A stretch of DNA of 35,808 nucleotides, from assembly GCA_009923745.1 (NCBI GenBank), contig RFSX01000004.1:1-35808 (forward strand), in the 5' to 3' direction. Shown in pieces: positions 1 through 35,808 of this stretch. This DNA is from Chitinophagia bacterium (lineage in GTDB: Bacteria; Bacteroidota; Bacteroidia; Chitinophagales; Saprospiraceae). Position 1 is the stretch's first letter. Each line of letters opens with the position of its first letter. Position numbers and translations under genes: made by a program. The notes below the pieces were generated by a model, which saw only the letters and a list, made by a program, of their open reading frames with translations, did not search any database and was not told the origin of the DNA.

Positions 1-2227
1 CCGAAATTGGTCTGGATTGGAAAAGGTCTACCGTAGTTTTTACGTAATAGTCAAAACTACCTCTCAGTCTACTACGCATCAATTCAAAATCAAGTCCGAT
101 ATTACTTTGATTCACAGTTTCCCACCTCAAGGTAGTATTTGCTATCTGAGATAGGAACAAGGCATTTTGTCCTCCATATCCAGGACCTGTAGCAAAGAAG
201 TTTTGAGTTAAATCTGGACCACCAAAGTAATTCAAGAATCCTCCTGAATCAACAATTCTCTGGTTTCCGGTTTTACCCCAAGATCCCCTCAGCTTAAGCA
301 AATCAAATGGCAAATCCTCCATAAATGCTTCTTGGTCGATATTCCAACGCCCAGAGAAGGAATAGAATAGTCCCCATTTATTGGAATCTGTAAACCTGTA
401 CGAGGCATCCCTTCTTAAAGTAGCACCAAATCCAAATCGGCTATTATAGTCATAATCCAAGCTGGTGAAATATGAAAATAGTCCAGCATTAAGAAGATTC
501 GCACTAGCTTGATCAGTAAAAAAGTCATTGGCTGCATTATCATCTACGAAACCGGAACCATCACCAGGGAAAAACGTCCTTGGGTCAAGACCTTCCTGGA
601 AGAATGAAAAAGCACTGTAATGAGCTTTAAATAATTCAGTGTATAAACCCAAATCAACAGTGTGTACATCATTGAATGTTTTGCTAAAACTCAATGTATT
701 CAACCAGTTGTAACTAAATACTCTTGTATTACCTTGCTGTTGAAAACCAGGAGTATTATTTCCATTCTCAGCAAAAAGCAAAGCATTATAAGAAGTTGGA
801 CCTTCTGCTCTTGTTAATATCTGATCTGTAAAGTCAGCTCCAAGGCTGGAACTAAAAGTTAACCAATCAGTGATTTTATAACTCGCATTTAGGTTTGCAA
901 TAGACTTAATTTCATTTTCAAATCTCGTATATGTAAGAAGTCTATCATATAATACCAAAGGTGTCGCAGAAAAATCTCCAACATCTAGCAATGGCTCAGG
1001 ACCAGTATATTCATCGATAGAAAAGTAAGGAAGTCCAATATAGGCACCAAGGATAAAGTTCCTGTTAACAGCTCCGGAACCAATACTGTTTGGTTCATCA
1101 CTTTTGGAATAATTCAATGAAAGATTCAAGCCGAATGTAAACTTATCGTCAGCACTCTTTCCATTCAAATTTGTTCTCAGGTTGTACCTTTTCAGTCCAC
1201 TTTGTCTAAGAATACCCTCTTGATTCATATACCCAAAGTTGGTATACGTATTAAACAATGAACCTCCCGTTGATACTGACAGGTTGTGTTGCTGAGTAAT
1301 TGGATTTCTAAAAAAGAAGTCCAACCAATCTGTTCCAACTACATCATCAATATTTAAAGTGTCTCCTAGTAAATTTGTAACTCTATCCGGATCATTAGGT
1401 AGTGTTATCCCTCTACCATTGCCATATCTTTGTTCAAGTCTCAACAGCTCTTGTGAGCCCATCAAATCATAATCAATGGGTTGTCTTGAAGCTCGGCTTA
1501 CCAAAGTCGTATACTTGAATTTCAAGCCAGAGTTGTAATTACCACTTTTCGTCTTCATTACAATTACACCATTCGCTCCCCTATTACCATAGATCGCAGT
1601 TGCACCAGCATCCTTTAGAACCGAGATAGACTCAATTTCATTCGGGTTGATTGAACGGAAGTTATCTTCATCTACAGGAGTACCATCTATAATAAAAAGT
1701 GGCTCCGTATTACCGTTTATAGAAGAAACCCCTCTAAGCTGGATCACACTGTTAGCGCCGGGTTGCCCACTTGAGGTGGTCACATTCAATCCTGCTACCT
1801 GGCCTTGGAGTGTCTGTACAACAGAAGCGTTAGGTCGGGATTCGATGGTTTGGGCGGTGACTACCTGTGTTGCCACATTTGACTTAGGCTTGGCTTTGTT
1901 TTTGTACCCAACAACAAGAACCTCATCAATGAGCTGCGCATTCTGCTCAAGGATAACGTTGATGACTCGATCAGTACCAATTTCCAATTCTTTTGTAATG
2001 TAACCGGTATAGCTGAATACCAAGATATCCGAGCCATCAGGTATTTCCAATGAGTAGCTGCCGTCAATATCAGCTATGGTACCTATAGTTGTACCTTTCA
2101 CTAGGACGTTAGCTCCAATCAGGGGAATACCTTCTTCATCATTGATAACACCGGTTATGGTTTTTTGAGCAGACAAGCTTATCAATGTAACTGTTGAAAA
2201 AATCAACAGGGCAAAGATTTTTTTCAT
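1..2227 (-). CDS. SusC/RagA-family TonB-linked outer membrane protein (3' end beyond window)
   Basis: Outer-membrane TonB-dependent transporter that takes up oligomers with a SusD-like lipoprotein. Reading from ATG 2227-2225, the frame is open to the window edge, giving about 742 residues of a family usually near 1000. Seen in order: a signal peptide (MKKIFALLIF..., cleaved after LSAQ); a carboxypeptidase-D regulatory-like domain (about residues 22-100, starting KTITGVINDEEGIPLIGANV); a plug with the SusC hallmarks VIQLRGVSSINGN, PLFIIDGTPVDED and SVLKDAGATAIYGNRGANG (about 125-215); then aromatic-rich beta-barrel strands. The visible end falls within the barrel, so the last barrel quarter and any susD partner lie outside the window. 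No frameshift or stop was found when the whole frame was read. The substrate cannot be told from sequence. Confidence 0.93.
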   Translation of the reverse strand, partial: MKKIFALLIFSTVTLISLSAQKTITGVINDEEGIPLIGANVLVKGTTIGTIADIDGSYSLEIPDGSDILVFSYTGYITKELEIGTDRVINVILEQNAQLIDEVLVVGYKNKAKPKSNVATQVVTAQTIESRPNASVVQTLQGQVAGLNVTTSSGQPGANSVIQLRGVSSINGNTEPLFIIDGTPVDEDNFRSINPNEIESISVLKDAGATAIYGNRGANGVIVMKTKSGNYNSGLKFKYTTLVSRASRQPIDYDLMGSQELLRLEQRYGNGRGITLPNDPDRVTNLLGDTLNIDDVVGTDWLDFFFRNPITQQHNLSVSTGGSLFNTYTNFGYMNQEGILRQSGLKRYNLRTNLNGKSADDKFTFGLNLSLNYSKSDEPNSIGSGAVNRNFILGAYIGLPYFSIDEYTGPEPLLDVGDFSATPLVLYDRLLTYTRFENEIKSIANLNASYKITDWLTFSSSLGADFTDQILTRAEGPTSYNALLFAENGNNTPGFQQQGNTRVFSYNWLNTLSFSKTFNDVHTVDLGLYTELFKAHYSAFSFFQEGLDPRTFFPGDGSGFVDDNAANDFFTDQASANLLNAGLFSYFTSLDYDYNSRFGFGATLRRDASYRFTDSNKWGLFYSFSGRWNIDQEAFMEDLPFDLLKLRGSWGKTGNQRIVDSGGFLNYFGGPDLTQNFFATGPGYGGQNALFLSQIANTTLRWETVNQSNIGLDFELMRSRLRGSFDYYVKTTVDLFQSRPIS

Positions 2228-2333
2228 ACTGATTTGTATTTAGTGATTAAATTCTAATCTAGCGGGTCGTTCTATGCGGCTAAAATAGAAAGAATTAGAA
2301 TTTAACAAATGATTAAGTACTAGAATTTTATTC

Positions 2334-2411
2334 TTCAGTCTATCGATTTGTCGGATTTATCTATTCATTGTGTCCGTTAGTCCGTTAAGACTGGCTTAAC
2401 ATTAGACTGAA
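2334..2411. repeat. Nested inverted repeats upstream of the SusC-type gene
   Basis: In the 242-bp gap between pdxJ and the SusC-type gene, TTCAGTCTA (2334-2342) is matched by its reverse complement TAGACTGAA (2403-2411). Inside lies a second perfect pair, GTTAAG/CTTAAC, around a 5-nt loop (2384-2400), preceded by two tandem copies of GTCCGTTA. It sits about 110-185 bp upstream of the transporter start. It could be an operator, part of an RNA leader or chance; the rest of the gap shows no clear promoter box. Confidence 0.3.
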
Positions 2412-2469
2412 AGTTGGAAAATTGGCTGACACAGCCAAAACGAGAGGGTCGAATCATTCTGTATTCCTT

Positions 2470-3192
2470 TCATTCTTTTCGATTAATCTGGTGGAGATAC
2501 ATTTGGATGACATTCTGAATTCCATAATACAAGGCATCGCATACAATGGCATGCCCAATACTTACTTCAAGTACACGTGGAACCTCTTGTATATAATAAT
2601 GTAGATTATCAAGGTTAAGATCATGACCTGCATTAACACCAAGGCCTTGATTTATAGCTTCCTTTGCTGCCAATACATGATTTTTAACGGCAGCTGATTT
2701 ATCTGTAAGGTACATTTTGGCAAAACCTCCGGTATAAAACTCAACCCTGTTTGTTCCGGTCTGAGCGGCGTAATCGACATCTCTGGGATCCGGATTCAAA
2801 AACAATGACACTCTTATGTTTTCAGAATGGAAAGCCTGGATAACATTATGTAAAAATGACTTATGCTTTTGAGTATCCCAACCTTCAGAACTGGTTAAAA
2901 CACCTGGCGGATCAGGCACCAATGTCACCTGCGTCGGTTTCACTTCCAATACTTTTTCAACAAAATTATCTGATGGATATCCCTCAATATTAAACTCTGT
3001 CGTAACAGCCTCTTTAAGGGGCATCAAATCACTATATCGTATATGCCTTTCATCCGGTCGCGGGTGTACCGTAATTCCTTGTGCGCCAAATTCCTCGCAA
3101 TCAAGCGCAAATTTTAAGAGGTTTGGCATGTTTTCTCCTCTCGAGTTTCGAATGAGGGCAACTTTATTGATATTTACACTTAATCGGGTCAT
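2470..3192 (-). CDS. pdxJ: Pyridoxine 5'-phosphate synthase
   Basis: Last step of de novo vitamin B6 synthesis: condenses 3-amino-2-oxopropyl phosphate with 1-deoxyxylulose 5-phosphate. The 240-residue protein is of normal length and starts MTRLSVNINKVALIRNSRG. The family active-site positions are visible as His43 (TVHPRPDERHI), Glu70 (FNIEGYPS), Glu151 (VEFYTGG) and His190 (GVNAGHDLN). The frame is open for 27 more codons upstream, but that start would overlap the divergent cdsA and add residues the family lacks, so ATG 3192-3190 is chosen. It leaves a 49-bp shared intergenic region with cdsA. Confidence 0.95.
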   Translation of the reverse strand: MTRLSVNINKVALIRNSRGENMPNLLKFALDCEEFGAQGITVHPRPDERHIRYSDLMPLKEAVTTEFNIEGYPSDNFVEKVLEVKPTQVTLVPDPPGVLTSSEGWDTQKHKSFLHNVIQAFHSENIRVSLFLNPDPRDVDYAAQTGTNRVEFYTGGFAKMYLTDKSAAVKNHVLAAKEAINQGLGVNAGHDLNLDNLHYYIQEVPRVLEVSIGHAIVCDALYYGIQNVIQMYLHQINRKE

Positions 3193-3241
3193 GTTATCTC
3201 GGAATTGATCTGAAAATTTTGCAATATAATACGATTCATAT

Positions 3242-4042
3242 ATGTCCTCAGGTTTACGGCAAAGGGTTATCACTGCAATATGTATAGGTATACCTATTCT
3301 CTTCTTTGTATTTTACTCGGATACCACACGCGTGTCTTTCCTTCTGCTCGTCGGTGTACTTGCCAGCCATGAATACCTGAAACTGTTTTATCCAAAACTG
3401 ATAAAAAGCCCATCAGGTTTAATTTCTTTTCTTATTTCAGTCGCTTTACTGTTTTATGCAACTCAGCAGCTCGACATATTTTTCATACCCTTGCTGGCAG
3501 TAAGTATATTTAGCAGCGTGGTTTTGTTGTATGATTTGTTTTATAATGAATCCAGCATCCAGGAAAAAATGCCCGCCCTATGGAATATATTGTATGTGGT
3601 ATTGCCTTTAGTATTGATCATTAATCTGAATCATGAGAACACTTTCTCTATGATTCTCATCAGTACTTTACTCATGATATGGATCAGCGATATCTCTGCA
3701 TATTTTGTTGGCCGTACGATTGGCAAGCGGAAGCTTTTTCCAAGGGTATCTCCTGGCAAGACATGGGAGGGCTTTTGGGGAGCTGGCCTTATAACAGTAC
3801 TTTTCAGTTACGCTTTCTTCAGCTATTTCGGCATATATGATGTAAGGCAGTGGGCCCTCATTGCCATATCCGTTTGGCTGTTTGGATCCCTTGGTGATCT
3901 GGTAGAATCAAAATTCAAGCGATCTCTTAACATCAAAGATTCAGGCAACATCATGCCGGGTCATGGTGGAATTTTGGATCGATTCGATGCATTCATATTT
4001 TGTCTACCCTTTGTTGTATCATTGAGCTTAGTTTTTAATTGA
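3242..4042 (+). CDS. cdsA: Phosphatidate cytidylyltransferase (CDP-diglyceride synthase)
   Basis: Makes CDP-diacylglycerol from phosphatidic acid and CTP, the precursor of all bacterial phospholipids. The 266-residue protein has about seven hydrophobic helices. It carries the full CDS signature at residues 223-249, from SKFKRSLNIKDSGN to PGHGGILDRFD, with the catalytic and metal-binding SPGKTWEG and GDLVESKFKR segments in place. It ends six bases before the psd ATG, so the two genes form a cdsA-psd phospholipid operon. No fault is visible. Confidence 0.95.
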   Translation: MSSGLRQRVITAICIGIPILFFVFYSDTTRVSFLLLVGVLASHEYLKLFYPKLIKSPSGLISFLISVALLFYATQQLDIFFIPLLAVSIFSSVVLLYDLFYNESSIQEKMPALWNILYVVLPLVLIINLNHENTFSMILISTLLMIWISDISAYFVGRTIGKRKLFPRVSPGKTWEGFWGAGLITVLFSYAFFSYFGIYDVRQWALIAISVWLFGSLGDLVESKFKRSLNIKDSGNIMPGHGGILDRFDAFIFCLPFVVSLSLVFN

Positions 4043-4048
4043 TTGAAT

Positions 4049-4592
4049 ATGCGTTTTCATAAAGAAGGATACCCAACACTGCTATTGGTAATCATTATTG
4101 CAGCGGCTTTAATCTATCTTGGATATAAAAGTCAGATTAGCCTCGTCTATTATCTGACTGGTGCCGTATCCCTGTTTTTACTTATCATAGTTCTCCAGTT
4201 TTTCAGGGACCCTGTACGCCAATTGCCAGAATCCTCTGATTCGCTTGTGTACAGTCCGGCAGATGGGAAAATAGTTGTTATTGAAAAGGTCTTTGAAAAA
4301 GAATATCTAAAGCAGGAGTGCTGGCAGGTTTCCGTATTTATGTCTCCATTGAATGTTCATATAAACAGGAATCCGGTCAATGGAAAAGTGGAGTATACCA
4401 AGTACCATCCAGGTGACTATCTCGTAGCCTGGCATCCAAAATCATCTGAACTCAACGAGAGGTTTACCAGTGTATACACAACACATACAGGTCAAGTCCA
4501 GAGCAGATATATTCCTACCCCTTGATGCAAAAATCAAAGTTGAGATGGACCAGCATGTCAAAAGTCCACTTGATGTAATTGCAGAGCTTTAA
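4049..4592 (+). pseudogene. psd: Phosphatidylserine decarboxylase, broken by an internal out-of-frame deletion
   Basis: Psd converts phosphatidylserine to phosphatidylethanolamine at the inner membrane after cleaving itself at a Gly-Ser bond to form a pyruvoyl group. Frame 1, from ATG 4049, gives two N-terminal membrane helices, YSPADGKIVVIE, VFMSPLNVHINRNPVNG and HPKSSELNERF, all typical. It then runs out of homology near 4498 and stops at 4523-4525. The normal C-terminus appears in another frame from 4497: SRADIFLPLDAKIKV, then MDQHVKSPLDVIAEL, stop at 4590-4592. From my memory of Bacteroidota Psd proteins of about 220-228 residues, the missing stretch is about 36 residues: the RQIAGxxARRIV block through GFIKFG, including the Gly of the cleavage site. 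Neither frame alone can give active enzyme. It follows cdsA by six bases and overlaps the hemH stop codon. Real deletion and assembly error are both possible. Confidence 0.85.
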
Positions 4593-5611
4593 GCCGGAAA
4601 ATGTTCCTCTACGATATCATGGATTACGTTTACCCACCTGGGATCATCGTTAAGGCTGGGTACCAGGTCCAGCTTCTCCCCTCCCATCTCTAAGAATTCC
4701 TCTTTGTATTCGTCGCCAATCTCTATTGTGGTCTCAAGGCAGTCGGCCGTGAAAGAAGGAGAAAACACCATAACATTTCTAATGCCTTTCTCTATCAGTT
4801 CTTCCAGTACATCCGGCGTAAATGGCTCTGTCCATTTATCAGGTCCAAGCCGTGATTGAAAGGCCACTGAAAATCTGTCTTCAGATATTCCCAGTTTTGC
4901 AGCCAGTTTTCTGGAGGTATCAAAACATTGTGCCGAATAGCAGGACTTATTCAGTTCCGTAATGGAAGAGCAACAGTTTTCTTTCTTTAAACAATAATTA
5001 TTGCAATCGGATTTATACAACTGCCTTTGGGGAACACCATGGTAAGAAAACAAAAAGTGTTCGTAATTGTCGAGGCCCATTTTTCTTGCATTTTCTGCGA
5101 ACAGCTCCAGCATGGCATCATTATCATGGTAAGAACTGATGACACTGAGCTCGGGAATTGTAGGCCAGGCAGCGATAACCCTCATAGCTTCTTCCAGGGC
5201 TGAACCCGTGGATGCCGAGGCATACTGGGGAAACATTGGAAAGACAATTATCCTTTCAACATTTTGGGTCCTCATTTTATTGAGCATATCGGGTACGGAC
5301 GGATTCTGATACCGCATAGCCAGGAGTACCAGAAAATCATCGCCTAACTTTTCCTGAAGCTGCTCCTCTATTCTGTACCCGTAATATTTTAATGGCGAAC
5401 CATTTTCAGTCCATAATTCCTTGTAGGCTTTCGCCGACTTAGGCGCCCTGAAAGGAGCAATAATTCCACGTACCAGGAGAGACCTTAATACAGGGTTGAT
5501 GTCGATCACTCTGTAATCCAGCAGAAACTGCTTAAGGTACCTACGCACAGCTGGTACAGATGGGTCATCTGGCGTACCAAGGTTTAGCAATAATATTCCT
5601 GTCCGGGGCAT
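4589..5611 (-). CDS. hemH: Ferrochelatase
   Basis: Inserts Fe2+ into protoporphyrin IX (or coproporphyrin III) in haem synthesis. The 340-residue protein has the family length and opening (TGILLLNLGTPDDP). Catalytic His191 lies in LFSYHGVPQR and Glu293 in FTADCLETTIEIG; the FPMFPQYASASTGSA substrate loop is intact. A cysteine-rich segment follows the catalytic histidine: Cys203, 207, 213, 214, 224 and 229. Similar cysteines occur in other bacterial ferrochelatases, some of which bind a [2Fe-2S] cluster; binding here is inference. It converges on psd, and the two stop codons overlap. Confidence 0.95.
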   Translation of the reverse strand: MPRTGILLLNLGTPDDPSVPAVRRYLKQFLLDYRVIDINPVLRSLLVRGIIAPFRAPKSAKAYKELWTENGSPLKYYGYRIEEQLQEKLGDDFLVLLAMRYQNPSVPDMLNKMRTQNVERIIVFPMFPQYASASTGSALEEAMRVIAAWPTIPELSVISSYHDNDAMLELFAENARKMGLDNYEHFLFSYHGVPQRQLYKSDCNNYCLKKENCCSSITELNKSCYSAQCFDTSRKLAAKLGISEDRFSVAFQSRLGPDKWTEPFTPDVLEELIEKGIRNVMVFSPSFTADCLETTIEIGDEYKEEFLEMGGEKLDLVPSLNDDPRWVNVIHDIVEEHFPA

Positions 5612-5692
5612 AATAATGATTTATATGGATTTAGAAACGCCGCAGGATTGAATATGTTTGCTGAGATCATAGCGAATTGCAAATATCAATCT

Positions 5693-5700
5693 TATTTTTG
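5693..5700 (+). promoter_or_regulatory. Putative -7 box upstream of surE
   Basis: TATTTTTG fits the Bacteroidota -7 consensus TAnnTTTG and lies 45 bp before the surE ATG. A TTG at 5677-5679 is only 13 bp upstream, closer than the usual -33 spacing, so only the -7 box is claimed. It would drive surE, the small membrane gene and lpxB. Confidence 0.4.
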
Positions 5701-5745
5701 ACCGTCGTTGATATTTTGATCATTTATAAACAACCCTCTTAAGGC

Positions 5746-6513
5746 ATGAGTAAACCAAGAATATTAGTCACTAATGATGATGGCATTGTTGCGCCCGGAA
5801 TTAAAGCACTTGTCGATATCGCGCGTAAAATTGGTGAACCTATCGTTGTTGCCCCTGATTCACCGCAATCAGGTCAAGGCCATGCCATAACCATTACTGA
5901 ACCCATAAGACTGCGTAAGGTGGATGCCTTTGACGGCATTGAAGCCTACGAGTGTACGGGTACGCCTGTTGATTGTGTAAAGCTGGCTAAAAACGTCTTA
6001 CTTAAAAATGAAACAATCGATCTCTGTGTCTCCGGCATAAATCATGGATCCAATGCCTCCATTAATATCATCTATAGCGGGACCATGTCAGCTGCCATGG
6101 AAGCAAGCCTTGAAGGCATTCGCTCTATCGGCTTCTCCCTCCTGGATTACTCTTTTGAAGCCGATTTTACAGCCGCAAAATTCTATGCTGAAAAAATAAT
6201 GCGCCATATGCTTGAATACAAGTCCGATCCACAACTCCTGTTGAATGTAAATATCCCAAAATTAAGTCTCAACGAGATCAAAGGGGTACGCGTCTGTGAG
6301 CAAGGCCGCGGGATATGGGAGGAGGCATTCCAGGAATCTACAGATCCCAGGGGCGAAAAATACTATTGGCTCACCGGTCGTTTTAATTCTGAATCCAAAA
6401 CTGAAAATTCTGATCTATATGCTTTAAGTCAGGGCTATGTATCCATAGTACCTTCACATTTTGATCTGACCAATTATAAAGTTCTGGATAGCATCAAACA
6501 CTTCGAACAATGA
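5746..6513 (+). CDS. surE: 5'/3'-nucleotidase SurE
   Basis: Divalent-metal-dependent nucleotidase acting on nucleoside 5'- and 3'-monophosphates, linked to stationary-phase survival. The 255-residue protein starts with the diagnostic VTNDDG. The metal ligands can be placed at Asp11, Asp12, Ser42 (SPQSGQGH) and Asn99 (SGINHGSN), with YSGTMSAAMEA following. Its stop overlaps the next ATG (ATGA), which suggests translational coupling within surE-6510-lpxB. Confidence 0.95.
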   Translation: MSKPRILVTNDDGIVAPGIKALVDIARKIGEPIVVAPDSPQSGQGHAITITEPIRLRKVDAFDGIEAYECTGTPVDCVKLAKNVLLKNETIDLCVSGINHGSNASINIIYSGTMSAAMEASLEGIRSIGFSLLDYSFEADFTAAKFYAEKIMRHMLEYKSDPQLLLNVNIPKLSLNEIKGVRVCEQGRGIWEEAFQESTDPRGEKYYWLTGRFNSESKTENSDLYALSQGYVSIVPSHFDLTNYKVLDSIKHFEQ

Positions 6514-6818
6514 TAAAATTTTTCAGGCAGAATAATAACTTGCTGATGGGAATCCTGCTGGGAGCTACTATTCCTGTCCTCGGCTATCTTGGTATTGAAA
6601 TATTATTTGAAAGTCTAACCAAAATAGGCTTTATGGATGAACTTACTGAATCCACGGTAACAAAACGAAAACGGACTATGGCACTGATCGCTCTTTGTTT
6701 TAATATCCTCACTGTTCAGTTTTTTAAAGGGAGACAATTCAACAGGATATTAAACGGTATTGTCAGCGCTACTTTAATATATGCCCTGGCCTGGCTGCTG
6801 ATTTTCAAAATATTGTAG
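6510..6818 (+). CDS. Small inner-membrane protein between surE and lpxB
   Basis: Not recognised as a named family. The 102-residue protein has three hydrophobic helices (about 11-33, 56-71 and 79-101) and a charged loop, ELTESTVTKRKR, between the first two. It starts on an ATGA overlap with surE and ends directly before the lpxB ATG, so all three genes are probably translated from one message. The tight placement suggests an envelope or lipid A-related role, but that rests on context only. Confidence 0.75.
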   Translation: MIKFFRQNNNLLMGILLGATIPVLGYLGIEILFESLTKIGFMDELTESTVTKRKRTMALIALCFNILTVQFFKGRQFNRILNGIVSATLIYALAWLLIFKIL

Positions 6819-7913
6819 ATGAAATACTATATCATCGTCGGCGAACCCTCGGGTGATATATATGGTGCTGCACTTATGCGGGCACTTAAGAAAATCGACA
6901 AGCATGCTCAATTCAGGTTTTGGGGTTCTGGCGAAATGAAGTCTGTAAGTGATACGTGCGATGTATCTATTGAGGAGACATCATTCATGGGACTCGTAGA
7001 AGTTCTGAATAATTTTGGTAAGGTTCTTTTGCTCTTTTCAAAAGCAAAAAAATATATCAGCCAGTATAAGCCGGACTTGCTTATTTTAATTGACTACCCT
7101 GGATTCAATCTGAGAATGGCAAAGTGGGCAAAAAAAAATAAGATACGGGTTGCATATTATATTTCGCCACAAATCTGGGCCTGGAGAAAATACAGATATA
7201 AGGCCATCAGAGATTATACCGATCTGTTTTTCCCAATTCTTCCCTTTGAAAGGAAAATATACAGGGAACTTGATGTACGATTTACTTACTGCGGGCATCC
7301 ATTGCTTGAACGTATTTCGCATAGTCAATCAAAAAAAGAAATTCATAAAATACATACTGTAGGTATATTTCCTGGTAGCCGTCTACAGGAAATACGAAAA
7401 AACATTAGCGTATTATCGAAGTTTGTTAGAGCAAACCCTGCCTATAATTTCAGAGTCTCAGTCATGCCTCATATTGAGCTCAATGAATATGCCCCCCTTT
7501 TGGCTTGTCCAGGAATAAAACAGGAAACGAATACATCTGAGATGGTCAAATCCTGTGATCTTGCTATTGCTTGCAGCGGAACACTAAGTCTGGAACTGGC
7601 CCTGTACAATGTTCCCCAGATCATCATTTACAAGACCAATACTGTCAGTTATATGATCGCCAGGAGAATGGTTAAGATAAAATACATATCCCTGGTGAAT
7701 CTTATCCTGGGTGAAGGCCTTGTAGAGGAACTGATTCAGGATGCGTTCAATTTAAACAAGTTGCAGGATGCTTTTAATAAATTGTCTATCAATGAAAATC
7801 TGAAAAAACAGTACACAGGGTATAAAGAAATGAGAAGCGCGCTGGGCACAAGCAACTGCTCTCAATGCGTAGCCAGGCACATTCACGAATATCTGAAAGG
7901 GCGTCCTACTTAA
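6819..7913 (+). CDS. lpxB: Lipid-A-disaccharide synthase
   Basis: Joins UDP-2,3-diacylglucosamine and lipid X to form the lipid A disaccharide, at the inner face of the cytoplasmic membrane. The 364-residue GT19 protein has the N-terminal VGEPSGD, then FMGLVEVL, IDYPGFN and YYISPQIWAWRKYR. The C-terminal half has FPGSRLQEI, ACSGTLSLELAL and LILGEGLVEELIQ. All are family positions and the length is usual. Its last eight bases overlap the end of topA on the other strand. Confidence 0.96.
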   Translation: MKYYIIVGEPSGDIYGAALMRALKKIDKHAQFRFWGSGEMKSVSDTCDVSIEETSFMGLVEVLNNFGKVLLLFSKAKKYISQYKPDLLILIDYPGFNLRMAKWAKKNKIRVAYYISPQIWAWRKYRYKAIRDYTDLFFPILPFERKIYRELDVRFTYCGHPLLERISHSQSKKEIHKIHTVGIFPGSRLQEIRKNISVLSKFVRANPAYNFRVSVMPHIELNEYAPLLACPGIKQETNTSEMVKSCDLAIACSGTLSLELALYNVPQIIIYKTNTVSYMIARRMVKIKYISLVNLILGEGLVEELIQDAFNLNKLQDAFNKLSINENLKKQYTGYKEMRSALGTSNCSQCVARHIHEYLKGRPT

Positions 7914-9137
7914 TGCCTTTAGCGCCCTGTTCCTTCAAAAGTTTCTTGACTTCTTCTAGCGTAAATTTTTCTTTGGCCTCCTCAGCTGTATATCTTTCAC
8001 CATCATCCTTTTTTTCAATCTTAAAGGATTTTTTCTTGTATCGGATAAAAGGGCCCCATCTCCCATTTTCAAGAGCAATATTTTCCTCTGGCCATTGTGA
8101 AATATAACGATTGGCCTCTTTTTGAATTTTGGCTTCAATCAATTCAAATATTTCCTCCTGGGTTATGGTATCCGGATTTATACGTCTTGGAATATTGATG
8201 TATAGATCATTCCACTTGAGGAAAGGACCAAAACGACCTTTGCCTTTGGTGACTTCGTTCCCTTTATAGCTGGCAACAGGGGCATCCTGTTTCAACTTTT
8301 CCTCTACAAGTTCCTGAGCTCTTTCAAGCGTGAGTTCAAGAGGATCTTCACCTCTGGGAATAGAAACAAATTTTTCCTTGTATTTTATATACGGGCCATA
8401 GCGTCCGGAATTAACAACCAGGTCCTCACCATTATACTGACCTACAGTCAATGGCAACTTGAACAAGTCCATGGCTTCTTCATAGCTGATCGTCTCGATG
8501 GATTGTCCCGCTTTCAGGCTGGCAAACCTTGGCTTTTCGTCTTCGCCTACCTCTTCTCTTGTTCCAATCTGTACAACAGGTCCGAAGCGTGTCATTTGGG
8601 TTAAAACTGTATAGCCGGACTCAGGATCCTTACCAAGGTCACGTCTCCCTTTAACACGAGATGCTTCCTCGATGGTTTTTTCTACGGTTGAGTGAAAAGG
8701 ACCATAAAAATCCTCCAGCATCTCCTTCCAGTTTTCGGCTCCTTTAGCGATTTCATCGAGCTTGTCTTCGATGTCTGCCGTAAAGCTGTACGTCATGATG
8801 TCTTCAAAATGCTCGTCTAGGAAATCAACCACAAGCATCCCAAGGTCAGACGGATACAGGCGGTTTGAGGTGGATCCGGTGATCTCTGTTTCAATTTTAT
8901 CTGTCAATTCACTATTGACCAGAGTTAGAACATGGTACTTTCTTTCAACACCAATTCGACTCTCCTTAGTGACATATCCCCTGCCCTTTTCCATAATCTT
9001 TGTAATGGTCGGCGCGTAGGTGGAAGGTCGGCCAATGCCCAGTTCTTCAAGTTTTTTAACCAAACTGGCTTCTGTATAGCGTGCTGGAGGTCTTGTAAAC
9101 CTCTCTATTGCCTGGATATTATCCAGCTTTCCTGAAA
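7906..9137 (-). pseudogene. topA: DNA topoisomerase I, 3' fragment (gate and C-terminal domains)
   Basis: Second part of the broken topA, in a different frame from the 5' fragment. Homology begins about 9132 with GKLDNIQAIERFTRPPARY and continues with TEASLVKKLEELGIGRP and STYAPTITKIMEKG, which are classic topoisomerase IA positions. After the gate domains come the Bacteroidota C-terminal repeats GRYGPYIKYKEKFVSIPRG, GRFGPFLKWNDLYINIPRR and GRWGPFIRYKKKS, ending in a Lys-rich tail. The frame extends upstream to 9222, but those extra residues are merely the shifted reading of the 5' fragment. No convincing start codon for independent translation is seen. Confidence 0.85.
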
Positions 9138-10298
9138 AATTTCCCCTGTCGTCGTCTGAATGTCTACGGTGGTTTTTTCCAGTTTGGCATCTGCCATTCG
9201 CGAAGCTATGGTTCGCTTCCAAATCAAATCATATAGTTTTTGCATATCCGAATCACCGGATATAGCCGATAATTTTATATCGGTCGGCCTTATAGCTTCG
9301 TGCGCTTCCTGGGCAGATGCATTCTTATTCTTATACTTTCTGACCTGAGCATATTCATCGCCATACTGGCTCTTAATTTCTTCATTGATAGTGCCGAGTG
9401 CCAAATCACTTAAACTGATGGAATCGGTTCTCATATAGGTGATATAACCAGCCTCATAGAGCTTTTGTGCAGCGCTCATGGTCCGGTTTACGGCAAAATA
9501 GAGTTTCCGTGAAGCTTCTTGCTGCAGCGTTGAAGTAGTAAATGGCGCAGCAGGCTTTCTTTTAGCAGGCCTAACATTAATATTATTAATAGTATAATCG
9601 GAAGGCTTCAGGGATTCAAGCAATGCTCGCGCCTCCTCGAATGTTTCAAGGCGCCTAGAAAGTTCTGCCTTTAGCTCGACTTCCCTGCCCTGATCATTCA
9701 TTACCTTGAATAGAGCAAGAACCTTATAAAAAGACCTGGATTCGTGATTGTTTATTTCTCTTTCTCTCTCAACGATCAATTTAACCGCAACGGACTGCAC
9801 CCTGCCCGCAGACAATTTACCTTTTATCTTTCTCCACAGGATTTCCGACAACTCAAAGCCTACGAGTCTGTCAAGAATTCTTCTCGCCTGTTGAGCATTA
9901 ACAAGGTTTTTATCTACATGCCTGGGATTCATGACCGCTTTCTCAATAGCCGGTTTTGTAATCTCCCTGAATACTATGCGCTTGGTAGTATCTGCATCAA
10001 GGCCAAGCACTTCACACAAATGCCATGAGATGGCTTCTCCTTCACGATCCTCATCCGTCGCGAGCCACACTTCAGCGGCTTGCTTGGCAGAGTCTTTTAG
10101 TTCCTTGACAACTCTCTTCTTTTCATCAGACACCACATATTTCGGCTCAAAACCATTCTCCTTATCAATACCTTTCGCTCCCTTATCAAGGTCACGAATA
10201 TGGCCATACGATGACTTGACTATGAAATCATTGCCTAGATATTTATTGATTGTTTTGGCCTTGGCCGGAGACTCTACTATGAGTAATTTCTTTCCCAT
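9105..10298 (-). pseudogene. topA: DNA topoisomerase I, 5' fragment (Toprim and catalytic domains)
   Basis: TopA relaxes negative supercoils and is normally essential. This fragment has the start MGKKLLIVESPAKAKTINKY, the Toprim metal site TDEDREGE (Asp82, Asp84, Glu86) and the catalytic tyrosine Tyr288 in ITYMRTDS. After MADAKLEKTTVDIQTTTGEIF (about 9135) it leaves the family pattern and stops at 9105-9107. From memory of Bacteroidota TopA, about 40 residues should follow: a GEVIxFDGFLKVYLE-like strand, an acidic linker and an LPxLxxGQ segment. These are absent from all frames here; the sequence jumps directly to the pre-gate segment in the frame of the 3' fragment. This is therefore a deletion plus a frame change, not a simple frameshift. 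Confidence 0.87.
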
Positions 10299-10340
10299 TA
10301 TTCAGTCAAATTGTATTTAAATCACAGGTTTTCCAGACTG

Positions 10341-10348
10341 CAAATGTA
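10341..10348 (-). promoter_or_regulatory. Putative -7 box upstream of topA
   Basis: On the minus strand this reads TACATTTG, an exact TAnnTTTG match, about 43 bp before the topA ATG at 10298. No TTG is found at normal -33 spacing. Confidence 0.42.
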
Positions 10349-10388
10349 GAATTATCATTCTATTGAAGATTAAAAGAACCGAAAAAAC

Positions 10389-10874
10389 TCAGTTTTTATC
10401 GTTTATATACACCTCATTTATTTCTTTCATTCTTGCCTCTTTCAGTTCAGCAATGATATTTTCTTTTTGCAATTCCAGTTGATTTAAATGTCTGTGCAAT
10501 GTTCTTAAAATGTATTGTGCCATGTCATCAGGATGCAATAAGCCCTCCTGTTTTAAATAGTGAGAAAGTCTTGATCCTTCGTAAAAATTCCAATTAAGAA
10601 TCATCCATCGCCCGATACCAAAATGCAGTTTTTTACAAACTTCTTTTTCTTCCGCTTTGGCAAAGCCGTCAAGCTTATTGCCATCGGTAAGTTCGATGAT
10701 ACGCTTGTGAGCCTCGCTCAAATCTCTGGGGATGTATGCCCCGTTTATTCGACTAAGCTGGATATTGATTGCATACAGGGAATCATATTCTTCAGGGGTG
10801 GACACAGGATCCTGAGCCTTTATCTCAAATGAACTGATTAATAATGCTAGCAGGATGTATAAGGTAAACTTCAT
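10389..10874 (-). CDS. Secreted DUF6794-like protein
   Basis: A 161-residue protein with a signal peptide (MKFTLYILLALLISSFEIKA, Q next) and no lipobox cysteine, so probably periplasmic. The centre has LHFGIGRWMILNWNFYEGS, SRLSHYLKQEGLLHPDDMA and YILRTLHRHLNQ, which I recognise as the pattern of DUF6794, a short domain common in Bacteroidota. The C-terminus is a charged helix. Its function is unknown. It stands alone, divergent from the thiolase gene. Confidence 0.75.
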   Translation of the reverse strand: MKFTLYILLALLISSFEIKAQDPVSTPEEYDSLYAINIQLSRINGAYIPRDLSEAHKRIIELTDGNKLDGFAKAEEKEVCKKLHFGIGRWMILNWNFYEGSRLSHYLKQEGLLHPDDMAQYILRTLHRHLNQLELQKENIIAELKEARMKEINEVYINDKN

Positions 10875-11053
10875 TTTAAACTATTCGATTAAATAATAAC
10901 TAAATTAATTTCAATTATGATTTAATGCATATGTGCAGAGTGCTAAAAGCCGAGTAACAAGAACTACGGAAGATTCTGATATCTTCTTTTTACTCTGCAT
11001 AGCATTAAACTGAAGCCATTTATCAGCTGTTCTTTTATTAGTTTATAATCGCT

Positions 11054-11061
11054 TAAGTTTG
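11054..11061 (+). promoter_or_regulatory. Putative -7 box upstream of the thiolase gene
   Basis: TAAGTTTG matches TAnnTTTG and ends 16 bp before the ATG, implying a very short leader that includes the A-rich stretch CACAAAAAATACCCTA. No -33 TTG is seen at normal spacing. Likely drives the thiolase and the UnbV lipoprotein gene. Confidence 0.45.
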
Positions 11062-11077
11062 CACAAAAAATACCCTA

Positions 11078-12256
11078 ATGCAAAAAGTTTATATCCTTTC
11101 AGCAGTCAGAACTCCCATTGGAAGTTTTGGTGGTGTTTTAGCTAATGTCTCAGCGACAAAACTGGGTGCTGCAGCTATAAAAGGAGCCTTGGAGAAAGCG
11201 GCAGTTCAGGCCGATAAGGTAGGGGAAGTATTCATGGGAAATGTAGTCTCTGCTAACCTGGGACAGGCTCCTGCACGTCAGGCAGCCATATTCGCCGGCA
11301 TTCCGAATACAGTGCCTTGTACCACCATCAACAAGGTATGCTCTTCTGGAGCAAAAGCAATTATGCTGGGCGCTCAAAGTATTATGCTTGGCCAAAAAGA
11401 TATTGTAGTAGCTGGCGGAATGGAGAACATGTCTCAGATTCCCTACTATATACCGAATGCACGATACGGCTATAAATTCGGCTCTGCCGAGTTGGTTGAT
11501 GGACTGCAAAAAGACGGTCTGACAGATGTATATAATAATTGTATCATGGGATTGTGTGCTGATAAGACCGCTGAAAAATATAATATCAGTCGGGAGCAGC
11601 AAGATGAGTTTGCGATTCAATCCTACAGACGCTCGGCGCAATCCACCCAGGATGGCATTTTCGCCAAGGAGATCGTGCCGGTAAGCATCCCACAAAGGAA
11701 GGGAGATGATTTGATTGTAAGCGAAGATGAAGAATACAAAAAAGTCATTTTTGAAAAGCTGCCGAATTTAAGACCTGCCTTTTCAAAGGAAGGTACTGTA
11801 ACGGCTGCCAATGCCTCTACGATTAATGACGGTGCGTCAGCATTGGTTTTGGCGAGCGAATCAGCTGTCAAAGAGTTGGGGCTTACACCCCTTGCTGAAA
11901 TAGTGGATTTCAGTGATGCGGCACACGAACCCGAATGGTTCACTACAGCTCCTGTTAAAGCAAGCGATATTCTGTTGAAGAAAAATAATATGACCGTCGA
12001 TGATGTTGACTATTTTGAGGTCAATGAAGCTTTTAGCGTCGTACCCTTGGTATATAATAAAATGTTGAATACCTCAGATGAGAAGGTAAACGTCCATGGC
12101 GGATCCGTTTCCCTGGGACATCCACTGGGAGCCTCCGGAGCCAGGATTGTTACAACGCTGGTCAATGTACTCCATTCAAAAGATGGTTCATATGGCATGG
12201 CAGCCATTTGCAACGGTGGTGGTGGGGCTTCAGCAATTTTAGTGAAAAAGCTATAG
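11078..12256 (+). CDS. Acetyl-CoA C-acetyltransferase (thiolase)
   Basis: Condenses two acetyl-CoA to acetoacetyl-CoA, or runs in reverse in fatty-acid and ketone breakdown. The 392-residue protein shows the complete thiolase set: nucleophile Cys88 in INKVCSSGAKA, His348 in VSLGHPLGASGARI, Cys378 in AICNGGGGASA, plus YFEVNEAFSVV. Length and motifs fit a biosynthetic-type (AtoB/PhaA-like) enzyme, but the two directions cannot be separated from sequence. The next gene starts 25 bp downstream on the same strand. Confidence 0.93.
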   Translation: MQKVYILSAVRTPIGSFGGVLANVSATKLGAAAIKGALEKAAVQADKVGEVFMGNVVSANLGQAPARQAAIFAGIPNTVPCTTINKVCSSGAKAIMLGAQSIMLGQKDIVVAGGMENMSQIPYYIPNARYGYKFGSAELVDGLQKDGLTDVYNNCIMGLCADKTAEKYNISREQQDEFAIQSYRRSAQSTQDGIFAKEIVPVSIPQRKGDDLIVSEDEEYKKVIFEKLPNLRPAFSKEGTVTAANASTINDGASALVLASESAVKELGLTPLAEIVDFSDAAHEPEWFTTAPVKASDILLKKNNMTVDDVDYFEVNEAFSVVPLVYNKMLNTSDEKVNVHGGSVSLGHPLGASGARIVTTLVNVLHSKDGSYGMAAICNGGGGASAILVKKL

Positions 12257-12281
12257 TTCGAAATCAAGAATATATTTTGAG

Positions 12282-15200
12282 ATGCGCTTAAGAGATTTAT
12301 TGTTGTGTTCAGCCCTGGTGGTCCTGGCATCCTGTAGACAGGAGAAGCTGGATAAGCCGGCCCAGTCCGGGCAGGTTTTTGAATTATTGATTCCATCAAA
12401 AACAGGTATCAGTTTCAGGAACGATATCGTGGAAGACAAAAACCTAAACATATACACCTATGGCTATTTGTACAACGGCAGTGGATCGGCCATAGGTGAT
12501 ATCAACAACGACGGATTACCTGATCTATATTTCAGCTCTACCCAGGGACAGGACAAACTGTATCTCAACAAAGGCAATTTTGAATTTGAAGATATATCCA
12601 CTAGCTCAGGAATAAATAAATACTCGGGATATAAGACAGGTGTCAATATGATCGACATAAACCAGGACGGGTGGTTAGACATTTATGTTTGTCGTGATGG
12701 CTGGTCCCAAAATCCTGAGGATTTGCGCAATCTTCTATTTATCAATCAAAAAGACGGCAGCTTCATTGAAAAAGCCGCCGAATACGGCATAGACAGTGCG
12801 GATCGCAGTGTGCAGGCAGCTTTCTTCGACTATGACAAGGATGGAGACCTCGATTTATTTCTGGCCAATCAACCGGGGGTATTCAATATTCCTATTGGTC
12901 AGATGATTCAATTATTTGCCAATCCACGTATTGAAAAATCAGATAGATTGCTGAGAAACGATAGCGGACGGTTTACAGATGTTACCATTGAAGCGGGTAT
13001 CTTAAATTTCACCTATGGCCTGGGCCTTGTTACGGCAGATTTCAATGATGATGGCTGGACAGATATTTATGTAACCAGCGATTTTGAACCCCGCGATGTG
13101 TATTATGTCAATCAGAAAGACGGCAGCTTTCGCGAATCCCTGATGGATCACTTCAACCATTGCAGCTATTTTTCAATGGGTGTCGATTACACGGACATAA
13201 ACAACGACGGTCACCTCGACCTTTTTGTCGGAGAGATGCTGGCAGAAGACAATCTGAGACAGAAAACCAATATGGCTCCGATGAATATGCAACGCTTTGC
13301 CAATATGGCATCAAACGGCATGTATTTTCAATATATGAGAAATAGCTTCAGCATTAATAATGGTCATGGCGACTTCTCAGATATTGCACCTTATGCGGGT
13401 ATTGATAAATCGGACTGGAGCTGGGCTTCAGTTTTTGGAGACTATGATAATGATGGAGATGACGACCTGCTGGTGGTCAATGGTTATTTGAGAGACACTC
13501 AGGATAAGGATACTAGCAAAAAAGCCAATAAGCTGGCAAAAGAAACGGATAACAGACTCACATTTGATCAAATCAGTCAGCTTCTCAAGAGCACACCCCT
13601 GAAAAACTATGCTTTTAGAAATGACGGAAAATCAAAATTTTCAAAAGTTTCTGGTAATTGGGGTTTTAATCATACGGGTTTTTCGGACGGTATGTCCATA
13701 GGTGATCTTGATATGGATGGTGACCTAGATGTTGTTGTTAATAACATAAATGACGTGGCAACCGTTTACCGCAACAATACCAATACGGACAACTACATCG
13801 CCTTTACATTGAAAGGCCCATCTGGAAATCCCGGAGGACTTAACACCATACTGGAATTGCAAACGACAAAGGGCCTTAGATACAAGGAATTTCATACAGT
13901 CAGAGGCTTCCAATCGGCGATGCATCCTATAATTCACTTTGGCCTCGATCAAGATGAACTTCCGCAGAGTTTGTCTGTGGAATGGGCTGATGGCTCAAAA
14001 AAAACAATTGGAGATATAAAGGCCGGTAGATACCAGGAAATCACTTACGAGGGAAGTTCAAAAACTTTTGCTGAAAAAGAAATTCTGCCCTTCCAGCATG
14101 CAGATCTCTTTAATTATCAGCATAATGAGAATTTCAATGATGATTATGCCATCCAGGTTCTCCTACCCCACTTACTATCCCAATATGGACCGGCGTTAGC
14201 AAAATCTGACATCAACAAAGATGGCAGAGAAGATATTTTTGTTGGTGGAGCCGCAGGACAATCCTCCGGGCTTTATGTTCAAAATGCTGATGGTACATTT
14301 AGTTTAATGAATTCAAATGTCTGGGAGCAAGATGCAGGCTATGAAGATGTTATCGCGTACTTCTTTGATTACGATAATGATGGATTCGAGGACTTGATTG
14401 TAGGTTCAGGGAGTTATGAATTTGGGCCTGAAAGTCCCTTTAACACATGTAGACTTTACCAGAATAATGGCCGGGGTGAGTTTATAAAAAAGAACATACT
14501 ACCTACAATAAATACCGCCTGTGGCACCATTTCAGGAGGAGATTACGATGCTGATGGTGACATCGACTTATTCATTGGCTCTCGCTTCGTATTTGGCAAA
14601 TACCCTATGGCACCAAGAGCATACATTCTTCGTAATGATGGTCCTGCCTTCACAGATGTGACAAAGGACCTGTGTCCTGAGCTGTTTGATCATGCTGGAA
14701 TGTATACGCATTCCGAATGGATAGATATTGATGAGGACAATCAATTAGATCTCATTCTGGCAGGAGAATGGACGGAAGTGGAGCTTTTACTCAACAAAAA
14801 AGACAGATTTGAAAAAACACGCCTTAATGCTGATTCTGGCATGAGGGGATGGTGGAATGTCGTCAGGTCTGCAGATTTTGATGGAGATGGGCTCACCGAT
14901 ATTTTTGTGGGCAACCTTGGAGAAAATTATAAATACAAAGCCAGCAAGGAAGAGCCTTTTGAAGTTTATAGCGGCGACTTCAATAATGACGGTAAGTATG
15001 ATATTGTCCTGGGCTATTACAATGATAACACCATATACCCTGTACGGGGCTTTCAGTGTTCTTCAGAACAAATTCCGGATCTTAAAAATGAAATTTCTAG
15101 TTACGCAGAATTCGGAGCTTCCAATCTTTACAGCATCTATGGTGAATCCATTAAAACCGCGCTCAATTACAAAGCGGATAATTTCTCTTCTGGTATATTT

Positions 15201-15554
15201 TGGAACGATGGTGAGGGTCAGTTTGCATTCTCACGCATCGATTACAGACTGCAGTTATCGCCTGTCCAGGATATTGAAATTATCGATTACAATAAGGATG
15301 GCAAAAATGATATAATTGGCGTGGGCAATTGGTTTGTTGCTGAAATCGAAACACCCAGAGCCGATAGTGGTCAGGGCTTTATACTTCTGAATAATGGCAA
15401 CCGTGAATTCGAATTTATCAGCAGCGACCGTAGCGGTTTTATCGCCAATAAGGATGCAAGAAAAATAGAAATAGTATCACTAAAAGCTAACAATAAAAAA
15501 GCCGTCATTGTTGGAAACAATAACGGCTCAGTTCAATCTTTTATCTTTGAATAA
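12282..15554 (+). CDS. Large FG-GAP/VCBS and UnbV (ASPIC) repeat lipoprotein
   Basis: A 1090-residue surface or periplasmic lipoprotein: N-terminus MRLRDLLLCSALVVLASC with lipobox LASC. I count fourteen calcium-loop motifs of the form DxNxDGxxD. Seven (for example DINNDGLPD, DYDKDGDLD, DYDNDGDDD) precede an UnbV/ASPIC domain (about residues 490-590, containing VEWADGSKKTIGDIKAGRYQ). Seven more follow (DINKDGRED to DYNKDGKND; one, DIDEDNQLD, lacks the Gly). This architecture implies two integrin-like beta-propellers flanking the ASPIC domain. Such proteins are abundant in marine Bacteroidota and often lie near SusC/D genes; the exact role is unknown. It is probably co-transcribed with the thiolase, but no functional link is evident. 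Confidence 0.9.
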   Translation: MRLRDLLLCSALVVLASCRQEKLDKPAQSGQVFELLIPSKTGISFRNDIVEDKNLNIYTYGYLYNGSGSAIGDINNDGLPDLYFSSTQGQDKLYLNKGNFEFEDISTSSGINKYSGYKTGVNMIDINQDGWLDIYVCRDGWSQNPEDLRNLLFINQKDGSFIEKAAEYGIDSADRSVQAAFFDYDKDGDLDLFLANQPGVFNIPIGQMIQLFANPRIEKSDRLLRNDSGRFTDVTIEAGILNFTYGLGLVTADFNDDGWTDIYVTSDFEPRDVYYVNQKDGSFRESLMDHFNHCSYFSMGVDYTDINNDGHLDLFVGEMLAEDNLRQKTNMAPMNMQRFANMASNGMYFQYMRNSFSINNGHGDFSDIAPYAGIDKSDWSWASVFGDYDNDGDDDLLVVNGYLRDTQDKDTSKKANKLAKETDNRLTFDQISQLLKSTPLKNYAFRNDGKSKFSKVSGNWGFNHTGFSDGMSIGDLDMDGDLDVVVNNINDVATVYRNNTNTDNYIAFTLKGPSGNPGGLNTILELQTTKGLRYKEFHTVRGFQSAMHPIIHFGLDQDELPQSLSVEWADGSKKTIGDIKAGRYQEITYEGSSKTFAEKEILPFQHADLFNYQHNENFNDDYAIQVLLPHLLSQYGPALAKSDINKDGREDIFVGGAAGQSSGLYVQNADGTFSLMNSNVWEQDAGYEDVIAYFFDYDNDGFEDLIVGSGSYEFGPESPFNTCRLYQNNGRGEFIKKNILPTINTACGTISGGDYDADGDIDLFIGSRFVFGKYPMAPRAYILRNDGPAFTDVTKDLCPELFDHAGMYTHSEWIDIDEDNQLDLILAGEWTEVELLLNKKDRFEKTRLNADSGMRGWWNVVRSADFDGDGLTDIFVGNLGENYKYKASKEEPFEVYSGDFNNDGKYDIVLGYYNDNTIYPVRGFQCSSEQIPDLKNEISSYAEFGASNLYSIYGESIKTALNYKADNFSSGIFWNDGEGQFAFSRIDYRLQLSPVQDIEIIDYNKDGKNDIIGVGNWFVAEIETPRADSGQGFILLNNGNREFEFISSDRSGFIANKDARKIEIVSLKANNKKAVIVGNNNGSVQSFIFE

Positions 15555-15577
15555 TCTGACTTAGAGTCTCTAGATTA

Positions 15578-17800
15578 CTAACGAATCTTTTCAAGAATAC
15601 CATTTCTGTCAAGCACAAGTTCAGCATCTTTAAATCCACGATTCTTGGCAATTAGCATGGCCTTTGTAGCCTGATCACGGCTGTCAAATCCACTTAATAC
15701 AAAAATTGACCATTGTTCTTTTGTCCACTGTTCGATAATACCAACATCTTTAACAGCATCTACATCAAACCAAACAGGGTCTTGATAGGAGGCTAGCCTT
15801 ACCTTGTAATTAACCCCGGTTGTGGAAGTGGATCTTATCTTTTCTATATCATAGGCATTGGCAGTTGCTTCCGATACTTCTATAAGTTCCATCTTGGCCG
15901 TATTGAGAACTTCACATGTTATAAATGCATCATTGTAACCCATGGCACGAACCTTATTAAGAATTTCCTTGGCTTCTGACTCATCTATAAAATAACCCAG
16001 CTTGAGTTTGATCCCATTCGTATACTTAATCTTATAAATACTTCCAAATTGCCTTAGCGGCATGTAATTATCGACATTATTGCCGTCATTTCTAAAAAGA
16101 GCAGCCAGCTGAATGAAACAGACTGTTTCCTTTCTAAGAATCAAATCTCCAAGAGCAATTCTTTTGGCGTCTGTGAGGTCAAGTCCTGCAGCAATCGTAG
16201 ATGCTTCCTCTGAAAAATGAGAAGGATAAAGGGCTTCGAAATCAACAGATTTCATATCAGACTCATTCTTATTTAAAAGTGTGGAACTGATAGTCATACG
16301 CGTTTCGAAATCCTCTGCCGTTCTGGTATAGTCCAAACCAGCCAGAGATGTCAATTTTTCTGGATCTGAATATTCCTCTATGATTGATTCTTCTTCCATC
16401 TTTACTGCGGTAGCAATGGCTTCTGTGTTCGAGGCATCGATAAAATCCTTATTGATATTTACTTCTGCTGGCACGACATCTTCATAACTAAGTTCGTGGA
16501 TAAGGTCTTCTTCGGAGCTTGTATTAATCTGGTATATGTCATAGGAGCCCTTACCGCCTAATCTGTTTGAAGTCAGATAATAGCTAGGCTTTTCTGCATG
16601 TTTGATGAAATAAAAATCATCTTCTGGTGAATTAATGCCATTTCCCATGTTGGCAGGTACCTGCCATACTCCTGATTTGATATAAGAACTGAATACATCC
16701 TGACCTCCCAAGCCTTTATGATAGTCACTGGAAAAGTAAAGTGTCTTACCATCAAAAAACGGGGTCACTTCATTACCTGGTGAATTGACTCGAGGTCCTA
16801 GATTTTCAGGATAGGTCCATGTTCCGTTTCGCAGGTAACTGACATAAATGTCAAAACCACCATAACCACCTGGCCTGTTAGAGGCGAAATACAGTATGTC
16901 TCCAAAAGGATTTAGAGTACCAAAACCTGAGGCGTATCCCACTTCATTGTAAGGGTACGCTTTAATCTTGCTAAAACTGCCATCCGGCTTGGTTTCCGCC
17001 AAAAACAAACTCAGCTCAAGATCATTGGTGAATATTTGTTGCTCACCATCTCTGAAATTGTTCTTTGTAATAGCACAAAGGGGAGCATTGAATGCATAAT
17101 GCACAGGCCCCATATCAAAACTTTCCTCCTTGTCAGAGAGGAGAAGGTCCACATCATCGTCAGTGGAGTGACTCTCCAGGTCAGAAATAAACATTTGTGG
17201 TCCATCGGGACTTATGTGACTTTTATTCAGTTTGTCTATATCACGTATGAAGTCGTCCCGAAATGACGCATAAACCAGTTTATTCTTATAGATGGCAGGG
17301 CCAAATTCTGTATTCCTTGAAGAAGCTTCATATAGATTCAATTCAAAGTCGATCTCTTCTGATAACAAAGCTTTTGCAAAATCACAGGATTCTGAATAGT
17401 GCTCTGCAAGTATGGCATCCTTTTCTCGATAGGCATCAAAATGTTCTTTCGCCTGGTCATACTGTCCCATTTTCTTAAGCAGCTGGCCATAATTGAAATC
17501 ATAGCTTTCCGGCAGAGAATTAAACTTCTCCATCTTCCTGTACCAAATGGCAGCGTCGACATTTTGATTCATTAGACGAAAGGATTCCGCAATCACATAA
17601 TGACAATTCACACAATCCGGATTGGTATCCAGGGCCTTTTTGGCATTTTCTATAGCCAGGTCAAAAGCCTTAAGCTCAAACTGACGTTTTGCTTTTACAA
17701 GTGATTTTTGCGAAAACAATGCGGATTGGCACATGAACAGGCCAATTATTACAAGAAGGCAATGTTGTAGTTTTCCTTGCATGACTAGACAATTTTTCAT
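15578..17800 (-). CDS. PorE-like TPR / WD40-type propeller protein with C-terminal SPOR-like repeats
   Basis: Exported protein of about 740 residues. Taking the chosen start as residue 1: signal peptide to about residue 30; TPR-like helices (about 35-130); PD40 propeller blades with LYFASNRPGGYGGFDIYVS, LYFSSDYHKGLGGQDVFSS and YYLTSNRLGGKGSYDIYQ (about 170-425); a low-complexity acidic linker; then two SPOR-like segments (CFIQLAALF to AFITCEVL and YKVRLASYQD to DAELVLDRNG). TPR plus PD40 at the N-terminus matches PorE-type gliding/T9SS proteins, but the OmpA peptidoglycan-binding domain is absent. The frame is open six codons further up, but a promoter box overlaps there, so ATG 17800 (or 17782) is preferred. 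It converges on the UnbV gene with 23 bp between. Confidence 0.8.
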   Translation of the reverse strand: MKNCLVMQGKLQHCLLVIIGLFMCQSALFSQKSLVKAKRQFELKAFDLAIENAKKALDTNPDCVNCHYVIAESFRLMNQNVDAAIWYRKMEKFNSLPESYDFNYGQLLKKMGQYDQAKEHFDAYREKDAILAEHYSESCDFAKALLSEEIDFELNLYEASSRNTEFGPAIYKNKLVYASFRDDFIRDIDKLNKSHISPDGPQMFISDLESHSTDDDVDLLLSDKEESFDMGPVHYAFNAPLCAITKNNFRDGEQQIFTNDLELSLFLAETKPDGSFSKIKAYPYNEVGYASGFGTLNPFGDILYFASNRPGGYGGFDIYVSYLRNGTWTYPENLGPRVNSPGNEVTPFFDGKTLYFSSDYHKGLGGQDVFSSYIKSGVWQVPANMGNGINSPEDDFYFIKHAEKPSYYLTSNRLGGKGSYDIYQINTSSEEDLIHELSYEDVVPAEVNINKDFIDASNTEAIATAVKMEEESIIEEYSDPEKLTSLAGLDYTRTAEDFETRMTISSTLLNKNESDMKSVDFEALYPSHFSEEASTIAAGLDLTDAKRIALGDLILRKETVCFIQLAALFRNDGNNVDNYMPLRQFGSIYKIKYTNGIKLKLGYFIDESEAKEILNKVRAMGYNDAFITCEVLNTAKMELIEVSEATANAYDIEKIRSTSTTGVNYKVRLASYQDPVWFDVDAVKDVGIIEQWTKEQWSIFVLSGFDSRDQATKAMLIAKNRGFKDAELVLDRNGILEKIR

Positions 17801-17815
17801 ACACATTATAAATAA

Positions 17816-17823
17816 CAAATATA
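17816..17823 (-). promoter_or_regulatory. Putative -7 box upstream of the PorE-like gene
   Basis: Minus-strand TATATTTG matches TAnnTTTG. Initiation about seven bases downstream would leave the uppermost possible start (17818) outside the message, which argues for ATG 17800. Confidence 0.4.
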
Positions 17824-17880
17824 TGAAATATATTGTCTTATAGTGAAATATATATAAATATATTATCTTATATATAAAAC
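17821..17880. repeat. Two 30-bp AT-rich direct repeats
   Basis: Positions 17821-17850 and 17851-17880 align at a 30-bp period. Each holds AAATATATT(G/A)TCTTATA, at 17826-17842 and 17856-17872, differing at one base. They fill the gap between the DUF368 gene stop and the PorE-like promoter. They may bind a regulator, act as an AT-rich upstream element or be simple low-complexity DNA. Confidence 0.45.
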
Positions 17881-17893
17881 GGGTAATTACTCC

Positions 17894-18874
17894 TTACAAC
17901 TTCTTCGCAAAGCGACTCATAGCGAACACCAAGACTGTAAATACAAAAAAGACAACAATGACAATCGTGGTATGAGGGTCTCCAACATACTCTGAAGGCA
18001 AAACATTGGTTTCTTCCAGTACTTTCAGTTCTTCATGTCCCAAAGAGGCAAGATGATCGGCTGTATTAAAGGCAATGGTTTCCCCTGTTTCTTTATTAAG
18101 CAGGGTAAGGGGATTGCGCCATGGCCATATCTTATTCAAAGATCCAATCATAAAGCCTGTCATGGCAATGACTGTGGTATCATGAAATATCTCGAAAGCA
18201 GCTGATACCAGCCTGGAGAAAACCACAAGTCCGGCAATACAACCCAATGCAAAAAAGCTCAGTATTTTAAATTCATCGTATCCCGGGTCACTAAGGAAGT
18301 TTTTTAGTGTAGGAATAATAAGCGTATACAAGCCAAGCAGCAATAGAATAAAACTGCCAGAGATGCCGGGCAGGACCAAGGCTACGATAGCGACCATACC
18401 TCCAAAAAAGATATATAAATAATTCTCGGAGGCTGAAACAGGAGTAAGACGCGTAATCATATATGCAAGCAGCAGAGCCACAATAAAAACCGGAATAAGC
18501 TTCCAGGAAGGACTTTTAAGACTCCTAATCATGTATGGAATCGATGCGAGAATCAAAGCAAAAAAGGCAGCCCACAGGACTTCTGGATAGGTTTCAAGCA
18601 TATGTGAGATGAAAAATATTCCAATCAATATACCAGCTACCATGCCGATCATAAGCCAAATAAGGAAGCCCGGATTAATTTTTTCAACAGCTTTTTTGAA
18701 CTGGCCTTTCTTGATCATTGTCAACATTTCAATATCGAAGGCCTTGATGCAGTTTATAAGTTCATGATATATGCCTGTAATGAATGCTATGGTGCCTCCT
18801 GACACACCTGGAATAACCTCAGCGATACCCATTCCGGTCCCTTTAAGTATCAAGCTGATTTTTGAAAGATTCAT
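17894..18874 (-). CDS. DUF368 (PopT-type) polyprenyl-phosphate transporter
   Basis: Polytopic membrane protein of 326 residues with about eight hydrophobic segments. Two inverted-type re-entrant motifs mark the family: GIAEVIPGVSGGTIAF (PGVSGG at 22-27) and LVLPGISGSFILLLLG (PGISGS at 169-174). DUF368 proteins have been shown to return undecaprenyl phosphate across the inner membrane for reuse in peptidoglycan and O-antigen synthesis. The assignment here is by family. A Glu-rich loop of about 40 residues before the last helix is longer than in many relatives. It is followed after about 75 bp by the PorE-like gene. Confidence 0.88.
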   Translation of the reverse strand: MNLSKISLILKGTGMGIAEVIPGVSGGTIAFITGIYHELINCIKAFDIEMLTMIKKGQFKKAVEKINPGFLIWLMIGMVAGILIGIFFISHMLETYPEVLWAAFFALILASIPYMIRSLKSPSWKLIPVFIVALLLAYMITRLTPVSASENYLYIFFGGMVAIVALVLPGISGSFILLLLGLYTLIIPTLKNFLSDPGYDEFKILSFFALGCIAGLVVFSRLVSAAFEIFHDTTVIAMTGFMIGSLNKIWPWRNPLTLLNKETGETIAFNTADHLASLGHEELKVLEETNVLPSEYVGDPHTTIVIVVFFVFTVLVFAMSRFAKKL

Positions 18875-18890
18875 TCTTTGCGATTTCGGC

Positions 18891-18898
18891 CAAATATA
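18891..18898 (-). promoter_or_regulatory. Putative -7 box upstream of the DUF368 gene
   Basis: Minus-strand TATATTTG, 16 bp before the DUF368 ATG, matches TAnnTTTG and would give a leader of about ten bases. It suggests the gene is not simply read from the upstream phospholipase gene. Confidence 0.42.
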
Positions 18899-18949
18899 CT
18901 ACCTGTTTGATAATGCCCGGCCTTGGGAAGTATATAATCTCTAAGGCTC

Positions 18950-20014
18950 TCAGTATTCAAGAACGGGCTGGCCAGCGTCCAGCCAGGCGGAATACCAGAA
19001 ATCTGCTACTGTTTTTATGGATGCTCTCATTCTAGACTCTACCATTCCATTCAATGCTCTGTGATAGGCTTGTGCATATTCCCGGCATGGCATCTTTGCC
19101 GTAGATCCCGATCGTTCGCTAAAGCAATAGATCTGATCTTCATTGTAGCTGGACTTTAGCTCTCTCTCAGCTGCAAGAAGGATTTTGAGATGTGTATGGC
19201 TTTCAAGGACGGTATCCCAAATACGCTGGTGTTTATCATAAATGTATTCAGCCTGGCCTGCCATGAAATCATATTCAGAATCTGCAAAGAACTCCGGCAA
19301 TGTGCTTTCCCAAAAAGCATGAATACCATCTTGGTTGGTAAGTTGTCCGTTGTAGTTCTCCGTCGTGTGCAAGGGTACATGTGCATCGGCAATATAATGA
19401 CCAAGATCGGCACTTATCTTAAGAATTCTGTCCTTATCTACTGCTTGGAAGGCTAAAACAAGCCTATGGTAATAGGACTCCAGAAAATAAGGCAACACAC
19501 CGTAGCCAACAAAAATATTTTCAAAGATGAAATGGCATTCCTGGCAATTGATCTTGATACCCAATGAATCCAACGAAAAATCGGCATCAATATCTACCCT
19601 TGCATCATAAGGGTTTTCATACAGGTATTTGAAATAGAATTTTTGCCTAAAAGTATCCGCTATACTTATTAAAATTGTATCCTCTCCCCTGACGGCTATC
19701 AAGCGTCCATATTTCATCACAGCAAGGGACAGATCCCTTGGTATCGTATCAAAGGGTTGTTCTTCCCAGTGATCAAGGTCAATATAGTGGCGGGAAAACT
19801 CATTTTTCAGAACATATCTTCTTTTATCAGGATCGACGGCATGTTCAGAAAGGTAATCTATATTTTTTTTGTAAAAGCCAAACATCTCCTCCGGAAGACT
19901 GAATACAGCCATGTAATTTATCTTCCTATGCGCAAAAAAGCCCCATTCAGTTTTTAAGTAATGCACAGGGAGCAAAATAAAACCAAGAAGAAGGCTTAGA
20001 TAATATCCATTCAA
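18950..20014 (-). CDS. Zinc-dependent phospholipase C / S1-P1 nuclease-like secreted enzyme
   Basis: A 354-residue exported protein of the fold shared by bacterial zinc phospholipase C and S1/P1 nucleases, with a trinuclear zinc site. Predicted ligands: Trp24 (in TEWGFFAHR, expected to become the mature N-terminus as in the family), His29, His76 and Asp81/His82 (RHYIDLDHW), His206/Asp210/His212/His216 (GHYIADAHVPLHTTE) and His232 (DGIHAFWES). The start is TTG 20014, whose bases overlap the stop of the upstream DUF4340 gene (TTGA). The first in-frame ATG is at residue 35 and would remove the signal peptide and two ligands. Substrate (phospholipid or nucleic acid) is not decided by sequence. 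Confidence 0.85.
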   Translation of the reverse strand: MNGYYLSLLLGFILLPVHYLKTEWGFFAHRKINYMAVFSLPEEMFGFYKKNIDYLSEHAVDPDKRRYVLKNEFSRHYIDLDHWEEQPFDTIPRDLSLAVMKYGRLIAVRGEDTILISIADTFRQKFYFKYLYENPYDARVDIDADFSLDSLGIKINCQECHFIFENIFVGYGVLPYFLESYYHRLVLAFQAVDKDRILKISADLGHYIADAHVPLHTTENYNGQLTNQDGIHAFWESTLPEFFADSEYDFMAGQAEYIYDKHQRIWDTVLESHTHLKILLAAERELKSSYNEDQIYCFSERSGSTAKMPCREYAQAYHRALNGMVESRMRASIKTVADFWYSAWLDAGQPVLEY

Positions 20015-21012
20015 TTCATAAAGTATTCCACAGGTCTGAAGTATTTGCCGACCATTCTGTGCTGCACGATGTAGCTTTCACCCGATTCGTCAAACACAAA
20101 ATATCTTTCGACTTTCCTAGTGTCTATGACAGAACGGGTATTAATGGAATCAACAATGAGGTCAATCATGGGATAAAAGCTCCAGTTTTTTTTGGTGTCA
20201 CCGGATTTGATCTCCATTTCGGCGAAAGCCAGACGACTCTTAATAGAATCCGCGTTGATCTCTCCCGTTCGTATAGCTTCCGAAACAAGGCGTGTATAGT
20301 CCTTCATATAACTGTCCACGGTCTTGAGATTGACATCTGTTTGAAGTGATTGAATTTTATCGAGTACTTCTAAGGTATAGCCTGATGCATTACGTGTTAT
20401 TTTAAAACTGTTTTTCCGGTCTTTTGGGTAGATAATTTTGAGGGCATCAATTTCTTGAGCCACGTAATCGAATACAGCTTTATCCCTCAAATCTCTTAGC
20501 GGCATATTAAAATAGTTGCGCAATCCCCCATCGGCTGCATCGATATGCATAGCGTATGGCTGTCTGGCTCCTCGTTGCAAACAAAAACTCGATACTTCCT
20601 TGCTGTCATTCGAAGCCATAATAAAATCAGAGATGATGCCTCCGTCTTTATCATAAGCCTTAATCTCAATGCCTACTTCATCCAACTCACCCATAATTTT
20701 GGGTACCATAGTAACTGGCGGGATGTAGCGAATCTTCATATTCTTGAGTACAGCCAGCATGTTTTTAACAACATAAAGATCCGCTTTATATTTTTTGTTC
20801 AGCCGCCAGTTATCTTCAGAAATCCTCTCCAGGTGTACCATCGGATAACCGGGGTTTTTTACCGTTATAAAAGAAATATTAGAAACATCTTCAAGCATGA
20901 AAGCACGGTCTTCAACTTTTATAGATGCTGAGCCGTTTTCTTTTTCGGGCAGGAAAAAATACAATCCGGCCAATAGTGAAACCAAAATCAATAATATAGA
21001 TATCTTGCGCAT
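20011..21012 (-). CDS. DUF4340-domain envelope protein
   Basis: About 333 residues from the preferred ATG 21012 (MRKISILLILVSLLAGLYFF), giving a single N-terminal anchor or uncleaved signal and a periplasmic body. The repeated pattern (ISFITVKNPGYPMVHLERI, then DNWRLNKKYKADLYVVKNML, later FKITRNASGYTLEVL) is that of DUF4340, found in Bacteroidota gliding-type ABC operons and elsewhere. Function unknown. The frame is open 11 codons further up, but those lack the expected signal-peptide start. It is translationally coupled to the phospholipase C-like gene. Confidence 0.8.
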   Translation of the reverse strand: MRKISILLILVSLLAGLYFFLPEKENGSASIKVEDRAFMLEDVSNISFITVKNPGYPMVHLERISEDNWRLNKKYKADLYVVKNMLAVLKNMKIRYIPPVTMVPKIMGELDEVGIEIKAYDKDGGIISDFIMASNDSKEVSSFCLQRGARQPYAMHIDAADGGLRNYFNMPLRDLRDKAVFDYVAQEIDALKIIYPKDRKNSFKITRNASGYTLEVLDKIQSLQTDVNLKTVDSYMKDYTRLVSEAIRTGEINADSIKSRLAFAEMEIKSGDTKKNWSFYPMIDLIVDSINTRSVIDTRKVERYFVFDESGESYIVQHRMVGKYFRPVEYFMN

Positions 21013-21135
21013 ATTCTTTTCTTCATAAACTTCAACAAAGGTCACAAATTGCTGAGATCAATACCTAGTTTATCAGAGAATAAATCAAAACAATTATTCC
21101 AAATGACTTTTTGTCCACTCTTAAGATCGCAATAA

Positions 21136-21777
21136 ATGCATTGGAAAGACAGATATAAACTGGTGATTTTTGACTGTGATGGAACTCTTGTAGACAGCGA
21201 ACGCATATCCAATCGATTAATAGCGGATATGATGAATGAGTTGGGTATTTCTATGAATGAGGAAAAATCATTAAATCTTTTCAAGGGGACACACTTTGGA
21301 AAGATACTGGACTATATTGATTCTTCATTGGGTAAGAGCCTTGATTTTGATTTTGAGAAAGAATACCGGAGAAGGTGCCGAATCAGTTTTGAAACAGAGC
21401 TTAAGGAAATTAAGGGAGCACGCCGGTTTATTCAAAATCTGACTGTTCCTGTATGCGTTGCGTCCAACGGTCCGCAGGATAAAATGGAAAGTTCACTCAA
21501 TGTGACGGGTCTCATGAGTATCATAGGTCGGGAGAATGTTTTTTCTGCTTACGATATTGGTAAATTCAAACCTGATCCGGGACTTTTTATCTATGCAGCC
21601 AATAATTTTTCTGTGCAAAATTCTGAAGCCCTGGTTATAGAAGATACAGTGCCTGGTATAGAGGCGGCCTTGGCTGCACGCATGGATGTATGGGCTATTT
21701 TACACGAAGGAATCAACGACGAGATATTGGATTTTAGAATCCCCGTTTTCAGGGATTTCGATGAAATCAAAATTTAA
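21136..21777 (+). CDS. HAD-superfamily sugar-phosphate phosphatase / phosphoglucomutase-like
   Basis: A 213-residue HAD subfamily IA protein. Motif I is VIFDCDGTLVDSE (nucleophile Asp13, acid-base Asp15), motif II is CVASNGPQ, motif III is the Lys in KFKPDPGLF and motif IV is VIEDTVPGIEAA. The helical cap lies between residues 20 and 85. The length fits small sugar-phosphate phosphatases and beta-phosphoglucomutases. It precedes gapA by 70 bp with a promoter box between, so shared metabolic context with glycolysis is possible but not proven. Confidence 0.88.
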   Translation: MHWKDRYKLVIFDCDGTLVDSERISNRLIADMMNELGISMNEEKSLNLFKGTHFGKILDYIDSSLGKSLDFDFEKEYRRRCRISFETELKEIKGARRFIQNLTVPVCVASNGPQDKMESSLNVTGLMSIIGRENVFSAYDIGKFKPDPGLFIYAANNFSVQNSEALVIEDTVPGIEAALAARMDVWAILHEGINDEILDFRIPVFRDFDEIKI

Positions 21778-21810
21778 GAATAAAGAAAAAATAAAATTCA
21801 AGGCCTTTTG

Positions 21811-21818
21811 TACTTTTG
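21811..21818 (+). promoter_or_regulatory. Putative -7 box upstream of gapA
   Basis: TACTTTTG is an exact TAnnTTTG match 30 bp before the gapA ATG. It is followed by an A-rich leader (AAATTAAAAAATTAGAA), typical of strongly expressed Bacteroidota genes. A -33 TTG is not evident. Confidence 0.5.
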
Positions 21819-21847
21819 TGGTCAATTTTGAAATTAAAAAATTAGAA

Positions 21848-22855
21848 ATGGCAAAAAGAAAATCAGGAAAAACAAGAATTGCAATCAATGGATTCGGTCG
21901 TATTGGAAGACTAACATTCAGAAACCTCATGAATAACAGAAAAATTGAGGTGGTTGCTATCAACGATCTTACAGACAATAAGACCCTGGCTCACCTTCTA
22001 AAATATGATACAGCTCATGGACCTTTTGAAGGAACTGTAAAAGCGACTGATGAACATATCATTGTAGGCAGAAAAAAAATTCTTGCTACCGCTATCAGAA
22101 ACCCTGCAGACTTGCCATGGAAAAAAAATAAAGTTGACGTCGTACTGGAATGTACAGGTATTTTCAGAACTCACGAACAAGCATCTCTTCACCTGCAAGC
22201 AGGAGCTAAGAAAGTAATCCTTTCAGCACCGGCGAAAGGCGATGGCATCAAGACTATTGTACTTGGTGTGAATGATGCCAACATCAAAAGAACAGACAAG
22301 ATTTTGAGCAATGCTTCATGCACAACTAACTGTCTCGCTCCTTTGGTAAAGGTAATCCAGGAAAACTGGGGCATGGTTCAGGGATCAATGACTACTATTC
22401 ACGCTTATACGGGTGACCAGAATATCCAGGATGCGCCTCACAGTGATCTAAGAAGAGCACGTGCAGCAGCCCTGAATATAGTGCCAACCTCAACGGGTGC
22501 AGCTGATGCTGTCAATGAAGTAATTGATGGTATTGCAGGAAAAATGTTTGCCATGGCCTTGAGAGTGCCTGTCATTACAGGTTCATTGGTTGAATTGAAT
22601 GTCATTCTTGAAAAAGAAGTAGATGTAAACAAAGTAAACAATACCTTCAAAAAATACTCCAGAGGTGCGCTGAAAGGTATTTTACAATACTGCGAGGATG
22701 AAATCGTATCTTCTGATATCGTTAGAAATCCTCACTCATCAATTTTTGATTCTAAACTCACTCAGGTAAAAGGTAATCTTGTAAAGATTGTTTCCTGGTA
22801 TGACAACGAAGCAGGTTATTCAGCGCGTCTGGCTGAACTTGCAACACGAGTTTAA
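21848..22855 (+). CDS. gapA: Glyceraldehyde-3-phosphate dehydrogenase
   Basis: Glycolytic oxidation of glyceraldehyde 3-phosphate with NAD. The 335-residue protein starts MAKRKSGKTRIAINGFGRIG, and the catalytic pair is Cys158 (SNASCTTNCLAP) and His185 (MTTIHAYTGDQ). The dinucleotide-binding end INDLTD favours NAD. The frame is open 54 codons upstream, but ATG 21848 gives the normal N-terminus and lies after the promoter box. A strong terminator separates it from pgk. Confidence 0.96.
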   Translation: MAKRKSGKTRIAINGFGRIGRLTFRNLMNNRKIEVVAINDLTDNKTLAHLLKYDTAHGPFEGTVKATDEHIIVGRKKILATAIRNPADLPWKKNKVDVVLECTGIFRTHEQASLHLQAGAKKVILSAPAKGDGIKTIVLGVNDANIKRTDKILSNASCTTNCLAPLVKVIQENWGMVQGSMTTIHAYTGDQNIQDAPHSDLRRARAAALNIVPTSTGAADAVNEVIDGIAGKMFAMALRVPVITGSLVELNVILEKEVDVNKVNNTFKKYSRGALKGILQYCEDEIVSSDIVRNPHSSIFDSKLTQVKGNLVKIVSWYDNEAGYSARLAELATRV

Positions 22856-22867
22856 TAAAACAAACAC

Positions 22868-22903
22868 AAATCCCCTGCTTTTTTAAGAGCAGGGGATTTT
22901 TTT
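22868..22903 (+). terminator. Rho-independent terminator after gapA
   Basis: Perfect 12-bp arms AAATCCCCTGCT (22868-22879) and AGCAGGGGATTT (22888-22899) with an 8-nt loop, followed by a run of T to 22903. It lies 13 bp after the gapA stop. Confidence 0.92.
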
Positions 22904-22932
22904 ATAAGGATATATTCAAAAGCAAATCAATC

Positions 22933-24141
22933 ATGATCAGGAACCTGCAAGGCAAGAAAGTTCTAATGAGGGTGGATTTCAATGTTCCTCTTAACAGTAA
23001 CAATGAGATTACTGATGATACGCGCATTATAAAAGCATTACCAACAATACTCCACGTTTTACACGAAGGCGGTGCCGTGATCCTGTTGTCCCACCTGGGA
23101 AGACCATTGAAAAAACTGAATTCCGATGGCAGTATAAATAAGGAAAAATTCAGTTTAAAGCATCTGAGATTCAGGCTGAGTGATCTTTTGGAAAGAGAGG
23201 TTAAGTTTGCTGACGATACGGTGGGCCCTAATGCTTTTGACCTGGCCAACAGTCTAAAGAGTGGCGAAGTCCTCCTCTTGGAGAACACACGCTTCTTTAA
23301 GGAAGAATCTGCAGGAGATATCGAGTTTGCTGCAAAGCTTGCTAAGCTTGCCGATTGCTATATCAATGATGCTTTCGGGACTGCGCACAGGGCACATGCC
23401 TCGACAACAACCGTAGCCCGTTTCTTTGAACCTGAGGATCGATGCTTTGGCTACCTGATAGAAAAAGAGATCAAATATGCAGACAGGGTTCTGCATTCTC
23501 CCGAGAGGCCTTTTACAGCCATCCTGGGCGGAGCTAAAGTGAGTGATAAGATCCAGTTGATTGACAGACTTATAGAAATAGCCAACCACATACTGATAGG
23601 AGGTGGCATGAGTTATACATTCATAAAAGCGATGGGTGGGAAGATTGGCAACTCACTGGTAGAAGATGAGCAATTGGACCTGGCCCTTGAACTGCTGGCG
23701 AAAGCTAAAGAAATGAATGTGGATCTCATCATACCAGAAGACACAATAGCAGGAGATGCATTTTCTGAAAACGCTGAATCCCAAATCTTCGACAGCTACA
23801 GGATAGAAGATGGCTGGATGGGTCTTGATATTGGAGAAAAAGCTATTGAAAAATACCGTCAGCTCATTATGAGTTCCAGAACCATTTTATGGAATGGTCC
23901 ACTCGGTGTATTTGAATTTCCAAAATTTGCGAATGGGACCATGGCGGTTGCTAAGGCTGTTGCTGATGCCACTTCAAAAGGTGCATTCTCATTAATCGGT
24001 GGTGGTGATTCCGTTTCGGCTATCAACAAATCCGGTCTTTCCGACAGGGTAAGTTTCATTTCTACGGGGGGTGGTGCAATGCTAGAATACCTGGAAGGAA
24101 AACCATTACCCGGCATCAAGGCCATCCTGGATAAATCATAG
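22933..24141 (+). CDS. pgk: Phosphoglycerate kinase
   Basis: Transfers phosphate from 1,3-bisphosphoglycerate to ADP. The 402-residue protein has the family length and motifs: RVDFNVPLN near the N-terminus, LLSHLGRP, LLENTRFFKEE, the hinge GGAKVSDKI, LWNGPLGVFEFPKF and the nucleotide-binding GGGDSVSAI followed by FISTGGGAMLEYLEG. Although next to gapA, a terminator separates them, so read-through or a separate promoter in the 65-bp gap (none clearly seen) must serve it. Confidence 0.97.
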   Translation: MIRNLQGKKVLMRVDFNVPLNSNNEITDDTRIIKALPTILHVLHEGGAVILLSHLGRPLKKLNSDGSINKEKFSLKHLRFRLSDLLEREVKFADDTVGPNAFDLANSLKSGEVLLLENTRFFKEESAGDIEFAAKLAKLADCYINDAFGTAHRAHASTTTVARFFEPEDRCFGYLIEKEIKYADRVLHSPERPFTAILGGAKVSDKIQLIDRLIEIANHILIGGGMSYTFIKAMGGKIGNSLVEDEQLDLALELLAKAKEMNVDLIIPEDTIAGDAFSENAESQIFDSYRIEDGWMGLDIGEKAIEKYRQLIMSSRTILWNGPLGVFEFPKFANGTMAVAKAVADATSKGAFSLIGGGDSVSAINKSGLSDRVSFISTGGGAMLEYLEGKPLPGIKAILDKS

Positions 24142-24214
24142 ACAGTCTACAGAAAGCGACTCTAGCAGATCCTTTGAATTGACAAGATTAATATCACAAA
24201 ACATTAAGCCTGTC

Positions 24215-24540
24215 CTACAGAATCAGAAAGCTCCTGATTCCAGCCCGTTTTGGGCTTTCGTCGCTTGGCTCATCTTTAATCGCTTCATAAGCTAATTTTA
24301 TGACAGACCATTGAGGTATAGAAGGGTAATTTCTCTTGAACAAGCCTGGCTTGGTGTACTTGATTTCCCCGTTAGAGTATTCAACAAATACCTTTTGTTT
24401 GTCAGGCTAGCTATACCGATGGCCCTTTGAGCAGTGCCAAAGTGTTAATTACGGTATTGTAAACTGAAATGTTATAATTGCCTGGTATTTGTGCGGAAAC
24501 AGATGAAGAAAAAAATCAATATAAAAAGATTGCTTTGCAT
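24215..24540 (-). pseudogene. Decayed gene for a small secreted protein
   Basis: The 534-bp gap 24142-24675 has no intact gene, but the minus strand looks like a broken one. ATG 24540-24538 opens a signal peptide (MQSNLFILIF); removing one base from the A7 tract at 24519-24525 gives SSSVSAQIPGNYNISVYNTV and INTLALLKGPSV, then stop. In another frame, from about 24407 to the TAG at 24217-24215, a 60-odd-codon open stretch reads KVFVEYSNGEIKYTKPGLFK, NYPSIPQWSVIKLAYEAIKDE and so on. Together they would make a periplasmic protein of about 105 residues. The family is not recognised; at least two lesions are needed to explain it. The remainder of the gap shows only the palindrome listed separately. 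Confidence 0.45.
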
Positions 24541-24641
24541 AAATTATGAAAGAGCAAAAGGCTTCAAATTGTACAGAATTGTGCTGGGCTTAGATATAAT
24601 AATTCAGAATGTATTTGGGAATAAGATGCTGCTGCTTTATA

Positions 24642-24657
24642 GCAAATAATTATTTGC
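24642..24657. promoter_or_regulatory. 16-bp perfect palindrome before the barrel-waaA-kinase operon
   Basis: GCAAATAATTATTTGC is its own reverse complement and ends 18 bp before ATG 24676, where a dimeric regulator could overlap the promoter or leader. No -7 box is obvious beside it. AT-rich palindromes also arise by chance. Confidence 0.4.
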
Positions 24658-24675
24658 ATATTTACCCCTAAATTG

Positions 24676-25434
24676 ATGCCTTTGAAAAGATACATTCTTC
24701 ATACTCTTATCCTGGTTTGTTCTTTACCCCTGACAAATATAGATGCCCAGGAAGCCCGATCAGAAAATTTTATGGGTCTTGGATCCAGTTATGGCCTTGA
24801 TATTGCAGCTGGAGATCTTTCAGACAGATTCGGGCAAAGCTTTCACGCCGGACTTTCACTGGAGCTGTTTAGAATAAAATGGAATGGTCTGTTCAGCTTG
24901 GAAGCTTCTATAAACTTTGGAGACAATGTCAAACAGGATGTCCTATCTGCCTATCGCTTGGAAAATGGCTCAATATTGGGAAATAATGGGAGCTATGCAG
25001 ATGTATTTTTGAGACAGCGCGGTGCCTACCTGGGCATTATGGCTAATAAAATCATCTTTTCTGTCCCCGATAACCCACATGCCGGATTTGCCCTCGGCTT
25101 AGGCCTTGGCTACTTGCAGCATAACATCAGGTTCCAGGTCGACAGCAGCAATGCACCCCAGTTTGAAGGCGATTATGCCAAAGGATACGACAGAAACAGT
25201 GCCGGTATCGCCAGTAAACAGGCGATTAGCTACCTGCACATCGGCAAGAACAAAGCTGTTAACTTCGAAATTGCATTGTATGTCACAGAAGGCTTTACAA
25301 CTAACCGCAGGGCATTTAACTTTGATACAGCGCAGTCGGATTCAGAATCACGACTTGACATTCTTATAGGTCTCGATGTGAAATGGATTCTGCCGATAAA
25401 GGACCATCAAGCTGCTGGTGAGATTTTTTATTGA
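24676..25434 (+). CDS. Predicted outer-membrane beta-barrel protein
   Basis: A 252-residue protein with a Sec signal (MPLKRYILHTLILVCS..., cleaved near IDAQ). It then shows alternating hydrophobic/polar strands and turns such as FMGLGSSYGLDIAAGD, HAGFALGLGLGYLQHNI and LDILIGLDVKWILPI, typical of small Bacteroidota outer-membrane barrels. The family is not named. It leads a tight operon: its stop overlaps a TTG and lies five bases before the waaA ATG. Its place ahead of two LPS-core genes suggests an outer-membrane role, by context only. Confidence 0.78.
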   Translation: MPLKRYILHTLILVCSLPLTNIDAQEARSENFMGLGSSYGLDIAAGDLSDRFGQSFHAGLSLELFRIKWNGLFSLEASINFGDNVKQDVLSAYRLENGSILGNNGSYADVFLRQRGAYLGIMANKIIFSVPDNPHAGFALGLGLGYLQHNIRFQVDSSNAPQFEGDYAKGYDRNSAGIASKQAISYLHIGKNKAVNFEIALYVTEGFTTNRRAFNFDTAQSDSESRLDILIGLDVKWILPIKDHQAAGEIFY

Positions 25435-25439
25435 AACCT

Positions 25440-26651
25440 ATGTACTTTGCTTATTCCATAGTCATCAGCATTTATTCAGCACTCATCTGTCTGGCTGGCT
25501 TTTTCATTGATAAAGCCCGGTTGTGGTGCCGAGGCAAAAAGGGTCAATACATCCAGTTAAAAGCAAATCTTCAAGCCTGGAAAGACCGGGATATCTTATG
25601 GATCCATGCAGCTTCTTACGGAGAATTTGAGATGAGCTGGCCTTTGATTGAAAAGATAAAGACTAACAATCCTGATGCAGCATTCCTTGTCAGTTTTTAC
25701 TCCCCATCCGGCTTTGAAAATATTGCATTGGATCCGGATGATTTTATCAAAATTTATCTTCCCGTAGACCTGCTATTTATTCAAAAGAATTATTTGAAAT
25801 TGGTCAGGCCGAAAGCAGTATTTTTTATAAAATATGAGTACTGGTATAATATGCTGCGTGCTTTAACCAATTTAAGAATTCCGTACTACTACGTAGGCAT
25901 GCACTTGCAGGAAAACAGTTATATCCTGAAACCTGTATTTTCGGGGTTTAAAAAGCTGATTGCGGGTGCTGATCAGATTTTTGCACATTCCATGGAGTCT
26001 AAAGAAATCCTGGAGCGCCACGGGTTTAATAATGTAGAGTTATTTGGAGATATGAGGATCCAAAAGGCTGAACAAAATCTTGAATCCGAAAGCCGGATTA
26101 TCGAATGGCCTTTTAAAGGGAATAAGTGTATTATCTATGGGAGTGTCAGCCAATTCGAATTGGCGCCTATACTCAAAACGGTCAAAAAGTTAAAGGATTA
26201 CAATCATATCATTGCGCCTCATGATGTTGAAGAGATTTTTTTCGAAAGAATAAGAGCAGAAGGCATTGAATTTTCCAGGATTTCAAAAACACATAAGGCA
26301 AGCAGTAATGTCATGGTAATTGATAATTATGGAGAATTGAAATTCCTCTATAGCCAGGCTGATGTTGCTTATATAGGAGGTGGCTTTGAGAAAGGTCCTC
26401 ACAACATACTGGAAGCTTTAATCCACAAGGTACCAGTCATTATAGGACCCAATATCGATAAGTATCCTCTGGCCAGAGAATGCCATAAATTGAATTTTAC
26501 TGATATTGCTGATACCCCTGATATGGTATCCAAGTTATTGAAAAACTACCTGCGAGGTAAAAATACCTTAAATGAGTCAGCCCTTTCTGACTACCTGGAA
26601 TCAAAAAGGGCAAAAATGGATCTGGTAGAAAAACTCCTGGAAAAGCTGTGA
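25440..26651 (+). CDS. waaA: 3-deoxy-D-manno-octulosonic acid transferase
   Basis: Adds Kdo from CMP-Kdo to lipid IVA, the first step of LPS core assembly, at the inner membrane. About 403 residues: an N-terminal anchor (MYFAYSIVISIYSALICLAG), the catalytic-base loop WIHAASYGEFEMSWPLI near residue 60, VFFIKYEYWYNM and the GT-B C-terminal sugar-nucleotide site YIGGGFEKGPHNILEAL. A TTG at 25431 is an alternative start overlapping the upstream stop; ATG 25440 fits the family N-terminus better. The stop overlaps the next gene's GTG (GTGA). Confidence 0.93.
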   Translation: MYFAYSIVISIYSALICLAGFFIDKARLWCRGKKGQYIQLKANLQAWKDRDILWIHAASYGEFEMSWPLIEKIKTNNPDAAFLVSFYSPSGFENIALDPDDFIKIYLPVDLLFIQKNYLKLVRPKAVFFIKYEYWYNMLRALTNLRIPYYYVGMHLQENSYILKPVFSGFKKLIAGADQIFAHSMESKEILERHGFNNVELFGDMRIQKAEQNLESESRIIEWPFKGNKCIIYGSVSQFELAPILKTVKKLKDYNHIIAPHDVEEIFFERIRAEGIEFSRISKTHKASSNVMVIDNYGELKFLYSQADVAYIGGGFEKGPHNILEALIHKVPVIIGPNIDKYPLARECHKLNFTDIADTPDMVSKLLKNYLRGKNTLNESALSDYLESKRAKMDLVEKLLEKL

Positions 26652-27595
26652 TAAAAAAATCTCAAAACATAGTTGTGGTCGGAGATTCCATGCTTGATGC
26701 CTATGTCATAGCAGAAATACTTGGGGTATCGCCGGAAGCGCCGGTACCACTATGTCGTCAATTGAATGAAGAAAACCGTCTTGGTGGGGCGGCCAACGTA
26801 GCCATGAATCTGAATTCTATGGGTGCCAGGCCACACCTGATAAGCGTTTCAGGGGATGACTTGCATGGTAAAATATTGCTGGACTTATTGAAAACCAAAG
26901 GTATTAAGGCCGATATCATAAAGGATTCTAAAAGACCGACAAGCCTAAAAACACGTCTTGTCGATACCTCTTACAAACAGCAATTCAGATGGGACCGGGA
27001 GAGTACACAACCTGTTTCCCCAGCCATTGAAAAGAAACTTCTGGATATCCTGGATAAGAGCATTACTAAAAGAAAGTCGGATGCTGTAATCATTCAGGAT
27101 TACAATAAGGGTGTGTTGACAAAGAAGCTAATCAAAGCCATACAAAAAAAATGTCGGCAGAATAAGATACCCCTTCTGGTAGACCCCAAACACGATCATT
27201 TTGAACTGCTTTCAGACTGTGATATATTCAAACCGAACCTGAAAGAATGTCGAAGCTATCTCAAAGAAACTGGTCTTCGTTCCGATTCAGTTTGTAAGAA
27301 AATATCAGAACAATTAAAGGCTTCAAAATCAATGGTTATTACTTTGGGCGATAAAGGACTTTTCTATAAAGACCAGGATTCCAGGGGAAAAATTCCGGCG
27401 TATAAATTGAAGGCTGCCGATGTCTCCGGAGCTGGCGATACAGTGATCGCTGCATTAGCGATTTCGATGCTGGAAGGGCAAGACCTGAGGACGATGGCAG
27501 AGTTCGCAAATAAAGCCGGAGCCCTGAGTTGCTCAAAAGATGGAGTTTCTTCTGTTAGCGTTAAGGAAATAAGGCGATTCAAGGCCAATAAGTGA
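26648..27595 (+). CDS. D-glycero-beta-D-manno-heptose-7-phosphate kinase (kinase domain only)
   Basis: PfkB-family sugar kinase of 315 residues that starts with GTG overlapping the waaA stop. It shows VVVGDSMLDAYVIA, the substrate loop LGGAANVAMNLNSMGA, VDPKHDHFELLSD, FKPNLKE and the catalytic AADVSGAGDTVIAAL. The motifs fit the RfaE/HldE kinase domain. Bifunctional HldE is about 470-480 residues with a C-terminal nucleotidyltransferase; this protein ends after the kinase, as in HldA-type enzymes, so the adenylyl- or guanylyltransferase must be elsewhere. Linkage to waaA supports a role in heptose supply for the LPS core. Confidence 0.88.
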   Translation: MIKKSQNIVVVGDSMLDAYVIAEILGVSPEAPVPLCRQLNEENRLGGAANVAMNLNSMGARPHLISVSGDDLHGKILLDLLKTKGIKADIIKDSKRPTSLKTRLVDTSYKQQFRWDRESTQPVSPAIEKKLLDILDKSITKRKSDAVIIQDYNKGVLTKKLIKAIQKKCRQNKIPLLVDPKHDHFELLSDCDIFKPNLKECRSYLKETGLRSDSVCKKISEQLKASKSMVITLGDKGLFYKDQDSRGKIPAYKLKAADVSGAGDTVIAALAISMLEGQDLRTMAEFANKAGALSCSKDGVSSVSVKEIRRFKANK

Positions 27596-27744
27596 TAAGG
27601 AAAATTATAAAATAGAAGTCTTTTATATTGTCCTGCACGACAGCAGTTATTGAAATAGATTTCTTATTTTTACGAGGCTTAGTCAAAACCTATAACTGCT
27701 TCGCATCAAGTGAAGCTAAAATCTTTAAAACTAAATTATTTAAT

Positions 27745-30255
27745 ATGAACTTCAATTTTACTCGAATTGGTCTTTTGATGACCTTGGTTTTTGCCATAGG
27801 CAGCGTGCAAGCACAGACTGTGAATGCCCTGCGCATAGATTCCCCCGCTGAGGTGGCTGGTGAATATAGAATATCCCTGGCACAAGACTGGGGACAGCAA
27901 CTTAGCTCAGAGTTGGCTGGTACCGGTACTTTTGTAAATGATGGTGAAGGAACCACTACGGATGCCTGTGATGGCACAATAGGAAATATAACGGGAAAAA
28001 TAGCTTTTATCGACAGGGGTTCTTGTGAATTCGGTCTCAAAGCTTTGAACGCTGAAAATGCGGGAGCTATAGCTGTAGTAATTTGTAATAATGTTGATGA
28101 TGGTACAGCACCTGGACTTGGAGCCGGTGCAGATGGTGACCAGGTAAGCATTCCGGTAGCCGGTATGACCTTCCAGGATTGCCAGACGATCAGAACTGTA
28201 GCTGAAACTATGGACGTAGAAGCAGTATTCACTTTCGCAGATTGCTTGACGCCTACTTATGGTCCTGATGTTGTTTGGGGTAATGTTCCTGGACAGGGAG
28301 ATTTTGAAGATGGTCTTAATGACTGGATCGTTGCCTGCCAGGGTGATACCTGCTGGGGATGGTCATCAGATGAGACAGTGCTTCAAAATGGATCTTTTGC
28401 AACAGGTGTTGGTATCGCCGTTCCTACTATCTGTAACGGATCTATGGTTTTTGACTCAGACCGTCACGACAACTTAGGTGGTGGAGCTGGCGCAATCGGT
28501 ACTGGTGAATGTGTCGCTCCTTGTGAGGGATCACTTATCAGCCCAACAATTGACCTTACTCAATATGATCTAGATGGTCTTTTTGTTGAATTTGATCAGC
28601 AAACGCGTCAATTTCAATCAACTTATCAGTTGATCCTGAGTAAAAATGGTGGTGTTACATGGCCTGACACTATTGACCTGAATACAGACCTAGAGGTTAA
28701 TTCACCGCACGTAGCAAATACTCAAAGAATACCAGCTGAAGGATATCAAGATGCTCAGAGTATTACCATGCAATTCAGATATGTGGGTAATTACTACTAC
28801 TGGGTTATTGATGATGTAAGACTGGTAAACGAAGCTACTGCAGATATGAACCTGCGTACTGACTTCTTTGCAGTCGCACCTACTTACAGAACACCTGTAA
28901 ACCAGGCTGCTCCAATGCCTTTCCTTATTGACATTGACAACCTTGGTAACATCCCTGCAGAGGATGTAGCTGTAACAGTTGAAATTTTCAATGAATTGGG
29001 TGAGACTGTATTTGAATCAACCAATACAAATTATGCTGTTCAGCCTCCGGGAGAATTCCTAAACGAGAACAGCGTATTCCCTGAAACTTTTACGCCGACA
29101 GAAGTTGGTCCTTACCAGGGACGATATATGATCAGCACATCATCGGGAGATAACAACCCTGACAATGATGCGGTAGACTTTTTCTTTGAAGTGACAGAAA
29201 ACATTCTTTCACCACTTCCGCCGGAGGAAGATTTTGCTAATCCTCTAGCTGGTATATTTAGTGGAGCCCGATTTATTAACCCAACCGATCAGTTCTTTGT
29301 ATCTAACTACGCAACAGGTTATATATTCTACTTGCCAAATGGTGATAATCACACTTTAAGCAATGTTAGATTTGGTATTCATGAATTACCTGTGGAAACA
29401 CAAGCCACTGTGGATGTATATCTCTACCAATGGTTATACCGGGATGAAGACAACTCAGGAAACTTTGTTGTATCTCCTGATGACACAGAACTAATCGGTG
29501 TTAATACACAGCAGATCCTGACTTTTGGAGGTGCTGTCAGGGTTGGTACTTCTCAAGTACCTGATATCCGTAAAATAGACATACCTATGGGACAAGCCGG
29601 CCCGGATGGTTTCCCTCTATTGGATAACAATAACAACCCGGTTCCGATTGATCTTGCCAACAACAGAAACTATGTAATGGTCATTGCTTGTAGGTCAGGT
29701 GATGGGTTACCACTTAACCTTATAGGAACTAACCCGACGGCAAACATACAGACACGTTCATTCCTTCACGGTGCAACGAACCTGGCATACGATTCACTGG
29801 GCCTTGACATCGTTGTAGGTGGATTCCTGGAAGATATCACTTCAGACACAGGACCTACGCAAATGCTAGATTTCGAAATCGATTCGCAGCTTACAGGAGC
29901 AGGAGGAACAGGTAACTTTGGTGTCCTGTATGATTTCAGGGTATTGCTTGCAGAAATGACCATTGTGGAGAAAACATCAAGCACAGAAGACCTGAACCTG
30001 GTTCAGAATATAGATGTTTATCCTAACCCTGTTTCTGACTTTGTTTTTGTAGACCTGAAACTTGATGAAATGTCTGAGCGTGTAAATGTTGAACTCGTTA
30101 ATTCGAGAGGACAAAGAGTACTTTCTCAGAACTTCAACAATGTTTTCAAGCAAAGGCTTGAAGTAAATGTCAGTGATATAAGCAATGGCATATACATGAT
30201 GAATGTTAGAACTGATGCCGGTTTAAGTGCAAAGAAACTGGTTATCCAGCATTAA
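27745..30255 (+). CDS. Secreted protein with PA domain and type IX secretion C-terminal signal
   Basis: An 836-residue exported protein. Signal peptide MNFNFTRIGLLMTLVFAIGS, then VQAQ; a protease-associated (PA) domain (about 40-165) with KIAFIDRGSCEFGLKALNAE and IPVAGMTFQDC; a jelly-roll/MAM-like region (about 180-365, YYYWVIDDVRLVNE); a CARDB-like segment (ADMNLRTDFF onward); and a C-terminal type A sorting domain with VYPNPVSDFVFVDL and ISNGIYMMNVRTD, ending AKKLVIQH. No peptidase motif is visible, so it may be an adhesin or an accessory surface protein. The frame is open 39 codons upstream, but only ATG 27745 gives a signal peptide. A strong terminator follows. Confidence 0.9.
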   Translation: MNFNFTRIGLLMTLVFAIGSVQAQTVNALRIDSPAEVAGEYRISLAQDWGQQLSSELAGTGTFVNDGEGTTTDACDGTIGNITGKIAFIDRGSCEFGLKALNAENAGAIAVVICNNVDDGTAPGLGAGADGDQVSIPVAGMTFQDCQTIRTVAETMDVEAVFTFADCLTPTYGPDVVWGNVPGQGDFEDGLNDWIVACQGDTCWGWSSDETVLQNGSFATGVGIAVPTICNGSMVFDSDRHDNLGGGAGAIGTGECVAPCEGSLISPTIDLTQYDLDGLFVEFDQQTRQFQSTYQLILSKNGGVTWPDTIDLNTDLEVNSPHVANTQRIPAEGYQDAQSITMQFRYVGNYYYWVIDDVRLVNEATADMNLRTDFFAVAPTYRTPVNQAAPMPFLIDIDNLGNIPAEDVAVTVEIFNELGETVFESTNTNYAVQPPGEFLNENSVFPETFTPTEVGPYQGRYMISTSSGDNNPDNDAVDFFFEVTENILSPLPPEEDFANPLAGIFSGARFINPTDQFFVSNYATGYIFYLPNGDNHTLSNVRFGIHELPVETQATVDVYLYQWLYRDEDNSGNFVVSPDDTELIGVNTQQILTFGGAVRVGTSQVPDIRKIDIPMGQAGPDGFPLLDNNNNPVPIDLANNRNYVMVIACRSGDGLPLNLIGTNPTANIQTRSFLHGATNLAYDSLGLDIVVGGFLEDITSDTGPTQMLDFEIDSQLTGAGGTGNFGVLYDFRVLLAEMTIVEKTSSTEDLNLVQNIDVYPNPVSDFVFVDLKLDEMSERVNVELVNSRGQRVLSQNFNNVFKQRLEVNVSDISNGIYMMNVRTDAGLSAKKLVIQH

Positions 30256-30290
30256 GAATATGGAATAAGGTATCAGTTATTCAATCATAA

Positions 30291-30329
30291 AAAGAAAGGC
30301 CGCATTGAAATTCAATGCGGCCTTTCTTT
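30291..30329. terminator. Bidirectional terminator between the T9SS cargo gene and valS
   Basis: Perfect 17-bp arms, AAAGAAAGGCCGCATTG (30291-30307) and its complement (30313-30329), around a 5-nt loop. T-rich sequence on the right and A-rich sequence on the left give U tracts on both strands, so it can end transcription of both convergent genes. Confidence 0.9.
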
Positions 30330-30350
30330 CTTTTCGTTTATTTGATAATC

Positions 30351-32984
30351 CTAAGCTTTAAGGCTTGCGATTCTTTCTTTCAAAGCTTCAATCCTTGCCA
30401 GGGCATCAGATTGCTTCTTCTTCTCTTTTTCTACTACCACCGCAGGTGCATTATTCACGAAACGCTCATTTGAAAGTTTCTTATCCACAGAATTGAGAAA
30501 GCCTTGCTGATATTTCAATTCCTCTTCCAGTTTGACCAGTTCTTCTTCAACATTAAGTTCAATCTCAAATTCTGCAAAAAACTTGGTCTTACCTGATATA
30601 AAGGTGAAGCCCCTACTCTCTTCATCATCTGATTTCAATCTGAACTCACTGACATAAGCCAACTTCTTGATAACATCAGAATACCCAGACCTTGCCATAG
30701 CCCTGTCTATTTCATTATTCGATGTAAAGAGTACTTTTGCCTCTTCCTTAGGTTTGAGTTGGTTTTTATTTCTTACATCTCTGATGTTTGATACCACAGA
30801 CATTAACAGTTCGAAATCAGAAAGTAAATCAGAATCCGGAGCTTTAGACATTTGCGGGTAATTCTGTGTCGCACACATCTGATTACCGTAACGCCCGTCT
30901 CTTAGCAATTGATAGACTTCCTCCGTGATGAATGGCATAAAGGGATGCAGGAGACTGCAGAGCTGCTCATACAGGGTCGTACATTCTTCTAATGTTACCG
31001 AATCGATCATACCATCAGAAGGTTTAATAATTTCGAGGTACCACGAAAAGAAATCGTTCCAGATAAAGCTGTAAAGATTCATCAGGCAGTCAGATATCCT
31101 GAATTGACTGTATTGCGCATCAAGCCCCTCTATCAGATTTTCGATCTTATTCTGCATCCATAAGGCTGCAAAAGCATTTTCTTTAGCCTGCTGCTTGTTT
31201 TGATCAAGTTTCCATCCCTTAACCAAGCGGGCCGCATTCCATATTTTATTGCAGAAGTTTCTACCATTCTCCACCAATTTCATATCAAAAAGCAGGTCAC
31301 CTCCAGCCGGTGAACAGGAAAGCATTCCAAAGCGAACAGAATCCGCACCATATTCATCAATAAGTTTAAGTGCATCAGGAGAATTTCCTAGAGACTTACT
31401 CATTTTACGTCTCTGGCTGTCTCTGACCATACCCGTAAAATAGACATGACTGAAGGGTCGCTTGCCCTCCCATTCATATCCCGCCATGATCATGCGCGCC
31501 ACCCAGAGGAAAATGATATCCCATCCTGTAACGAGCACGGAAGTAGGATAATAGTAATCCAGTTCATCCCTTTTATTAAACCCGTCGAATACTGAAATAG
31601 GCCATAGCCAGGATGAAAACCAGGTATCAAGAACATCCTCATCCTGTCTCAATTGTTCAGCCTTTAGCTCAGGAAAGTCATTCAAAGCCTGTTCATAGGC
31701 TTCTTCCTTAGTTGCTGCAACATATATATTATCTTCATAATAGTAGGCCGGAATACGGTGTCCCCACCATAGTTGCCTTGAAATACACCAGTCTCTGATG
31801 TTGTTCATCCAGTGCTTATAGGTATTGATGTATTTTTCAGGGTGGAACTTTATTTCACCCGACTCCACTGCTTTTAAGGCCGGCTCAGCAAGGCTTTTCA
31901 TATCGACGTACCACTGAAGAGACAATTTAGGTTCAACGACACAATTCGTCCTTTCAGAACGTCCTACATTATTGCGTATATCTTCAGTCTTAACCAGAAG
32001 ATCCTGATTCTTGAGTTCGGCAACAATGGCTTTGCGCGCTTCAAACCTGTCCATTCCAATGAATATTTCCGCAGTTTCAGAAAGGCTGCCATCATCATTG
32101 AATATATCGATAACTTCAAGATTATGCTTTATACCAAGTTCATAATCATTGGGATCATGAGCAGGCGTCACCTTCAAGGCACCTGTACCAAACTCCATAT
32201 CCACATACTCATCTCGAATGAGTGGTATACTCCTGTTTAGGAGAGGTACCAGTAATCTTGTATCGTTTAAATGGGTGTATTTTTCATCACCCGGATGGAC
32301 AGCAACTGCAGTATCACCCAGAAGTGTCTCTGGTCTGGTGGTAGCTATGGTGATATAATCATCCGAAGACTCAAAGCGGTACTTGATGTAATACAGCTTG
32401 GAATTCTCTTCTTTATACAGGACTTCTTCATTGGACAACACCGTTTTCGCTTCAGGATCCCAATTAACCATCCTGAGTCCCCTGTAAAGTTTCCCGGCAT
32501 TATACAGGTCAATGAATGCTTTTATAACAGCATCATAGCGGGTTTCATCCATTGTGAACGCTGTACGGTCCCAATCGGGAGAGGCTCCCAATCTCTTGAG
32601 TTGCTGCAAAATAATACCACCATAATTATCTGTCCAATCCCAGGCATGCTTTAAAAACTCATCCCTGCTCAGGTCGGACTTCTTGATGCCTTTCTCACGC
32701 AGCTGACGCACTACCTTGGCCTCTGTAGCAATGGATGCGTGATCCATTCCTGGCACCCAACATGCATTCATCCCTTGCATCCTGGCCTTTCGAATAAGAA
32801 CATCTTGTATCGTATTATTGAGCATATGCCCCATATGAAGAACACCGGTCACATTGGGTGGCGGAATCAATATTGTAAATGACTCCCTGCCATCAGGCTT
32901 GGAATTGAACAAACCACTGGACTCCCAGGTGCTGTACCATTTCTTTTCTACATCTTCAGGATTATATCTTGAACCTAAACTCAT
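30351..32984 (-). CDS. valS: Valyl-tRNA synthetase
   Basis: Charges tRNA-Val. The 877-residue class I synthetase has the HIGH box as HMGH at 50-53 (PPPNVTGVLHMGHMLN) and KMSKS at 527-531. The editing domain in between contains IATTRPETLLGDTAVAVHP, and VTPAHDPNDYELG is also present. The C-terminal coiled-coil arm ends in VEKEKKKQSDALARIEALKE. Length is normal and no lesion was found. It is divergent from the ECF sigma gene across a 199-bp gap. Confidence 0.97.
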   Translation of the reverse strand: MSLGSRYNPEDVEKKWYSTWESSGLFNSKPDGRESFTILIPPPNVTGVLHMGHMLNNTIQDVLIRKARMQGMNACWVPGMDHASIATEAKVVRQLREKGIKKSDLSRDEFLKHAWDWTDNYGGIILQQLKRLGASPDWDRTAFTMDETRYDAVIKAFIDLYNAGKLYRGLRMVNWDPEAKTVLSNEEVLYKEENSKLYYIKYRFESSDDYITIATTRPETLLGDTAVAVHPGDEKYTHLNDTRLLVPLLNRSIPLIRDEYVDMEFGTGALKVTPAHDPNDYELGIKHNLEVIDIFNDDGSLSETAEIFIGMDRFEARKAIVAELKNQDLLVKTEDIRNNVGRSERTNCVVEPKLSLQWYVDMKSLAEPALKAVESGEIKFHPEKYINTYKHWMNNIRDWCISRQLWWGHRIPAYYYEDNIYVAATKEEAYEQALNDFPELKAEQLRQDEDVLDTWFSSWLWPISVFDGFNKRDELDYYYPTSVLVTGWDIIFLWVARMIMAGYEWEGKRPFSHVYFTGMVRDSQRRKMSKSLGNSPDALKLIDEYGADSVRFGMLSCSPAGGDLLFDMKLVENGRNFCNKIWNAARLVKGWKLDQNKQQAKENAFAALWMQNKIENLIEGLDAQYSQFRISDCLMNLYSFIWNDFFSWYLEIIKPSDGMIDSVTLEECTTLYEQLCSLLHPFMPFITEEVYQLLRDGRYGNQMCATQNYPQMSKAPDSDLLSDFELLMSVVSNIRDVRNKNQLKPKEEAKVLFTSNNEIDRAMARSGYSDVIKKLAYVSEFRLKSDDEESRGFTFISGKTKFFAEFEIELNVEEELVKLEEELKYQQGFLNSVDKKLSNERFVNNAPAVVVEKEKKKQSDALARIEALKERIASLKA

Positions 32985-33012
32985 CAGGTATTTCTTTTTC
33001 TATAAAAGTTTA

Positions 33013-33020
33013 CAAAATTA
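33013..33020 (-). promoter_or_regulatory. Putative -7 box upstream of valS
   Basis: Minus-strand TAATTTTG matches TAnnTTTG, 28 bp before the valS ATG. No TTG at -33 spacing was found. The other half of this gap, in front of the ECF gene, has no matching box, which would fit a promoter read by a different sigma factor. Confidence 0.4.
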
Positions 33021-33183
33021 AAGGAGATTCTAAGCTATTTGCCATTAGTATGGTAATATTTAGCAGGAATATCAAAAAACCGGATTCAACCCAATTAATA
33101 TAATATGATTATTCCATTAGATTATACACCAAAAATCGTACAAAATTCATCATATTGATGGAGATGAAACTCTAAATAGGATA

Positions 33184-33726
33184 ATGTTGGCTGAATCACA
33201 AATCATAGAACGGTGTAAAATATCTGATCCAGTGGCTCAAAAGCTGCTTTATGCCAAGTACAAGGGATTGTTTCATGCCATTTGCATAAGGTACCTTACT
33301 GATCCGATGGAAGCCGAAGATGCCCTGGTTGAAGCGTTTTACAAAATATTCACCAAAATAAACGGATATTCTGGTGGAGGCAGTTTTGAGGGTTGGATGA
33401 AACGAATCCTTGTAAACGAATGTCTGATGAAAATCAGGAAGTCAAACAACTTTCGTTTACATGTCGATATTGAGAACGCTTACGACTTAGGCAATGAAGC
33501 AGATGTTATTTCAAAGTTGAGTTTTGATGAACTCATATCTCTGATGAATGAATTACCTAAAGGATATAAGACTGTATTTAATCTCTATGTCCTTGAAGGA
33601 TACAAACACAGGGAAATTGCAGAACTGCTTGATATCAGTATCAATACAAGTAAATCACAGCTTATCCTTGCAAAAAAAAGAATGCAGGAGTTGATTAAAA
33701 AAAAACATGATTTAAAGATTTCCTGA
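33184..33726 (+). CDS. ECF-type RNA polymerase sigma factor
   Basis: A 180-residue sigma-70 family protein with only regions 2 and 4. Region 2 (about 18-85) has YKGLFHAICIRYLTDPMEAEDA and the DNA-melting/-10 segment FEGWMKRILVNECLMKIRK. Region 4 (about 118-172) has LPKGYKTVFNLYVLEGYKHREIAELL and a helix-turn-helix with SINTSKSQLILAKKRM. This is the Bacteroidota ECF pattern. The next gene starts two bases after the stop and is likely its membrane partner. It may transcribe its own operon, since no housekeeping -7 box precedes it. Confidence 0.92.
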   Translation: MLAESQIIERCKISDPVAQKLLYAKYKGLFHAICIRYLTDPMEAEDALVEAFYKIFTKINGYSGGGSFEGWMKRILVNECLMKIRKSNNFRLHVDIENAYDLGNEADVISKLSFDELISLMNELPKGYKTVFNLYVLEGYKHREIAELLDISINTSKSQLILAKKRMQELIKKKHDLKIS

Positions 33727-33728
33727 CC

Positions 33729-34082
33729 ATGGAAGATAAAAATAATTACCGTTCAATTCGAGATGCTTCTGATCGCTACAGCATAGAACCTGATGAAAGG
33801 CTTTGGGATAGAGTTGAAGCCAAGTTGCGATCTCATGAACAGAAGAAGAGGGTACGAATTCGCAAGATATGGCGCAGCCTGAGTGGTATTGCTGCAGCTG
33901 TCTTGCTGGCTGTGGTAGTTACAAGTATTTTCCATCTTGATACTTACAATGCAGAACCCCTGGCTAAGGGGCAGCTTGAAGCCCTGGAAGACTTACCCGC
34001 AAGCAGTGACTATTTTTACTCTGTAAATAATGCCAGAAAACTTAGGAAAACATTCTCCTACCAGGAAGATTTGGATGGTTGA
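33729..34082 (+). CDS. Small single-pass membrane protein, candidate anti-sigma partner
   Basis: A 117-residue protein: a charged cytoplasmic N-terminus (1-49, with EPDERLWDRVEAKLRSHEQK), one membrane helix (about 51-70, LSGIAAAVLLAVVVTSIFHL) and a short periplasmic tail of about 45 residues. The layout and its position two bases after an ECF sigma gene fit an anti-sigma factor. It has neither the zinc-binding His-x3-Cys-x2-Cys motif nor a FecR domain. The N-terminal segment resembles the short sigma-binding regions of Bacteroidota anti-sigma factors, but the function is inferred. Its stop is directly adjacent to the stop of the convergent gene. Confidence 0.65.
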   Translation: MEDKNNYRSIRDASDRYSIEPDERLWDRVEAKLRSHEQKKRVRIRKIWRSLSGIAAAVLLAVVVTSIFHLDTYNAEPLAKGQLEALEDLPASSDYFYSVNNARKLRKTFSYQEDLDG

Positions 34083-35270
34083 TTATTTGAATGGACTGCG
34101 TTGAGTCCAGTCCAGCTTTGGCACAACCCTGTCCAAAATCATTGGCATAATCCTATTGATAAAACCATTTTCGTGTCTCAAGTAAATAAACATATCATGG
34201 GGCTCTGCGCCCACTGAGCTCTTGATCTCCAAAGCCGTCCTTGAGAGGTTTAAAAACTTTACTTTTGTATCAATCGCCTTTTTTATCAAGCCTAACAGAA
34301 TATTGAAATATATCTGGTAGTCTGAATTGCGCTCAACATCATAACCGATAAAGTGAGCATCTCCATATTCCCCATTTATGACATAGGTATAAAATCCTAG
34401 TATCTCACCATCTCTGAATATTCCAGTAATCCTGATCTTATCAGCAAAACACTCTTTGAGGCCAAGAAAATATTTAGGATGCAAATAGAACAAACTGAAG
34501 GTCGCCCTTTTCGCCGTAGCTTCATACAAGGCATACATCTCGTCATTGTATTGTTCCAGCATTTCAAGATCCATCTCACGATAATCCAGTGATTCGGCCT
34601 GCTTCATTACTTTCTTGTACTTGACTCTGTACTTGGATTTTACAGCTTTCAGGAAGTCATCAAATTGTTTCCATTGAGGGTCCAGGGCCATGATCATATC
34701 AGGCTGGACTTTAAACTCATAAAAGCCCGGAACAGAAAAGCTTATTTCCTTATGCACACCTTCCCTGTAAAAGTCTTTGCACAGAATGGCTTTGATTGGT
34801 AAAGAATATTCTTCTTTTAAATAAGATTTGACATGTGAAAAAACGTGATTCAAAAGATGATTTGTCAGTTCAAACTCACTCTTTGTTCCAAAAGCATATT
34901 CACCTGTCAATAATACGTTACCAAATATCAGAAGATTTTGATTTATCAGTTTAAAGAGCTGTTTTGTAAATGCAAGATTGATTTTGTTCAGGAAATTATT
35001 TGAGTGGGTATGGAGTCTGAAGTCTTTGGCCAGCTCTATACGTTTCATCTGAAAATACAGGGCTGTAACTGGCTTATCCTCAAAATAAATGATAGCGTAA
35101 ACGTATTTATACCCCAGGGGGCCTTTCCGTTCCAATAAGGAAAGGTAGTCAGGATCAGCATAGATGTTGCGATGAGACAAATCTCTCCAATCATCCTTTA
35201 TTTCAGCAATACTGGGTGAAATTTGCAGGGTGCAATTATATTTCTCTAATGTCACACGTCTGGATTCCAC
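34083..35270 (-). CDS. GNAT/FemAB-like acyl- or aminoacyltransferase
   Basis: A 395-residue cytosolic protein. The C-terminal half (about 195-350) shows a GNAT/FemAB-like fold: FDDFLKAVKSKYRVKYKKVM, then YNDEMYALYEATAKRATFSL, ITGIFRDGEILGFYTYVINGE, AHFIGYDVERNSDYQIYF and VKFLNLSRTALEIKSSVGAEP. This resembles Bacteroidota GNAT proteins related to peptidoglycan-bridge or lipid-linked aminoacyltransferases; the actual acceptor is unknown. The start is GTG 35270 sharing a base with the stop of the upstream gene (TAGTG); no ATG is near. The overlap argues for translational coupling. Confidence 0.7.
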   Translation of the reverse strand: MESRRVTLEKYNCTLQISPSIAEIKDDWRDLSHRNIYADPDYLSLLERKGPLGYKYVYAIIYFEDKPVTALYFQMKRIELAKDFRLHTHSNNFLNKINLAFTKQLFKLINQNLLIFGNVLLTGEYAFGTKSEFELTNHLLNHVFSHVKSYLKEEYSLPIKAILCKDFYREGVHKEISFSVPGFYEFKVQPDMIMALDPQWKQFDDFLKAVKSKYRVKYKKVMKQAESLDYREMDLEMLEQYNDEMYALYEATAKRATFSLFYLHPKYFLGLKECFADKIRITGIFRDGEILGFYTYVINGEYGDAHFIGYDVERNSDYQIYFNILLGLIKKAIDTKVKFLNLSRTALEIKSSVGAEPHDMFIYLRHENGFINRIMPMILDRVVPKLDWTQRSPFK

Positions 35271-35773
35271 TATTGACCGGTATTGTTTCTGTTTATTTCC
35301 AAAAGTGCTTTATAGGTGTTTTGCCACTCAAAATTCCGACAAGAATTCTCCGGACTTTGCATGATAAACCAATTCTCAATCATAGACTGCAAACTCATGT
35401 TATTATTAAGAAAGTCGTTGTAATTACTACTGAGCATAGGATTTTGTTCATCAGATGGCGTCGAAATAATGTACTTATACCGCATCGTATCTCTAGTGAA
35501 GCTCAATAATGCCAGGGGTTCTATGTCGATACGACTGCCTTTGCGAAGCCCCTTTGATAAAATTATCGCGTTGGGTCCTGAGGACTTATCCGTTAAAATA
35601 CGTCCTATGTTAAAAAAACTGGTAACCGGCACTCTGTCAAAGCCAGGATAGATGTCACCAGCACTTAAAAAAACAGCTGCTCTAGTCTTACCCCCTGTTG
35701 TTTCCGTCCTTGCCTCCTGTTTCTTTTGGCAAGAAGTTATAGCTATGATGAAAATCAGAAATACAGCTCTCAT
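35270..35773 (-). CDS. Lipoprotein resembling family I inorganic pyrophosphatase, catalytic residues lost
   Basis: A 167-residue lipoprotein (MRAVFLIFIIAITSCQ, lipid on Cys15). Residues 43-160 follow the layout of Bacteroidota family I pyrophosphatases: YPGFDRVPVTSFF matches the FPGNYGFIPxT region, NAIILSKGLRKGSRIDIEPL matches DVLVLxExLPxGSxVxVxPI, YKYIISTPSDEQ matches DxKIIAVPxDE, then YNDFLNNN, MIENWF and FEWQNTYKALLEI. The metal-binding aspartates of the DxDxxD loop are replaced (SSGPNA), as is the Asp before the KIIAVP strand, and the N-terminal strands are missing. A non-catalytic, pyrophosphatase-derived lipoprotein is the best reading; this is from memory of the family and unverified. 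It is coupled to the downstream GNAT/FemAB-like gene. Confidence 0.55.
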   Translation of the reverse strand: MRAVFLIFIIAITSCQKKQEARTETTGGKTRAAVFLSAGDIYPGFDRVPVTSFFNIGRILTDKSSGPNAIILSKGLRKGSRIDIEPLALLSFTRDTMRYKYIISTPSDEQNPMLSSNYNDFLNNNMSLQSMIENWFIMQSPENSCRNFEWQNTYKALLEINRNNTGQ

Positions 35774-35808
35774 CGCAGAACATGAAGGATATATAAAATA
35801 TATGGAGG

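Follow-up and report, generated by a model that had tools for sequence, protein, structure and literature searches.

The broken topA gene found in the window (the whole stretch of DNA analysed, 35,808 bases, contig C209 of a draft assembly of 1.77 Mb in 285 contigs with a completeness of 79.5%) is probably an ordinary bacterial topA from which a local assembly or chimeric-read fault has removed ~118 nt in the draft contig, a reading drawn from sequence comparison. Two out-of-frame losses of ~110 nt stand ~4.6 kb apart in core genes, topA and psd, both otherwise pristine, and faults in the contig are the easiest explanation. The organism itself most likely retains the ~118 nt of topA that are missing here.

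The break in topA

The gene (minus strand, 10298 to 7906) has lpxB and a DUF6794 gene as its neighbours and falls into two parts in different frames (Table 1). The original prediction had placed an out-of-frame internal deletion of about 40 codons at 9100–9145, which is correct; the break itself can be narrowed to 9126–9132, and 39–41 codons are lost, net 1 mod 3. In a profile search part A covers Topoisom_bac positions 2–269 of 411, and part B resumes from position 307 and continues into the Toprim_C_rpt repeats. Part A alone scores 488.9 bits against TIGR01051, above the curated cut-off of 456.4, its residues 5–113 match PF01751 (Toprim), and its translation contains YMRTDS, the catalytic-tyrosine motif. 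The two parts thus have the Toprim domain, the catalytic region and the C-terminal repeats of bacterial TopA (TIGR01051, PF01131/PF01751/PF13368) in conserved form, but a single continuous frame across the four core domains is replaced by two frames, with PF01131 positions 270–306 absent and 39–41 codons gone between positions 269 and 307.

Table 1. Positions of the topA, psd and Wza-like features in the window
Feature	Position	Strand	Description
topA part A	9105..10298	-	397 aa ORF; Toprim and catalytic part of Topoisom_bac; 6 out-of-frame codons, then stop, at its end
topA deletion junction	9126..9132	-	118–124 nt (net) shorter than in 12 congeneric topA genes; edge uncertain to within a few nt
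topA part B	7906..9126	-	other frame; remaining Topoisom_bac and Toprim_C_rpt repeats
Wza-like SLBB/Poly_export remnant	24168..24406	-	residues 821–900 only of 901 aa (G008), in two frames
psd (phosphatidylserine decarboxylase) 5' part	4043..4525	+	160-codon frame; profile positions 4–132 of 198
psd 3' end	4485..4589	+	other frame; last 35 codons, after net 107-nt loss

On the gene strand the junction reads TTTTTCAGG-AAAGC-TGGATAATATCC, with AAAGC at 9130..9126. The missing segment consists of GEVLKFDGFLKVY, the acidic linker and ILPPLxxGQ (~39–41 codons), so that the strand, linker and motif described as absent in the original prediction are indeed gone. A predicted structure of an intact relative (L034) has strands at 387–397, 400–405 and part of 428–440 in or at this segment, although the model is poor (mean pLDDT 59.5, pTM 0.32) and was taken as a hint only. 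The open reading frame of part B extends over 7906–9222 (minus strand, 438 aa), opening at a TTG at 9222, upstream of the junction; the next start codons are a TTG at 9063 and then an ATG at 8994, and no ATG stands close to the junction.

DNA alignment with the 12 congeneric genes gives a net loss in the window of 118 nt for eight, 121 nt for three and 124 nt for one, and tblastn with the relatives' ORFs likewise returns 118–124 nt for every one of the 12 topA ORFs across the break. Over 29 aligned relatives the gap measures 115–139 nt, is always 1 mod 3, and is the sole large gap opposite the window. The remaining gaps are all multiples of three in the 12 congeneric genes, and the 5- or 7-nt gap pieces seen toward the topA 3' end in a few distant relatives look like an effect of how the alignment was placed. 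In each of the 29 relatives topA is one continuous frame with a stop at 773–876 codons. A full-length TopA frame (836–883 codons) is present in 12 of 13 genus mates, with only a distant paralogue in G007, and part A is 68–78% identical to congeneric TopA (74% in genus mate G010).

Both parts are under the same constraint as intact genes. Where all other aligned sequences share one residue, part A differs at 1 of 134 sites and part B at 0 of 55; for residues invariant in the genus the figures are 2 of 203 and 3 of 184, and 12 genus mates treated alike differ at 0–5 and 0–8. The claim that the gene is not in old decay is therefore right for topA, an old pseudogene can be rejected, and the break is either recent or not real. 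The single universally conserved residue that part A alters is Q367R, ~24 codons ahead of the junction. L009, among the 12 genus mates tested, likewise breaks one such residue, and nothing is built on Q367R. All, or nearly all, universally invariant residues of part A are retained by 28 of the 29 aligned relatives.

Two further candidates were rejected. Relocation of the missing segment elsewhere is contradicted by a search of the own genome with a relative's whole TopA, which matched only parts A and B, and programmed frameshifting fails because recoding is unable to supply 39–41 absent codons. A second type IA gene of ~790–802 codons is present in 4 of 13 genus mates; the search for a second topA or topB that the original prediction had proposed found only the broken topA copy in the own 79.5%-complete assembly. 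Of 198 genomes of the order, at least 188 have a topA match at E 1e-60, and 16 genomes whose matches were multiple or weaker were inspected. One other draft genome of the order (G062:C54 25977–28273, L176 and L177) has an in-contig topA frame change at about residue 216 without a large loss, so a broken topA is not unique among draft genomes.

Other lesions on the contig

The original prediction treated the topA lesion as singular, which does not hold. Against each of the eight relatives compared, the psd gene on the same contig is 107 nt (net) short, out of frame, and this second deletion of similar size points to a fault of the whole contig more than to something exceptional in topA. The lost psd stretch runs IRQIAGALARRIV...FIKFG and adjoins the serine converted to the pyruvoyl group. 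The own genome has a single psd copy, in which only profile positions 4–132 of 198 are matched, and a psd match lies in a frame of 217–238 codons in 12 of 13 genus mates (none in G011).

A third broken gene is the Wza-like remnant, whose counterpart at the same place is nearly full length in four genus mates and present in one more at a contig edge. The remnant looks like a real gene loss, which would mean that true deletions do occur in the lineage or on the contig. The frame-break comparison within the window reaches position 30252, beyond which there were no relatives' ORFs to compare, and the other window genes with relatives up to that point (168 relative ORFs used) had no frame break.

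The frequency of such lesions elsewhere in the genome was assessed with 1,122 ORFs from 1.58 Mb of G008, compared with the window and with 40 stretches of 36 other own contigs (334 kb, 12.5 kb of it N). Ninety-three of these ORFs were usable, at 22 places within the window and 68 outside it. Outside the window a frame break was found at 1 of 68 gene places (net 2 nt, near the N-terminus) and a loss of ~110-nt size at 0 of 68, whereas the 22 places of the window include two frame breaks, psd and the Wza-like remnant. The topA gene was outside the 22-place set, as the G008 gene had been cut by the choice of stretches, and was added afterwards to make 23. With it the contrast is 3 of 23 against 1 of 68 (Fisher p 0.048), a value that flatters the contrast as topA had been picked beforehand, and with the same proviso losses of more than 100 nt in otherwise whole genes number 2 of 23 against 0 of 68 (Fisher p 0.062). 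The clustering of lesions on the window contig is therefore statistically marginal. The one break outside the window is a possible frame break in L103 (own contig C80) at 14129–14209, by the N-terminus of a 511-codon G008 gene.

By its composition and gene order the contig looks native to the assembly. Mis-binning was rejected on a tetranucleotide correlation of 0.991 with the pooled other contigs of the genome (G000), on gene order matching that of genus mates, and on a GC content of 0.407 against a median of 0.413, the GC range for own-genome contigs taking in contigs that read N. As a separate observation, 1.77 Mb at 79.5% completeness suggests a genome of ~2.2 Mb, and the 13 genus mates are assembled at 2.8–4.5 Mb; the genome may thus be smaller than those of its genus relatives.

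Artefact or deletion

The break was probably made in the data rather than in the cell. Two topA points ~118 nt apart would have been joined by a read that was chimeric or of low coverage, or by a gap closed in error, and the same kind of faulty join at ~107 nt would have occurred in psd. The similar psd lesion and the third broken gene on the same contig favour such a fault, but joining at 2–5 nt of shared sequence requires a read or template spanning the junction, and thus some molecule may really carry it. Spurious pseudogenes arising from low read coverage are documented in isolate genomes, in a study that left MAGs unassessed (PMC11017572). As with topA, the genes affected there belong to draft genomes and are conserved apart from the break in frame; they are counted as frameshifts and internal stops, and deletions of ~110 nt, as in topA and psd, are not described in the sections consulted.

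The original prediction had also offered a collapse of the assembly across the linker, which is acidic and of low complexity, and the linker does lie within the missing segment. The ends of the deletion, however, fall outside it, as the loss includes the strand before the linker and the LPPL motif after it, and the net length lost is 1 mod 3 rather than a multiple of three. In the segments of the 12 congeneric genes, which stand in for the window's own, the two deletion ends share words of at most 9 nt, direct repeats near the deletion spacing reach 7 nt and repeats inside the segment 10 nt, with none longer in or across it; the collapse is thus highly improbable. In the window itself the junction suggests that 4–5 nt of shared sequence (AAAGC) could have been present at the ends, as judged from a contig that lacks the lost letters.

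Separate translation of parts A and B, followed by their assembly into a functional topoisomerase, might be entertained given that both parts are conserved and that a split reverse gyrase is known from Nanoarchaeum. A natural split retains its residues, though, and here 39–41 codons of domain II strands and linker are lost, part B is without an ATG start by the junction, and topA is continuous in every aligned relative; among the papers listed by a literature search none describes a bacterial topA that is split in nature. Judged on these comparisons, such an arrangement would have a next to negligible probability.

A real and very recent deletion, fixed in the sampled strain or carried by a sub-population, would leave topA non-functional, and growth would then be transient or would rely on compensatory changes of gyrase or topoisomerase IV. 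The clean local junction, the conserved flanks and the preserved gene order are all consistent with it, as is the true-looking remnant of the neighbouring Wza-like gene, and E. coli and B. subtilis strains null for topA show that loss of the gene is survivable, though only with compensatory changes (PMC7140829). Those are laboratory mutants with known suppressors, unlike the natural bin analysed here, and topA nulls have proved unobtainable where topoisomerase IV is absent (PMC10969213). The known backups were not found in the own 79.5%-complete assembly, neither topB nor parC, and it has one gyrA/parC-type gene against two in 11 of 13 genus mates, a weak contrast with about one-fifth of the genome missing. 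Moreover, psd has the same kind of lesion, such that two core functions would have been lost together, and the retention of topA in the genus and of nearly all invariant part A residues among the relatives also argues against such a deletion. A genuine deletion is accordingly regarded as unlikely, and a contig fault is preferred.

Implications

If the fault is in the contig, the practical consequence concerns the reading of an essential gene that turns up broken in a genome bin: the neighbours on the contig deserve to be checked, as here, where a second core gene proved to have a similar gap. The biological alternative, a Saprospiraceae lineage with disrupted topA and psd, no functional topoisomerase I, topB and parC not found, and some form of compensation, is quite improbable. 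Were it real, a bacterium that lives in nature with neither a functioning topoisomerase I nor its usual backups would provide a test of alternative means of controlling supercoiling and R-loops.
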